The notes beneath the pieces were generated by a model. That model searched no databases. It was not told the DNA's origin and worked only from the letters and a program-made list of their open reading frames with translations. Shown one piece after another: positions 1 to 64,000 of a stretch of DNA of 64,000 nt. Within the stretch, counting starts at the first letter, position 1. The number at the start of each line of letters is the position of its first letter. The stretch covers positions 1 through 64,000 of the forward strand of contig JAEEOP010000034.1 in NCBI GenBank assembly GCA_016284295.1. The letters are read 5' to 3'. The position numbers and the translations under genes are program-made. Source of the stretch: Methanomassiliicoccaceae archaeon. GTDB taxonomy: Archaea; Thermoplasmatota; Thermoplasmata; Methanomassiliicoccales; Methanomethylophilaceae.

Positions 1-183
1 GTTGTTCTTCGTCTCGTTGTCCTCAGGTACGAACTTGCCCTCGAAGTTGAGGTTGTACTTCTCTTTCATCGCCGTAGCGGTCTCGGGGATGATCTTGTAA
101 TCCCAGTCCTCCTCAGGGACCTTCTTTCCCTTGAGGAATCTCTCGTAGACGTCAGTTACGGTCAGGAACCTAGTTGCAGCCAT
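1..183 (-). CDS. mtmB: Monomethylamine methyltransferase MtmB-like, N-terminal fragment (runs off window start)
   Basis: Reverse-strand reading from ATG 183-181: MAATRFLTVTDVYERFLKGKKVPEEDWDYKIIPETATAMKEKYNLNFEGKFVPED, which parallels the N-terminus of the complete MtmB at 1411. It lies directly downstream of mtmC. Confidence 0.75.
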   Translation of the reverse strand, partial: MAATRFLTVTDVYERFLKGKKVPEEDWDYKIIPETATAMKEKYNLNFEGKFVPEDNETKNN

Positions 184-199
184 CGTGAAACCCTCCTTT

Positions 200-838
200 T
201 CAGTTTCCGGTGAGCTGGTCCACCAGGGTGATGATTTCGTTCGCAGTCTCTGAGTAGCCGTCAGCTCCGATCTCGTCGCACCACTCTTTCGAGCAGGGTG
301 CTCCTCCGAAGATGGCCTTGTAGGGTGCCTCCATCTCCTTGATGGTCTCGACGATCTCCCTCTGGGATTCCAGAGTGGTGGTCATCAGAGCAGATCCTCC
401 GCACACCTGCGCGTTGTTCTCCTCTGCCGCATCCATGAAGTCCATAGCGGATGCGTCGGGTCCAAGGTCGATGACGTTGTAGCCTGCTCCCCTGAGCATG
501 GCACAGCAGACGTTCTTACCGATCTCATGGATGTCTCCTTCAACAGTACCCATGACAACGGTACCCTTCAAGTTTCCCTCACCAGCCTCCATCAGCGGTT
601 TGAGGATGTTGAGCGCAGCTTCCATGGTCTTGGATGCCGCAACGACCTGGGGTAGGTAGATCTCTGCCTTGTCGAACCTTACTCCGATGGTCTCCATTCC
701 TTTTCCGAGTCCCTCACCGATGATGGTTCCGATGTCCATCTTCGCATCGATTGCTTTCTGGGTTGCCTCCTGGGCAAGCTTGATGTTCCAAGTCTCGACG
801 GACTTCTTCAGGTCCGCCAGGATGTCCTCGTTTGCCAT
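200..838 (-). CDS. mtmC: Methylamine corrinoid protein (MtmC-like)
   Basis: ORF translation contains the B12-binding signature EGDIHEIGKN. Start chosen at MANEDILADL (838). TGA stop. Confidence 0.88.
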   Translation of the reverse strand: MANEDILADLKKSVETWNIKLAQEATQKAIDAKMDIGTIIGEGLGKGMETIGVRFDKAEIYLPQVVAASKTMEAALNILKPLMEAGEGNLKGTVVMGTVEGDIHEIGKNVCCAMLRGAGYNVIDLGPDASAMDFMDAAEENNAQVCGGSALMTTTLESQREIVETIKEMEAPYKAIFGGAPCSKEWCDEIGADGYSETANEIITLVDQLTGN

Positions 839-1410
839 TTTAATTTCCTCCTTTTTACAGCCGCCGTTCAAGCCGGTTCTTTGCTGTCTAATAGTAAGTA
901 AAAGCTGGTAGATATTTAATAATTTTGGTCCTTTACAAAATTGAAAAAACCATGTATAAAAAACCTCGTTTTCATTGTTAAATGTTCATTACAAAATATA
1001 TAAATTTTATTTTGGTTGATTAATCCAACAAGATAAATATTAAATAAAATCAATAAAAAATGTACTTAAATATACATTATTTTTATTGATTAAATCATCA
1101 AAATATTATCAAAAAATGCTAAAATTGAGTGATTATCCCCTAAAATATTGATTTTGTCAATAATTTTATTTAACGCTTCCTCATTTTTTCGCGTATAGTA
1201 TATCCCGAGTTTGGACGTTTAAATCATTTTCGCTGTGATGGCCGTCTAAGTGTAACATTACAAGTAAAACAAGCAAAAGCAAGGTTATTAATTGGGATTG
1301 TAATGGACCAGTATGCAACACAGGACGGGGGACAGCAGTCTTAATGGTACTTTAACAACGGAGTACGTCCCCGTCCGTCCGTTCCGCGAGGCATCTAGGG
1401 AGGCAACATC

Positions 1411-2793
1411 ATGACCGCACGCAGATATGTCGATGTTTTCGATACGTACAACCGCTTCGTGGACGGAGACAGGATCCTGGAGAAGGATTGGGACAGCTAC
1501 ATCGTCCCCAATGCGGTAGCTCTGATGAAGAAGCGCTACGGGATCAAGTTCGGCAACAAGATCATCCCTGAGGATCAGGATCTCATCGACCGCCTGTTCG
1601 TCGCGGGTATCGACCTCCTCATCACTACAGGTATCTACAATATAGATACAGGGACACGCATGAAGATCACAGAGGATGAGATCTACGAGGGTCTGAAGAT
1701 GGCCCCCAAGAAGCTTACTCTCGGAGAGGGCAAGGATTCTGTCGAGTGCGCGGCCCGCAGGGGCAACGTCATCAACAAGCCCGTGATAGAGGGCGGACCC
1801 ACCGGAGCCCCTCTTTCCGAGGAGATATATTCTACTGTAATAGAGTCGTACGCGCAGGAGCCTGTCGTCGATTCCATCGTGACCGGTGTGCTAAGCACGG
1901 TCAAGGGCCACACGGCCGTGAAGAACACCCCGTGGGAGGTCAGGGCCACTCTGGCGGAGCTGAGCTATGTCCATAATGCACTGTACTCCGCGGGAAGGCC
2001 GGGTCTTGCCATCTAGGGCCCCCAGACCCCTCTGACTCCGCAGGGACGCATCGTCGCCGACCTGCACGACCAGACGGGTATGAAGCATTCCGATCTCCAT
2101 GAATGCTCCCAGCTGAACGAGCTGAAGATCGACATGTCGATGCTGAACATGATCGCCGCATGGCATATGTCGGGTGACAACATCCTCATCGAGCAGATGC
2201 CTATCGTCGGAGGGTACTGCGGAGGCGTCGAGGAGACCGCCATCTGCGATGTCGCCACATCGATAGCTTCCTTCGCGCTTCTCAACGCGGACATACACCT
2301 GGGCGGACCGATCCATGTGAGGTGGGGTACCACGACCAACAGGCAGTCCCTGCAGGTCGCGGCCCACACGGCCATGGCCCTGGACACTAACACTGATCTT
2401 CTGTTGGCCAACCAGTACTACACCATGGCCGGACCCTGTACGGAGATGAACCTTCTTGAGATCGCCGCCCAGGCCATGTGCGACACCGCATCCGGAAGGG
2501 AGCTGCTCTCGGGAGTGGCATCCGCCAAAGGGGTCAGGATCGATATGGTCACCGGAATGGAGGCCAGGATGATGGGCGAGGCGTCCATGGCCGCATGCGG
2601 CATGGAGGTGTCCGAGGTGAACGACATCGTGGAGAGGGTCCTGAACTGGTATGAGAAATCCTATTACCAGCCTCCCAAGAGCAAGACCTTCCAGGAATCG
2701 TACGATGTGGAGAGCATTAAGCCGAACGCTGAGTACATCTCCGTCTACGACAGCGCTCTGAACATCCTGTCCAACTGCGGTATAGATTTCTGA
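1411..2793 (+). CDS. mtmB: Monomethylamine methyltransferase MtmB with in-frame TAG (pyrrolysine) at 2014-2016
   Basis: ORFs 1411-2016 and 2080-2793 share one frame and are separated only by TAG in GRPGLAI[TAG]GPQTPLTPQG, the known MtmB Pyl position. TGA stop. Confidence 0.96.
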
Positions 2794-2962
2794 ATCGGTT
2801 TTATAGTTGAAAGCCGATACGTCGCACCATGTAGGCGTAGACGAGCTGCTTTGAGGTTATCGGACAGTGCGCACTCTATACTGTCAATTCCAATCTGTGA
2901 TCGTTGCCCAGTCTACATGCTAAATGTGAAATATATAAAGAAAGCGGGATTTTTGCGAAATC

Positions 2963-2970
2963 TTTATATA
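2963..2970 (+). promoter_or_regulatory. Likely TATA box for pylT/pylSBCD
   Basis: tttatata about 26 nt upstream of the pylT 5' end (2996). Confidence 0.5.
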
Positions 2971-2995
2971 TGAACATCAAACTTTACCCCACGTT

Positions 2996-3066
2996 GGAGG
3001 GCGCTCCGGCGAGCAAACGGGTCTCTAAAACCTGTAAGCGGGGTTCGACCCCCCGGCCTTTCGCCA
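2996..3066 (+). tRNA. pylT: tRNA-Pyl (CUA anticodon), CCA encoded
   Basis: GGAGGGC acceptor pairs with GCCTTTC; D stem GCTC/GAGC with CGGC loop; anticodon arm ACGGGT-CTCTAAA-ACCTGT (6 bp, CTA anticodon); T arm CGGGG-TTCGACC-CCCCG; then G-CCA. Located 17 nt upstream of pylS. Confidence 0.95.
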
Positions 3067-3083
3067 TCATTACGGTAGATAAC

Positions 3084-3905
3084 ATGGGTGTCAAGTTCAC
3101 AGATTCTCAGATACAGCATCTGATGGAATACGGGGACAACGATTGGTCGGATGCTGAGTTCGAGGATGCTGCGGCCAGGGACAAGGAGTTCTCGAGCCAG
3201 TTCTCAAAGCTCAAATCGGCCAACGACAAAGGCCTCAAGGATGTGATCGCCAATCCCCGCAACGACCTGACCGACCTGGAGAACAGAATCAGGGACAAGC
3301 TTAGATCCCGCGGTTTCATCGAGGTGCACACACCCATCTTCGTTTCAAAGGCGGCTCTCGCCAAGATGACCATCACGGAGGACCACCCGCTCTTCAAGCA
3401 GGTCTTCTGGATAGATGACAAGAGGGCCCTCAGGCCCATGCACGCCATGAACCTGTACAGGGTCATGAGGGAGCTCAGGGACCACACCGACGGTCCGGTG
3501 AAGATATTCGAAATCGGATCGTGCTTCAGGAAGGAGTCCAAGAGCTCCACGCATCTGGAGGAGTTCACGATGCTCAACCTGGTCGAGCTCGGACCCGACG
3601 GGGATGCCATGGACCACCTGAAGATGTACATCGACGACATCATGTCCGCCGTAGGCGTGGAGTACACCACATCCCGCGAGGAATCTGACGTTTACGTGGA
3701 GACGCTGGACGTGGAGATCGACGGCACTGAGGTCGCTTCCGGCGCAATAGGCCCGCACAAGCTCGACCCCGCTCACGACATCCACGAGCCCTGGGCAGGA
3801 ATAGGATTCGGTCTCGAGCGCCTGCTCATGCTGAAGAACGGCAAGAGCAACGCGAAGAAGACCGGCAAGAGCATCACATACCTCAACGGATACAAGATGG
3901 ACTGA
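3084..3905 (+). CDS. pylS: Pyrrolysyl-tRNA synthetase, short form without an N-terminal tRNA-binding domain
   Basis: 273 aa from ATG 3084: MGVKFTDSQIQHLMEYG...TITEDHPLFKQVFWIDDKRALRPM...FEIGSCFRKES...EEFTMLNLVE...GIGFGLERLLML. PylRS catalytic domain only. Confidence 0.95.
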   Translation: MGVKFTDSQIQHLMEYGDNDWSDAEFEDAAARDKEFSSQFSKLKSANDKGLKDVIANPRNDLTDLENRIRDKLRSRGFIEVHTPIFVSKAALAKMTITEDHPLFKQVFWIDDKRALRPMHAMNLYRVMRELRDHTDGPVKIFEIGSCFRKESKSSTHLEEFTMLNLVELGPDGDAMDHLKMYIDDIMSAVGVEYTTSREESDVYVETLDVEIDGTEVASGAIGPHKLDPAHDIHEPWAGIGFGLERLLMLKNGKSNAKKTGKSITYLNGYKMD

Positions 3906-3910
3906 TCGCC

Positions 3911-4966
3911 ATGATAGCAGAGACCGTCGCCAAGGCCGAAAGGACAGGGAAGCTGACCACCGACGAGATCTTCGAGCTGATGTCCGCCAAAGACCCTGCG
4001 GACCTCGAGCAGCTTTACGCCGCCGCGAGAAGGGTCAGGGACAGGGAGTTCGGGAAGAAGATCTTCACATACGGTTTCGTATACTTCTCCACATACTGCA
4101 AGAACAACTGCACGTTCTGCTACTACAGGGCAACCAACAACGGCATCGACCGTTACAGGAAGACGAAGGAGGAGATCGTGGAGCTCTCCGCGAGCCTGCA
4201 GGATGCAGGGATAAACCTGTCCGACCTGACGATGGGCGAGGACCCCACGATGTATGCCGACGGCTACTCCAAGCTCCTCGACATAATCTCCTCCGTGCAC
4301 GACGAGGTCGGCATCAACATCATGGCGTCCCCGGGTGCGCTGCCGCAGGAGATGTTCTCGATAGTTAGGGATGCCGGTGCGGATTGGTACGCCTGCTATC
4401 AGGAGACGTACAACAGGCCCCTGTTCGAGAAGCTGAGGCTGAACCAGAGTTACGACGACCGCCGCAACCAGAAGGTCTGGGCCATGGAGGCCGGGCTTCT
4501 GGCGGAGGACGGTATGATGATCGGTCTCGGGGAGTCGGTCAGGGACAGGGCGGAGACCATCCAGGAGATGAGCTCGCTGGGTTGCGGCCAGGTGCGTGCG
4601 ATGACGTTCGTGCCGCAGGTCGGCACCCCTATGCAGGATTTCACACCTTACGATTCGACGGAGGAGCTGAAGGCCATCGCCATCATGAGGCTCCTCAACC
4701 AGGACAAGCTGATCCCGTGCAGCCTCGATGTCGAGGGCATCGCAGGATTGAAGACGAGAATCAACGCCGGGGCCAACGTGGTCACATCCATCGTCCCTCC
4801 CAGCAAGCATCTGGCCGGAGTGGCGCAGCACGAGCTGGACATCGAGAACGGCAACCGTTCCGTCGAGCATGTGTTCGAGATGCTCGAGGACATGGGCCAC
4901 CACCACGCATCCTCGGCGGAGTACAGATCGTTTCTCAACGAGCACAGGCCCAAGAGGGTGGCCTGA
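3911..4966 (+). CDS. pylB: Methylornithine synthase PylB (radical SAM)
   Basis: CKNNCTFCYYR (CxxxCxxC); lies between pylS and pylC. Confidence 0.94.
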   Translation: MIAETVAKAERTGKLTTDEIFELMSAKDPADLEQLYAAARRVRDREFGKKIFTYGFVYFSTYCKNNCTFCYYRATNNGIDRYRKTKEEIVELSASLQDAGINLSDLTMGEDPTMYADGYSKLLDIISSVHDEVGINIMASPGALPQEMFSIVRDAGADWYACYQETYNRPLFEKLRLNQSYDDRRNQKVWAMEAGLLAEDGMMIGLGESVRDRAETIQEMSSLGCGQVRAMTFVPQVGTPMQDFTPYDSTEELKAIAIMRLLNQDKLIPCSLDVEGIAGLKTRINAGANVVTSIVPPSKHLAGVAQHELDIENGNRSVEHVFEMLEDMGHHHASSAEYRSFLNEHRPKRVA

Positions 4967-6126
4967 TGAGGATCGCCATCGTCGGCGGGGCGCTCCAGGG
5001 AATGGAGGCCGTGCTGCTGGCCAAGGCCGCCGGGTACGAGACCATCGTCCTTGACAGGAAACCCGGGGCGCCGGCGATGTCGCTGTGCGACGAACCGATC
5101 AACCTGGATCCCACCAAGGATCCCGAAGGGGCGTTGAGGATCTTCCAGGGATGCGACGCCGTCATACCCGCATGCGAGGAGATGGATCTCCTGAAGGTGC
5201 TGGACGGCATGAAGGACAGGATGGGCGTGCCGCTGCTCTTCGACCTGGCATCGTACAACATCTCAAGTTCCAAGAACAGGTCCAACGAGATCATGGCATC
5301 CGTAGGGGTCCCCCTGCCGCGGCCGTGGCCGGATTGCGGGTTCCCCGCCATAGTGAAGCCCGCCTCCCAGAGCGGGAGCATAGGCGTCAGCGTCGCCTAC
5401 AACGAGGACGATGTGAAGAGGGGGCTGGAGACGGTGAAGGCGTTGCATGACGAACCTGTCATCCAGGAGTTCGTGCACGGCAAGAGCGTGTCCATAGAGG
5501 TCATAGGCAACGGTACCAAGGCCACTTCCTACGTCACCACCGAGGTATGTCTGGATTTCAATTACGATTGCAAGATGGTCAGATGCAACCCCAACATCAT
5601 GTCGCAGGATGACTGCGACCTGTTCGGGAAGATAGGCATCGATGTGGCCGAGGCCATCGGGCTCAACGCCCTGATGGACGTAGAGGCCATACTCACGCCC
5701 AGGGGCCTGAGGGTCCTGGAGATCGATGCACGCATCCCCAGCCAGACACCTGCCGCCATCCAGGCGGCCACGGGGATAAACCTTCTTGAGGAGCTTGTCA
5801 CCACGGCCCTGGGGAAGCCTGCAGGAAGGGGATCTACAGGCGGATGCGCCGTTTACCGCCATATATACCTGAAGAACGGCGAATTGCGTTCCAGCGGAGA
5901 GAAGGAGTTCGGACATGTCGTGAGGCCGAGATTCGAGCCCGGGCTGTTCGGTTCCGAGAACTCCATCACCGATTACGAGCCCGGGAAGGATGAGTGGCAC
6001 GCCACCCTCATAAGCACGGGAAGGACGGAGCAGGAGGCCGACGAGAAGGCGGCCGCATGCATATCCAAGGCCCTGGATGAATGCTCGCTGGATGAGTTCC
6101 TCGACGGAACGCCGGAGATGATCTGA
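4966..6126 (+). CDS. pylC: Pyrrolysine biosynthesis ligase PylC
   Basis: ATP-grasp-like protein MRIAIVGGALQGMEAVLLAKAAGYETIVLDRKPGAPAMSLCDEPI; ATGA overlap with pylB. Confidence 0.93.
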   Translation: MRIAIVGGALQGMEAVLLAKAAGYETIVLDRKPGAPAMSLCDEPINLDPTKDPEGALRIFQGCDAVIPACEEMDLLKVLDGMKDRMGVPLLFDLASYNISSSKNRSNEIMASVGVPLPRPWPDCGFPAIVKPASQSGSIGVSVAYNEDDVKRGLETVKALHDEPVIQEFVHGKSVSIEVIGNGTKATSYVTTEVCLDFNYDCKMVRCNPNIMSQDDCDLFGKIGIDVAEAIGLNALMDVEAILTPRGLRVLEIDARIPSQTPAAIQAATGINLLEELVTTALGKPAGRGSTGGCAVYRHIYLKNGELRSSGEKEFGHVVRPRFEPGLFGSENSITDYEPGKDEWHATLISTGRTEQEADEKAAACISKALDECSLDEFLDGTPEMI

Positions 6127-6935
6127 TGACAAGACTAACGCCCGATCTCATAGAAGGGGTGCCTGATGACACCATAGACCTTGATTCGAAGCTCATGAAG
6201 ATGTGCGGGAAGACCGTGAAGCAGATCGCCCTGGAGGGGGCAGGCGTCGACCACGACGTCGATTTCTCCAAGGTCAGGGTCGCCGTGATCCCCATCACAT
6301 CCGGTATGGGTGTCATCGGCGGATTCTCGCAGTCGGTGGATGCCATCGTCAAGAGGCTCGGCATGCAGAGCTACGTCACAAAGGGCACGGATGTCAACGG
6401 ATTCTCCCAGGCGATCAACGACGGCGTGGACATGATCATGATGGCTGACGATGCGATGTTCGTCGCCTACAACGTCCATGCCGCCAGGAGCACCAACAAC
6501 TCCTGGGGGACCGCGATGGGATATGCGGTGGCGTTGAAGAACGCCGCAGGCGGGGTCAAGGGGAAGGATGTCCTGGTCATCGGCGCCGGCCTCGTCGGTA
6601 CAGAGGCGGTGCAGATCCTCAAGTCCTGGGGAGCCAACGTATCCGTCACGGACATCAAGTTCGAGAAGGCCAAGGCCCTGGAGGAGAAGTTCGGTGTGAA
6701 GGCCCTGCAGGATGTGGAGTCCGCACTGTCGTCCCACAAATACATACTGAACGCCGCACCCGCGATATTCCCCGGAAGGTTGATCATGGAAGGCGCGGTC
6801 GTCTCCACCCCCGGAGTCCCCCATTACTTTGACGAGGAGGGCAGGAAGAAGGCCAAGGCGATCATACACGACCCGCTGGAGATCGGAACTGCGATGATGG
6901 CCGTCAACAGCGCATTGTTCACAATGAAGCAATGA
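6126..6935 (+). CDS. pylD: Pyrrolysine biosynthesis dehydrogenase PylD
   Basis: MTRLTPDLIEGVPDDTIDLDSKL...Rossmann motif VLVIGAGLVGTEAVQIL; overlaps the pylC stop. Confidence 0.93.
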   Translation: MTRLTPDLIEGVPDDTIDLDSKLMKMCGKTVKQIALEGAGVDHDVDFSKVRVAVIPITSGMGVIGGFSQSVDAIVKRLGMQSYVTKGTDVNGFSQAINDGVDMIMMADDAMFVAYNVHAARSTNNSWGTAMGYAVALKNAAGGVKGKDVLVIGAGLVGTEAVQILKSWGANVSVTDIKFEKAKALEEKFGVKALQDVESALSSHKYILNAAPAIFPGRLIMEGAVVSTPGVPHYFDEEGRKKAKAIIHDPLEIGTAMMAVNSALFTMKQ

Positions 6936-7007
6936 ATTCCCTTGGGCGGAACACCCGTCCGACAGGGACCGAACGGCGTTAATACTGGTTGCGTCTAGGT
7001 GGTCGCC

Positions 7008-7343
7008 ATGGGATTGGTAGGTCTGGCATGGGTCATATTCGGCGGCATGCTTGAACCGATGTGGGTCATCGGCCTGAAGAAGTACAGCGAGAAGCACTCG
7101 GTATTCTGGTTCATCTTCACGGTCATCATGATGTACGCCAGCCCCATGTGCCTGGCATTTGCCATGGCGGACGACATGTCCGTCGGTGTCGCCTACTCCA
7201 TCTGGACCGGGCTGGGCGCCGTGTTCGCCATGCTGGTCGGGATCATCCTGTTCAAGGAGAAGGTCGAACGCATCAAGATCCTACTGGTGCTGATGATCAT
7301 CGCCGGCGTGGTCGGACTAGAACTATCGACGGTGGTAGCATGA
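7008..7343 (+). CDS. Small multidrug resistance (SMR) family transporter subunit, SugE/Gdx-like
   Basis: MGLVGLAWVIFGGMLEPMWVIGLKKYSEKHS, four-TM SMR length and motif. Confidence 0.8.
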   Translation: MGLVGLAWVIFGGMLEPMWVIGLKKYSEKHSVFWFIFTVIMMYASPMCLAFAMADDMSVGVAYSIWTGLGAVFAMLVGIILFKEKVERIKILLVLMIIAGVVGLELSTVVA

Positions 7344-7663
7344 ACAAGCTGTGGATCTACATCTTCATCGGAGGCATCTTCGAGACCGTATGGGCGACGA
7401 CCATGAGCTTCTCAAAGACGTTCACCGACCCGTTCTGGACCATCGTCACGCTTGCTGTGATGCCTGTCAGCGTCATATTCCTCTACAAAGCGCTCGACAA
7501 AGGGCTCCCCACCGGACCTTCCTACGCGGTATGGGTGGGCATCGGCGCCATAGGGGCGGTCATCGTGAGCATAGCCATGGGCGATGTCCCGAACATATTC
7601 GGCTTCATCTCCATAGGGGTGCTCCTGGCGGGCGTCATCGGACTGAATCTGGTCACCGAATGA
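7340..7663 (+). CDS. SMR family transporter subunit (second of pair)
   Basis: MNKLWIYIFIGGIFETVWATTMSFSK...YAVWVGIGAIGAV; ATGA overlap with the preceding SMR gene. Confidence 0.82.
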   Translation: MNKLWIYIFIGGIFETVWATTMSFSKTFTDPFWTIVTLAVMPVSVIFLYKALDKGLPTGPSYAVWVGIGAIGAVIVSIAMGDVPNIFGFISIGVLLAGVIGLNLVTE

Positions 7664-7735
7664 CCGTTTCCAACGAGGGCTGGTTGCTTCGCTACCCTTT
7701 TTATATTATTTTTAATAGTACGAGTGAGGACAGAA

Positions 7736-8599
7736 ATGACACTCAGACTAGGTGTTCCGAACAAAGGCAGGCTGAATGAGAGGGCCATCGAGCTTCTCGC
7801 CAGATCGGGGATCGATCTCGGGGACGACATCGGAAGGAGGCTCTACCTGAAGGCCAAGAATCAGGATATCGAGGTCATATTCGTCAGGGCGCAGGACGTT
7901 CCCGTGTTCGTGGCGGAGGGGGCCATCGACATGGGAATCACGGGCATAGACGAGACCGCCGAATCGGGCAAGGATCTCAGGAAGCTGCTCGACCTGCAGT
8001 TCGGATTCTGTCATCTCGCCGTCGCTGTTCCGGAGAAGTCGGGCATAACCGATGCATCCCAGATCAAGAACGGTTCCAAGGTTGCAACATCCTTCCCCAA
8101 CCTCACCAGGAAGTACTTCCAGGAGATGGGCAAGGAAATGAGGATCATCACTGTCACGGGCGCATGCGAGATCATGCCCTACCTCGGTGTCGCTGATTTC
8201 ATCGTGGACCTGGTGTCCACCGGATCCACGCTCAAGACCAACAGGCTGGTCGAGGTCGGGTCCATCATCGAGTCGCAGGCCGTCGTCATCGCCTCCGATG
8301 CGGCCATCGAGTCGAAGGGTCAATTCATCCAGGATGTTGTCGACTCGTTCGAGAGCGTCATCATCGCCGAGGACAAGAAGTACCTTATGGCGGACATCCC
8401 CAAGGACAAGCTGAAGGAGGTCGAGAGCATCCTGCCTGGAATAGGCGGACCCACAGTGCTCGAGATCGCCGGCAACCCCGGATATCTGGCAGTCCACGCC
8501 GTTATCGACGGCAAGGACGTGTTCAGGGCCATAGCGGACCTGAAGAGGCTGGGTGCGAAAGGCATCCTCACCACGCCCATCGAGAGGCTGGTGAACTGA
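7736..8599 (+). CDS. hisG: ATP phosphoribosyltransferase (long form)
   Basis: MTLRLGVPNKGRLNERAIELL...; about 287 aa. Confidence 0.93.
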   Translation: MTLRLGVPNKGRLNERAIELLARSGIDLGDDIGRRLYLKAKNQDIEVIFVRAQDVPVFVAEGAIDMGITGIDETAESGKDLRKLLDLQFGFCHLAVAVPEKSGITDASQIKNGSKVATSFPNLTRKYFQEMGKEMRIITVTGACEIMPYLGVADFIVDLVSTGSTLKTNRLVEVGSIIESQAVVIASDAAIESKGQFIQDVVDSFESVIIAEDKKYLMADIPKDKLKEVESILPGIGGPTVLEIAGNPGYLAVHAVIDGKDVFRAIADLKRLGAKGILTTPIERLVN

Positions 8600-8600
8600 C

Positions 8601-9650
8601 ATGGACAGGAGCGTCATGAGGGAGACGACCAGGGACTTCACCAGGTACTACAACCCGGAACTCCACGGTGAGCTGAGGCTGGACACCAACACGAACGTCC
8701 TCGGTTCCAACCCAGCTGCGGAGAAGTACCTGCGCGAGAACTCGTGGAACCTCAACGGATACCCCAACACGTACTCCGACGGTCTCAGGCAGGCGCTGGC
8801 TGAACTGTACGGGCTGGAGACGGACAATATCATCGCCGGCAACGGATCTGACGAGATGCTGGATGTCGTATTCAAGACGTTCACCAACATGGGGGACAAC
8901 TCCGTCGTCCCCGTTCCCTCGTACACCCTGTACGATTATTTCGTAAAGCTCAACGGCGGGAAGGTCAACGAGGTCGATCTGACCGAGGACTTCCAGCTGG
9001 ATGTGGACGGCATCGTCAGGAGCGATGCCAAGGTGGCCATCATGCCGTCGCCCAACAACCCCACCGGGAACTGCTTCAGGAGGAAGGACATAGAGGAGAT
9101 CCTCTCCAGGTTCGACGGCATCGTCGTCGTGGATGAGGCGTACACCGAGTATGCGGACGAATCCTTCGTCAGGCGCGTGGAGGAGTTCGACAACCTCATC
9201 GTTCTGAGGACGTTCTCCAAGGCATACGCCATGGCCGCCCTCCGCATAGGATACGCGGTGACCAACAAGTCCCTGGCGGACATGATGCTCTGCGTGAAGA
9301 TCCCCTACTCGCTCAATATGGTGAGCGAGGGAGCGGCCATCGCGGCGGTGAAGGATCAGGAGTTCATCAGGCGCAGCGTGGCCATGGTCAAGGAGCAGAG
9401 GCCCAAGCTCGATGCAGGTCTGAGGAAGCTGGGCTTCGAGACGTTCCCATCGGATTCCAATTTCATACTCGCCAGATCGCCAGTGGACCACAAGGTCCTG
9501 GTGGACGGTCTCAAGCAGCGCGGCGTCCTCATCAGGGACTTCGGCGCGAAGCGCAGGACAGAGAACTGCGTCAGGACGACAGTCGGCACCGAGAAGGACA
9601 ACAGGCTTCTTCTGGAGAAGGCTGAAGAGGTGATCTCAGGATGCCGCTGA
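8601..9650 (+). CDS. hisC: Histidinol-phosphate aminotransferase
   Basis: LDTNTNVLGSNPAA...PSPNNPTGN...RTFSKAYAMAALRIGYAV. Confidence 0.92.
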   Translation: MDRSVMRETTRDFTRYYNPELHGELRLDTNTNVLGSNPAAEKYLRENSWNLNGYPNTYSDGLRQALAELYGLETDNIIAGNGSDEMLDVVFKTFTNMGDNSVVPVPSYTLYDYFVKLNGGKVNEVDLTEDFQLDVDGIVRSDAKVAIMPSPNNPTGNCFRRKDIEEILSRFDGIVVVDEAYTEYADESFVRRVEEFDNLIVLRTFSKAYAMAALRIGYAVTNKSLADMMLCVKIPYSLNMVSEGAAIAAVKDQEFIRRSVAMVKEQRPKLDAGLRKLGFETFPSDSNFILARSPVDHKVLVDGLKQRGVLIRDFGAKRRTENCVRTTVGTEKDNRLLLEKAEEVISGCR

Positions 9651-10246
9651 ACATCTCCATCACCGACTACGGAGTGGGGAACCTCTACTCCATCAAGCAC
9701 TCCCTGATGAACTGCGGAGCCAATGTCACCATCGTCGATGACATCCGCGACGTGCTGGATGCGGAATGCATCGTTTTCCCCGGGGTCGGAGCGTTCGACA
9801 GGACGATGGAGAAGCTCATACCCTACAGGGAGGAGATCTGCAGGATGCTGGCCGACGGAACGCCCGCATTGGGGATATGCATAGGGATGCAGATCCTGTT
9901 CAAAGGCAGTGACGAGGGCACATCGCCCGGTCTCGGATTCTACGACGGCCGTGTCAGGAAGCTCGACTGCAGGATGATCCCCCACATGGGATGGAACCAG
10001 GTCGTCACCGACGATCCTCTGTTCGACGGCATCGCTGACAACAACTTCTACTTCGTGCACTCCTACTACGGGAAGCCAGAGGACGATTCCCTCACGATCG
10101 GCACCACCGAGTACGAGGGCAAGACATTCCAGTCCTTCTTCAGGAAGGGCAACACCTACGGTACCCAGTTCCACCCGGAGAAGAGCAGCGTCTCCGGCAG
10201 GAGGTTCCTCCAGAACTTCATCACCTTCGCGGAGGGTCAGCTGTGA
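9641..10246 (+). CDS. hisH: Imidazole glycerol phosphate synthase subunit HisH
   Basis: DYGVGNLYSIKHSL...GICIGMQILFKGSDEG...GTQFHPEKS. Confidence 0.94.
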   Translation: MPLNISITDYGVGNLYSIKHSLMNCGANVTIVDDIRDVLDAECIVFPGVGAFDRTMEKLIPYREEICRMLADGTPALGICIGMQILFKGSDEGTSPGLGFYDGRVRKLDCRMIPHMGWNQVVTDDPLFDGIADNNFYFVHSYYGKPEDDSLTIGTTEYEGKTFQSFFRKGNTYGTQFHPEKSSVSGRRFLQNFITFAEGQL

Positions 10247-10956
10247 GGATCATCCCCGCTGTCGATGTCATGGACCATCAGGTGGTCCAGCTGGTAGGGG
10301 GAAAACCCGGAAGTCAGCAGATTGTCATACCCGATCCGATGAAGGTCGCATCCTCATGGATCGAGAAGGGCGCGGATTACCTCCACCTTGTAGATCTGGA
10401 TGCCGCGTTCGGCAAGTCGAACAACCTCGAGGTCTTCAAGAGGATAACGAAGGAGCTCGGAGTCCCTACCGAGATCGGAGGGGGCATCAGGGACAGGGAG
10501 ACCATCGACGATCTGGTGTCCGCAGGAGTGGACAGGATCATAGTCGGGACCAAGGCGGTCAAGGAGCCCGAGTGGCTCGAGGAGATGGCCGACCTGCATC
10601 CGGGAAAGATCGTCCTGTCCATGGACACCAAGGCCGGCAAGATCGCCATCAAGGGCTGGCAGGAATCAGCGGGCATGAGCATCGAGGACATGTTCGACAG
10701 GATCAGGGACCTCCCTCTTGCCGCGGTCCTCAACACCAACGTCGACGTCGAAGGTCAGCGCAAGGGGATCGATGAGAAGCAGGCGAGGGACTTCATTGGC
10801 AGATGCCCGTGCAAGGTCATCGCTTCCGGAGGGGTCACGTCGCAGGAGGATGCGAGGATACTCTCGTCGGCTGGAGCGGAATCCGCCGTCGTCGGCCTCG
10901 CGGTGTACACGGACGTCATAAGACCTTGGACTTGGGACACTCCGTGGCATGTTTGA
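10243..10956 (+). CDS. hisA: ProFAR isomerase HisA
   Basis: MRIIPAVDVMDHQVVQLVGGKPGSQ...EIGGGIRD...IASGGVTSQED. Confidence 0.92.
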   Translation: MRIIPAVDVMDHQVVQLVGGKPGSQQIVIPDPMKVASSWIEKGADYLHLVDLDAAFGKSNNLEVFKRITKELGVPTEIGGGIRDRETIDDLVSAGVDRIIVGTKAVKEPEWLEEMADLHPGKIVLSMDTKAGKIAIKGWQESAGMSIEDMFDRIRDLPLAAVLNTNVDVEGQRKGIDEKQARDFIGRCPCKVIASGGVTSQEDARILSSAGAESAVVGLAVYTDVIRPWTWDTPWHV

Positions 10957-11068
10957 GCGATTCCTTCGGTAACACGATTTTGTTAGTGTCTTCATACAGT
11001 CAATATTAACACTCCTTTTTAGTTCTCTTTATATGACATGAGGTAATTGTGAAAATGGAGTTGGCGAA

Positions 11069-11635
11069 TTGAAAATACCATGCGAAATTATAGTTTCACA
11101 CGTGCTTCCGGTGGCCAAAGGGGCCATCGCCAAGGAGCTCGTGATGACGCATGGTATGACGCAGGTCCAAGTCGCCAAGCTTTTCGGTGTTACTAGCGCT
11201 GCCGTTTCCCAGTACCTCAAAGGGGTCCGCGAGTGCGACAGCGTCATAGACAGGAGCGCATACAAGGAGGACTTCCATCAGCTCATCAGGGAGTTGGCCG
11301 TCGATATCGTGCACGGTCTGGAGGTCATGCAGGCATTGTGCATCGTATGTTCGTACGCTTTCGAGAGCGGTCTGATAAAGGCGTTATATGTATTCGAAGG
11401 ATATTCGGCTGACGAGATCGGCTTCATGGACGAACCGATCGTACTGCCGTCAGAGAATGATACGAATGAACTCCGATTACGACAACTGTTCTTTGGTGGT
11501 TGGAAGGTTCCAGCCGCTGCACAAGGGTCACATGGATGTCATCAGCAAGTGTGCCGCAGAGTCCGAGCATATTACTATCGGTATTGGAAGCGCGCAATGC
11601 TCCCACACTGCGGAGAACCCGTTCACCGCCGGTGA
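11069..11635 (+). CDS. HTH transcriptional regulator (archaeal LPxxRxxxAKeLV type)
   Basis: MKIPCEIIVSHVLPVAKGAIAKELVMTHGMTQVQVAKLFGVTSAAVSQYLKG. The C-terminus overlaps nadM out of frame. Confidence 0.75.
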   Translation: MKIPCEIIVSHVLPVAKGAIAKELVMTHGMTQVQVAKLFGVTSAAVSQYLKGVRECDSVIDRSAYKEDFHQLIRELAVDIVHGLEVMQALCIVCSYAFESGLIKALYVFEGYSADEIGFMDEPIVLPSENDTNELRLRQLFFGGWKVPAAAQGSHGCHQQVCRRVRAYYYRYWKRAMLPHCGEPVHRR

Positions 11636-12188
11636 GAGGTACATGATGATCAACAAGTCCCTGAGGGAGGCCGGGATCGACAACTACAGCATCGTGCCCA
11701 TCGAGGACCTCAACAGGTATCCCATCTGGGTGGCCCATGTGGTGTCCCTGGTACCGCCGTTCAGGAGGGTCTATTCCAACAACCCCCTGACCAGGCGCCT
11801 GTTCGAGGAAGCAGGTTTCGATGTCAGGGCATCCCCGCTGTACAACAGGGACATCTTCTCCGGCACGGAGATCAGGAAGAGGATCTGCAACGACGAGGAA
11901 TGGCGCTCCCTGGTGCCCAAGCCTGTGGCCAAGGTCATAGAGGACATCGACGGCGTGAACAGGATCAAGCAGATAAGCAGTGGTTCCGATGGATTCCCGC
12001 TGCGATCCCGTATCGCTCCTCGAGGCCCTGAGGGCCAAGGGCAGGACCATGTCCGCAGCAGAATCGTGCACCGGAGGGATGATAGGTTCGACCATAACCG
12101 ACATCCCTGGCGCATCGGACGTGTTCATGGGCTCGGCGGTGACCTATTCCAACGATGCCAAGGAGAGGGTCCTCGGAGTTTCGCATGA
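11457..12188 (+). CDS. nadM: Nicotinamide-nucleotide adenylyltransferase (archaeal NadM)
   Basis: SLVVGRFQPLHKGHMDVISKC...DIFSGTEIRKRI. The C-terminus beyond about 11980 overlaps the CinA-like gene out of frame. Confidence 0.85.
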   Translation: MIRMNSDYDNCSLVVGRFQPLHKGHMDVISKCAAESEHITIGIGSAQCSHTAENPFTAGERYMMINKSLREAGIDNYSIVPIEDLNRYPIWVAHVVSLVPPFRRVYSNNPLTRRLFEEAGFDVRASPLYNRDIFSGTEIRKRICNDEEWRSLVPKPVAKVIEDIDGVNRIKQISSGSDGFPLRSRIAPRGPEGQGQDHVRSRIVHRRDDRFDHNRHPWRIGRVHGLGGDLFQRCQGEGPRSFA

Positions 12189-12474
12189 TACGCTCCTGGC
12201 CCACGGAGCGGTGAGCGAGGAGACGGCGAGGGAGATGGCCCTCGGTGCGATCAGGGCATACCGCAGCGACTATTCGGTGGCGGTCACCGGCATAGCCGGA
12301 CCGGGCGGGGCCACAGACACCAAGCCTGTCGGCCTGGTGTACATAGCGGTGGCGGACGGCCCGCGCACCGTAGTCGCACGCAACATCTTCAAAGGGGACA
12401 GGGCATCCGTGCGTTCCCAGACGGTGTCGGAGGCGCTGTCGATGCTCAAGGATATGGTGGAGGGAAGATTATGA
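11989..12474 (+). CDS. pncC: CinA C-terminal / nicotinamide-nucleotide amidase (PncC-like)
   Basis: MSAAESCTGGMIGSTITDIPGASDVFMGSAVTYSN...GIAGPGGATDTKPVGLVYI. Confidence 0.87.
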   Translation: MDSRCDPVSLLEALRAKGRTMSAAESCTGGMIGSTITDIPGASDVFMGSAVTYSNDAKERVLGVSHDTLLAHGAVSEETAREMALGAIRAYRSDYSVAVTGIAGPGGATDTKPVGLVYIAVADGPRTVVARNIFKGDRASVRSQTVSEALSMLKDMVEGRL

Positions 12475-13136
12475 GGTTCGAACGTCAGTTGCCTGTATTC
12501 GGAGAGGAAGGTCAGAATAGGATCATGTCCGCTGTGGTGGGCGTGGTCGGATGCGGAGGTCTGGGGGTGAACGTCATCACGCAGCTCTGCGCTGCCGGCG
12601 TCACCCATTTCATCCTGTGCGACCATAGGACTCCGGAGCTTCCCGATCTGAACAGGCAGTTCATCTATGCCGCGGGGGACTACAGGCCTAAGTCGGTCAT
12701 CTCGGCCGAATGGATCCTAGCTCTCAACCCCAGTGCCGAGGTGCAGTCCAACGCGGAGCCCCTCACAGAGTTGAACGGCGACCTGTTCAGCGGATGCGAC
12801 ATCCTCGTGGACTGCCTGGATTCCAACGAATCCAAACTGATACTGTCCGACCTGGCGGAGAGGATGGGTGTCCCCGTTGTGCACGGCGGGGTCAACGGGC
12901 TGGTAGGACAGATCGCAGTATGCGTTCCCGGAAGGACGAAGAGCCTCAGGGAGGTCGTCGGGGACAAGGCCGATCAGGACATCATAGTCCCCTCGGTAGG
13001 CGCAGCTACCGCCAACATAGCCTCCATGCAGGCGCTGGAAGTCCTGAAGATCATCTCGGGCATCGGCACCGACAACGAGGGCAAGCTCATAACGGTCGAT
13101 ATGAGGTCCTGGACCATCGGCACGGAGACGTTCTAA
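12471..13136 (+). CDS. ThiF/MoeB/E1-like adenylyltransferase
   Basis: MRFERQLPVFGEEGQNRIMSAVVGVVGCGGLG...DCLDSNESK. TAA stop. Confidence 0.88.
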   Translation: MRFERQLPVFGEEGQNRIMSAVVGVVGCGGLGVNVITQLCAAGVTHFILCDHRTPELPDLNRQFIYAAGDYRPKSVISAEWILALNPSAEVQSNAEPLTELNGDLFSGCDILVDCLDSNESKLILSDLAERMGVPVVHGGVNGLVGQIAVCVPGRTKSLREVVGDKADQDIIVPSVGAATANIASMQALEVLKIISGIGTDNEGKLITVDMRSWTIGTETF

Positions 13137-13169
13137 ACCCTTATCTATGCGCTGTCAGTTCCCAGCATC

Positions 13170-14072
13170 ATGAAGAAGCTCATGACTGGGAAAGTCAAGG
13201 AAGTCTACGAGGTGGATGCGGACACGCTGGAGTTCGCCTACACGGACAACATCTCGGTTTTCGACAAGATCATCCCGTCCCAGATCCCCCACAAGGGCGA
13301 GACGCTGTGCAGGACCGCCAAGTACTGGTTCGGACTGCTCACCAAGGAAGGAATCAACAACCACTTCATCAGCGAGCCCTCCCCCGATAGGATGAGGGTC
13401 AAGAGAGTGGATATCATCAGGGACTACAGCAAGATCGACACGACCACCAAGAACTACCTGATCCCCCTCGAGGTCATCTGCAGGTATTACGCCGCAGGCT
13501 CCCTCATGGACAGGATCAAGTCCGGCAAGGTCAAGGCCGAGGACCTCGGATTCCCTGCGGGCCATGTGGTCAAGGAGGGAGAGAAGCTCCCCAAGCCGTT
13601 CATCGAGTGCACCACGAAGCTGGAGGCCCACGACGAGAACCTCACCGACGAGGAGGCCAAGAAGATGGCCGGACTCACCGACGAGGAGTTTGAGAACATC
13701 AAGAGGACCGTCCTTAGGATCGACGAGATCATCGACAGGGAGGCCGGCAAGAGAGGACTCATCCACTGCGACGGAAAGAAGGAGTTCGCCTTCGACAAGG
13801 ACAGGAAGCTGATGGTCATCGACACCTTCGGTACCCTCGACGAAGACCGCTGGTGGGACGCCGACGAGTTCGCCAAGGGCAGGATTGTCCAGCTGTCGAA
13901 GGAGTTCGTGCGCCAGTACTACCGCGAGACCGGATACCACGAGAAGCTGTATGCGGCCCGCGACGCCGGTCAGGCCGAGCCCGACATACCCGCGCTTCCC
14001 CAGGACATAGTCGACCGTGTCAGCAAGCTGTATGTCGACATGTTCGAGAGGATCACCGGCGAGAAGTTCTGA
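13170..14072 (+). CDS. purC: Phosphoribosylaminoimidazole-succinocarboxamide synthase
   Basis: MTGKVKEVYEVDADTLEFAYTDNISVFDKIIPSQIPHKG. Confidence 0.94.
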   Translation: MKKLMTGKVKEVYEVDADTLEFAYTDNISVFDKIIPSQIPHKGETLCRTAKYWFGLLTKEGINNHFISEPSPDRMRVKRVDIIRDYSKIDTTTKNYLIPLEVICRYYAAGSLMDRIKSGKVKAEDLGFPAGHVVKEGEKLPKPFIECTTKLEAHDENLTDEEAKKMAGLTDEEFENIKRTVLRIDEIIDREAGKRGLIHCDGKKEFAFDKDRKLMVIDTFGTLDEDRWWDADEFAKGRIVQLSKEFVRQYYRETGYHEKLYAARDAGQAEPDIPALPQDIVDRVSKLYVDMFERITGEKF

Positions 14073-14498
14073 TCAGAGCAGATCGACGTAAACCAATCTC
14101 TCACCCAGGGGGCAGTCGACGTCCCCGTCTACTTTCTGGACGAGGTACTTGCTCCCTGCGGTCTTTCCTATAGGGTGGCATTCACCGTAGTGCTCGCATG
14201 AGATGTTCTTGCATTCCGAGCCCTTGTACGTGATCCTGCTGCCTTCCAGCGCCTGCCTCTTGCCGACGGTGGCCCTGGTGGGGATCTTCTCCACTTCGAC
14301 CACAGAAACGGAATCGCCGTCGTACTCGTGGCATTCGTGCTCCTGGAGCCTTATCGCCGTCACGGTGTATTTTGCACCCTCCTCGAGGTTGAAGCACACC
14401 TTCTGGAATTTGCAGTCGGAGCATTCCTCGATCGGGCCAAGATAATAGAACTCGTATCCGACCTTGGCGCTGTCCTTCCCTACAAGCGTTATCTGCAT
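14073..14498 (-). CDS. UPF0179 family protein
   Basis: MQITLVGKDSAKVGYEFYYLGPIEECSDCKFQKVCFNLEEGAKYTV; conserved Cys pattern. Confidence 0.8.
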   Translation of the reverse strand: MQITLVGKDSAKVGYEFYYLGPIEECSDCKFQKVCFNLEEGAKYTVTAIRLQEHECHEYDGDSVSVVEVEKIPTRATVGKRQALEGSRITYKGSECKNISCEHYGECHPIGKTAGSKYLVQKVDGDVDCPLGERLVYVDLL

Positions 14499-15556
14499 CA
14501 GAACACCCCCGTCCTTATGCATACGTCCTCGATGACATCCCTGGGCACTCCGTTGTCACCCAGTATCGTGTACCTGTCTGAGCGTATCTTGTGCGCGTTT
14601 GCAACGGCCTCGATGAACTCATCCTCGGTGAGTCCGAGCTCCGATACCTGTGTGGGCGCACCGATGTTCAGCAGCGCGTGCTTGAGCTCCTCCCAGTCGC
14701 CCTTCTGCAGGTACGATGTCACGATGGATGCGACGCCGCACTGCTCCCCGTGCATGGCCCTTCCGGGATACATGAGGTCGATGGTGTGGGAGATCATGTG
14801 CTCCGAACCGCTGGTCGGCCTGGAGCTCCTGGCGACCGACATGGATATCCCCGATACGATGATCGGCTTGATGGCCAGCCAGACGCTCTCCTCCAGGTTG
14901 GGCCTGATGAAGTCCGCGGCATCCATCATGGATTCCGCCGCGAACAGCGAGAAGGAGTATGCAGACCTGCTGAAGCTCTCATCCCTCAGGTTGGAGGCGA
15001 GCTTCCAGTCGCGGAGCGCGCTGAAGTTGGAAAGCACATCCGCGCACCCGGATGCCAGGAAGCGGTAGGGGGCCTTGAAGATGATGCTGGTGTCGGCGAT
15101 CACTCCCATTGGTGATGCGCCCTCGATGGATTTGCTCCCATTGTCGGACTTGATCGAGGCCCTGTTGGATGCTATGCCGTCATGGGCCGCGGACGTGGGG
15201 ATGCTGATGAACGGGAGGTTGAGATGCATCGATGCGATCTTGGCGATGTCGATCTTGCTGCCGCCGCCGACCGCAAGTATGAATGTGGAGCCGAATTCCT
15301 TGATGCGTTCCTCTGCCTTCTCGATGTTCTCAACGGTGGCGTTGCCTGTGATGCACGTGTCGATGTCGTATCCGTCAAGGTATTCCTGGACGGCCTTCCC
15401 TGCGGCCTTGTCCGTGGTCTCCCCGGTTATGATGGTGCCGGTGCTTCCGCTGTGGATGTTGATGCAGATGTTCTTCACCTCTTCGAGAACATCGTGCCCG
15501 GCGATGATGTTCCTCGGGAATTCCACCATCTTCGCTTTAAGGAAATCTTTGTGCAT
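14498..15556 (-). CDS. egsA: sn-Glycerol-1-phosphate dehydrogenase
   Basis: VGGGSKIDIAKIASMHLNLPFISIPTSAAHDGIASNRASI...SGSEHMISHTIDLMYPGRAMHGEQCG. Start at 15556 (MHKDFLKAKMVEFPRNII). Confidence 0.93.
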   Translation of the reverse strand: MHKDFLKAKMVEFPRNIIAGHDVLEEVKNICINIHSGSTGTIITGETTDKAAGKAVQEYLDGYDIDTCITGNATVENIEKAEERIKEFGSTFILAVGGGSKIDIAKIASMHLNLPFISIPTSAAHDGIASNRASIKSDNGSKSIEGASPMGVIADTSIIFKAPYRFLASGCADVLSNFSALRDWKLASNLRDESFSRSAYSFSLFAAESMMDAADFIRPNLEESVWLAIKPIIVSGISMSVARSSRPTSGSEHMISHTIDLMYPGRAMHGEQCGVASIVTSYLQKGDWEELKHALLNIGAPTQVSELGLTEDEFIEAVANAHKIRSDRYTILGDNGVPRDVIEDVCIRTGVF

Positions 15557-15680
15557 TGCTCCACCTCTTCGACAACGTATAGGCGACAAGTTATAAAGCC
15601 CATACATCCAAAACGGGCATCCTGGCGGTCATGAGGGATGTGTCAGACATCTATTATATCGGCCCGCCGATTCCTCATGC

Positions 15681-16220
15681 ATGGTGTCTGTGACAATCAT
15701 ATGCGGTTCGGCGGATGTCGATGGAGTCACCATCAGGATGTGCAATCATGCTGGCCGGATCCTGTCCGACCGCGGTTGCGATGTCAGGACGTTCATCGTC
15801 TCGCGCATGGACATTGGGCACTGCAGGGACTGCAGGGGATGCTCCGACGGGAGATGCGTCATCGAGGACGATATGTCGCAGATCTACGATTCGATCTCGT
15901 CATCCGACCTGCTCGTGCTCGCGACACCGCTGCATTTCAGTGCGCCGTCATCCCTTCTGAAGACCGCCATGGACCGTCTGCAGCCGTATTGGTACGATGC
16001 TGCCCTGCCGCATCCGAGATTCTGCATAGGGCTGCTGTGCGGAGGAAGCAAAGAACCGTTCTTCGAGGTGACCGAGAGGATCCTCCGTTCCATGTGCCTG
16101 ACGATAGGCATGAGGTACCTGGGCTCCGCGAAGATCCCGGATACGGATTCGGGCGATGTGGATGTAGGGTCCGCTGTGAGCGACCTTATGGCATCTGTCA
16201 GAGAAGATATGGGGTTATGA
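15681..16220 (+). CDS. NADPH-dependent FMN reductase / flavodoxin-like protein
   Basis: IICGSADVDGVTIRMCNHA...DCRGCSDGRCVIEDDMSQIYDSISSSDLLVLATPLHF. Confidence 0.82.
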   Translation: MVSVTIICGSADVDGVTIRMCNHAGRILSDRGCDVRTFIVSRMDIGHCRDCRGCSDGRCVIEDDMSQIYDSISSSDLLVLATPLHFSAPSSLLKTAMDRLQPYWYDAALPHPRFCIGLLCGGSKEPFFEVTERILRSMCLTIGMRYLGSAKIPDTDSGDVDVGSAVSDLMASVREDMGL

Positions 16221-16923
16221 CGTGCTTGTGCCCTTCCAGACGGGAGGGGTTGTCCACGAACGGGATGGTCGAGGGGTAGTCGGAGGCTATGATGGACCAC
16301 GTGTACGCGTCAACGCTGTCGTCAGTGTCCAGCACGCAGTTGCGGTAATAGCCGAGGTCCACGAGCTTGTCCAAAACCGCGGTGACATCGGTCCTCCTGC
16401 GTCCGCGTATGACCGCCTTCCCTTTGCTGACGAATATCACGGGCACGACCGAATCCGACACATCGATGATGTCCTTGAGTTCGTAATCGTTGTAGATCAT
16501 GTGGTAAGGGGCGAGCACGAACGTGGCATCCCTGTTGAACGCATCGAAGACGTCGTCGACGGTGTTGATGCATGTCATGAACCACACGTCCGCTCCGGGG
16601 ATCCTGAGGTGCTTCATGACCTTCTCCGAGAACCCCCTCTGGGCGAAGCTGTTGCAGTCCATGACGACGACCGGCTGCCTGATCTCTCTGTTGATCGCTT
16701 CGGGGACCACTTCGGAGAACGGCTTGGCCCTGTCATCCGCTCTCAGGTTCGTCGGTGTGAAATGTCCGTTGGAGACGTGCATGCCATCGTCATCGTAGGT
16801 GGTAAAGAATGCAGGTATCTCCATGCGGTGGCCATCGGCCCGGCGGTATAATACACTTGGCTCGATCATCTCGCCTTTCTCATAGAAAGAACGAAGAGTG
16901 GTATCGCCAGTCGGGTCCGGCAC
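16198..16923 (-). CDS. Conserved hypothetical protein
   Basis: Long ORF with genome-like codon usage; GTG start after an in-frame TGA. Confidence 0.6.
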   Translation of the reverse strand: MPDPTGDTTLRSFYEKGEMIEPSVLYRRADGHRMEIPAFFTTYDDDGMHVSNGHFTPTNLRADDRAKPFSEVVPEAINREIRQPVVVMDCNSFAQRGFSEKVMKHLRIPGADVWFMTCINTVDDVFDAFNRDATFVLAPYHMIYNDYELKDIIDVSDSVVPVIFVSKGKAVIRGRRRTDVTAVLDKLVDLGYYRNCVLDTDDSVDAYTWSIIASDYPSTIPFVDNPSRLEGHKHVITPYLL

Positions 16924-17038
16924 AGGGTCCAGTGATGCCTCATAGATCTAGCAAATACATATTAACGGCGATTACATGGCATGAACAAAGGCAGCGGAAG
17001 CGCATCAGTGCGGTTCCGCAATGCGATCAGGTGTTATT

Positions 17039-17551
17039 ATGCAATTCGACAGGTTGGTCAACGAGCGCTACTCCGTAAGGAAATTCACAGAGGAACCCGT
17101 CTCCGATGAGGAGATCCAGAAGATCCTCGATTCGATATATGTCGCTCCCAGCGGACAGAACAAGCAGCCTCTCAGAGTATGGACGATCAGGAGCAAGGAC
17201 CGTCTTGAAGGTGTGAAGAGGATCACCAAATACCACTACAACGCCCCTCTCACGATAGCCATCTGTGCGGTGCCAGAGGAAGGATGGGTCAGGAAGAGCG
17301 ATGGCAGCAACCACAGCGTGGTGGATGCGGCAGCCGCGACCATGCAGGCCTGGCTGATGGCCGAGGATATCGGACTCGGTGCCGTATGGGTGAGCGATTT
17401 CGATACGAATCTCCAGGACGAGATATTCCCGGAGATGAAGGGGACGGAGCTGGTGGCCATGCTCCAGATTGGCCACATCTCGCCGGAATCCAAGCCTCTC
17501 GGATGGCATTCCAAGAAGAGGGACAGGTCCGAGATGTTCTTCGAGCTTTGA
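17039..17551 (+). CDS. Nitroreductase family protein
   Basis: MQFDRLVNERYSVRKFTEEPVSDEEIQKILDSIYVAPSGQNKQPLRVW. Confidence 0.88.
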   Translation: MQFDRLVNERYSVRKFTEEPVSDEEIQKILDSIYVAPSGQNKQPLRVWTIRSKDRLEGVKRITKYHYNAPLTIAICAVPEEGWVRKSDGSNHSVVDAAAATMQAWLMAEDIGLGAVWVSDFDTNLQDEIFPEMKGTELVAMLQIGHISPESKPLGWHSKKRDRSEMFFEL

Positions 17552-17634
17552 TGGCCGCAGGTCCGTCATAATATCCGAAGGGCCATCAGCAACCATAATA
17601 TCTGCACTGCACGATTCCCTTGCGAGGTAACGAT

Positions 17635-18006
17635 ATGGTAATCTACAAATGCGCGAAATGTGCGACGACAGTGGACCTCATCTACAAGGCAGGATGCACA
17701 CCCTCCTGCTGCGGAGAGCCCATGGTCTCCCTGGAGCCCAAGACTGACGACTTCAAGAACGAGAAGCACGTCCCCTACATCGAGAAGCAGGACGGAGGAG
17801 TCCTCGTCAAGGTCGGAAAGGAAACGGCCCACCCCATGGCAGAGGACCATTACATCGTCTACATCCAGATCTGCGCCGACGGAATCATGATGAGGAAGTA
17901 CCTCAAGCCCGGCGACGCTCCCGAGGCGTTCTTCAAGACGGATGCCAAGGAGATCAAGGCCTGGGAGTACTGCAACAAGCACGGCCTCTGGAAATCCAAC
18001 CAGTGA
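17635..18006 (+). CDS. Desulfoferrodoxin / superoxide reductase
   Basis: MVIYKCAKCATTVDLIYKAGCTPSCCGEPM...EKHVPYIE...HPMAEDHYI...CNKHGLWKS. Confidence 0.9.
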   Translation: MVIYKCAKCATTVDLIYKAGCTPSCCGEPMVSLEPKTDDFKNEKHVPYIEKQDGGVLVKVGKETAHPMAEDHYIVYIQICADGIMMRKYLKPGDAPEAFFKTDAKEIKAWEYCNKHGLWKSNQ

Positions 18007-18020
18007 TCGCAGATAATCGG

Positions 18021-18034
18021 GCCCCTTCGGGGGC
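18021..18034. terminator. Terminator-like hairpin after the superoxide reductase gene
   Basis: GCCCC-TTCG-GGGGC followed by TCTTCTT. A second hairpin AGGCGGG-TCTC-CCCGCCT lies at 18059-18076 before the convergent gene. Confidence 0.6.
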
Positions 18035-18082
18035 TCTTCTTAACAAAACATCAAAAATAGGCGGGTCTCCCCGCCTGGTTTC

Positions 18083-18400
18083 TCATTCGAAATCGATGCT
18101 TACAGACCTTTTGAGTCCCATTCCGGATTCCGCCTCTATGCACTTCACGATGCCGCAGGGCACGGGGCATGCGGTGTGACGGATGCACTGGGAGGCCTTG
18201 TCGTAGATCACGGAACCGTTGAACGGCTGTGCGATCGCATCATACGGGTTCACCTTTTCGATGGGGCTCATCTTCTGGACCATGGGGCAGTCGCTCTCGA
18301 TGACCACATCGACAGTCATCATGTCGTCTGATGCCGTGGCGATGATCTTGGAGCTCATGCCGCAGACGCCGGCCTTGACGTTGCATACGGTGGGGCACAT
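18083..18400 (-). CDS. Conserved hypothetical protein with several Cys
   Basis: MCPTVCNVKAGVCGMSSKIIATASDDMMTVDVVIESDCPMVQKM; 105 aa. Confidence 0.65.
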   Translation of the reverse strand: MCPTVCNVKAGVCGMSSKIIATASDDMMTVDVVIESDCPMVQKMSPIEKVNPYDAIAQPFNGSVIYDKASQCIRHTACPVPCGIVKCIEAESGMGLKRSVSIDFE

Positions 18401-18404
18401 GGTA

Positions 18405-19709
18405 TCAGCTCCACCAGTCCTTCTTGCGGTCGATGGTCTCGTCCCTGTCGGGTCCGAGGCTGATCAGGTCCGCGGGGACCTTCAGGTACTTCTCGATGAA
18501 CTCGATGTACTCCCTCATCTCTCCGGGGAGGTTGTCGTATCCTGCCTTCACGACATCCATGGTGTTGTCCCATCCCTTCCAGCCCTTGAAGGTCTCGTAG
18601 ACGGGCTTCGCCCTGTTGAGCTTGGCGATGGATGCAGGGAAGTGCTTGACCTCCTCTCCGTCGATCTCGTATGCGACGCACACGGGGAGCTCAGGGATGT
18701 CGTTCAGGACATCGATCTTCGTAATTCCGAGTGATGTGAATCCGCATAGCCTAGAGGAGTGCTCCACTACAACGAGGTCCAGCCATCCGCATCTCCTTCC
18801 CCTTCCGGTGGTGACTCCGAACTCTCCTCCCTTCTGCTGGAGGGCCTTCCCCTCCTCGCCGCTGAGCTCGGACACGAAGGGTCCCTCTCCTACACGGGTG
18901 GTGTAGGCCTTGACGATACCGACCATCTTGTCGATCCTGCTGGGGGCGACTCCGGCACCGGTGCAGACGCCTCCGCCGCATGTTGCAGATGAGGTGACAT
19001 AGGGATATGTACCGTGATCTATGTCGAGCATGGCGCCCTGCGCTCCCTCGAAGACCACGTTCTTTCCCTCGTCGAGGGCTTCGTTGATGAGCACGGACGT
19101 GTCGCAGATGTACTTGCCGATCTGGTCCTTCCATCCGAGCATCTTGGACAGCAGGGACTCCTCGGTGCAGTTGCACTTCTCTGCGTCCATCATATCCATG
19201 AGATCCTTCTTGTACGGGAGGATGAAAGAGATCTTCTCCTTGAGGAGGTCCTCCTCCAGAAGGTCCCCTGCCCTGAACCCGATCCTTGCGATCTTGTCCT
19301 GATAGGTCGGTCCGATACCCTTCTTGGTGGTACCGACGCTGTTCTTGCCGCGGTACTTCTCCTCTGCGCCGTCCAGCTTCTTGTGGTATCCCATGATGAG
19401 ATGGGCCCTGTCGGAGATCCTGAGCCCGTCGACGGATCCTCCGTTGGCGATGACCTGGTCGATCTCCTCGCTGAGCTCCTCCAGGTTCACGACGACGCCG
19501 TTGCCGATGACGGCGAGCTTTCCGGGCCTCACGACCCCTGACGGGAGTCCGTGGAGCTTGAACACCTTGTCATCGACGATGATGGTGTGCCCCGCGTTGT
19601 TGCCTCCCTGGAAACGGACGATCATATCCGATTTCTCGTCCAGATAATCTGTAAGCTTTCCTTTTCCTTCATCTCCCCATTGGGAACCGATGATAGCAAG
19701 ACTAGGCAT
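18405..19709 (-). CDS. purA: Adenylosuccinate synthetase
   Basis: MPSLAIIGSQWGDEGKGKLTDYL...FQGGNNAGHTI...GIGPTYQDK. Confidence 0.96.
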   Translation of the reverse strand: MPSLAIIGSQWGDEGKGKLTDYLDEKSDMIVRFQGGNNAGHTIIVDDKVFKLHGLPSGVVRPGKLAVIGNGVVVNLEELSEEIDQVIANGGSVDGLRISDRAHLIMGYHKKLDGAEEKYRGKNSVGTTKKGIGPTYQDKIARIGFRAGDLLEEDLLKEKISFILPYKKDLMDMMDAEKCNCTEESLLSKMLGWKDQIGKYICDTSVLINEALDEGKNVVFEGAQGAMLDIDHGTYPYVTSSATCGGGVCTGAGVAPSRIDKMVGIVKAYTTRVGEGPFVSELSGEEGKALQQKGGEFGVTTGRGRRCGWLDLVVVEHSSRLCGFTSLGITKIDVLNDIPELPVCVAYEIDGEEVKHFPASIAKLNRAKPVYETFKGWKGWDNTMDVVKAGYDNLPGEMREYIEFIEKYLKVPADLISLGPDRDETIDRKKDWWS

Positions 19710-19764
19710 TTGTAGGCACCTGTACCGAAGTAAGGGGATTCAGCATATAACGATGACTGATGCA

Positions 19765-20874
19765 TCAGGCGCGGTTGTCGGGACTGGCCTCTTTGTAAAG
19801 CGACACTATCTGATCCAGCGGGAGGTCGGTCTTGAAGGATGTGGGAGACATGTGGGTGAGGGCTGCTTTCCCGTTGGTGCGCAGCACCTCGATGAAATCC
19901 GCGATCTTCGGAGGGGACATCTTGATGTGGGAGGACAGCTCGCTCATGTCGTAGACGAACACCTCCGTGTCGATCTCGTTCCTCCAGAGGTCGAGGTACT
20001 TGTTGCATCTCTTCTCCGTCGCCATGCCGGAGGCGTCCATCCTGCCGATGAACTCCTGGTCGTGCAGGGGACCGAGCCAAAAGGGCCCCAGTTTGTGCTG
20101 GGGGTCGTAGTGCTGGGAAAGGGAGCGCTCCATGGTGTCCATGTCGTACTGCATGTATCCGAGCTGGTCCAGCATCCTATCGGCCTTCTCGGCGCCCTCC
20201 TCTATCTGTATGTACGTGCGGAGGTAGTGGTCCGCATAGAATGACAGCAGAGGCTTCATGCCCCTGTCGAACTTGGCCAGCTCGCGTGCGACGAAGCACA
20301 TGAGGATGCGCAGCCCTCCTTCATGGCACATGTATCCCCTGACAGGTTCCGACTGATACCTGCGTCTGCATTTGGGCGCATGGGCGCCTGCCAGCGGTGC
20401 GGTGTCCGTGGCCGTCACTGCTAGGATGCCGTTCTTCCTGCATCCCCTGATGGCCGATTGCACGAACGGGGCCGGTGAACCGAACGGGTCCAGGTCGACG
20501 TAGTCGAATGCCTCGTCCGTGAACAGATTATGAAGGTTCCGATTGGACGCCCTGCAGTTCTCCAGGGAGTTTATCCTGATGTTCTCCTCTATGTACGGGA
20601 TCGCATCAGGGCTGATGTCGTTGGCGACGACTTCCGTCCCCTTGACCTCGTTGGCTATCCTTACGGCCCTGGAACCGGTGGCGGTCATGGCGTCCGCGAC
20701 GGTGAGGTCGCGGCCGACCGCACGCAGCAGCATGACGCTGATGTCGCGGTTGAAGGCCATCTGCTCGTTGAAGAAAACTCCGCCCTGGATCTTTCCAGGG
20801 CCTCCGGAGGAATGCAGCTCCGGCACCAGGATGTCCGTCGACCCCTCGCGTATGATGACGCCCTGAGGCATCAA
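19765..20874 (-). CDS. trm1: tRNA (guanine26-N2) dimethyltransferase
   Basis: EGSTDILVPELHSSGGPGKIQGGVFFNEQMAFNRDISV...DLDPFGSPAPFVQSAIR. Confidence 0.92.
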   Translation of the reverse strand: MMPQGVIIREGSTDILVPELHSSGGPGKIQGGVFFNEQMAFNRDISVMLLRAVGRDLTVADAMTATGSRAVRIANEVKGTEVVANDISPDAIPYIEENIRINSLENCRASNRNLHNLFTDEAFDYVDLDPFGSPAPFVQSAIRGCRKNGILAVTATDTAPLAGAHAPKCRRRYQSEPVRGYMCHEGGLRILMCFVARELAKFDRGMKPLLSFYADHYLRTYIQIEEGAEKADRMLDQLGYMQYDMDTMERSLSQHYDPQHKLGPFWLGPLHDQEFIGRMDASGMATEKRCNKYLDLWRNEIDTEVFVYDMSELSSHIKMSPPKIADFIEVLRTNGKAALTHMSPTSFKTDLPLDQIVSLYKEASPDNRA

Positions 20875-21416
20875 ACATTCTCTCCGTGCATCAGGCGGAC
20901 GATCTTGTAGGGAAGGATGTTCCTGTTAGTAGGCGTCACCTCGAGGATCCTGACGTCATCCCTCCTCCTGATGTCCTGCAGCAGGGGATTCCTTGACTTC
21001 TTGTGGAGCGTGATGATCATGGGCTTGTCGGCTTCCAGGGATTCCTTGACGGCCTCCACGAAGGCCTCGCTCTCGACCTCCATCTTGCCGACCTCGTCGA
21101 TGACGATGATGTCGCACTTCTCGACGGCCTCCTTGATCGCCTTCACACCGACCTCCTCCATCTTGGCGAGGTCCACACCTATCTTGCCGATGACCAGTTT
21201 GCTCTCGATCTCGGTGCTCGCAAAAACCTGTTTTTCACCAGTCAAAAGGTTTCTCACTGTGAAACCGGTTTTCTTGCGCCCTTCCTCGATGGGTTCATCG
21301 ATCATACCTCCGATGAGGAGTTCCTCCTCCTTGAGCATCTCGATGACCCTCAGCAGGGCGTAGGTCTTCCCTGAGCCCGGGAGCCCTGTTATACCGATTT
21401 TGATATCAGTTATCAT
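20871..21416 (-). CDS. Nucleoside-triphosphatase THEP1 family
   Basis: KIGITGLPGSGKTYALLRVIEML...IVIDEVGKMEVESEAF. Confidence 0.88.
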   Translation of the reverse strand: MITDIKIGITGLPGSGKTYALLRVIEMLKEEELLIGGMIDEPIEEGRKKTGFTVRNLLTGEKQVFASTEIESKLVIGKIGVDLAKMEEVGVKAIKEAVEKCDIIVIDEVGKMEVESEAFVEAVKESLEADKPMIITLHKKSRNPLLQDIRRRDDVRILEVTPTNRNILPYKIVRLMHGENV

Positions 21417-21702
21417 CTTAACCTCGATAATTGTTAGTCATTAGACTGGCTACTCAAATATCGTTAACACGATATTTATTACCTCTGGACTGATTTTAAC
21501 GTGATTAAAGCAGTCCAGACATATTGCGTTCTCGGTCTGGCTTATTTCGACAATTGACATGGTATTTTATGTCCATTCCGAAGTGGCGGTACCGCAAACC
21601 GCACGGTGTTGGATGCTTCGGATATAAATGTACATAAACAGGTCATTATGCACAATTACATCCACCATCATTGTTTTTGAATGAGTTACGCCATACAGGC
21701 TC

Positions 21703-22383
21703 ATGCACTACTCGGAGCTCTCCAAGGCACTGCTCACACACCCGGGGGTGGTCCGTCTCGAGTACCTCTCCGACGACGTGCAGGAGGCGGTCGGCGAGAT
21801 CGAATACTCTCCGAACAACGTGGGGTTCACGCCCATAGATCCGGCCGGTCTCAACGAGGTCTGCTCGATGCCGCTCCGTCTGATAATGTTCTGCAGCGCC
21901 GAGTTCCAGATGTTCGATCAGACCTTCATAGACATCATCGACACCAGGGGGGAGCTGGTCGGCCACGACGTGCTGGGCCAGGACAGGCATCTGTACGAAT
22001 CGGATGACTACATATGGCTGGCGGACAACATAGTGCTGAACCTCACCGCAATGTCGGATCATCCGCTGAGGACGGTGATACACTCGTTCCCGTTCCGCGT
22101 GGACGGTGCGGAGGGTATAGAGATGAGGCTCTTCTATCCGTCAGTGATGTCCGCCGAGTATCTCAACGATCGGTACGGCGCCAGGGGAAAGATAGTGGCT
22201 ACGCTGTTGCTCGGTGTGAACGGTGTGGAATTCCGATGGCCTCGATCACTCTTGGATGTCCGAGATGTACATGAGGGGATACTGAAGCTCCTCGTCGTAC
22301 CTCATCTCCGCGCGGACGCTGGTGCCGTCTATGTCGATGACGACGACCGCGTCGATCATGTCGCCGGTCAGGGAGAAGTATGA
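21703..22383 (+). CDS. Hypothetical protein; 3' end overlaps the convergent mptD-like gene
   Basis: MHYSELSKALLTHPGVVRLEYLSDDVQEAVGEIEYSPNNVGF; coding-like to about 22240, then antisense to the 22246-22632 gene. Confidence 0.55.
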   Translation: MHYSELSKALLTHPGVVRLEYLSDDVQEAVGEIEYSPNNVGFTPIDPAGLNEVCSMPLRLIMFCSAEFQMFDQTFIDIIDTRGELVGHDVLGQDRHLYESDDYIWLADNIVLNLTAMSDHPLRTVIHSFPFRVDGAEGIEMRLFYPSVMSAEYLNDRYGARGKIVATLLLGVNGVEFRWPRSLLDVRDVHEGILKLLVVPHLRADAGAVYVDDDDRVDHVAGQGEV

Positions 22384-22632
22384 GTAGGTGTCCCCGTCGG
22401 CGACGAATTGGGACCTGTCGATGCTGACGCTGCAGGACATCACATAGGGCTGGACGAGGATCGATCTGCTGATGGACTCCTCCAGCGCCTCCACGGAGGA
22501 TGCGTTCACGGGGGTTCCGACGAACTGGTGGTAGATCGTCGCCATCTTGATTCCTGCCTCGAATGCGGCGCGCTCCCTTCTCGTGCACGAGAACCTCTCG
22601 TCGGCCGCCTGCTCCCTATTGTTCATACCCAT
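22246..22632 (-). CDS. mptD: Archaeal dihydroneopterin aldolase (MptD-like)
   Basis: NREQAADERFSCTRRERAAFEAGIKMATIYHQFVGTPV... Confidence 0.72.
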   Translation of the reverse strand: MGMNNREQAADERFSCTRRERAAFEAGIKMATIYHQFVGTPVNASSVEALEESISRSILVQPYVMSCSVSIDRSQFVADGDTYSYFSLTGDMIDAVVVIDIDGTSVRAEMRYDEELQYPLMYISDIQE

Positions 22633-22652
22633 AGTCATGCCTTTTGCGTATA

Positions 22653-23312
22653 TCATAGGAATAGTAGCATATGCTCCAGTCCCTCCCCGGTCACGGGTCC
22701 GACGGGTCTGAAGCCCGCATCCTCGTATGCGGACGATTCCGAGGGTCTGCAATCGGTTCTTACGAGCCTGCATCCGGTCAGGCGGGACCTGGATCTCAAT
22801 ATCGTCTTAGCGGCCTGCAACAGGTCCTCAAAAGGGATTGGACAGGACCTTCCGCGGCATATCCTCCAAATCGCGAACGTCGGCACCGGGCGGTCGCAGG
22901 GGACTGGGCACAGTCCGCGGTGCTCTGAGCAGGAGCGGTCGGATACGAAAAGATGGCTGTTTCCCAGGGTGATGTATCCGCAGACCGTGCCGTGCCCGCA
23001 CGGGTCGAGGAACAGGAACGTGTACGCTATCGATTCCTCTTCGAGTCCGATGGCGTACGTTTTCAGGAACCTCTCATCGTCATCGGCATCAGATGCGAAT
23101 GTCGCAAGAAGGGATTCCGCACGTTCCACCGGGAACCAATCCAGCAGGGGGCCTAGGGGCACTATGAATGGGTACAGCCCTCTCTCGGGGGTGTCGTCGG
23201 ACGCATCCTCAGACACCAATGACATCAGTTCTGACAGCGATGCAGGATCATCCACTACGATATCGTTCTCTAGATTGCTCAGGAACATGCGGAACACATG
23301 CAATCGACACAT
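22653..23312 (-). CDS. GNAT-like N-acetyltransferase
   Basis: C-terminal LTGCRLVRTDCRPSESSAYEDAGFRPVG resembles the GNAT motif A/B region. Confidence 0.55.
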   Translation of the reverse strand: MCRLHVFRMFLSNLENDIVVDDPASLSELMSLVSEDASDDTPERGLYPFIVPLGPLLDWFPVERAESLLATFASDADDDERFLKTYAIGLEEESIAYTFLFLDPCGHGTVCGYITLGNSHLFVSDRSCSEHRGLCPVPCDRPVPTFAIWRICRGRSCPIPFEDLLQAAKTILRSRSRLTGCRLVRTDCRPSESSAYEDAGFRPVGPVTGEGLEHMLLFL

Positions 23313-23359
23313 GCTGCGTATTTAACGCGAACCATGTACCGTAACAGTGCCTTTGGGAT

Positions 23360-24709
23360 TCATCTCTTATCGAGATCCTCATATTGCCTGGGAGCCTGGA
23401 TGTTCACATAGGCGGGTCTGACGATCTTGTTGGAAGTGATCAGCTCTTCGATCCTGTGCGCGCTCCATCCGACTATCCTCGCGGTGGCGAAGAGAGGGGT
23501 GTAGAGCTCCTTGGGTATGCCCAGCATGTTGTACACGAATCCGCTGTAGAAGTCCACGTTGGCGCACACGCTCTTGTTGTTGTGCTTGTGTGCCATGACG
23601 AGGCCGGGCGCGATGCGCTCGATGTTGCGGTAATACTTGAAGTCGTCGAGACGGCCCTTCTCCCTTGCCAGATCCTCGACGAAGGACTTGAAAACGTTCG
23701 CCCTGGGGTCGGATTTGGTGTAGATCGCGTGTCCCATGCCGTAGATCAGACCGGTCCTGTCGAAGGCCTCTTTGTTGAGTATCTTGTTGAGATAGGCGGT
23801 GAGGGCCTCCTCGTCATCGGGGTCCTTGACGTGGGCCTATATGTCGACCATCATGTCGATCACCTTCAGGTTGGCCCCTCCGTGCTTGGGTCCTTTCAGG
23901 GAGGACATGGCGGCGGCGATGACCGCGTAGGTATCGGATCCGCTGGATGTGGTGACCCTGGTGGTGAATGTCGAGTTGTTCCCTCCGCCGTGCTCCATGT
24001 GGATCACGAGGGCGAGGTCCAGGACGGTTGCCTCCAACTTGGTGTACTGCATGTCCGGGCGGAGCATCCTGAGGAAGTTCTCCGCGGACGAGAGGCTGGG
24101 GTCCGGGTTGTGGATGTACATGCTCTGGTTGTTGATGTAGTGGTTGTACGCGTGGTAGCTGTACACCGAGAGCATGGGGAAGACCGTGATGAGGTACAGG
24201 CACTGCCTGAGGACGTTGTCGAGCGAGTTGTCAAGGGCTTCGTCGTCGTATGATGCGAGGAATAGCACCTCCCTGGAGATGGCGTTCATCAGGTCCTTGT
24301 TGGCGGCCTTCATGATGACATCCCTGGTGAAGGTCTTGGGCAGCTCGCGGTTGCTGTTGATGATGCTGATGTACTCCTCCAGTTCCTCCTTGTTGGGGAG
24401 CTTACCGAAGAGGACCAGATAGGATATCTCCTCGAAGCCGAACCTCTTGTTGAGGAATCCCCTGGTGAGGTCCTCGATGCTGTATCCGCGGTAGCGGAGG
24501 ATCCCCTCGCATTCCGTCTTCGCACCGTCCACCATGACGGTGCCGTCGACCTGGGAGATCTCGGTCAGGCCCACTATGACCCCGTTCCCGTTGGAGTCGC
24601 GGAGCCCTTTCTTCACATCGTACCTGGAGTATTCCGAAGGCTCGAACGAATCGCTCTCCTGACAAAGATTGCATTTGGATTCAATGAATGATTCGTAGAC
24701 CTTCTTCAT
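23360..24709 (-). CDS. Citrate synthase with in-frame TAG at 23839-23837 (candidate pyrrolysine)
   Basis: ORFs 23837-24709 and 23360-23737 share the frame; between them: GPKHGGANLKVIDMMVDI[TAG]AHVKDPDDEEALTAYLNKILNKEAFDRTGLIYGMGHAIYTKSDPRA. All citrate synthase motifs remain in register. TGA stop. Confidence 0.88.
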
Positions 24710-25069
24710 ACGGGCACCTCTATGGTTTCAGTCTGGGTATCAAAGGAGTCTAATAAAAACTTTTGATTTGCGCCAAAAACGTAAAGTGGACACAATTCAC
24801 CATTGGCAAAAGATGGGTAGGATGATCGTCGATCGAAGCGGTTTTCGACGGACTCGGTACCGAATACGCAGTTATGAGAGGAATCTGACGATCCGCCATC
24901 CTCTTGCCATCCGGCCCCATCGGCGGTCAGCCAGCATCCGTCCGCTCGGATGCATCGGGCGGAATGTTGAGTAATCATCATTTATGATACAAAATCAACA
25001 AAAAGGTTCATTGGTAATTGGATATATCATCCAATAATTTATAAACTATCCACGGATTGTACGACTTAC

Positions 25070-25657
25070 ATGGCTCGTTACGCTGTCACCGATGTATCGA
25101 ATTTCTTCATCGACTATTTCGCCCGCTCAGTGGACCCTATGACACTGCCCCGTGTGCAGATGTTCGTCTACTTCGCGCAGGCCGAGAGTCTCCGCCGCAC
25201 AGGCATGCCCCTCTTCAACGATGAGATCAGGGCGTATTCGACCGGCCCCGGCGTCACCAGGCTGAACTCCTACTACGAGGGGTGCGGGAACGAGCCTATC
25301 AAGGTGTACAAGGATTTCGACAGGTCCAAGTTCTCGAGCCAGGACATAAACCTCCTGATGGACGTGGCGACCCATTACAACGCATACTCCACATCCCAGC
25401 TCCAGATCATGACCTTCGTCAAAGGAGGGCCGTGGGAGCAGGTCTACACCCAGGGAACCGGAATGCTCACGATCAGCAACGAGCTCATCCGCGACTTCTA
25501 CCTCGATCAGCCTCCGGTCCCCAGCTACCTGGACACCGTCTACATGGCCATCGAATCCTGCTGCGGCATCGGCACCATGCCTGCTCTTGGCGCAGAGGAG
25601 ACGATCGAGACGCCTACCGTATATACGGAGGACGCGGTCATGTACTCATGGGAATGA
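25070..25657 (+). CDS. Panacea (DUF4065/SocA-like) domain protein
   Basis: VSNFFIDYFARSVDPMTLPRVQMFVYFAQAESLRRTGMPLFNDEIRAYSTGPGVTRLNSYYEG. Confidence 0.78.
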   Translation: MARYAVTDVSNFFIDYFARSVDPMTLPRVQMFVYFAQAESLRRTGMPLFNDEIRAYSTGPGVTRLNSYYEGCGNEPIKVYKDFDRSKFSSQDINLLMDVATHYNAYSTSQLQIMTFVKGGPWEQVYTQGTGMLTISNELIRDFYLDQPPVPSYLDTVYMAIESCCGIGTMPALGAEETIETPTVYTEDAVMYSWE

Positions 25658-25839
25658 TAATCATATCCGGAAAGGAGCTCCCGGCGGAATCGGGGAGGAC
25701 CATACAGCAGGTCATCTCCGACAACGGCTACCATCCCGACTCGTACCTCTACATGGTGGACGGCAGACCCGTGCCCATGGACACGGTGATAACCGATCCG
25801 ATGAAGGTCACCGCGGTCAGGGTGGCTTCCGGCGGATGA
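25648..25839 (+). CDS. Ubiquitin-like beta-grasp small protein (ThiS/MoaD/SAMP-like) ending in GG
   Basis: MGMIIISGKELPAESGRTIQQVISDNGYHPDSYLYMVDGRPVPMDTVITDPMKVTAVRVASGG*; ATG overlaps the end of the Panacea gene. Confidence 0.72.
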   Translation: MGMIIISGKELPAESGRTIQQVISDNGYHPDSYLYMVDGRPVPMDTVITDPMKVTAVRVASGG

Positions 25840-26673
25840 TCAGAGTCCGGCCATCTTCTTCAGCATCCCGAAGTCGAACCCGTCGTCCTTCGCGTGAGAA
25901 ATCATCTCGTCCAGGTTGGCGAGGAACGCGGAATGGATGTCATCGCCCTCCAGCTTGCCCTCGCTCGACGACAGGGAATCCTCTTCGGGGAACCTGAGGT
26001 ACTCGTACCTGAGGACTCCGAGGCACTTCATGCCTGTCAGATCCTCGATCCTCTTCAATGCGGGGGCTAGAATGGAACCGTCTCCCCTGAACCTGTTGAT
26101 GATGAACCCCTTGAGCTGAGGCTTCAGCTCGTCGGGTATGAGCCTCCATGTCCCGTATATCGCTGCGAACACGCCGCCCCTCTCTATGTCTCCCACCAGA
26201 ACGGCGGGTACGCCGGTCGCTCTCATCAGACCGACGTTGGCGATGTCCGTCGCCATGAGGTTGAGCTCTACCGGGGAGCCGGAACCCTCGCACAGGAGCA
26301 TCTGATGCCTTTCGGACATCCTCGCGTAGGCGGCCTTCACGTCCTCCATGACCTTGGTGCGGTCCATCGGATGATCTTTGGTGATGTCCATGGCGGGCTT
26401 GCCGTTGAGGACCAGCTGCATCACACCTTTCCCGGAGGGTTTCAGGAGCACGGGGTTCATATCCGTCTCCGGCTCGATCCCTGCAGCCCTGGCCTGGAAC
26501 GCCTGGCCTATGCCTATCTCGCCGCCGTCCTTCGTGGCGATGGAGTTCAGCGAGAGGTTGGATCCTTTGAAGGGCGCGACGTCTATCCCCTCGTTGCTGA
26601 AGTATCTGCACATCATGGCGCACACTGTGGTCTTGCCTGCTCCGGAGGAGGTTCCCAGGAAGAGTATGCTCAT
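25840..26673 (-). CDS. Cobyric acid synthase-like ATPase domain protein (no glutaminase domain)
   Basis: MSILFLGTSSGAGKTTVCAMMCRYFSNEGIDVAPFKGSNLSLNS...AGIEPETDMNPVLLKP. Confidence 0.85.
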   Translation of the reverse strand: MSILFLGTSSGAGKTTVCAMMCRYFSNEGIDVAPFKGSNLSLNSIATKDGGEIGIGQAFQARAAGIEPETDMNPVLLKPSGKGVMQLVLNGKPAMDITKDHPMDRTKVMEDVKAAYARMSERHQMLLCEGSGSPVELNLMATDIANVGLMRATGVPAVLVGDIERGGVFAAIYGTWRLIPDELKPQLKGFIINRFRGDGSILAPALKRIEDLTGMKCLGVLRYEYLRFPEEDSLSSSEGKLEGDDIHSAFLANLDEMISHAKDDGFDFGMLKKMAGL

Positions 26674-28490
26674 TCCCTCACCCCCGCGATGTCCAGCAGC
26701 TTCTCCACGTCCATGTTGCTCCCGAACACGTCCGCAAGTTTGTCGAGGTTCTCTTCCAGGACCTCGTCGTAGTCGCAGCCGGCCTCGGCATCGATTGGCT
26801 TACCGTCGTGCTTGACGAAGGACAGGAAGTATCTCCTGAACGCGGGCTTGTCGAATATCCCGTGCTGGTAGGTACCGAAAGTGAGCTCGTCCTCGCGGAC
26901 GGAGCCTTCCGGCTCGGGATCCGCATGGAATCTGTCAAGCATGACCAATGGCTTCTCGTTGACCTCGGACATGCCCATGTGCAGCTCGTATCCTGTTATG
27001 GCCCCGCCGTCGCCGACAGCAAGCTTTCCTTCGTTCTGGATGATGCGCTTGGTGTACTCCCCGAAGGATGTGGTGTTGTCGAAGAATCCCAATCCCTCGT
27101 GCACCGCAGGCTTGCCGTTCTCTATCCCGTTGGAATCGTCCAGGGTCCTGCCCATCATCTGGTAGCCTCCGCAGATACCTGCGATCGGGATTTTCTTCCA
27201 CAGCCCCTTGATCGCATCGAACAGGCCGTTCTCCTTCATCCAGATCAGGTCGGACACGGTGTTCTTCGTTCCGGGCATGACTATCGCGTCCACGCCTGCC
27301 AGGTCCTCGGGCTTCTCCACATAGACCACCGACACATTCTCCAAAAGGAGCGGGTCCAGGTCAGTGAAGTTCGCCATGCGGGGGAACCTTATCGCTCCGA
27401 TGCGCGACTGGCCCTCTCCCTTGGAGCGCACTCCGCGGAGGGCCTCCGAATCCTCGCTGGGGAGGACGACGTCGGCATGCGGAATGATTCCTATGACCGG
27501 TATCCCTGTGAGTTCCTCCAGCTTGTCCGCTCCGGGACGGAGGTTCTCGGTGTTGCCCCTGACGTTGTTCAGTATGATCCCTTTGATGCGCTTCCTGTCC
27601 TTCTCGGGGATCAGCTCCACAGTGCCGATGGCGTATGCGAAGGATCCTCCCCATTCCACGTTGACCACAAGAATCACGTTGGCGTCGGCTATGTCCGCTG
27701 CGCGCATGTTGGCAATATCCTTGTCGTAGATGTTGATCTCCGCAGGGGATCCCGCCCCCTCCATGACGACGCAGTCGTACCTGTCCTTCAGGAATTCGAC
27801 ATGCTCCTTGACGATGCCGATCCCGGGGCCGGGCACGAACTCGTTGTAGTATCCGTCGACGTCGTAGTCGGCGAAGGGCTTTCCGCAGACCATGACCTGC
27901 GATATGGTGTCCCCTTTGGGTTTCAGAAGGATGGGGTTCATGTGCGCATCCGGGTTGGTGAGCCCGGCGGCCTTGGCCTGTAGCACCTGTATCATGGCGA
28001 TCTCAGCGCCGTGGCGGGTGACCTTGGAGTTGAGGCTCATGTTCTGGGATTTGAACGGCGCTACCAGGTATCCCTTCCTGTGAAGGATCCTGCATATGGC
28101 AGCGACGGTGACCGATTTGCCTGCATCGGATGTCGCGCCGACCACCATCATGGCCTTCCCCTTCTTCCAGAACCTCTTCTTGGCCTCGATGAAGATGTCG
28201 TCGAACCTGGGGTCCTTGGCGTCCTTGATGCCCAGGCGCTCTATCTCCGAATAGATGAACTTCACGACGGGGGTCCTGTGGATGAACAGGCAGTCGGAGC
28301 AGTTCCAGACCGGTCCGTGCCTCCCCTGGAGCTCCCAGCCGAAGGTGGTGTCGTTGCATGGGAAGAATGGGCAGTAGCAGAAGGAGCAGTCCTGTCCGCT
28401 GAAGTGCGCAGGATGGTACGGACAGTTCCTGTCCGGTCCGAGCCAGCCCCTCTGTATCTCTTCGTTCACCTTCTTGACGATCTTCTCCAT
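26670..28490 (-). CDS. cobQ: Cobyric acid synthase CobQ/CbiP with N-terminal Cys-rich domain
   Basis: N-terminal HFSGQDCSFCYCPFFPCNDTTFG...WNCSDCLFIH, then MMVVGATSDAGKSVTVAAICRILHRKGYLVAPFKSQNMSLNS and a C-terminal GATase domain (GICGGYQMMG). Confidence 0.92.
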   Translation of the reverse strand: MEKIVKKVNEEIQRGWLGPDRNCPYHPAHFSGQDCSFCYCPFFPCNDTTFGWELQGRHGPVWNCSDCLFIHRTPVVKFIYSEIERLGIKDAKDPRFDDIFIEAKKRFWKKGKAMMVVGATSDAGKSVTVAAICRILHRKGYLVAPFKSQNMSLNSKVTRHGAEIAMIQVLQAKAAGLTNPDAHMNPILLKPKGDTISQVMVCGKPFADYDVDGYYNEFVPGPGIGIVKEHVEFLKDRYDCVVMEGAGSPAEINIYDKDIANMRAADIADANVILVVNVEWGGSFAYAIGTVELIPEKDRKRIKGIILNNVRGNTENLRPGADKLEELTGIPVIGIIPHADVVLPSEDSEALRGVRSKGEGQSRIGAIRFPRMANFTDLDPLLLENVSVVYVEKPEDLAGVDAIVMPGTKNTVSDLIWMKENGLFDAIKGLWKKIPIAGICGGYQMMGRTLDDSNGIENGKPAVHEGLGFFDNTTSFGEYTKRIIQNEGKLAVGDGGAITGYELHMGMSEVNEKPLVMLDRFHADPEPEGSVREDELTFGTYQHGIFDKPAFRRYFLSFVKHDGKPIDAEAGCDYDEVLEENLDKLADVFGSNMDVEKLLDIAGVRE

Positions 28491-28586
28491 TCTATCGGAT
28501 GGATGTATCTGCGAACATGCTAAAAACGGTTATGTCGGCCGTCTGCGGGCGCCCTGGGTCGCTTCGCATGCATTGCCCGGAGGGCA

Positions 28587-28618
28587 TCCACTTTCGGCCA
28601 CCCCCTTGTTCGCTTAAT
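28587..28618 (+). promoter_or_regulatory. Conserved promoter element upstream of the mre11-like gene
   Basis: tccactttcggccacccccttgttcgcttaat; near-identical to 44312-44343 upstream of hjc. Confidence 0.6.
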
Positions 28619-28643
28619 ATACTCACTCAGCGGTGGTTCATCG

Positions 28644-29825
28644 ATGGGAAACGAATTCACTTTCATTCACTGCGCGGACCTCCATCTGGGGTCCCGCTTC
28701 AAGGGCCTCGGGACGACCGACAGGGCCTTGGCCGAGTCAATGAGGCGTTCGGTCATGGAGTCCTTCGGACGCATCGTGGACATCGCGCTGAAGAGGCATG
28801 CCGATGCGATGGTCATATCCGGGGACATATTCGATGACAGCAATGAGCTGCCGTCCACACGCATGTGGTTCTCGGAGCAGCTCAGGAGGCTGGGCATCCC
28901 GGTATTCATCTGCAGGGGGAACCACGACAGCCGCACCTCGTGGGACGACGCCATCCCCTATCCGGACAATGTACATGAGTTCGGAACCGAGCCGGAGAGG
29001 TTCCCCGTAGGGGACAGGGCGGAGGTCGTGGGGATCAGCTATTCAACACCGCATGAGCAGAGGAACCTGGCCGCGATGCTTACGGGTTCTCCGGACCGCT
29101 TCACGATCGGCTGCGTGCACTGCGACATAGATTCCGTATCGGAGGGATACTCGTACGCCCCATGCTCCGTGGGCGACCTTGTCGGGAAAGGAGTCGACTA
29201 TTGGGCGCTCGGGCACATCCACAAGAGGAACGTCGTCTCGTCGAACCCGTACATCGTCTACCCGGGGAACATCCAGGGCAGGAGCTTCAAGGAGTCCGGC
29301 CAGAAGGGCGCATACCTGGTGACGGTGGCCTCGGGGAGGGTGTCAGCGATGGAGTTCATTCCCACTCAGACGTACGTCTGGGAGAATCCCGTGGTGGACA
29401 TCACGGGCAGATCCCTGACCGATGTGGTGCAGACCTTGTCCAGATCGGTACACGGGAAGACCGTATGCAGGATCACCTTCAAGGGATCCGGCCCGCTGGA
29501 CAGGATGCTCAGGACAAGCCCCGAGGAGGTCCGGAAGGCGATCGCGGATTCCACCGGCGCAGTCGTGTCCGAGATGGTCGTCCAGACATCGCCGGAGATC
29601 GACCTGGAATCGATGGCGGGACGCGGGGATGTGGTGTCGTCGATGATCGCCAGCGGGCGCAGGATAGAGAGCATGCCCACGGGGGAGATCATAGACATCA
29701 TCTGCCGCAATAGGAATCTGGCCCAATATAGGGACGTGTTCGAGGGCATGACCGAAGAGGACATTCGTTCATTGGTCACCGACGCCCTGAAGGGCTGCAT
29801 CGCAAGGCTGGAGGCGTCGGAATGA
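28644..29825 (+). CDS. DNA repair exonuclease (SbcD/Mre11-like)
   Basis: FIHCADLHLGSRFKG...ISGDIFDDSNE...CRGNHDSRTSWDD...YWALGHIHKRN. Confidence 0.92.
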   Translation: MGNEFTFIHCADLHLGSRFKGLGTTDRALAESMRRSVMESFGRIVDIALKRHADAMVISGDIFDDSNELPSTRMWFSEQLRRLGIPVFICRGNHDSRTSWDDAIPYPDNVHEFGTEPERFPVGDRAEVVGISYSTPHEQRNLAAMLTGSPDRFTIGCVHCDIDSVSEGYSYAPCSVGDLVGKGVDYWALGHIHKRNVVSSNPYIVYPGNIQGRSFKESGQKGAYLVTVASGRVSAMEFIPTQTYVWENPVVDITGRSLTDVVQTLSRSVHGKTVCRITFKGSGPLDRMLRTSPEEVRKAIADSTGAVVSEMVVQTSPEIDLESMAGRGDVVSSMIASGRRIESMPTGEIIDIICRNRNLAQYRDVFEGMTEEDIRSLVTDALKGCIARLEASE

Positions 29826-31933
29826 GGATCAGAGGCATCCATATCGACGTCTTCGGCGGGCTCAGGGAGAGGGATCTCGAGCTCGGCCCTGGACTGAACG
29901 TCTTCTACGGCCCGAACGAGTCTGGGAAGACCACGGTCATGGAGTTCGTCAGGACGGTCCTGGTCCCATCCAACAAGCGCAACCTGTACCCGGAGCGCAG
30001 CAAGAAGGACTCCGGGTCGATCACCTATGAGGACGGCGGATCCCAGAAGACCCTGGTGCTCGACCGTGGTTCGGTGTCCGGCGAGGTCCCGGATTGCGTA
30101 AGCGGGCTGGACCCGGAACTGTACCGTTCCGTTTTCGCCATGGACCTGAACGGGCTGAACGACATGGCCCCAGTGGCCGATGACGAGATCAGGTCCAGAT
30201 TCCTCACGGTCCCCGGCGGGGATAGGGTCCCCGCTCTGTTGGAGTCGATCGAGGACGACGTTTCCGGCATAGCAGGCAAGACCGCTGCATCAAAATCGGA
30301 GCTCAATGCCAACCGCGGCGAGCTGAATTCACTTTATTCAAGGATAGCCGAGCTGCGCTCCAAAGCGGAATCGTATTCGGAGCTCAAAGCGAAGGAGGCG
30401 GAGCTGGAGGAGGAGCTGAGGTCCATCTCGGAATCCAACGGCTCCGCACAGGAGAACAACGAGTTGTATGCGAGGGTGGAATCACAGAGGCCCGCCTTCG
30501 CGCAGCTGGCAGACCTGAAATCCAGACGTGCCCAGCTGTCATCAGGCGTCACCGTCAGCCAGGAGGAGAAGGAGACCTACTCCCGTCTCTCCGGGGATGT
30601 CGCCGAGAGGAGCTCATCCTACAACGCGGTGAACGAATCCAGGAAGGACCTTCTTAAGAAGTTCCCCGGCGGGGATGATTCTATAGCAAGATCCAACAGG
30701 GATGCGGTCAGGGGAGTCCTCGACCGCAGGTCGGAGTACATGAGCAGGCGCAGCAGGCCGCTGGAGGTAAAGCAGCCGCCTTCCAAGATCCGCCTTCCGC
30801 TCACCGTAATCCTCCTGGCGGCTGCTGTGGCCTCCTTCGTCCTGATCCCGGGGGACGTCATCGTCAGGGCGACGGCATCTGCGGTTCTGGTGGCAGCTGC
30901 GGCAGGTGCGTTCCTGCTGCTCAAAGGTGGCCATACGTCCGACTCGGGTAACGCCGCATGGCTCCAAAGGTATGAATCTGAGGTCTCCTCAGTGGCAGGC
31001 AGATGCGGCATCCAGCCGTCCTCCACAGAGCGTCAGCTCGAGGTCCTGTCCGATATGGAATCCTCCATGAGTGGATTGGATGCGCTGAAGGGCAGTCTGA
31101 ACGAGTGCAGGATGGAGAAGATGTCCGCCGAGAACAGGCTGCTCGGGTTCCTGACCAGGTTCGGCGGGGAGGAAGGCTATCGCAAGGCTGTCAGGGATTC
31201 GGAGGAGTTGGCCAGGGTGGATTCTGCAATATACTCGGTGCGCAAGGGGATATCCGATTCGGGTTTCGACCCCGACAGTCCTCTTCCGGAGGTCAGCAGG
31301 GTAGATGTGGACCAGGCCCGTGGGGCCGACACCGGCAGAGAGCTCGGAGCTCTGCGCGAGAGGATGAAGGCGGTCCTGGACACCGACGAGCTGGACTCCT
31401 GCATAGACAGGTGCTACATGCTCCGCAGGGACCAGCAGAACATACTTCGCAGGGGTGCCGTGGCGATGCTTTCATCGGCCATCGTCCAGGAGGCATGCGA
31501 CGGGCAGTACTCCGAGGTGCGTCCGGGCGTGGTCAGCACCGCTGACAGGTATCTGGGCATGATGACGATGGACTCTTATCATCTGGACACCGATCCTCGC
31601 AGCAAGACCATCCAGGTCGTGTCCGGCGGCGTGATCAAAGGCCCCAAGCAATGGAGCACAGGGCTCCGCGCGCAGGTGATGCTGTCGATAAAGTTGGCCG
31701 TGGCCAAGGAACTGGGCTCCGGCGAGGTCCCGGTGCTGCTGGACGACGTGCTGCTCCCGTTCGATTCGGAACGCAAGGACGGGGCATGCCGTGCGCTGGT
31801 GCAGGTCTCGAAGGAGATGCAGATCCTCCTGTTCACATGCGACGAACGCATCGCCAGCAAATTGGGCGGTTCGGAGGACGTCAGCATCATTCGCATGCGG
31901 CCTGAACGATGTTACACTCTTTTTATATATTAA
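29822..31933 (+). CDS. SMC-like AAA ATPase (YhaN/Rad50-like)
   Basis: MRIRGIHIDVFGGLRERDLELGPGLNVFYGPNESGKTTVMEFVRTVL; internal TM-like segment LPLTVILLAAAVASFVLIPG; C-terminal VLLDDVLLPFDSERKDGACRAL. TAA stop. Confidence 0.88.
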   Translation: MRIRGIHIDVFGGLRERDLELGPGLNVFYGPNESGKTTVMEFVRTVLVPSNKRNLYPERSKKDSGSITYEDGGSQKTLVLDRGSVSGEVPDCVSGLDPELYRSVFAMDLNGLNDMAPVADDEIRSRFLTVPGGDRVPALLESIEDDVSGIAGKTAASKSELNANRGELNSLYSRIAELRSKAESYSELKAKEAELEEELRSISESNGSAQENNELYARVESQRPAFAQLADLKSRRAQLSSGVTVSQEEKETYSRLSGDVAERSSSYNAVNESRKDLLKKFPGGDDSIARSNRDAVRGVLDRRSEYMSRRSRPLEVKQPPSKIRLPLTVILLAAAVASFVLIPGDVIVRATASAVLVAAAAGAFLLLKGGHTSDSGNAAWLQRYESEVSSVAGRCGIQPSSTERQLEVLSDMESSMSGLDALKGSLNECRMEKMSAENRLLGFLTRFGGEEGYRKAVRDSEELARVDSAIYSVRKGISDSGFDPDSPLPEVSRVDVDQARGADTGRELGALRERMKAVLDTDELDSCIDRCYMLRRDQQNILRRGAVAMLSSAIVQEACDGQYSEVRPGVVSTADRYLGMMTMDSYHLDTDPRSKTIQVVSGGVIKGPKQWSTGLRAQVMLSIKLAVAKELGSGEVPVLLDDVLLPFDSERKDGACRALVQVSKEMQILLFTCDERIASKLGGSEDVSIIRMRPERCYTLFIY

Positions 31934-32167
31934 TTAGAAAATGTGGGAGCAGGGAGCACTGAGTTCCCTGTTCACACATACAATATCACGATCATCACTC
32001 GTCATATGACGAACATCCTGAGGATCCGGGCAACGGAGCGCCGACCCGACAAAGATGAGGTCCATCGGGATTTGGTTAAAATTGGGCGCGGCCGGATGGA
32101 AGCGGGCCGCGTAGGGATGCGCAGAGCAGGGACGATAGTTCTCCGAAAAACCCCATGGAGGGTATAA

Positions 32168-33976
32168 ATGAACATTGATCCCAATGCAACGAAGTATATG
32201 GTGAAGGCGAAGATCAGCGCTGACGGCGTCATTGACAGACCCGATGTCGTCGGAGCGATCTTCGGACAGACGGAAGGACTCCTCGGAGACGAACTGGACC
32301 TCAGGGACCTGCAGAAATCCGGAAGGATCGGAAGGATCGAGGTGGAGACCGTCACCAAGGGCGGGAAGTCCGAGGGAATCATCTACATGTCATCGAGCCT
32401 GGACCAGGTCGAGACCGTCATCCTCGCATCCGCTCTCGAGACCGTCGACCGCGTAGGGCCCTGCAAGGCATCCGTTCATGTTTTAGGAATCGAGGATGTC
32501 CGTGTCACCAAGAGGGAGAAGGTCGTCGAGCGTGCCAAGGAGCTGCTCAACGAGCTCATGAAGCAGTCCGAGGGCTCAAGCACCAACCTGCTCAACAGCG
32601 TCAAGCAGAGCGTCCAGGTAGAGGAGATCACCACCTACGGACCCGACAGATGCCCCGCCGGACCCAACGTCAGGGATTCCGAGGCGATCATCATCGTCGA
32701 GGGCAGGTCCGATGTCCTCAACCTTCTCAAGGCCGGTATCAAGAACGCCATCGCAGTAGAGGGTACCAACATCCCCAAGACCGTCCAGGACCTCTCCAGA
32801 GAGAGGGTCGTTACGGCATTCACCGACGGCGACAGGGGAGGAGAGCTCATCCTCAGGGAGCTCTTCCAGGTCGCAGAGGTCGACTTCGTCGCCCGTGCAC
32901 CCCGCGCCCACGAGGTCGAGGAGCTGTCCGCTAAGCAGATCGTCAAGTGCCTCCGCAACAAGGTGCCTGGCGACCAGTACATGGAGATGAACAACCTCAG
33001 CTTCGAAGAGAGGTCCTTCGACGAGCTCGACAAGTTCGAGCCCGAGGGAGACTACAGGCGCGACAGGAGGGACCGTGACGACAGGCGCGAGGAGCGCCGC
33101 GACAGGAGGGACCGTGACGACAGGCGCGAGGAGCGCCGCGACAGGAGGGACCGTGACGACAGGCGCGAGGAGCGTTCAAGGGACCGCGATGAGCGCCGCA
33201 AGGAGCGTTTCAACAACGAGGCCCTCGACAAGTACAGGAAGAAGCGCGAGGAGCGCCAGGAGAGGGAGGAGAAGGAGCTCGAAGTGACCCCTGAACCCGC
33301 CAAGGAGACCCTGGAGGAGTTCCTCGAGGAGGAGCCCGAGGCACAGGAGCTCACCCCTGAGGAGACGGAGTTCGAGCAGGCTGCAAAGGATGCGGCAGAG
33401 GAACCCGCCGAAGAGCCTGTGGAGGAAGAGAAGCCCAAGAAGTCCACCAAGAGGAAGAAGGACGCTGAGGAGAAGCCCAAGAAGTCCACCAAGAGGAAGT
33501 CCAAGGCCGTAGAGGAAGCCCCAGAGGAGCCTGCTGCTGAGGAACCCGCTGAGGAACCCGCTGAAGAACCTGCAGAGGAACCGAAAGAGGAGCCTGCTGA
33601 GGAAGAGACCGTCGTCGAGAAGCCCAAGCCCAAAGCAAGGTCGCTCCGCGGCAAGAAGATCATCAGCGACAAGGTGCTGACCCCCGAGCAGGAGGCGTAT
33701 CGCGACATGCTGCTCGAGCTCTCCACCACACACAACGCCAACGTCCTCGATGCAGACAACAAGGTCATCAAGCAGGTGGCAGTCAAGAGCCTCGTCAACT
33801 CCCTGAAGGAGGACGGCGATGAGGTGTCCGCCATCGTGTTCGACGGAGTGATCTCCCAGAGGATCATCGACGTCTCATCGGACAAGGGAATCAAGATCGT
33901 CGTCGGAACCCGCAAGGGGAACATCTCCAAGATGCCTGCCGACGTCACGATCTGGACCAAGGAAGATCTCGTTTGA
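32168..33976 (+). CDS. dnaG: Archaeal DnaG-type primase (TOPRIM) with long charged insert
   Basis: MNIDPNATKYMVKAKISADGVIDRPDVVGAIFGQTEGLLGDELDLRDLQ...SEAIIIVEGRSDVLNLLKAGIKNAIAVEG...FTDGDRGGELILREL. Confidence 0.94.
   Translation: MNIDPNATKYMVKAKISADGVIDRPDVVGAIFGQTEGLLGDELDLRDLQKSGRIGRIEVETVTKGGKSEGIIYMSSSLDQVETVILASALETVDRVGPCKASVHVLGIEDVRVTKREKVVERAKELLNELMKQSEGSSTNLLNSVKQSVQVEEITTYGPDRCPAGPNVRDSEAIIIVEGRSDVLNLLKAGIKNAIAVEGTNIPKTVQDLSRERVVTAFTDGDRGGELILRELFQVAEVDFVARAPRAHEVEELSAKQIVKCLRNKVPGDQYMEMNNLSFEERSFDELDKFEPEGDYRRDRRDRDDRREERRDRRDRDDRREERRDRRDRDDRREERSRDRDERRKERFNNEALDKYRKKREERQEREEKELEVTPEPAKETLEEFLEEEPEAQELTPEETEFEQAAKDAAEEPAEEPVEEEKPKKSTKRKKDAEEKPKKSTKRKSKAVEEAPEEPAAEEPAEEPAEEPAEEPKEEPAEEETVVEKPKPKARSLRGKKIISDKVLTPEQEAYRDMLLELSTTHNANVLDADNKVIKQVAVKSLVNSLKEDGDEVSAIVFDGVISQRIIDVSSDKGIKIVVGTRKGNISKMPADVTIWTKEDLV
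33062..33174 (+). repeat. 39-bp tandem repeat (about 3 copies) within dnaG
   Basis: gacaggagggaccgtgacgacaggcgcgaggagcgccgc starting at 33062, 33101 and 33140; encodes DRRDRDDRREERR. Confidence 0.9.
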
Positions 33977-33981
33977 TACCC

Positions 33982-35499
33982 ATGACGAAACAAGTGCATG
34001 TAGAAACCTGGGAGGATGTAGAAGCCCTCAAATCGACGGCGGATATCCTCCTGCCCTCCGATCCCCTCGACAGGGTGCTCGGTCAGGAAGAGGCCATCGA
34101 GCTCGCCAAGATTGCGGCGAAGCAGCGCAGGCACCTCCTCTTGGTCGGTCCCCCCGGGACCGGAAAGTCGATGATAGCCCGTGCCCTCTCCATGAACCTT
34201 CCCGCTCCCAAGCACGAGGTCCGCGTGGTCAAGAACCCGGAGAACCCGGAGAGGCCGCTGTTGTCCGTGCTGGACGAGGAGGAGGTCCTCAAGGAAGAGG
34301 ACATCAAGGCCGCATCCGTCGGCATCCTGCTGACTCCCGAGGAGGCCCCCAACAACGTCGCGGAGCACCTCGGATACAAGTGCAAGAACTGCGGAGGGTA
34401 CTCCCTCCCCACCGACCTGACCTGCCCCCACTGCAATCAGAGCAAGATGGACCAGGCGGTCAACAAATCCAACCCGTTCCAGGACATCCTTAACAACCTC
34501 AGCGGTGTGCTGGAGGTCAACATGCCCGAGCTCACCGCCGGGAAGGAGAAGGTCACCACCCGCGACAGGAATGACGAGCAGGTCATCTTCGAGCGTGCAG
34601 GCGACAAGATCCGCAAGCTCGACAGGGCAGCAATCGAGAAGAGGGCGGAGCTCCAGAGCACCAGCAACGAGAAGACGCTGGTCAATCTCAGGAGGAACCC
34701 CTTCGTGCTCGCCACCGGTGCATCCGAGACCGAGCTGCTGGGAGACGTCCGCCACGACCCCTACGGAGGCCATGAGAAGCTCGGGTCCCCCGCTTACGAG
34801 AGGGTCGTCGCCGGAGCCGTCCACGAGGCGCACGAAGGTGTGCTGTTCATCGACGAGATCTCCCATCTCAAGGACCTGCAGAGGTACATCCTCACAGCGA
34901 TGCAGGACAAGGTCTTCCCCATCACGGGAAGGAACCCCCAGTCCGCCGGAGCCAGTGTCAAGGTAGATGCGGTGCCTTGCGACTTCATCCTCGTCGCGGC
35001 ATGCAACATCCAGGACCTCGAGAACATCCTCTCGCCCCTCAGGTCGAGGATCATCGGAAACGGTTATGAGATCCTGGTGGACATCGCCATGCCGGACACC
35101 CCCCACAACCGCGCCAGATACGCGCAGTTCGTGGCTCAGGAGGTCCAGCTGGACGGTCACATTCCGCACGCGACCATCGATGCCGTGGAGAAGATCATCG
35201 CCGAAGGAAAGAGGCGCGCCAAGCTGGACAACCAGAACAACGCGCTCACCCTCAGGCTGAGGGAGCTGGGCGGACTCATCCGCTCCGCCGGGGACATCGC
35301 CGTGATGGAGAACTCCAAGTACATCACCGGCGACCACATCGAGAGGGCCCTGAGGAGATCCCGCAGCGTCGAGGAGCAGATCAAGGACCGCTACGGATCC
35401 TACAACAAGGGACTCTCCAAGGACGTCTCGTCCGCTCAGAAGGAGAGGTCCAGTTACTACTTCGAGACGGAGCACCTGGACGACTCCATGTTCTCCTGA
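33982..35499 (+). CDS. Lon (LonB)-like AAA+ ATPase with zinc-ribbon insert, lacking the peptidase domain
   Basis: RVLGQEEAIELAKIAAKQRRHLLLVGPPGTGKSMIARALS...YKCKNCGGYSLPTDLTCPHCNQ...EGVLFIDEISHLKDLQRYILTAMQ. Ends before any S16 catalytic region. Confidence 0.82.
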   Translation: MTKQVHVETWEDVEALKSTADILLPSDPLDRVLGQEEAIELAKIAAKQRRHLLLVGPPGTGKSMIARALSMNLPAPKHEVRVVKNPENPERPLLSVLDEEEVLKEEDIKAASVGILLTPEEAPNNVAEHLGYKCKNCGGYSLPTDLTCPHCNQSKMDQAVNKSNPFQDILNNLSGVLEVNMPELTAGKEKVTTRDRNDEQVIFERAGDKIRKLDRAAIEKRAELQSTSNEKTLVNLRRNPFVLATGASETELLGDVRHDPYGGHEKLGSPAYERVVAGAVHEAHEGVLFIDEISHLKDLQRYILTAMQDKVFPITGRNPQSAGASVKVDAVPCDFILVAACNIQDLENILSPLRSRIIGNGYEILVDIAMPDTPHNRARYAQFVAQEVQLDGHIPHATIDAVEKIIAEGKRRAKLDNQNNALTLRLRELGGLIRSAGDIAVMENSKYITGDHIERALRRSRSVEEQIKDRYGSYNKGLSKDVSSAQKERSSYYFETEHLDDSMFS

Positions 35500-35588
35500 A
35501 ATCCTTTACAGGGGGGTCCTCCCCCTTGCATATTCTTCGAGCATTCCTCGATAACAGTCATATATCCATCCCAGTCTATTCGCCTGTG

Positions 35589-37547
35589 ATGAGATACAGG
35601 ACGGTCCTAGCGGCGTTGGCCATTCTTCTTATGGTGTCAGCCGTCGCTATCTCCGTATCCATGCAGCAGGCGGATTCTGCCGCGGCGGACGAAGGCCCGA
35701 TCATCATCCTTCCGCAGGACACTTATCCCGATGCGGATGTCATCATAACAGCGGACGATAGAGGATACACTTTGGTCACTTTCAAGGCCTACGGCGATTA
35801 TGTCGTGACCGAGGAGCATCCGTCCATATGGTTCACGGAGACTTACAGGCCCAACCTGGACCTCACGGTCCGTAACATGTCGGAGGCCCCCGGGACCATG
35901 AAGATCGTATTCGACGGGGCCACGGTGAAGAGGCTGACGCTGCTGAACGTCGATTACAGGCAGGGGCTCAACGCAGGTATGGATCTGAGCTTCACCATGT
36001 ACGGCGGAACCATCCAGACCCTTTCGGTGCTGACCGTGTCCAAGGATGTGAAGGGCTATCTTCCATCTTCCTATGATTCCGCCCCGATGCCGCTGAGGTC
36101 CGCCGACATCAATCTGATCTCCGGAAAGATAGACCTCATCAACCCTACGACCGACATGGTCTCCATAAGCGATTACTCGCTGACCATGGAGTACCGCATG
36201 ACGGTCAACAGGGTGTTCACCACCGGCGAGAACGGCAGGTACTCCAACGTCTATGTCGCCATGCACGGTGCGACCATCGGATACATGGCGAACATCGCCT
36301 CGAAGATAGGCAATCTGGAGTACGAGATCCTGTCCGGGAGCATCGACTACTTCGCCATAGGGGCCAACTCCGAGCACAATTCGAGCAGGAACCTGTCGTC
36401 GATGGCAACATCGTACGTTAGCGGGGACGTCTCAGTCCACATCGGGGAGGAGACGGAGTTCACGCAATGCATCATAGGTGCGGGGATCCTGAACATCCCC
36501 CATGTCCTGTGCAATGGCGAGGTCATAACCGATGATGTCGTCCACATGGTGGTCATCGATGCACCGGGAACGACCATCAACAACGACATGGCATTCCTCA
36601 GCGAGAGGAGGAACACCGCGTATCACTTCTACGACTACAAGATCGGGCAGATGCCCTATCCCACGGTCATAATGGATTATTTCAAGTACAACAACAAGTC
36701 CGAGCGCGTCTATTCGGAGAGCGGTGTGTGGACCTCGATGTCCTCGACCATCTTGCCGGTGGGATCGGTGTTCTCGATCAACGCGGATTACTACATCACG
36801 TCGGATGCCACCTTCACCGTGTCCAAAGGCGCAACGATGTACAACTCGGACGATTTCATCATCTGCGGAACGCTGACGATCGACGGCACCCTGGTGAACA
36901 ACTCGTTCATCCAATCCAGGCCCGGTTCCACCATCACAGGGAACACCTCCGGAATCGGTGCGATAGCGGATTACGTCTACTATTCGGAGCCGACATCGAA
37001 CATCGATGTGATCTCCCACACGGCCGCGATAGTCGTGGCGCAGAACACGCAGTATCCGATCGAGAAGATCTCCGCCAGCCTCTTCGAGGACACCATATCG
37101 GTGACCATCGCCATCGGCGGTACGCAGCGTATCTTCTCCGACCAGATCTCCATATCTCTGCAGGACATCGGCCCGTCAGGCGATTTCGTGGATTCGTACA
37201 GGCTGGAGATCAAAGGCATCGACAGGACCCTCCTTGGACTTTGTACGGTGGATGTCAAGCTGCCTGTGAACCCCAACGAGTGCACGGCTGTGTACGTCTA
37301 CAACTCCGAAACCCAGAAGTACGACCTCCTGGCCACGGCGGAGTACGAATCGTCGATAACGTTCGATGCGGGTTCGGATAACCAGTTCTTCATGTACACC
37401 TATACGACGGACAGGCCGGTCCTTCCGGATTATTCCCCGATAGCGATCAACGCGGAGATCAAGCCTCTCGATTATTGGCTGTTCGCCGCGATCATAGCGG
37501 TGCTGGCGGTGACCGTCTATGCGCTGGTCACGATGAGGCGCCCCTGA
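35589..37547 (+). CDS. Secreted/membrane-anchored surface protein
   Basis: N-terminal signal-like MRYRTVLAALAILLMVSAVAISVSM and C-terminal TM LDYWLFAAIIAVLAVTVYALVTMRRP. Confidence 0.7.
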   Translation: MRYRTVLAALAILLMVSAVAISVSMQQADSAAADEGPIIILPQDTYPDADVIITADDRGYTLVTFKAYGDYVVTEEHPSIWFTETYRPNLDLTVRNMSEAPGTMKIVFDGATVKRLTLLNVDYRQGLNAGMDLSFTMYGGTIQTLSVLTVSKDVKGYLPSSYDSAPMPLRSADINLISGKIDLINPTTDMVSISDYSLTMEYRMTVNRVFTTGENGRYSNVYVAMHGATIGYMANIASKIGNLEYEILSGSIDYFAIGANSEHNSSRNLSSMATSYVSGDVSVHIGEETEFTQCIIGAGILNIPHVLCNGEVITDDVVHMVVIDAPGTTINNDMAFLSERRNTAYHFYDYKIGQMPYPTVIMDYFKYNNKSERVYSESGVWTSMSSTILPVGSVFSINADYYITSDATFTVSKGATMYNSDDFIICGTLTIDGTLVNNSFIQSRPGSTITGNTSGIGAIADYVYYSEPTSNIDVISHTAAIVVAQNTQYPIEKISASLFEDTISVTIAIGGTQRIFSDQISISLQDIGPSGDFVDSYRLEIKGIDRTLLGLCTVDVKLPVNPNECTAVYVYNSETQKYDLLATAEYESSITFDAGSDNQFFMYTYTTDRPVLPDYSPIAINAEIKPLDYWLFAAIIAVLAVTVYALVTMRRP

Positions 37548-37992
37548 GGCCGTCCAGCCTCAGCAGCATCCTGATGCCGTCCTGTCCCGGGCCGTAGAGG
37601 TCGCGGACCTCCTCCTTGTCGACGAACCCCCATCTGGTGTAGAGGCCATGGGCCCTGCGGTTGCTGGTGCGGAGCTCAAGCTGGATCTCGGAATAACCCT
37701 GCATGAAGCAGCACACGCGGAACTTCTCGAACAGGGATGTGCCGATGCCTCTGTCCCTGTACCTCTCATCGACTGCGAACAGGGTGATGGATGCCCTCCT
37801 CTTGTCGATCGGGGTGCTGCAAAGGGCACCTATTATGTTCCCGACAGGGTCCGTGGCCACAAACTGTCCCTCTGGCCACATCATGATGAAGTATTCGATC
37901 ACGTCCAAGGAGAAGCTCCCGTCCAGATTGCGGTTCATGAGGGAGAAGACCGATATCGAATCGGTCAGCTCCATCCTGCGGCAGATGGTCAT
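37528..37992 (-). CDS. GNAT N-acetyltransferase (RimI-like)
   Basis: ITLFAVDERYRDRGIGTSLFEKF...ELRTSNRRAHGLYTRWGF. Confidence 0.88.
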   Translation of the reverse strand: MTICRRMELTDSISVFSLMNRNLDGSFSLDVIEYFIMMWPEGQFVATDPVGNIIGALCSTPIDKRRASITLFAVDERYRDRGIGTSLFEKFRVCCFMQGYSEIQLELRTSNRRAHGLYTRWGFVDKEEVRDLYGPGQDGIRMLLRLDGLRGASS

Positions 37993-39989
37993 CTTCCGCC
38001 CCTTGAGATTTTGATCGCCGCAACGATCAGTGCGATCAGGATGACAATTATCGGCACGATGTATTGCTTGTACTTCTCCATGGATCCGAGGTCGATGTCC
38101 GGGAGGATGGAATTCCCCTTAACGGTGAAGTATGCTTCCGCATACCCTGTGTTGTTGCCGCCGTCGGATACGGTGACCCTCAGAGTGTGCCCTCCTTCTG
38201 ATGCTGTGAGCACCGTCCTGGGGGAATCGGTCACCTTGGTCTCCGAATCCAGGATCCAGGTGTATGTGAAGCTCCCTGATTGTTCTACGCCGACGGTCAC
38301 CGTGATGGTCTCGTCAGAGGAGTAGGTGTCCTTGATCTCTTCGAACCATACGTTCAGCCCGGAGTACTTGTAGTTCCTCTCGAAGTCCAGCAGGAACACG
38401 TCCGCGTAATAATCGGAGACCTCCTTGGAATGGATGGCCACCATGGTCTCCCTGTTGTTCTTGAACGAGTTGTCGGTCCAGTTGACCGAGGTAACGATGA
38501 CCGTGTCGTCGCATATGACGCCCTTGTTGTGAACATAGGGGTTGCTCATCTCGGCCGCTTTCACTCCGAAGGTCGCATTGATCGTGTCTATGTCCGATGC
38601 CGAGGACGGGTCGCCGATTATGAGTCTGGTGTCCAGTCCGGACCATGCCTTCTTGGCCATGGTCGACAGAGGGGACTCGTAGTCGCGGTTGAGGAAGTTC
38701 GAGGCCACATCCTGCTGCTGAGAATAGATCCTCTCCTTCGCGTTGTCCATGTAGTACAGGGTGCCGTCCCAAGAGCTGTCCGGGGAAAGCATCGGTGTGA
38801 TCTTCGCGGGGTAGGATGTGCTGCTGTACTCGCCGGAAGGGGATGTGTATGTGAGCCTCTTGGCCTTGGCGTTGACGACTATCTCCTCGAATGCGAACAC
38901 GTCGCCGTACGATCTGTCCGAATCGTTCATGAAGACATCCGTCATGAATCTCGCATAGTCCTTTGATTCCACTATGGCGCCCCATCCGCGGTTGCCATTG
39001 GCAGCCTTTGTGCCGGAGAGGTTGTCGTCGTTCATGTTGGCCTTGGTCCAGTTCTCGGAGGTGATGATGACCTTCTCCCCGTCGATCACGCAGTATTTGG
39101 CGTGGTGGTAGGAGAATCTGTCGCCGCTGTCCCCGATGAAGAGGATCTCCCCTCCCGCGTCCGCCAGTGTCTTGAGCATAGAGGAATCCTGGATCGGCTT
39201 GTAGTCCCCGAGAGGGTACCTCTCGAGCATCACGGTGACGTCCACGCCCCTCTTCTCCAGCTCGCAGAGGAGGGCGATGAGGTTGGGGGACGAGAGGATG
39301 TATATCGCGAGGTACACGGTATCATGTGCATCTTCCAACGCCCTGTATATCGGCACGCCCCTGTCGTCCGGGAAGACGAAGGGGGTAACCATGGCATCCA
39401 TCTTCAGTTCGGGGTCGAAGAAGTTGTCGGTCAGCCCTACCTTGGTGCTATGCCAACATGACGCATCGTTTCCTAGAACGATCCTAATTGCGAACCAGTT
39501 GTTGGTCATCTTGAAGGGATTGCCTGTCCAGACCGTCCTGTCCGATATTGTTATGTTGCCGTAGCAGAAGCCGTCGATGACGGTCTGTCCTCTGAAGAGA
39601 TAGACGTCGTCGCCGCTGTTGTTCAGAGCGAAGTTGTTGGTGACCGTGACGCCGTCGGAACCGTTGCAATATGTCGTATGGCGTCCCTGGAACGCGGATC
39701 CGGACACCGCCGTCTTGCAGACGGTGACGGTCTCTCCGGGCGCTATGTAAAGGTCCTGAGAGAATGTTATCCTTCCTTCGGAGGAGCCTGTCGGATTGTC
39801 CGTGATGGAATAGCCGGACAGGTTGATCCTCGCGTTGCTGTAATTGTGGATCGATATACCTTCATCTTCCCCGTACGGGTTGACTTCGTACAGTGAGAGT
39901 CCGCCCTCCGCCGCATCAGCTCCGGGCATCAGCACGATGGCTGGAATCAGCAGCAGAAGGATGACTGGGATGACGTAGACCGACCTCAT
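37989..39989 (-). CDS. Secreted phospholipase D superfamily protein with lamin-tail-like N-terminal domain
   Basis: Signal peptide; YEVNPYGEDEGISIHNYSNARINLSGYSITDN; two HxK motifs (HHAKYCVIDGEKVIITSEN, HNKGVICDDTVIVTSVN); C-terminal TM. Confidence 0.82.
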   Translation of the reverse strand: MRSVYVIPVILLLLIPAIVLMPGADAAEGGLSLYEVNPYGEDEGISIHNYSNARINLSGYSITDNPTGSSEGRITFSQDLYIAPGETVTVCKTAVSGSAFQGRHTTYCNGSDGVTVTNNFALNNSGDDVYLFRGQTVIDGFCYGNITISDRTVWTGNPFKMTNNWFAIRIVLGNDASCWHSTKVGLTDNFFDPELKMDAMVTPFVFPDDRGVPIYRALEDAHDTVYLAIYILSSPNLIALLCELEKRGVDVTVMLERYPLGDYKPIQDSSMLKTLADAGGEILFIGDSGDRFSYHHAKYCVIDGEKVIITSENWTKANMNDDNLSGTKAANGNRGWGAIVESKDYARFMTDVFMNDSDRSYGDVFAFEEIVVNAKAKRLTYTSPSGEYSSTSYPAKITPMLSPDSSWDGTLYYMDNAKERIYSQQQDVASNFLNRDYESPLSTMAKKAWSGLDTRLIIGDPSSASDIDTINATFGVKAAEMSNPYVHNKGVICDDTVIVTSVNWTDNSFKNNRETMVAIHSKEVSDYYADVFLLDFERNYKYSGLNVWFEEIKDTYSSDETITVTVGVEQSGSFTYTWILDSETKVTDSPRTVLTASEGGHTLRVTVSDGGNNTGYAEAYFTVKGNSILPDIDLGSMEKYKQYIVPIIVILIALIVAAIKISRGGR

Positions 39990-40027
39990 GAATCGGAGGA
40001 TTCAGCCCTTTGATTTAGATATGACGC

Positions 40028-40711
40028 TCAGATGCAACTGATGAGGTCCCTGATTACCTCGTCGGGGTTCTTCGCCTTGACGACGCCCGACGCCAGGAGT
40101 ACGCCCTCGGCTCCGAGGTCCACGGCCGCCTTCACATCCCTGCCGTTCTTGACACCGGCTCCGCAGAGGACCTTGATGGACTTGTCCACGGATTTCACCG
40201 ACTCCACCGTATCGGAGACGATCTTGGGATTCGCGGTGGTCACGGAGATGTCCCCGCCGATGAGTTCGGGGGGTTCCACGGCTATGTAGCAGGGGGAGAA
40301 TCTGGCAAGGTCCTTGGCGATGTCCACCGTGTCCGCGCAGACGCAGGTGACAAGGTCCAGGTCCTTGCACATCTGGACACAAGCGCCCACGTCCTCCGCG
40401 GGCTGCTTGTGCTCCGAATGGTTTATGAGGGTGCCTGAGGCACCCGCCGATTTGACAAGCGAGGGGGTAGTGAATCCGGTCCCGGATCCGGGCTTGCGGG
40501 GATCTACGTTCTGGGAGTAGACGGGGATGTCCACCTGGTCGGCGACGTACGACAGCTCGGTCATCGGAGGGCAAACGATGATGTTCGCGCCCGTCTCGTC
40601 GACGATGGAGCCGCATATGCTGGCCAGCTTGAGGGCCTTCTCGCCCTCGATCTCCGAGTACACCTTGAAGTTGATTATCACTGCCGGATCGCTACCGCTC
40701 ATCTCGCTCAC
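40028..40711 (-). CDS. tpiA: Triosephosphate isomerase (archaeal)
   Basis: PAVIINFKVYSEIEGEKALKLA...INHSEHKQP...IAVEPPELIG...LCGAGVKNG. Confidence 0.94.
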   Translation of the reverse strand: MSEMSGSDPAVIINFKVYSEIEGEKALKLASICGSIVDETGANIIVCPPMTELSYVADQVDIPVYSQNVDPRKPGSGTGFTTPSLVKSAGASGTLINHSEHKQPAEDVGACVQMCKDLDLVTCVCADTVDIAKDLARFSPCYIAVEPPELIGGDISVTTANPKIVSDTVESVKSVDKSIKVLCGAGVKNGRDVKAAVDLGAEGVLLASGVVKAKNPDEVIRDLISCI

Positions 40712-41910
40712 TCAACTTCGGTCTTCTTTTTCTTGGAAGCGGTCTTCTTCTTGGGCTTCTCTGCCTCGTCGAGGGAGATGAACCTGTCGGTCAGCTCCTT
40801 GAGCACGTCGGGCCTGGAGGTGTACTCCATCTCCTCGGCTCCGAGGATCGAGGGCACGAAGGGTCCCTGGGACCTCATGAACTTGCTAGCCCTGATGGCG
40901 TTCCTGCGTGCCTCGTCGAAAGTGGAGGTTCCGAAGAAGTCCACGGGGATGTGCTCTCCGTTCTTGGCTCCGTAGGGCTCGAGACCCTGGAGCTTTCCGT
41001 TGTTGAGCTGGAATCCGAGACAGCAGATTCTTGGGGGTCCGTCGTAGTATGTGGGGTCGGAGTCTTCGGGCGAGCAGGGGTAGAACGCACCGATGTGCGA
41101 TCCCCTCATCCATCCGGCCACGAGCATCGTGGTGTTGATGAAGGGCTGGGTGTACTCTCCGACGGAGGGCAGACCGCTCTGGCACCTGCAGATGCAGACG
41201 GGGTCGTCCTTTCCGACGTACCTTCCGGCGGTCATGTTCAGCTTGTCGGTGGAGACGACGGCCGCGGGACCGATACCGGACCTGGAGATGACCCTCTTGA
41301 TAGCGTATCTGGATGTGTCTCCGAGCAGCGAGAGGATGCTCCATGACTCCTCAGGAGCGGACATGACGACCTTCTTGTTGGCCATGACGTCCTGGATCTC
41401 GAAGTCGAATCCCTGCTTGGCCCTCTTGTCGATGACCAGTCCGGTGGTCGTGAAGGGGTCCATGAAGATCCTAGTGAGGGGCAGCGAGTATGCGGAGGGC
41501 TCCGTCTTGTCCGCCATGAAGAACAGCAGAGGCTCGGATCCCCTCTCCTCGAACGTCATCTCGGCGGAACCGGGTCCCGCTCCCTTGACGTTACCGGAGA
41601 AAGCATCTGTGAGGATGTCCTGTCCTGCAGCGTACAGCTTCATCTTCTTGGCGATCTTTGTCGCTTCCTGGAAGCATTCCCAGGCGGCTCCGTGGACGTC
41701 GCTGTTGTTCTCTCCCTTGTAGTGGGTCATGTAGAGGTTGATGTCGTCTCCGACACGTGTTACGTAGAAATCCTCTATGGTTCCTGCCTTCTGAGCGTCC
41801 TTGAGGACGTTCCTTGCAGCATCGAGCATCGAGGGGTGGGGCCTGGCGTGTCCGACGACCGATCCCACATCCGCCTTGATGATTGAGACTGTGACTTTCT
41901 CTGCAGACAT
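40708..41910 (-). CDS. fbp: Fructose-1,6-bisphosphate aldolase/phosphatase
   Basis: VTVSIIKADVGSVVGHARPHPSML...DTSRYAIKRVISRSG. Confidence 0.93.
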   Translation of the reverse strand: MSAEKVTVSIIKADVGSVVGHARPHPSMLDAARNVLKDAQKAGTIEDFYVTRVGDDINLYMTHYKGENNSDVHGAAWECFQEATKIAKKMKLYAAGQDILTDAFSGNVKGAGPGSAEMTFEERGSEPLLFFMADKTEPSAYSLPLTRIFMDPFTTTGLVIDKRAKQGFDFEIQDVMANKKVVMSAPEESWSILSLLGDTSRYAIKRVISRSGIGPAAVVSTDKLNMTAGRYVGKDDPVCICRCQSGLPSVGEYTQPFINTTMLVAGWMRGSHIGAFYPCSPEDSDPTYYDGPPRICCLGFQLNNGKLQGLEPYGAKNGEHIPVDFFGTSTFDEARRNAIRASKFMRSQGPFVPSILGAEEMEYTSRPDVLKELTDRFISLDEAEKPKKKTASKKKKTEVE

Positions 41911-42185
41911 GTTAACAACCTGTATAATCAGAGGATAGTGGGCATGGTATTAAATTGGTTTTGTTCGACGAATGGCTTCCGTACGGCAGTTCCAGCATAT
42001 CAGCCAGTTCTTATCGGATGCGTGTGTTATATGTTCTTCATATCCCAGTCCGATGCATTGATTTTTGATGATAAAAATTAAGATGTCACATTTAATAATT
42101 CGGATTACTTACTATTCGGACGCCATCTCTGAAATCGGTAATCCTAATAAGCAGACCCACGATAGCATGGGTAATGACAGGCAAC

Positions 42186-42929
42186 ATGACTCTTGTACTA
42201 CTCCGTCACGGAGAGAGCGAATGGAACAAGCAGAATCTCTTCACGGGATGGACCGACGTGGACCTCTCCGACACCGGAAGGGCCGAGGCGGCTTCCGCGG
42301 GGAAGCTCATGAAGGATGAGGGATTCGACTTCGACGTATGCTACACATCATACCTCAAACGCGCCATCCACACGCTGAACATCGCCCTCTGCCAGATGGA
42401 CAGGGAGTGGCTGCCTGTGATCAAGACCTGGAAGCTCAACGAGAGGCACTACGGCGCCCTCCAGGGGCTCAACAAGGCCGAGACCGCCGAGAAGTACGGC
42501 GAGGACCGGGTCAAGAAGTGGAGGAGATCCTACGACATCCCCCCGCCGTCCCTCAAGGAGGACGACGAGCGCAACCCCGCCCTCCAGGAGCAGTACAGAG
42601 GGGTCCCCAAGGACTCTCTCCCCCTGACCGAGAGCCTCAAGGACACGGTGGCAAGGGCCGTGCCGTTCTTCAACGACGTCATCAGGCCCAGGATGCTCGC
42701 CGGGGACAGGATCATCATCGCCGCCCACGGCAACTCCCTGCGCGCCCTCGTGAAGTACTTCGAGGACATCTCCGACGAGGACATCGTCGGCGTCAACATC
42801 CCCACCGGTGTTCCGCTGGTGTACGAGTTCGACCAGGACTTCAAGGTCATCTTCAAGAGGTACCTGGGCGACCAGGACGCGGTCAATGCTAAGATGAACG
42901 CGGTGGCCAACCAGGCGAAGAAGAAATGA
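42186..42929 (+). CDS. gpmA: 2,3-bisphosphoglycerate-dependent phosphoglycerate mutase
   Basis: [35 protein letters not shown]...[20 protein letters not shown]. Confidence 0.94.
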
Positions 42930-42966
42930 ACATCATATAAATGAGGAATCAATCGGGTTGAACATC

Positions 42967-44271
42967 ATGACAGCATTCAAAGATTCAGGTAATATCGCCG
43001 TCGGCGACGGCACCGTCACCATCAGCGGATGGGTCCAGGACATCAGGAACATGGGCGGCATCGCCTTCCTCCAGCTCCGCGACAGGCACGGTGTGATCCA
43101 GGTCACGATGCCTAAGAAGAAGATCGACCCCGAGCTCTTCGAGAAGCTCACATCGCTCTCGAGGGAGTCCGTCGTGTCCATCACCGGAGAGGTCAAGGAG
43201 AGCAACCAGACCGCCCTGGGCCTGGAGGTCATCCCCTCGGCATTCGAGCTCCACAGCGAGGCCGGAGTGCCCCTTCCCATGGGAGTCATCGACAAGGTCA
43301 ACGTGGAGATGGACACCCGTCTCAACAACAGGTTCATGGACCTCAGGAAGCCCGAGGTCAAGGCGATATTCGAGCTGAAGTCCATCATGATCGGGCTCAT
43401 CGAGGAGGCCGTCCGCAAGAACGGATTCATACAGGTCAACACCCCCAAGATCTCCGCCGCAGGTGCGGAGGGTGGGGCCGAGCTGTTCAAGATCAAGTAC
43501 TTCGACAAGGACGCGTTCCTCTCGCAGTCCCCCCAGCTCTACAAGCAGGTGCTCATGTCCACCGGTCTGGACAGGGTGTTCGAGATCGCCCCCGCGTTCC
43601 GCGCGGAGCAGTCCAACACGAACCGCCACGTCACCGAGTTCATCTCGTTCGACGGCGAGATGGCATGGATCCAGAGCATGAACGACGTCCTTGCTATGAT
43701 CGAGGATGTGCTCGACTACGTGATCAACGGCCTGAAGGAGAGGGGAAAGAAGCAGCTGGAGATCCTCGGCAAGGAGATCTCCGTCCCCGCACGCCCCTAC
43801 CCGATCCTCACCTACAGCGAGTGCCTGAAGATCGTCAACGACGGAGGCCTTCCCCTGAAGAACGGCGACGACCTCGGGACCGAGGGCGAGAAGATCGTCG
43901 GAGACTACATGGCGATGCAGGGCAAGGACCTGTACTTCATCGTGGAGTACCCCGAGGAGGCCAAACCCTTCTACATCATGGAGAAGGACGGCACCGAGTT
44001 CTCGTACGCGTTCGACCTCGATTACAAGGGCCAGGAGATCTCCTCCGGAGGCCAGAGGGAGCACAGGTACGACAGGCTCGTCGCAAGGATGGAGAAGAAG
44101 GGCCTCGACCCCGAGGACTTCGGATTCTACCTGGATGCCTTCAGGTACGGTATGCCCCCGCACGGCGGATGGGGTATCGGTATCGAGAGGCTCCTCGTGA
44201 AGATGCTGGACCTCCCCAACATCAGGGAAGCTATCCTCTTCCCCAGGGACCCCAGCAGACTATCACCTTGA
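42967..44271 (+). CDS. aspS: Aspartyl-tRNA synthetase (archaeal type)
   Basis: GWVQDIRNMGGIAFLQLRDRHGVIQVT...FEIAPAFRAEQSNTNRHVTEF...GWGIGIERLLVKML. Confidence 0.95.
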   Translation: MTAFKDSGNIAVGDGTVTISGWVQDIRNMGGIAFLQLRDRHGVIQVTMPKKKIDPELFEKLTSLSRESVVSITGEVKESNQTALGLEVIPSAFELHSEAGVPLPMGVIDKVNVEMDTRLNNRFMDLRKPEVKAIFELKSIMIGLIEEAVRKNGFIQVNTPKISAAGAEGGAELFKIKYFDKDAFLSQSPQLYKQVLMSTGLDRVFEIAPAFRAEQSNTNRHVTEFISFDGEMAWIQSMNDVLAMIEDVLDYVINGLKERGKKQLEILGKEISVPARPYPILTYSECLKIVNDGGLPLKNGDDLGTEGEKIVGDYMAMQGKDLYFIVEYPEEAKPFYIMEKDGTEFSYAFDLDYKGQEISSGGQREHRYDRLVARMEKKGLDPEDFGFYLDAFRYGMPPHGGWGIGIERLLVKMLDLPNIREAILFPRDPSRLSP

Positions 44272-44275
44272 AACC

Positions 44276-44296
44276 GGAAGGGGTTCCACCCCTTCC
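44276..44296. terminator. Hairpin terminator after aspS
   Basis: GGAAGGGGT-TCC-ACCCCTTCC followed by T-rich sequence. Confidence 0.6.
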
Positions 44297-44311
44297 TATT
44301 CCTATTTTCGG

Positions 44312-44343
44312 TCCACTTTCGGTCACCCCCTTGTTTTCTTTAA
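44312..44343 (+). promoter_or_regulatory. Conserved promoter element upstream of hjc
   Basis: tccactttcggtcacccccttgttttctttaa; 23 of the first 24 nt match 28587-28610. Confidence 0.6.
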
Positions 44344-44378
44344 ATACGATACCTGCGGTGGAATTATCGGGATGTACG

Positions 44379-44918
44379 ATGGCAGCACCAGGCGAACCTT
44401 ACGAGAGGGAACTGAAGGGATTATTGTCGGGGGACGAGAAGGTCATAGCAAAGATGGTCAAGACCTGCAGCCCCACGGAGACCTTCGCTTACAACAGCAT
44501 GCTGGACAATCCGTTCCTCGTCACACGCGCCGCAGGTTCCCTAGGGATCGATCTGGTGGCCCTGAGATGGGATTTCTCATTCCCGATAGAGGTGAAGAGT
44601 TCAAGCGACGATGTCATACATTTCAGCAAGAACGCCCGCCTCATCGAGCAGGCCAACGACATGTTGGATGTCTGCACGGGATCCCATCTCGTCCCCCTCT
44701 ATGCCTACAGGCTGAAGTCTTTCAGAGGGGACCCGTGGAGGATATTCACGATCCCCACCGACCATGTGTTCAAGGGTCGTAACGCGATCCTGTTCAGGCG
44801 CATACCGAAGTTCGAGACGTCGTCCAACGGGAATTACATAATGCGCTGGGAGAACGGGATGAAGCTGTCCGATCTCATAAGCTACGTGGGCATGTCCGAT
44901 TACTCCTCGGACGAATGA
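44379..44918 (+). CDS. hjc: Holliday junction resolvase Hjc-like
   Basis: NPFLVTRAAGSLGIDLVALRWDFSFPIEVKSSSDDVIHFS: nuclease fold with IDLVA...PIEVKS motif. Confidence 0.75.
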   Translation: MAAPGEPYERELKGLLSGDEKVIAKMVKTCSPTETFAYNSMLDNPFLVTRAAGSLGIDLVALRWDFSFPIEVKSSSDDVIHFSKNARLIEQANDMLDVCTGSHLVPLYAYRLKSFRGDPWRIFTIPTDHVFKGRNAILFRRIPKFETSSNGNYIMRWENGMKLSDLISYVGMSDYSSDE

Positions 44919-45126
44919 GGAACACCGTCAGAACTCATAGGGCTCATCATGAATCAGCCACAGATTATCATCACACGGTCTGTTCCGACCCTTAATGCGG
45001 ATGCCACCATAAAAGTTCGTTCTCCGGTCCGTTCCTTCGCCGGTCCGGATATGAGGTGCAAGTCCCGGAACCCCCGTATGGAAGGTGTCCGGGACTGTCT
45101 GTAAGTGTTTTGGGGAGGAGGCCTTC

Positions 45127-46560
45127 TCAGGCCAGTCCTCCGAAGAGTTTCGAGAATACGACCTTGAGCATCTGGTATCCGTTGATGGAGTTGTAATCCT
45201 CCTGGGTGTACTCGGTGCAGTACTTCAGGTCCTCGTTGAAGGCGTCGTCCATCTGCTTTCCGATGTCCTTGGAAAGGATGATGGCGTTGGTCTCGAAGTT
45301 GTGGACCATCGAACGGTCGTCGAAGTTGGCCGATCCGACAGAGCAGTACTCCCCGTCGACGACCATCGTCTTCGAGTGGACGAATCCGCGGTTGTACATG
45401 AACACCCTGACCCCCTTGCTCATGACGATGTTCGCGCTGCGGATGTTGTTCCAGAACACGAACATGTGGTCGGGCTTGTCGGGGATGATCACCTTGACGT
45501 CCACACCCTTGGCGGCCGCCATGATGAGGGCGTTGATCAGCGAGTCATCGGGGATGAAGTACGGCGAGTGAAGGTAGACGGACTTCTTCGCATTCGTGAT
45601 GAGCTGCAGGTACTGCAGCCTGATGGGGTTGAAGTCCGAGACATCGGGTCCACCGGAGGCGACGGTTATCCTGCAGTCGCCGGTGGTGTCATATCCATCG
45701 TTCTCGTAGTACTTGAGGTAGTCCTTCTTGTCGCAGAGGGGTTCCTTGGTCGCATACTCCCAGTCCATCTGGAATCTGAGCTGGAGCGCCATGACCGCAT
45801 CTCCGGAGATCCTGACCGCGGTGTCCCTCCAGAATCCGAGGGGACCCTTTCCGAGGTACTCGTCACCGACGTTGAATCCTCCGCAGTAGCCGATCTTGTT
45901 GTCGATGACCGCGATCTTCCTGTGGTTACGGTTGTTCTTCTTGGGGCTGAACATCAGCCAGAGGACCTGGTGGAACACAGCGAACTGTCCGCCGGCCCTC
46001 TTGAAGTTCTTGATGTTCTTCATCGGACCTTTTCCGACTCCGAAGTCGTCGGTGAGGAGCCTGACCTCGAGACCCTCCTTCACCTTCTGGGTGAGGATGT
46101 CGATCAGCTCGTTACCGAGCTCGTCGTCACGGATGATGTAGTACTCGAGGTGGATGCACTTCTTGGCGTTCCTGAGGTCGTTGTAGAGGTCCCTGAACTT
46201 GTCCTCTCCGAGGGTGTAGAGCTTAACATCGTTGTTGTTGGTGTAGCCCACGCCTCCGAGGTTCGTTATACCGTCTATGAAGGTCTTGTAATCCGGATTG
46301 GTCTCCTCTACGGAGTAGCTGGCGGCGGCCTTCAATGTCTCCTCCAGCTGATTGTCGTTGATCTCCTTCAGCTTGAACTGGCGTTCGGAATAGAACGATT
46401 GTCCGATGAACAGGTAGAGGATCAGTCCGACTATGGGCATGAATATGAATGCCAGTGCCCAGACGGCGATCTTCGTGGGGCTGGACCTCTCGGAGAAGAA
46501 CAGCAGTATGAAGAATATGATGTCCACCTGGATGATTATCTGCTCGTACCACTCAATCAT
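45127..46560 (-). CDS. cls: Cardiolipin synthase (bacterial-type, PLD superfamily)
   Basis: Two N-terminal TM segments; HRKIAVIDNKIGYCGGFNVGDEYLGK and HSKTMVVDGEYCSVGSANFDDRS. Confidence 0.92.
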   Translation of the reverse strand: MIEWYEQIIIQVDIIFFILLFFSERSSPTKIAVWALAFIFMPIVGLILYLFIGQSFYSERQFKLKEINDNQLEETLKAAASYSVEETNPDYKTFIDGITNLGGVGYTNNNDVKLYTLGEDKFRDLYNDLRNAKKCIHLEYYIIRDDELGNELIDILTQKVKEGLEVRLLTDDFGVGKGPMKNIKNFKRAGGQFAVFHQVLWLMFSPKKNNRNHRKIAVIDNKIGYCGGFNVGDEYLGKGPLGFWRDTAVRISGDAVMALQLRFQMDWEYATKEPLCDKKDYLKYYENDGYDTTGDCRITVASGGPDVSDFNPIRLQYLQLITNAKKSVYLHSPYFIPDDSLINALIMAAAKGVDVKVIIPDKPDHMFVFWNNIRSANIVMSKGVRVFMYNRGFVHSKTMVVDGEYCSVGSANFDDRSMVHNFETNAIILSKDIGKQMDDAFNEDLKYCTEYTQEDYNSINGYQMLKVVFSKLFGGLA

Positions 46561-47173
46561 TCACAACCAATCCTCCCAGTTCGGCCTTCACTTCAGCATC
46601 CAGCAGGAACAGCAGCATGAAGATCGAGATGATCATGTGCGTTATGTCGCTGCAGAAGTTGAGATAGTTGTCTGACGGTAGTAGAGAGTTGATCAGCATG
46701 ATTATGAATGCGATCATGAGGATGTACCTCAGCGCATTCTTGAAACGGCTGGGCTTCCCGTTGCCGATCTTCCTGCCGACGACGACCACTATGATGCACA
46801 CGACGATGAGTATGATGAGGGTCCATATGTCATAGGGCTCCCTGTCGTACAGATAGCTTGCAAGGTATTCCGCTCCGCTGGCGAAGAAGGTGGTGATTCC
46901 GACGGTGACGATGTACTTCGAAAGCACGTCGACCTTCTTGCTGACCGTACCGGTCATGATGCGGTGCGCGTTGACTATATAGATTATCGAAGCCACAAGA
47001 CCGCCCACTCCGATGATGAGGCAGTAGCTGGAGACATCCGACACTGTCGGAGGCAGGCTGATGCCGATCTCAGCATAACCCTCTGTGATGTAGAGGACGG
47101 ATGTTATCAGCATCATCAATCCGGCAAGTTCAAAGATGAATCCAAGTGATTTCGAATTCCCAAAGAACCACAT
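46553..47173 (-). CDS. Multi-pass membrane protein, unknown function
   Basis: Several hydrophobic TM stretches; overlaps the cls start, so likely co-transcribed. Confidence 0.65.
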   Translation of the reverse strand: MWFFGNSKSLGFIFELAGLMMLITSVLYITEGYAEIGISLPPTVSDVSSYCLIIGVGGLVASIIYIVNAHRIMTGTVSKKVDVLSKYIVTVGITTFFASGAEYLASYLYDREPYDIWTLIILIVVCIIVVVVGRKIGNGKPSRFKNALRYILMIAFIIMLINSLLPSDNYLNFCSDITHMIISIFMLLFLLDAEVKAELGGLVVND

Positions 47174-47351
47174 GAGTAGAAATTAAGAAAAAAATACTTA
47201 ACTCTTTTTAAAAGGCTGGCTATGTTCAGGACCTGGTCGAAGATAGGCCATCTGCTCGCCGCCATAGCCTGCGACGGGAGGCCTATCTTCTTTTCCAGTC
47301 CTTGGGCCGACCCCTCCTTTATTTGATCGGCCCGAACATCCCTTTCCGGTT

Positions 47352-47630
47352 TCAGGTGAGCCTTTCGTGCGTCACATTCATGGTGACGGGAACCTCTCTC
47401 CTGACCTCCTTTGCAAACATACCGCCGCATCTGGAACAGAATCCATAGTTCTCCTCGTCCATGTATCCGCATTCCGGGCAGTGGAATTTGATGGGTCTGC
47501 ATAGGGGTTCATATTCGACACCCTCCTTCCTGGCCTTGCGTCTTGCCAACGCCTCGATCAGGATGTTAGGTACGCATATGATGGTGAAGAACAGAAGAGC
47601 GATACCCGCCAGTGCTGCTATCAGCATCAT
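47352..47630 (-). CDS. Small membrane protein with zinc-ribbon
   Basis: N-terminal TM; FHCPECGYMDEENYGFCSRCGGMF. Confidence 0.7.
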   Translation of the reverse strand: MMLIAALAGIALLFFTIICVPNILIEALARRKARKEGVEYEPLCRPIKFHCPECGYMDEENYGFCSRCGGMFAKEVRREVPVTMNVTHERLT

Positions 47631-48089
47631 AGCGTGTCCTCCTTTATCGCATTCAGTTCATCCTTCTCCGCACCTGCGGGGCAGGCGCTGAGCACTGCTA
47701 GAACACCACGGCACCTTTCCGAGACTCCGTTAGTTCTAGTCATGATTCGATGTTCTGTTTGTCGGTATTTAAAAGAACACGTTGGATGTATGCTGTTTTT
47801 ATATTATGAATATTGACTTGACATTAAAAATGATAATTTTTAAATAAAAAGATAATGAGTTCAGTTTTAAACAATAAATATTAAATATAATCAAAAATAA
47901 ATTAGGTTTATAACTTCATACTAAAAAATTGGACATTATATATCTATCTCCAACGTTCAATCAAAAAATAGTATCTATTACTGTCTGGCTGTCAAACAAT
48001 GTACGAAAATATACATCATAATAAGTCAATCAGATTTTACCGAAAATAGGGCAGGGAAGAGTGTTTGAGAGAAGCGGTTTCGGGTGAGA

Positions 48090-48389
48090 TCACTTGGTGG
48101 TCTTCATTTCATCGATCATCTTCGCCCATCCGAGAAGAGTGTCGAAGGGTTCGATGTCCGTGAAGTCGGAGGTGAGGAGCACGTTGTCGCAGTACTTGGT
48201 GATCCTCAGCAGCTCATCCTTCGTCTTCTCATCGAAGAAGCCGGCCTCGTAGGCGCGGATGATGTACGGGTCCTGCGGACCGACGATCCTGGGCTCATTG
48301 AGCATGAGCTTCAGCTTGGAGTCCAGCTTGGACCTGATCTGGTTCGCGGTGCATATGGCCTTGGGGCTGTTGTACGGGATGTTGCTCAT
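48090..48389 (-). CDS. Hypothetical protein
   Basis: 99 aa ORF, MSNIPYNSPKAICTANQIRSKLDSKLKLMLNEPRIVG; TGA stop. Confidence 0.55.
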   Translation of the reverse strand: MSNIPYNSPKAICTANQIRSKLDSKLKLMLNEPRIVGPQDPYIIRAYEAGFFDEKTKDELLRITKYCDNVLLTSDFTDIEPFDTLLGWAKMIDEMKTTK

Positions 48390-48591
48390 CGTGTTGTTCC
48401 TCCGGTCCGTGTTCAGGCTGAGTGATTGTGACTATAGAGATAAGGGTTGCTACTGCCCCGCATCGCTCGTATTGGTCCGAGAAGTTGGAGAGTATGTACA
48501 GATCGACCTTCTCCCTGTCGATGTCCGACCCGTTGACGACGAAATCTAGGAGGGAACGGATCCCCATGGGGATCCTGTCGGGTTCTTCGCC

Positions 48592-49323
48592 CTAATAGAG
48601 GTCAAGGTAGCGTTGGACATCGGATTCGGGATATCCGAGTATCTCTGACAGCCTGGAGCTGTCAAGTCCGACATCGGCGAGGGCCTCCTTCATGCGAACG
48701 GTATCGACGGCACATGTTATATCATATTCTCCGGAGGCAGATCGGCGATACCTGTCGAAGCATCCGTAGGTGTCTATCAGCTTGTTCGCACGGGTCTTGG
48801 CGATGAACGTCTCCAGGCGTCTCCTGAACTCATCGGGCCTGTCCCTTGCAGCATCAATGTGAGCGATCCTGACCCTCCTGTATGGTGCCGGGAAGGACTG
48901 GTAGTTGGACCATGCCGCAGGATCCCTGCGGATCTCATCGAGGATGTCCTCAGGAAAGATGTATTCGGATTCGATGATGCTCTTCACCTGCTCCCTGATT
49001 TTCGGATGGATCATCCCCTGCGAGTCCAGCCAGATGAGCCGCTCGATGTTCAGACGCGAATAGGGGCTGCTCCTCCTTCTGGGGGTGAAGCGTCTGAGAT
49101 AGGTGGTTTCGTCATAATGGTCGAGCATCCCGTCTATCCATCCGAAGCAGAGGGCCTCTTCCACGGAATCGTTGTATGGTACGGAAGGCTATCCGGATTC
49201 CTTGGGCGGGTAGGCGAACCATATCTCGTCCGCGGCCTCGTAGTTCTCCTCCAGCCATCCGCGCCATTCCCTGCGGTCCTCGGCGCAGATCACCGTCCTT
49301 CCGGATGCATCCTTGAATATCAT
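48592..49323 (-). CDS. YdeI/OmpD-associated (COG4430-type) protein with in-frame TAG at 49191-49189; TAG also at the apparent end (48594-48592)
   Basis: From ATG 49323: MIFKDASGRTVICAEDRREWRGWLEENYEAADEIWFAYPPKESG[TAG]PSVPYNDSVEEALCFGWIDGMLDHYDETTYLRRFTPRRRSSPYSRLN...DPAAWSNYQSFPAPYRR. The family core spans the TAG in one frame. Confidence 0.82.
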
Positions 49324-49330
49324 GTGACGG

Positions 49331-50413
49331 TCATGCTATGCGGAGGCCGTAGATATACCGGACTCCTGTATCGGTTCGTCTCCTGATGCGGTATCTGGCC
49401 GCCTTGGTCTCCCCGATCCTCTCTATGGTGCCGTCGGCCAGCAGCTGTTTGAGCGATTTCTCGATGGTGTAGACGCTGACGTCCTTCAGGACAGCTTTGA
49501 TCTGCGCCTTCGATACGGGCACGATGCTCTTTCTGATGACGTCCTCTACGGTCTGCTTCCGATCCAGCTTCCTGCCGTCCACGATGGAGAACCTGGTGTC
49601 CAGGTCGATATAGCATTCCAGTAGGGTCTGCAGGAAGTACCTGATGAATGGGAAGTACGACCACCTGTTCTCCCGCCATCCGGAGGACGATTCTTCGAGG
49701 GCCCTGTAATACCTGTCCTTGGTCGCGGCGATGTGCTCGTCCATGGAGATGTACCTGCAGACGTCGATGCCCTCCTTGTGAAGGAGAAGCACGGTCAGGA
49801 GCCTGGATGTCCTGCCGTTGCCGTCGGTGAACGGGTGTATGCACAGGAAGTCCAGTATGATGCAGGGGATGTAGAGCAGCGGTTCGTAGCCCTGTGTGGA
49901 GAGCTCATCGTAGGCGAGGATGAGCTGTTCCATGTGCTCTTCGGTCTCGGAGGCGGGCACTGGCTCGTATGTGATGTATCTCCTCCCCTGGCTGTCCACG
50001 CCTATTATTGCGTTGTCCCTGTCTTTGAAGGAACGGCCGTCGGATCCGTCGGAAGAGAGGGGTCCGTGGATGCTCAGGATGGTCTCGCGGTCGAATGCTA
50101 TTGACTTGTATTGGCTGTGGATGCGGTCCAGCACCTCCTTGTAACCGGCTATCTCCTTTTCGGAATGGTTCCTCGGCGTACCGCCCCGGAGGACCATCTC
50201 CTCTATGCGCTCGTCGGTGGTATAGATCCCCTCGATGGCGTTGGAATACTTGACCGAGGCCACCCTTGCAATGTCCTCCAACCGTCTGTAATCGGGCCTG
50301 TAGTTCGAGCGGCGGATGCCCTCTGCTCCTTGGGTCCTGGTGATCTCCAGCATCAGCGATACGATGTCCGAGGGGATGTCGCCTAGAATCTCGGAATAGT
50401 CGAACCGATGCAT
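49331..50413 (-). CDS. Fic family protein
   Basis: Fic motif HPFTDGNGRTSR; N-terminal SNAIEG matches the (S/T)xxxE(G/N) inhibitory motif; C-terminal winged-helix-like region. Confidence 0.9.
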   Translation of the reverse strand: MHRFDYSEILGDIPSDIVSLMLEITRTQGAEGIRRSNYRPDYRRLEDIARVASVKYSNAIEGIYTTDERIEEMVLRGGTPRNHSEKEIAGYKEVLDRIHSQYKSIAFDRETILSIHGPLSSDGSDGRSFKDRDNAIIGVDSQGRRYITYEPVPASETEEHMEQLILAYDELSTQGYEPLLYIPCIILDFLCIHPFTDGNGRTSRLLTVLLLHKEGIDVCRYISMDEHIAATKDRYYRALEESSSGWRENRWSYFPFIRYFLQTLLECYIDLDTRFSIVDGRKLDRKQTVEDVIRKSIVPVSKAQIKAVLKDVSVYTIEKSLKQLLADGTIERIGETKAARYRIRRRTDTGVRYIYGLRIA

Positions 50414-50443
50414 GAGTTTGGATTATATAGGTAGTATTTATGG

Positions 50444-50509
50444 ATTAATACCTAAATTAAGTATTAATTTTATTATTATTTAGGCATATTTGATAATTAA
50501 TACCTAAAT
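50444..50509. promoter_or_regulatory. Direct-repeat operator candidates upstream of fic
   Basis: attaatacctaaat at 50444-50457 and 50496-50509, just upstream of the fic start (50413). Confidence 0.5.
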
Positions 50510-50597
50510 AATGGTTTGAGAACCAAACTTCACAGGTGTCAGATCGCCCCTCGCAGGAATCTCAAAAGTCGCTTGTGAATCGGATTCTTTGTTTCAA

Positions 50598-50654
50598 TTT
50601 TACTTAATGATTTATTAAGTAAAAATTTTTACTTAATATTTGATTAAGTAAAAA
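50598..50654. promoter_or_regulatory. Two tandem palindromic operator candidates upstream of the AAA ATPase
   Basis: ttttacttaat-gattt-attaagtaaaa (50598-50624) and tttttacttaat-atttg-attaagtaaaaa (50626-50654). Confidence 0.65.
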
Positions 50655-50683
50655 TAAAATACAGACATCCCATCCCTATCCAT

Positions 50684-52117
50684 ATGGAGCAGTTCGTCGG
50701 ACGCAAATCAGAGATGGATCTCCTCAATTCCATTTACGAGGAGGAATCGGTCAAGACCTGCATGATCTACGGCCGCCGCCGTATCGGCAAGACCACGCTG
50801 ATAGAGCATTTCATCTCCGATAAGCCCAGCATAAACATAGAGTTCGACGATTCCACATACAAGGTCAATCTGGATGTCATCAACCGTGCCATATCGGTCC
50901 ATACAGGTAACGAAGTCAAGGCATCTACGATACGCGAGTCCATGGATACCATCAAGGCCATATGCTGCAAGGAGAAGATGGTTGTCGTCTTCGATGAGCT
51001 CCCTTTCTTCACATCCAACTTCTCGGGCGGCGCATCGGAGATACAGCATCTGACAGATTGGCTGACCAGGAACACGGACTCCATGGTGATAATCGCCGGA
51101 TCCTCCGTCTCCCTGATGCTGGATGAGGTTATGGGTGCGGACAGGCCTCTGTACAAGCGCTTCATGTTCACGATCAACCTCGGTCCGCTCGGGATCACCG
51201 ATGTGAGGGAACTGCACCCGAACATATCCGACGATGACCTGATGAGGATGTATCTGACTCTGGGCGGTATATCCGCATACCATCGCCTGGTCGGGGACCG
51301 CGGGTACAGGGATGCCATGAACAGATACGTCCTCAACAGGTTCGGATTCATACAGTCTGATGTCCAATTGGGGATAGTTTCGGAGATGGGCGGGAACGTC
51401 TCCAACACCATATCAGTCTTCAAGGCGATTGCCGACGGCGACAGCACATACGGTGAGATCCGCAACAGGACCGGCCTTGACGACCCCGTTCTGAAGAGGG
51501 TGCTCGACAGCATGATGGTGGCAGGCCTGCTGAGGAAGACCGACTCCATGATCACGAGCAGGAAGTCCAAGATCTATTCGATCTCCGATCCGACGACCAG
51601 TTTCTATTACGATATCATCGATCGCAACAGGGCCGTTCTGGAGAGCGCCGAGGGGGATGCATACCGGAATCTGGAGCATGTGATATCGGCATGGCTCGGA
51701 AAGGGCTTCGAGGACTATTGCAGGAACTTCGTCAGGGAGCATTACGCCTGCTCGGAGGTAGGCTCCTGGTGGGGGAAGGCTCCATTGATCAAGGACGGCA
51801 GGAAAGTCAAGGATGAGCAGGGCAAGGTCGTCACGGAGGACGTGGATATCGATCTGGTCGCTGTTATCCGCAGGGGGAACGACCGTATCGACATGTTCGG
51901 TGAATGCAAGTTCACCAAGGCCCCGATGGGATTCTCCTCGCTGAACAACCTTGTCGCCAGGGTCGAGTATCTGAAGGGCCATTTCAATGCCAGATACACC
52001 CTGTTCTCGCTGTCGGGATTCTCCGATGACCTGAGGGAATATGCGGAAGAGGAAGGCATAATGCTGTTCGACCTGGACGTGCTCGTAAGCAGGAAGTCCC
52101 CTCCGGAACTGGAGTGA
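50684..52117 (+). CDS. AAA ATPase with C-terminal DUF234-like domain
   Basis: MEQFVGRKSEMDLLNSIYEEESVKTCMIYGRRRIGKTTLIEHFISDK...DVDIDLVAVIRRGNDRIDMFGECKFTKAP. Confidence 0.85.
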   Translation: MEQFVGRKSEMDLLNSIYEEESVKTCMIYGRRRIGKTTLIEHFISDKPSINIEFDDSTYKVNLDVINRAISVHTGNEVKASTIRESMDTIKAICCKEKMVVVFDELPFFTSNFSGGASEIQHLTDWLTRNTDSMVIIAGSSVSLMLDEVMGADRPLYKRFMFTINLGPLGITDVRELHPNISDDDLMRMYLTLGGISAYHRLVGDRGYRDAMNRYVLNRFGFIQSDVQLGIVSEMGGNVSNTISVFKAIADGDSTYGEIRNRTGLDDPVLKRVLDSMMVAGLLRKTDSMITSRKSKIYSISDPTTSFYYDIIDRNRAVLESAEGDAYRNLEHVISAWLGKGFEDYCRNFVREHYACSEVGSWWGKAPLIKDGRKVKDEQGKVVTEDVDIDLVAVIRRGNDRIDMFGECKFTKAPMGFSSLNNLVARVEYLKGHFNARYTLFSLSGFSDDLREYAEEEGIMLFDLDVLVSRKSPPELE

Positions 52118-52155
52118 ACGACGGTCCGGGTGTACCGTACACAGAAGCCTGTGAA

Positions 52156-52813
52156 TTACGAATGGGGTGTGGGTGCATCCTTCTCTGATGGTGTGCATGC
52201 CGGGCCGGGGTATCCTGACAGATGGTCTTCCACGACTTCCTCATAGCATACCGAGTTGTCGTCCCCGTGCCATTTCTCGTTCTCATACCTGATATCGAAA
52301 TCCTTGTGGGCGACGATCCTGTTGATAAGATCCGGTGTGCACGAGGCCCTGGTATCTCGGAGGGCGCCGCCGACTTGGATGTGGTGGAAGAGCGCATACG
52401 CATATGCCGCCGGCGATCTGATCTCGTAGGAATCGAAACTTGTGACTTCGCCGTCGATATCGCGCTAGAGTGCAACCTTGTACGATCCGCTTCCGTCGTT
52501 CACGCGCCCCCACGATGATGTCATCATCCATGAGAAGGACGTCTATAATGTCGCAATTGTAGTAGATCGACTGTCCTTTCGAGATATCCATCCTCTTGAA
52601 AAGACCCGGAGCCACACCTATGTCGACGATATGGGGCCTTGAACTGCAATATCGTCTTCGATATACATTCTTCGCGCGGGCTGAATGCACAAGCGGATAG
52701 AAATCGTTGAGATGCCGTGTTCCTTCGAGGCAATAGAATCGGATTGAGTACTCGGTTTCCAATCCATGGGAGGGTGTCAAAGAAGATTCTACGACAGCAT
52801 CCAGGCAGGCCAT
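52156..52813 (-). pseudogene. Hypothetical gene disrupted by a frameshift near 52507-52511 and a TAG at 52467-52465
   Basis: Frame A (from ATG 52813): MACLDAVVESSLTPSHGLETEYSIRFYCLEGTRHLNDFYPLVHSARAKNVY...IDVLLMDDDIIVG; continues in frame B: VNDGSGSYKVAL[TAG]RDIDGEVTSFDSYEIRSPAAYAYALFHHIQVGGALRDT...TPHS* (TAA). Confidence 0.55.
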
Positions 52814-53014
52814 TCTCAAGATTTGGAGATGCAGACTGTTGGAACACCTGGTAATAGTTGCTTTTCTTAATATGATAAAAATATAATTATTAGCAATATT
52901 TTTTAACGTTACTACTAAATTATTATTTTTGATATTTAAGTAATGAAAATGTTTTTCCGTAATCATATATAAAGATATGTTTATATGATTGGCATATAAT
53001 TCCAACTCGATATC

Positions 53015-54364
53015 ATGGCAGTCAACAAGACTTATGTCGTGATTGCGATAGTCGCCATAGCTCTTGTAGCGATCATCTGCAGTGCGACACTACTGATGAA
53101 TAATAACGATGGTTACAAGGACATCACCCCTACCGGGAATGTCAAGGTCCTTGGTAACGCCAACAACGACGATTTCATCAACGATGAAGACGTCAAGCTC
53201 CTCAACAAGATCATAAAGGACGGTTCTTGGGACAAGACCAAATATCCCTACGCAGACGCCAACAACGACGGTTCCATCACGGATGCCGATGTCGCATTGG
53301 TGCAGAAGATAATCAAGGGTGAATCATGCCAGGTCCGTTACATCGACATCTATGACAGGATCTCTACCGTCAATTACCCCGTTTCCCACAGCCGTATCGG
53401 AGTCTCCTATTGGCAGCAGGCGGAATTGGCCACACTGCTCGGATGCTGGCCCAATGTGGTTCTTGCAAGCATGTCTACAACGGATTCCAACTCCCACAGG
53501 TATGATACCAGCAACATCCAGAAATCATTCAAAGGCAGCAACATCACCACCGAGCTGATCCTCGAATGCGATTGCGATCTCGTCATCGCAAGCCAGGGGA
53601 AGAGCAACGTCGTCGATCCCGCGGCAGCGGCCAAATCAACCGTCACACCGTTCTATGTCGATGTGTCCAAGAGCTCGACCTATGTCAGCACCGTCCTCAC
53701 CCTGGGTGTTCTGATCAACGAGAATGAAAAGGCGCAGGCCTATGCCAATTACGTCAACGGTCTCCTGGATAAGATCGAGAACGGAATGAAGAAAGTCTCG
53801 CAGAAGGCAAGTTCGGTCATAACCCTCATGTATGCCAACCAGTCCACCCGTGCCAATATCATCATCGAATGCGAGGGCACCGGAGCGGCGGACATGATCG
53901 GGCTGATCAGCGATGTCTATGATTCGTCGACCAAATCCGCCAGCAACAACAGGCTGGAGGTGGAGAAGGATTGGTTCATCCAGAACGATGGCAAGGAATT
54001 CGATTTCATCATAGTCCAGCAGGAAGGCACCGATACGAAGAAGGTCGACGGGACCTACTACACTCCGCAGATGTACAACGACAGATTCGAGGAAGCGATC
54101 ACGTACTACGACAGGACTAGCGCATACACCGAGGGAAAGATCCTTGGAACAACGTTCTCATACAACTCCTTCGGAGGATTCGCCAATCTCATGTACCTTG
54201 CATACCTCCTGTATCCTGCTGTGTTCAGCGCGGAAGACGGATGGAAAGCCCTTCAGGAATACTTCGATAATTTCACCACAGCGAAGATCGATGTCAAGAA
54301 GCAGGGCGGATGGTTCTACACCGGAAGCGCATACAAGGAATACAACAACAGGCTGAAGGCCTGA
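53015..54364 (+). CDS. ABC transporter substrate-binding protein with N-terminal dockerin-like domain
   Basis: N-terminal TM; two dockerin-like repeats GNANNDDFINDEDVKLLNKII and ADANNDGSITDADVALVQKII; then an Fe/cobalamin-type periplasmic binding fold. Confidence 0.8.
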   Translation: MAVNKTYVVIAIVAIALVAIICSATLLMNNNDGYKDITPTGNVKVLGNANNDDFINDEDVKLLNKIIKDGSWDKTKYPYADANNDGSITDADVALVQKIIKGESCQVRYIDIYDRISTVNYPVSHSRIGVSYWQQAELATLLGCWPNVVLASMSTTDSNSHRYDTSNIQKSFKGSNITTELILECDCDLVIASQGKSNVVDPAAAAKSTVTPFYVDVSKSSTYVSTVLTLGVLINENEKAQAYANYVNGLLDKIENGMKKVSQKASSVITLMYANQSTRANIIIECEGTGAADMIGLISDVYDSSTKSASNNRLEVEKDWFIQNDGKEFDFIIVQQEGTDTKKVDGTYYTPQMYNDRFEEAITYYDRTSAYTEGKILGTTFSYNSFGGFANLMYLAYLLYPAVFSAEDGWKALQEYFDNFTTAKIDVKKQGGWFYTGSAYKEYNNRLKA

Positions 54365-54389
54365 AACCTTAACGGGGTGGACCTGCGAT

Positions 54390-55496
54390 ATGGATAAGGA
54401 TCCGATCGAGCTCACCGTGGACTACTGGCTGACCAGGGAGCACCACGAGGAAGACAGGAAGGATCTGGAGCAGTATCGTAGGTTCACCCTTGCCAAGATA
54501 ATCTTCATCGCCGTATGTCTTATCATAGCGGTGATTGTTTCAGGATACGCAATATCGATCGGTGAATACACAATCTCATTCTTCACCACATATGAACGCA
54601 TCTGGGAGCATATAACTGGCAACATCGTTGATTCAACGGATGATTATGTGGTATGGGAGCTTCGTCTGCCCCGCGTCCTGGGAGGCCTCTTGGCCGGTTC
54701 CGCATTGGCGGTCTGTGGAGTAGCGATGCAGAGTATGCTCAAGAATCCCCTGGCCGATACATACACCACAGGAATTTCGTCTGGAGCATCTCTGGGGGCT
54801 ACACTGGCCATATGCGCCGGATTCACTTTCGTCAACGGCGAATACGGGATCATAGTCAATGCGTTCCTGTTCTCTCTCATCCCGATGATGATGATCCTGT
54901 CCATCTCCAAGATGAACAACGCATCAGTCACTACGATCATCATGGCAGGCATTGCTGTCATGTATCTCTTCAACGCATGCAATACGGTCCTAAAACTCTG
55001 GGCGACCGATGAGGCTCTGGCCAACGTCTATTCATGGTCCGTCGGTTCTCTGACAGGGCTGACGTGGTCAGATGTCGCTGCGATGGCTTTGTTCGTCATT
55101 CCCGGGATTTTGATAATACAGGTGATCTCCAACCAGATGAACAAGATGATGCTCGGCGATGAGAGCGCCAAAGCCTTAGGTGTGGAGGTGGAGAGATTTA
55201 GACTGTTCTGCCTGCTCGTCACTTCATTGGTGGCTGCATCGGTCGTATGCTTCACAGGTCTAATCGGATTCATAGGTCTCGTCTGCCCTCATATCGCCAG
55301 GATCTTCATCGGTTCCGATAACAGACTCCTCATACCCGCCTCTGCCTCATGCGGTGCGGCGCTCCTGTTGTTCTCCGATGTTGTGGGCAGGATCATCATC
55401 GCACCGAATACGCTTCAGGTCGGGGTGGTCACAGCCTTCATCGGAGGGCCCATGTTCCTCTATCTGATAATGAAGAGCAAGCAGCAGAGGTGGTAA
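54390..55496 (+). CDS. FecCD-family ABC transporter permease
   Basis: WELRLPRVLGGLLAGSALAVCGVAMQSMLKNPLADTYTTGISSGASLGA. TAA stop. Confidence 0.93.
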   Translation: MDKDPIELTVDYWLTREHHEEDRKDLEQYRRFTLAKIIFIAVCLIIAVIVSGYAISIGEYTISFFTTYERIWEHITGNIVDSTDDYVVWELRLPRVLGGLLAGSALAVCGVAMQSMLKNPLADTYTTGISSGASLGATLAICAGFTFVNGEYGIIVNAFLFSLIPMMMILSISKMNNASVTTIIMAGIAVMYLFNACNTVLKLWATDEALANVYSWSVGSLTGLTWSDVAAMALFVIPGILIIQVISNQMNKMMLGDESAKALGVEVERFRLFCLLVTSLVAASVVCFTGLIGFIGLVCPHIARIFIGSDNRLLIPASASCGAALLLFSDVVGRIIIAPNTLQVGVVTAFIGGPMFLYLIMKSKQQRW

Positions 55497-56278
55497 GCAT
55501 TTCATCCATCGTCATCAGGGGCCTGAATTTTAGCTATGATTCGAACCACATCCTTCATGACATAGATCTGGAGCTTGAGGGGGCCGGCCTCATATGCATA
55601 ATAGGCCCCAATGGTGTAGGGAAGTCCACTCTTATCAAGTGCATGAACGGCCTGCTGAAACCGACCTCGGGGGAGATAATCATCAACGGTACTCCGATCT
55701 CGGAGTACACCCTGAAGGAGCTTTCTGAATTCATAGGCTATGTCCCTGCAGCATCGTCCCTCAGCTTCCCCATGTCGGTGATCGATTCCATCCTTATCGG
55801 GATGAAGCAGATCGACAGATGGAGGCAGGATCCGGACGATGTGATCCTCGCATACAGGTCCCTGAGGGTGATGAGGATGGAGAGCATGGCTCTGAGGAAC
55901 TGCAATAGCCTATCGGCAGGTCAGACGCAGAAGGTCAACATATGCAGAGGCCTGGTCAGGGATTCGGAGATCCTGATATTGGATGAGCCCACATCCAATC
56001 TTGATGTGAAACACCAGTTGTTCGTTGCGGATTTCCTTCAGAGGCTCTCCCATCGGACAGGCTCCCTGGTGATCATGATTAGCCATGACCTCAACATTGC
56101 TGCCAGATTCGCTGACAATGTTGTGGTGATGAAGGAGCCCGGTGTGGTGGATTCCTTCGGACCACCGCAGGACATCATAAGCGAGGAGATGATTAGAGAG
56201 GTCTATTCGGTGAACTCTTCCATAATTCAGGTCAACGGCCGGCCCCACGTCATCCTGGATTCCGCGGAGAACTGGTGA
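55490..56278 (+). CDS. ABC transporter ATP-binding protein (FecE-like)
   Basis: ICIIGPNGVGKSTLIKCMNGLLKPTSGEI...NSLSAGQTQKVNICRGLVRDSEILILDEPTSNLD; GTG start overlaps the permease stop. Confidence 0.92.
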   Translation: MVSISSIVIRGLNFSYDSNHILHDIDLELEGAGLICIIGPNGVGKSTLIKCMNGLLKPTSGEIIINGTPISEYTLKELSEFIGYVPAASSLSFPMSVIDSILIGMKQIDRWRQDPDDVILAYRSLRVMRMESMALRNCNSLSAGQTQKVNICRGLVRDSEILILDEPTSNLDVKHQLFVADFLQRLSHRTGSLVIMISHDLNIAARFADNVVVMKEPGVVDSFGPPQDIISEEMIREVYSVNSSIIQVNGRPHVILDSAENW

Positions 56279-56280
56279 CC

Positions 56281-57105
56281 ATGAACCGCGGTACGGTGAT
56301 GCAATCGTTCGGGGATATATGGAGGGATCTTCAGAAAGATTGGAATGGCAATGACGTCCCCCGCACCATAAATGATGAGGTTGAGCTCAGTTTCTGGAAA
56401 CCTTTCCTCAGGGACAAGGAATCAGAAGGTCCGGATGCGTACAGCAGGAGGATCTGGGATGCGATATCGGACATCCTGGGGGAGGAGTATTACGATACCA
56501 TCACGGAGATTGGCCCCGGATGGGGGAACTACACGTTCGATCTCGTAGAGCATTGCCGGCACCTAATCTGCGTGGATATGTCCCCGGATGTACTGGACCA
56601 CATCGGCCGCACGGCCCATCAGTACCATCTCAACATCGACACGGTCTGCTCCAAATGGGAGGACTACAGAGGGAAGGTCTCGGATGTAGTCTTCGGTTTC
56701 AACTGCTTCTATCGTATGTCGGAGATCGAATCATGCCTTTCCAAGATAGATCAAATGGGACGTAGGCGCATAATAGGGATGACTTCGGGGCCCGAGAAGG
56801 AGTATCTCGCGGTGTTCGAAAAGGAACTGGGTTTGAGAATCAGATATACGCGTTTGGATTATATCGTGCTGGTGAACATCCTTTATCAGCTCGGGATAGA
56901 TGTGAACGTCAGGATAGTGGATCTCCAGAAGGATTATGCATACAGGTCCGTCCCTGCGGCGGCCAGGATAGCATCTAAGAGGATCCTGTCCGAGGAATAC
57001 GATATGGAGGATATTATCCGGATCATGAGGAGATATCTGAAGAAAGGGGATGACGGCCTCTATCACTATGTGCATGATTTCAAAGCAGCCATAATCTATT
57101 GGTGA
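56281..57105 (+). CDS. SAM-dependent class I methyltransferase
   Basis: ITEIGPGWGNYTFDLVEHCRHLICVDMSPDVLDHIGRTA; follows the ABC operon. Confidence 0.78.
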   Translation: MNRGTVMQSFGDIWRDLQKDWNGNDVPRTINDEVELSFWKPFLRDKESEGPDAYSRRIWDAISDILGEEYYDTITEIGPGWGNYTFDLVEHCRHLICVDMSPDVLDHIGRTAHQYHLNIDTVCSKWEDYRGKVSDVVFGFNCFYRMSEIESCLSKIDQMGRRRIIGMTSGPEKEYLAVFEKELGLRIRYTRLDYIVLVNILYQLGIDVNVRIVDLQKDYAYRSVPAAARIASKRILSEEYDMEDIIRIMRRYLKKGDDGLYHYVHDFKAAIIYW

Positions 57106-57335
57106 GCAGATCTGCCTGCGTTCGCAGCAAATACCAACTGATGATGCGGAGAATCTGTCTTTTGAGTCTAAGTGTATGAGGTTCACCCCATAGATTGAAT
57201 GAGTGTGTATAGAATTGCTATTGATATCAACTCAAGCGGCCGATCTATGTGAGCGAGTTGGACAGCCAGATCTTTTTGATTCTTGCTGGTAGGTGTCGTT
57301 GGATCCTCATATTGATGCAGGGTTTCGACGCTCTT

Positions 57336-58739
57336 TCAAACTATCTTCCAATGCCCTTTGGTGCCTCCCACCCTGCTGATGACCCCTTCGTTCTTCATCT
57401 TGCGGATCTCCCTTGAGACCGTGCTCTTGGAGATGCCGATCCTGGCAGACAGGTCGTCGATGCTGATCTTATTGTCATCGCTGATCAGTCTGATGATCGC
57501 GGACCTCGCATCGTCATCCGATTTCAGTTCGAGGGCGAACGTCACGCGGCTCGGATCGAACTCCTCCATCAGATCCGGTTCCGGCAGGCCTTCCTGCCTG
57601 CAGGTGCGATAGATGCGGTATATCCCGCTGCCGGAGCGCTCAACGAAGCCCAGTAGGGTGAACATCTTCATCAGCATGGGGTTGCGGGCATCGCTGTACC
57701 CGCCCTTGGCGGCCTTTGCAGGAGGTATACGGAAATTCCCCGGATTGACCACGGTGAGGCGGTCCCCCTTCAGGACTATGTTGATCCCGCCCCTGCCGAG
57801 ATAGTCGGCATGGACAATCCCGTTGAGTACCATCTCCCTGACGGCCTTCATTAGTTCCGTATCGTCGATCCGCTTGTCATTCCTTAATTTGAACGGGTGG
57901 CTACAGGCGGACATGAGCCTTCTGGACACTTCCAGATAGAAGTCGAAGAGGTTCCCGGACCAGAGTCCGGAATCAGAGTTGAATCTGTCTATCCACTCCT
58001 GGTCGTCATCGACGTATGCTCTGTAATCCAGGTGGTAATCGGGGATGAGGCGGGTTATCCTGTAGTCGTTTCCGAACATCAGCAATCCGGCCTGAGTCAG
58101 ATGGAAGACATCCTTGTTCAGGTCGGCAGCGCCTATCAGTCTGAGGAACTCCTCGTCGGACTCCTTCAGCCAAGGATGCGTCGAGGTGTTGGAACGCAGG
58201 AAGTTCCTGTATCTGGACAAAGTGTCCGTGTTCACATCGCCGATGTCCGTTTCCTCTATCGTCCTTTGATCTATCGAACTGTCCGAGGAATCCCTTCCCA
58301 TCTCCAGAATCTCCTGCACGGAGCAATGGTAGTCGCTCTCGTTGTTGCGACGGTATGTGCCGTTGTCCAGGTCGTTGTTGATGTAGACCGGTCTCTGGTG
58401 TCTGTCGGCTCTAGGGATCTTTACGGTGATGTATTTCAGTCCCTCATACTCTTCTATCCTGACATCGTCCTCGACGAGGAGATTGGAACTGACCTTGTGG
58501 CCATCATGCAGAAGGTCCCAAAGGTCCTTAACGACTTTGTCCGGATTTTGTACGCCAGCAAGTTTTAAGCGCCCATCCGCCTCTTCGAGACCGAGTACGA
58601 TCGTACCTCCGAGCGTATTTGCGAAAGAGGAATATGTCTCCCAGAAACTCTTCGGAAGGCTATCGTAGCACCTCTTAGATTCAAACGTGGCTGATTCTTT
58701 CCGGGTGCAGTATCCGTGCTCTATGAGGGATTCAACCAT
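57336..58739 (-). CDS. ATP-binding AlbA_2-type putative transcriptional regulator with C-terminal HTH
   Basis: ESATFESKRCYDSLPKSFWETYSSFANTLGGTIVLGLEE...ISIDDLSARIGISKSTVSREIRKMKNEGVI. Confidence 0.88.
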   Translation of the reverse strand: MVESLIEHGYCTRKESATFESKRCYDSLPKSFWETYSSFANTLGGTIVLGLEEADGRLKLAGVQNPDKVVKDLWDLLHDGHKVSSNLLVEDDVRIEEYEGLKYITVKIPRADRHQRPVYINNDLDNGTYRRNNESDYHCSVQEILEMGRDSSDSSIDQRTIEETDIGDVNTDTLSRYRNFLRSNTSTHPWLKESDEEFLRLIGAADLNKDVFHLTQAGLLMFGNDYRITRLIPDYHLDYRAYVDDDQEWIDRFNSDSGLWSGNLFDFYLEVSRRLMSACSHPFKLRNDKRIDDTELMKAVREMVLNGIVHADYLGRGGINIVLKGDRLTVVNPGNFRIPPAKAAKGGYSDARNPMLMKMFTLLGFVERSGSGIYRIYRTCRQEGLPEPDLMEEFDPSRVTFALELKSDDDARSAIIRLISDDNKISIDDLSARIGISKSTVSREIRKMKNEGVISRVGGTKGHWKIV

Positions 58740-59131
58740 GAATATCAGATTTCATCTGAATATTAAAATATAATTATAACATTTAAACTTTAAAATGACT
58801 ATAATGTGATATTAAAAAAATATAATCTATTAGAATTAAATCTAAAATTGACATTTATAATTATTAATTTGACATTTAAATGAGGTCTAAATTCATAGTC
58901 AAAGAATATAAAAAGCATGCATATGACAATAAAGGGTGAACGATATCAGAGTCTATTTGTTTAGAAAAATGATAAGTCTCAATTGGAGAGGGGGCTAGCT
59001 TTCAACCATCATAAACAGACGTGGGCCAACCTAGCGGGATCACTGACAATGGAATCGGGATGGGAAGTCGACTTATTGAAGAGAGTACCTATAATTGCCA
59101 TGTTTATCAACAAATAAGATATCTTATCACT

Positions 59132-59365
59132 ATGAGCAAGTCAGCAGATGCTTTCATGGAACTTGACAAGACTCCTTACGAGGGCGAATTCGTAGGCATG
59201 TGCGAAGGTGTCATCATGGCTCATTCCAAGTCTTTTGAAGAGGTTTACGATGCTACTGTTAAGGCTTGCGGCAAAAAGTATTTGCCTTTCGTGACTCAAG
59301 TCCTTCCCTCGGCGTGCATGCGAATGAGAGCCTCTGAACGAAGGTGCTCAACCGGACAATTCTAA
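59132..59365 (+). CDS. Small DUF5678-like protein
   Basis: MSKSADAFMELDKTPYEGEFVGMCEGVIMAHSKSFEEVYDATVKACGKKYLPFVTQVLP. TAA stop. Confidence 0.5.
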   Translation: MSKSADAFMELDKTPYEGEFVGMCEGVIMAHSKSFEEVYDATVKACGKKYLPFVTQVLPSACMRMRASERRCSTGQF

Positions 59366-59367
59366 AA

Positions 59368-59434
59368 CTCCACTAAATGACCGCAGAAAACTGCACTAAA
59401 TGACCGCAGAAAACTGCACTAAATGACCGCAGAA
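59368..59434 (+). repeat. Three tandem 23-bp repeats
   Basis: ct[c/g]cactaaatgaccgcagaaaa at 59368, 59391 and 59414 (last copy two bases short). Confidence 0.92.
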
Positions 59435-59483
59435 TTTTAGTCAAAAAGGCAGCAATAAATAGTAATACGACATTATTGCCAGC

Positions 59484-60746
59484 ATGGATGGATACATACC
59501 GCGCATCATCGACAGTGAACTTGAATTCTATCTGGACACTTTCGGAGCGGTGCTTCTTAGAGGACCAAAATGGTGCGGTAAAACCACAACAGCATCCAAT
59601 ATCGCAGCCAGCGTCATAAAAATGCAGGATCCGAAGAAATCCAGAGACTATATCGCTGCGGCAGAAACAGATGTGTCATTAATTTTGGACGGGGAGCAGC
59701 CTAGGCTTATAGACGAGTGGCAGGTGTCTCCCGTTATTTGGGATGCGGTACGCAGTAGCGTAGATGAAGACGGAAGAAATGGCCAATACATACTAACCGG
59801 TTCCAGAATACCTTCTGAAAACAGCACCCAACATAGCGGAGCAGGAAGAATCGGTGTTCTCGATATGTATCCGATGAGTCTGTTCGAATCTAAGGATTCA
59901 AACGGAAAGGTCTCATTGAAATCTCTATTCGACGGGGATTTTCAAAGCGGGGCCAAATCCGATCTTTCAGTCAAGAGAATCGCCGAGTGCCTATGTCGCG
60001 GAGGGTGGCCTGCTAACAGTGGTTTAGATTACCGTAAGTGTGCAATCAGAATCAAAAGCTATCTAGATCTGATATACGAGAGTGATGACATCTCTTTGAA
60101 GAAGTATGCAAAAGATCCTGCTACCGCTAAGGAGATAATAAGATCATACTCAAGGAACACATCCTCTTTGGCAACGATGGCTACCTTAATCGCCGATGTG
60201 GTGAAGAATGATGTTGCCGTCTCGTCAGATAAGTTCTCTGACTATCTGGCAGCATTGAGGGGGGTTTTCCTTATCAATGATGTCCCTGCGTGGAATCCGC
60301 AGATCAGATCGAAGGATGCAATAAGGGCAGGGCCAAAAAGAGAATTGATAGATCCATCCATTGCCGCATATTATCTCGGTATAACGCCTGACAACTTTAT
60401 AGAGGATTTCAATACATTCGGTCTTCTTTTCGAATCGTTATGTATCAGGGATCTCAGAGTGTATTCTTCAGTGTTGTCCGGGGAAGTTCTGTATTATCAC
60501 GATAAATACGGTTTGGAAGCAGACGCCGTCGTTAGGCTTGATGATGGTAGATATGGTATCATAGAAATCAAGCTTGGAAGCAAGGAAATTGATGACGGTG
60601 CAGAGAATCTGTGCAAATTGGAAAGGCTGCTGGAAGAGCATGAAATGAAAGCACCCAGTTTTAAGATGGTTCTTACAGGAACAGAATTGTCCTACATGAG
60701 GGACGACGGGGTGTATGTGGTTCCGCTCGGATGCCTCGGTCCATGA
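59484..60746 (+). CDS. AAA ATPase (AAA_14/DUF4143-type)
   Basis: MDGYIPRIIDSELEFYLDTFGAVLLRGPKWCGKTTTASNIA...LIDEWQVSPVIWDAVR...YILTGSR. Confidence 0.88.
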   Translation: MDGYIPRIIDSELEFYLDTFGAVLLRGPKWCGKTTTASNIAASVIKMQDPKKSRDYIAAAETDVSLILDGEQPRLIDEWQVSPVIWDAVRSSVDEDGRNGQYILTGSRIPSENSTQHSGAGRIGVLDMYPMSLFESKDSNGKVSLKSLFDGDFQSGAKSDLSVKRIAECLCRGGWPANSGLDYRKCAIRIKSYLDLIYESDDISLKKYAKDPATAKEIIRSYSRNTSSLATMATLIADVVKNDVAVSSDKFSDYLAALRGVFLINDVPAWNPQIRSKDAIRAGPKRELIDPSIAAYYLGITPDNFIEDFNTFGLLFESLCIRDLRVYSSVLSGEVLYYHDKYGLEADAVVRLDDGRYGIIEIKLGSKEIDDGAENLCKLERLLEEHEMKAPSFKMVLTGTELSYMRDDGVYVVPLGCLGP

Positions 60747-60760
60747 ATTGTTCGAAGAAG

Positions 60761-60843
60761 CGCGGAGGAAGGGATTTGAACCCTCGAGGAGATGCTCCAC
60801 CGGTTTTCAAGACCGGCGCCGTAGGCCACTTGGCTACCTCCGC
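60761..60843 (-). tRNA. tRNA-Ser (TGA anticodon)
   Basis: GCGGAGGTAGCCAAGTGGCCTACGGCGCCGGTCTTGAAAACCGGTGGAGCATCTCCTCGAGGGTTCAAATCCCTTCCTCCGC; long variable arm. Confidence 0.95.
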
Positions 60844-60984
60844 TTGGAATCACGAATGTAGACGTATTATAAAACCGTTCTATGGCGACGGGTTCGGGGA
60901 CCGCCCGCAACGGGTCTGGCCGTCATCGCCGTCCGGAATGATGGAAATGGCCCGAGGGCGGGACCCCGCCCTCAGGCATCGAGT

Positions 60985-61395
60985 TCAGAAAAGGTCTTCC
61001 TTCTCCTTCTTGGCGGCTTCCTTCTCGGCCCTCGCCTGCTCATTGGCCTCGTCGATCTCCTTGTCCCTGGCTTCGGCCTCGGCCTTGATGTTCTCCCTCT
61101 CCTCCTTGTACTTGTCCCTGACGTCCTCGATTTGCGCTTCGCAGTCCTCGATGATCTTCCTGGATTCGTTGATCTTGTCGATCAGCGTGAGCATGTTCTT
61201 CTTGTGCTCGTCGTCCTTGTCGACGGTGAAGCGGTAGTACTCCTGACCGAGGTCCTCGTACAGATCTCTGACCTTGCTCTTCTCCTCCTTCATCTGGGCT
61301 TCGAGCTTGCTGACCTCCTTGGTCTCAGCCACCTTGGTGCTCGATGTGTTGATAGACGATTTCGTCTTGTTGATCGCTTTGTCCAAAATTCCCAT
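60985..61395 (-). CDS. Coiled-coil hypothetical protein
   Basis: Charged heptad-rich ORF MGILDKAINKTKSSINTSSTKVAETKEVSKLEAQMKEEKSKVRDLYEDLGQEYYRF. Confidence 0.7.
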   Translation of the reverse strand: MGILDKAINKTKSSINTSSTKVAETKEVSKLEAQMKEEKSKVRDLYEDLGQEYYRFTVDKDDEHKKNMLTLIDKINESRKIIEDCEAQIEDVRDKYKEERENIKAEAEARDKEIDEANEQARAEKEAAKKEKEDLF

Positions 61396-61478
61396 TTTGA
61401 TACCTTCGGCAAGGAATTGCCATCAGTCTATTTCAAACCGACTTTTCTACAGAGAACGACGCGGATATCGCTGCAGGA

Positions 61479-62396
61479 TCATTCTTCATCGGCCGCGGCC
61501 TTGGGCCAGAGCTTGTCGAAGGACCCCTGCATGATGACGAACCACAGGTTCTCCACCAGCAGCGACATGACCGCGGGGAGCAGCGCATCGGGGTATGTCG
61601 TGGAGAACATGATGATGCACAGCGTGGTCGCCAGCCCGGAGTTCCTCCAGGCGCTGATTGCGATGTACACAACCCCCTTGTCGCGGTCGTAGTTCATCTT
61701 CTTGAGCAGGAACAACAGGATCAGGCTAGGGACGAAGATCCTGAAGATGTTGGCCGCCAGCAGGAGCACCGCTATGTCGGGGTTGTCTATGATGTAGTCC
61801 CTCCTGAACCCGACGCTGATGAAGACCATCACGAGGATGACTGCGTTCATGACCAGGATCTTCACCCTGGGCGGGATGGTCACCCTGTTCAGAGGGATAT
61901 CGATGACAACAGGCACGACGACGAAGAGCACCACGTACTCGAGGATCTTTACCCAGCTCGCGGCCTCTCCCATGAGCACATGCGTGAGGGCCGGGGTCAG
62001 GACGAGCGCCACGATGTAGATCAGCGAGAATCCCAGCATCCCGAGCTTCATGTCCCCCTTCATGTAGAAGGTCATGGTCATAACCGATATGGCGCACGGC
62101 ACGGCGGACAGCATGATCCATCCGTACCACAGTGCGGTCTCCTGGATGAACAGCAGTCCTGTGAGAAGGGTTATCCCGGTGTTCAGGCCGAAGCACAGCA
62201 GCAGGCACACAAGCATGGGCCGCTTGTTGCTGCCGATGTCCGAGAAGTCGAACTTCAGGCCCTGGAGGGCCAGGGTCATCTGGATCATCAGGGTGATGAT
62301 CAGCATTGTCGGAGCGTCGGGATGGTCGAACCCCAGCACGAAACCCAGGATTATACCGAGTATGATCCACACCTTGATGTCCCATATCGGATTCAT
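61479..62396 (-). CDS. Bile acid:sodium symporter (BASS)-like transporter
   Basis: Multi-TM protein with MLIITLMIQMTLALQGLKFDFSDI and ISAWRNSGLATTLCIIMF. Confidence 0.72.
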   Translation of the reverse strand: MNPIWDIKVWIILGIILGFVLGFDHPDAPTMLIITLMIQMTLALQGLKFDFSDIGSNKRPMLVCLLLCFGLNTGITLLTGLLFIQETALWYGWIMLSAVPCAISVMTMTFYMKGDMKLGMLGFSLIYIVALVLTPALTHVLMGEAASWVKILEYVVLFVVVPVVIDIPLNRVTIPPRVKILVMNAVILVMVFISVGFRRDYIIDNPDIAVLLLAANIFRIFVPSLILLFLLKKMNYDRDKGVVYIAISAWRNSGLATTLCIIMFSTTYPDALLPAVMSLLVENLWFVIMQGSFDKLWPKAAADEE

Positions 62397-64000
62397 CTGA
62401 AGAACCTCGCCGCATCCCCTGCCGGGTCATCTGTAAGTTTAGCGTCCAGCTGCTTGACGTATCTGGAGGCACGGCTGTCCAGTATGACTGCCATGCCCCT
62501 GTCGGTCTCCGTCCTTATGAGACGGCCTATCGCCTGCTTCATCTTCCTCAGCGCGGGGACCTCGCTGGTGTAGACCCAGCCCTTGCCCGCCCCGTACCTC
62601 TGGTCGAACATGGCGGACATGGCCTTCTGCTCCGAGGACGGAGGAGGATAGGGGATGCCGACGATGATCGCGAAGCACAGCTCGTCGCCAGGGAAGTCCA
62701 TCCCCTCGGCGACGGACCCGCCCATGACCGAGAAGAACACCCCGTCGCGCCCGTTGCGGAAGGCGGTGAGGTTCTCCATGGTCCTGCGCTGGTTGCGGGA
62801 TTCCTCCCAGTAGAGTTTCTTGTTGATGTGTGTCTCCAGGTAGGGGCGCATCATGCGCATGAAATAGTAGGATGTGAAGAACACCAGGGTGTTCTTGTCC
62901 ACACTGTTGCATAGGTTCGCGATATACCTCTCTAGCCTGTTCTGCATGGAGGGGTCCTTCTGCATCTCCTTCTGCTGCGTGGTGACGTCGTTCACATAAA
63001 GGACGGATCTGTTCTCCGGCGGGAACGGCGAGGGGTAGATCCTGAACCTGGGGTTGCCCTGGAGCCCAAGCACGCGAGCGTACTGGTCCAAAGGCTGAAG
63101 CGTCCCGGACATGTGTATGGCTCCGGGCACCGAGTTCAGGAACACGGATATCTCCCTGGGATCGATGCATTTGGCGCTCAGGTACTCCCCGTCCTGGTCG
63201 ATCTTCAGGGACCTCACGAACCTGGACGAAGCGGACGAGCACCAGTCGCGCATGGATATGCCGAGCGTCTGTATCTCCGACACCCTGTTCTCGCCGCTCT
63301 CCATCAGGAGCTCTGTGCGCGCCTCCCCGATGTCGATGACCCTTTCGATGGCCGAATCCAGGTCCTGCGATTTCATCTGGAACTTGGCCATCATCCTCTG
63401 CTCGATGTAGTCGTCGTCGATGATGACCTCCTTCTCGTTGAGGCCCAGCTTCTCGGTTGCGACGTTGCGTATGGAGTTCTTGAAGAACGAGAGGAAGTCC
63501 TTCAGGGACACCTCCATCCATACCGTGGGGTCCCCCTTCATGGTGGAGCATTCGTCTATCGCCCTGTCCACCAGGTCCCTGTCGATGGTGAAGCTCTCCT
63601 GGTCCCTGGCGGCGTCCACCAGGTTGTGCGCCTCGTCGACGATGAGCAGGATCCCCTCCGGGGAGTCCTCCATGCCCAGGTTCGCCATCAGGTTCTGGCG
63701 GATGTCGTTGGAAAGTATGTGCACATAGGGGACGGCGACCACGTCGACCTTCTTCATGAGCTGCTTCTTCATCTCGTAAGGGCAGACACCGATCTTCTCG
63801 CAGTACCTGTCCAGCTCGTCGGATGTGGGGAAGTCGTTGATGACGAAGCTCTCCACGTTGTCAATCTCGGTCTTGATGCGGTCGTAGTACCTGCAGCCGC
63901 CGGCCTGGCCCTTGATGCTCTTGGAGCGCTTCTCCTCGCACATCATGGATAATACTTTAGGGGACAGGCTCTCGTAGCCGGTCGTGCCCCTGAAAAGGGG
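62393..64000 (-). CDS. XPD/DinG-type DNA helicase (5' end beyond window)
   Basis: Frame stays open to 64000 (PLFRGTTGYESLSPKVLSMMCEEKRS); FeS-type Cys (MMCEEKR, GGCRYY, DRYCEKIGVCPYE), IVDEAHNLVDAARD, QAIGRLIRTETDRG. Confidence 0.92.
   Translation of the reverse strand, partial: PLFRGTTGYESLSPKVLSMMCEEKRSKSIKGQAGGCRYYDRIKTEIDNVESFVINDFPTSDELDRYCEKIGVCPYEMKKQLMKKVDVVAVPYVHILSNDIRQNLMANLGMEDSPEGILLIVDEAHNLVDAARDQESFTIDRDLVDRAIDECSTMKGDPTVWMEVSLKDFLSFFKNSIRNVATEKLGLNEKEVIIDDDYIEQRMMAKFQMKSQDLDSAIERVIDIGEARTELLMESGENRVSEIQTLGISMRDWCSSASSRFVRSLKIDQDGEYLSAKCIDPREISVFLNSVPGAIHMSGTLQPLDQYARVLGLQGNPRFRIYPSPFPPENRSVLYVNDVTTQQKEMQKDPSMQNRLERYIANLCNSVDKNTLVFFTSYYFMRMMRPYLETHINKKLYWEESRNQRRTMENLTAFRNGRDGVFFSVMGGSVAEGMDFPGDELCFAIIVGIPYPPPSSEQKAMSAMFDQRYGAGKGWVYTSEVPALRKMKQAIGRLIRTETDRGMAVILDSRASRYVKQLDAKLTDDPAGDAARFFR

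Follow-up and report, generated by a model that had tools for sequence, protein, structure and literature searches.

The locus studied here, from a gut-type methanogen, raises the question of whether a TAG in the middle of a citrate synthase gene ends translation, as this codon normally does, or is read as pyrrolysine (Pyl), the 22nd amino acid, as the initial annotation had proposed. The gene lies on the minus strand of the window, the whole 64,000-nucleotide stretch of Methanomassiliicoccaceae archaeon contig JAEEOP010000034.1 (assembly GCA_016284295.1) that was analysed. Its frame, from 24709 to 23360, comprises 450 codons with exactly two stops, the TAG at codon 291 (23839-23837) and a terminal TGA at codon 450, and a Shine-Dalgarno-like GAGGTG motif is found upstream of the ATG at 24709. 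Read across the TAG, the frame matches the Pfam domain Citrate_synt (PF00285) over residues 42-433 with 384.8 bits, compared with 223.2 and 152.5 bits for the separate halves, and the NCBIfam citrate synthase model NF010635 matches the joined protein over its full length with 679.8 bits against a cut-off of 426. The catalytic residues H276, H327 and D386 flank TAG291 on both sides and are invariant in the alignment. Measured against both families, the protein thus has the full-length match and the invariant His/His/Asp and differs by the TAG at codon 291; by homology it is a citrate synthase, with enzyme activity predicted.

The structure of the frame agrees with what had been described for it at the outset. 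A single TAG interrupts 449 amino acids of an otherwise whole citrate synthase, the domain runs across it, and no second lesion is present between 24709 and the closing TGA. The next possible start 3' of TAG291, whichever start codon is allowed, is an ATG at codon 325, within the conserved GMGH motif and after 33 codons lacking a start, which rules out a separate downstream gene and bears out the earlier judgement that this is one gene and not two. That every internal stop is a TAG carries less weight as stand-alone proof, because 87 of the 147 one-base nonsense mutations possible in this gene produce TAG (41 produce TAA and 19 TGA); a lone TAG is therefore not decisive, and the case rests on comparative evidence.

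The apparatus that would decode the TAG is encoded about 20 kb away on the plus strand (2996-6935), where the full pyl cassette reported by the initial annotation was recovered. It consists of pylT (2996-3066), a tRNA-Pyl with anticodon CUA detected by ARAGORN; pylS (3081-3905), a short-type pyrrolysyl-tRNA synthetase that lacks the N-terminal domain (TIGR02367, 260.9 bits, cut-off 178.15); pylB (3911-4966), methylornithine synthase (TIGR03910, 437.7 bits); pylC (4966-6126), 3-methylornithine-lysine ligase (TIGR03909, 313.8 bits); and pylD (6126-6935), the pyrrolysine-forming dehydrogenase (TIGR03911, 201.2 bits). All four proteins, encoded at 3081-6935, exceed the NCBIfam cut-offs, PylS through a model of its C-terminal domain. 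Adjacent to the cassette, the monomethylamine methyltransferase gene mtmB (1411-2793, plus strand; PF05369 spans residues 7-458) carries the expected in-frame TAG at codon 202 (2014-2016) and serves as an internal positive control representing a known type of Pyl protein. PylS was present in nearly all genus genomes searched, and the two without a strong match are incomplete (61% and 82%) and both still have pylD. With respect to termination, the source genome encodes one match above the aRF1 cut-off and a second, weak match below it.

Two further loci of the window may be recorded here. A gene for a YdeI/OmdA-family protein (48592-49323, minus strand) is split under table 11 by an internal TAG near its N-terminus (49191-49189), and its frame reaches a second TAG (48594-48592), beyond which it extends for 98 codons whose coding character is doubtful. 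At 53015-54364 on the plus strand, upstream of permease and ATPase genes, lies a gene for a putative ABC substrate-binding protein; by eye, a dockerin-like pair of calcium-binding repeats appears to be present in the N-terminal part of this protein.

We assessed TAG usage with a custom gene caller in a 383-kb sample, about a fifth of the genome, so that genome-wide counts are estimates. Under table 11, frames in this sample ended in TGA 316 times, in TAA 22 times and in TAG 14 times. Coding continuation of at least 40 codons past the stop was observed for 10 of the 14 TAG-ended frames compared with 39 of the 338 TAA/TGA-ended frames; a slightly different continuation measure gave 10/14 versus 30/338 (Fisher p = 9e-8), and removal of two stretches chosen for their TAG genes left 4/8 versus 32/266 (p = 0.012). 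A single Pfam domain extended across the TAG in seven of the ten continuations, compared with none of 20 TAA/TGA continuations (p = 6e-5), these 20 being the ones with the longest gap to a start or the highest score; where TAA/TGA continuations had domain matches, they resembled neighbouring genes in one frame. The seven domain-spanned TAGs fall in both citrate synthases of the genome, MtmB, O-acetylhomoserine sulfhydrylase, FolP, an SbcD-like nuclease and a corrin methylase domain, while an SbcC-like protein has two ATPase halves, one on each side of its TAG. Matches that seemed to place a TGA inside FolP were discarded as ordinary C-terminal stops at codon 262-263 of 266. A few other TAG-ended frames look terminal, although at PurD and CobB the terminating TAG is followed by a TGA no more than one codon later. 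When a genome of the same family without pylS or pylD matches (G034) was evaluated, only 1 of 12 TAG-ended frames continued, compared with 16 of 23 in two pyl-positive genomes (p = 0.0009). Judged by coding continuity, this genus effectively uses TAG as a sense codon.

Citrate synthase itself was matched in 31 of 31 genus genomes, and its orthologue contains one TAG in eight of them and a TAA or TGA in none. The TAG occupies codon 291 in the source genome and in no other of the 31, codon 13 in G030 and G018, and aligned codon 54-58 (hereafter codon 55) in G026, G025, G017, G029 and G006. In the tree, the five TAG55 species group together (support 97/90), as does the TAG13 pair (100/100), so that three gains suffice; the alignment and tree are consistent with three independent gains of TAG in citrate synthase, one per site. 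Within the TAG55 group pS reaches 0.67, and pN/pS is 0.08-0.24 past the TAG and ranges before it from 0.13 among the four closer species to 0.26 among all five. That TAG55 has been kept over this much divergence, with constraint acting on both halves, is strong comparative evidence that it is translated. Shorter citrate synthases begin close to this position; a restart 3' of TAG55 in the sister species was nevertheless ruled out by purifying selection on residues 1-54. One TAG55 genome, G006 (82% complete), has no strong pylS match and a divergent pylD (49%), and possibly possesses a different pyl cassette.

We next consider the residue that TAG291 replaced, which we took from aligned relatives instead of the bacterial homologues on which the initial annotation had relied. 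In the alignment of genus and family homologues (orthologues and paralogues pooled), 35 sequences have a residue at this position, Lys in 20 and Arg in 15; two homologues from the order level, which are more distant, show a gap. The codon of the eight nearest relatives (81-84% identical) is AAG in five and AGG in three; AAG is one base change from TAG and AGG two. The alignments support a basic ancestral residue, and TAG291 most likely derived from a lysine AAG codon. The earlier suggestion that the site appears to be Lys, one step from TAG, is thus supported as to a basic ancestral residue. Its corollary, that lysine ancestry points to Pyl, we have dropped as a general rule, since other TAG sites of the same genome replace Glu, Gln or mixed residues: the O-acetylhomoserine sulfhydrylase TAG, also found in G018, aligns with GAG/CAG in relatives, the SbcD-like TAG with GAG in the closest relatives, and the FolP TAG with AGG/AAG/TCG/TGG and others. 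Because TAG replaces such varied codons elsewhere, the sites look like opportunistic substitutions, and neutral uptake of a codon turned sense would be the simplest account of them. The special status that the initial annotation implied for the citrate synthase TAG is likewise unsupported; many ordinary genes of the genus contain such a TAG.

Several TAG-bearing loci outside the window are of interest in their own right. The second citrate synthase belongs to three neighbouring TAG genes at C21:26643-32968, namely the citrate synthase paralogue (L031:6644-7972, minus strand), the SbcD-like nuclease (8723-9850, plus strand) and the SbcC-like ATPase (9868-12969, plus strand); identity between the SbcD-like protein and its congeners does not exceed 54%, and the citrate synthase paralogue sits on a long branch, suggesting that this locus may be acquired or fast-evolving. 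At codon 302 of O-acetylhomoserine sulfhydrylase, the source genome and G018 have a TAG in common, whereas G007, whose protein is 96% identical to that of the source genome, has CAG there; gene transfer or parallel gain could explain this pattern. G007 also contains, at C1:1000001-1020000, very large NRPS-like frames joined by TAG (2296 + 970 and 1067 + 2367 codons). Two cobalamin genes on the minus strand are affected as well, a CbiJ-corrin methylase fusion with an internal TAG (L054:2995-4968) and a cobyrinate synthase-like gene whose terminal TAG is immediately followed by a TGA (L054:1649-2998), so that Pyl may in turn be required for making B12, on which methylamine use relies.

Our preferred reading, which we regard as very probable, is that codon 291 is translated as pyrrolysine via tRNA-Pyl and PylS and that the resulting enzyme works, both Pyl insertion and activity being what we infer from the comparisons above. 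The central proposal of the initial annotation, a Pyl-containing citrate synthase, is retained in that the TAG is read as sense, most likely as Pyl, and is separated from the lysine argument and the special status attached to it. Mechanistically, the tRNA-Pyl/PylS pair encoded 20 kb off would insert Pyl at codon 291; with the cassette present and TAG scarce as a terminator, in-frame TAGs would arise by substitution and persist in housekeeping genes; and Pyl at residue 291 would be tolerated and not chemically used. With a TAG in the catalytic core of both citrate synthases of the genome, the making of citrate should then hinge on the supply of Pyl. A catalytic Pyl is unlikely, as species differ in where the TAG lies and as residue 291 is predicted to be close to the C-terminal end of a helix (279-293), confidently modelled in a structure predicted from a 13-sequence alignment (mean pLDDT 79). 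The comparison with MtmB is instructive in this regard. Both proteins are encoded in the same window with an in-frame TAG, read as Pyl in MtmB and predicted to be so in citrate synthase; however, the Pyl of MtmB is catalytic and conserved in position, whereas the citrate synthase TAG, in place of one active-site position, shifts among codons 13, 55 and 291 and is absent from most orthologues.

The alternative that survives best, although we give it only a slight chance, is a recent nonsense mutation or pseudogene, in which case the strain has lost the function of the gene and makes no more than a fragment of 290 aa. TAG291 does occur in just one of the 31 genus genomes, and TAG is the commonest outcome of one-step nonsense mutation (87/147). 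In place of the several lesions or relaxed constraint of a pseudogene, however, we found one TAG and a dN/dS of 0.11-0.20 after it (against seven relatives), about equal to the 0.07-0.14 before it, values that with a single carrier reflect mostly pre-TAG history; the same pattern is moreover repeated in many genes. The sole other citrate synthase of the genome (C21:26649-27968; a protein search returned no third) has a TAG of its own at codon 370, where paralogues of other species have Arg. The initial annotation had named a second intact citrate synthase together with lesions here as an outcome that would count against it; instead the second copy carries a TAG and the present gene no further lesion. 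Termination at TAG would leave the genome without a citrate synthase of the type covered by the search, and this enzyme would have been lost while an AcnA-type aconitase stayed intact alongside two isocitrate/homoisocitrate-dehydrogenase-like genes; from this gene content the route from citrate to 2-oxoglutarate looks retained. In two near-complete assemblies, that of G030 in a single contig and that of G018 in 8 contigs, the only citrate synthase bears TAG13.

A still less probable explanation is that the TAG is read through by near-cognate tRNAs as Gln, Lys or Tyr. The sequence data report sense reading and leave the identity of the residue invisible in DNA, and the identity of the tRNA-Pyl alone is no proof of Pyl over another residue at 291; yet a dedicated CUA tRNA and its synthetase are encoded, and coding continuation past TAG is gone in the pyl-negative G034. 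We assign an equally slender chance to a dual product, in which the TAG acts in part as a stop and the ratio of short to full-length citrate synthase is set by Pyl supply as a form of regulation. A release factor is encoded and incomplete suppression is known for Pyl genes, both in favour of this scheme, but the 290-aa form would be without catalytic H327 and D386 and cannot be an enzyme, and TAG positions that differ by species (13, 55, 291) argue against a conserved switch. Least probable of all is an assembly or sequencing error, for although codon 291 TAG is known from a single assembly of the species, a 45-contig draft, equivalent TAGs occur in other genus genomes, including single-contig G030, and two further genes of the window have an in-frame TAG.

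Translation of codon 291 as Pyl fits with what has been described for archaea that encode this amino acid. An archaeal code in which all TAG codons are read as pyrrolysine has reportedly been presented, with proteomic support, by Kivenson and colleagues in Science in 2025, and the reading given here shares with that work the general claim that TAG is an ordinary Pyl codon in some archaea. Closer at hand, Ca. Methanomethylophilus alvus has 16 predicted Pyl proteins besides the methylamine methyltransferases, including Cas1, MtxX and digeranylgeranylglyceryl phosphate synthase (Borrel et al. 2014, PMC4153887, Table 7), and TAG makes up 1.6% of its stops (PMC4153887). That archaeon belongs to the same order and shares with ours the TAG-interrupted coding sequences outside the methyltransferases, the rare TAG stops and the interpretation given to them (PMC4153887). 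Citrate synthase, however, is not in its Table 7 and goes unmentioned in the searched main text of PMC4153887, and the present case adds a genus-wide alignment, two-sided selection and a pyl-negative control. For methanogenic archaeon ISO4-H5, a ruminal member of the Methanomassiliicoccales with pylTSBCD, in-frame amber codons are reported in 46 genes, with TAG in metabolic genes such as those for adenylate kinase, phosphoglucose/phosphomannose isomerase and MtaC, and the term 'citrate synthase' is absent from the main text (PMC5011839). In-frame TAG in non-methylamine genes has thus already been reported for the order, and citrate synthase is a new, well-supported case.

Collectively, these sequence data by themselves indicate that, within one genus, TAG repeatedly entered the gene of a core anabolic enzyme. 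A practical consequence is that automated annotation under table 11 splits or drops TAG-containing genes in these methanogens. A more far-reaching proposal, which we put forward tentatively and consider rather doubtful, is that TAG is fully reassigned in the genus, each TAG in a real gene denoting Pyl and true TAG terminators being gone or backed by an adjacent TGA, and that citrate and glutamate-family synthesis became obligately Pyl-dependent at least three separate times, locking the cassette in even without methylamine use. Pyl insertions of this kind have been proposed to make the Pyl cassette potentially essential (Borrel et al. 2014, PMC4153887). The citrate synthases may represent such a ratchet step from facultative to obligatory code expansion, for once both need Pyl, the cassette would no longer be losable.
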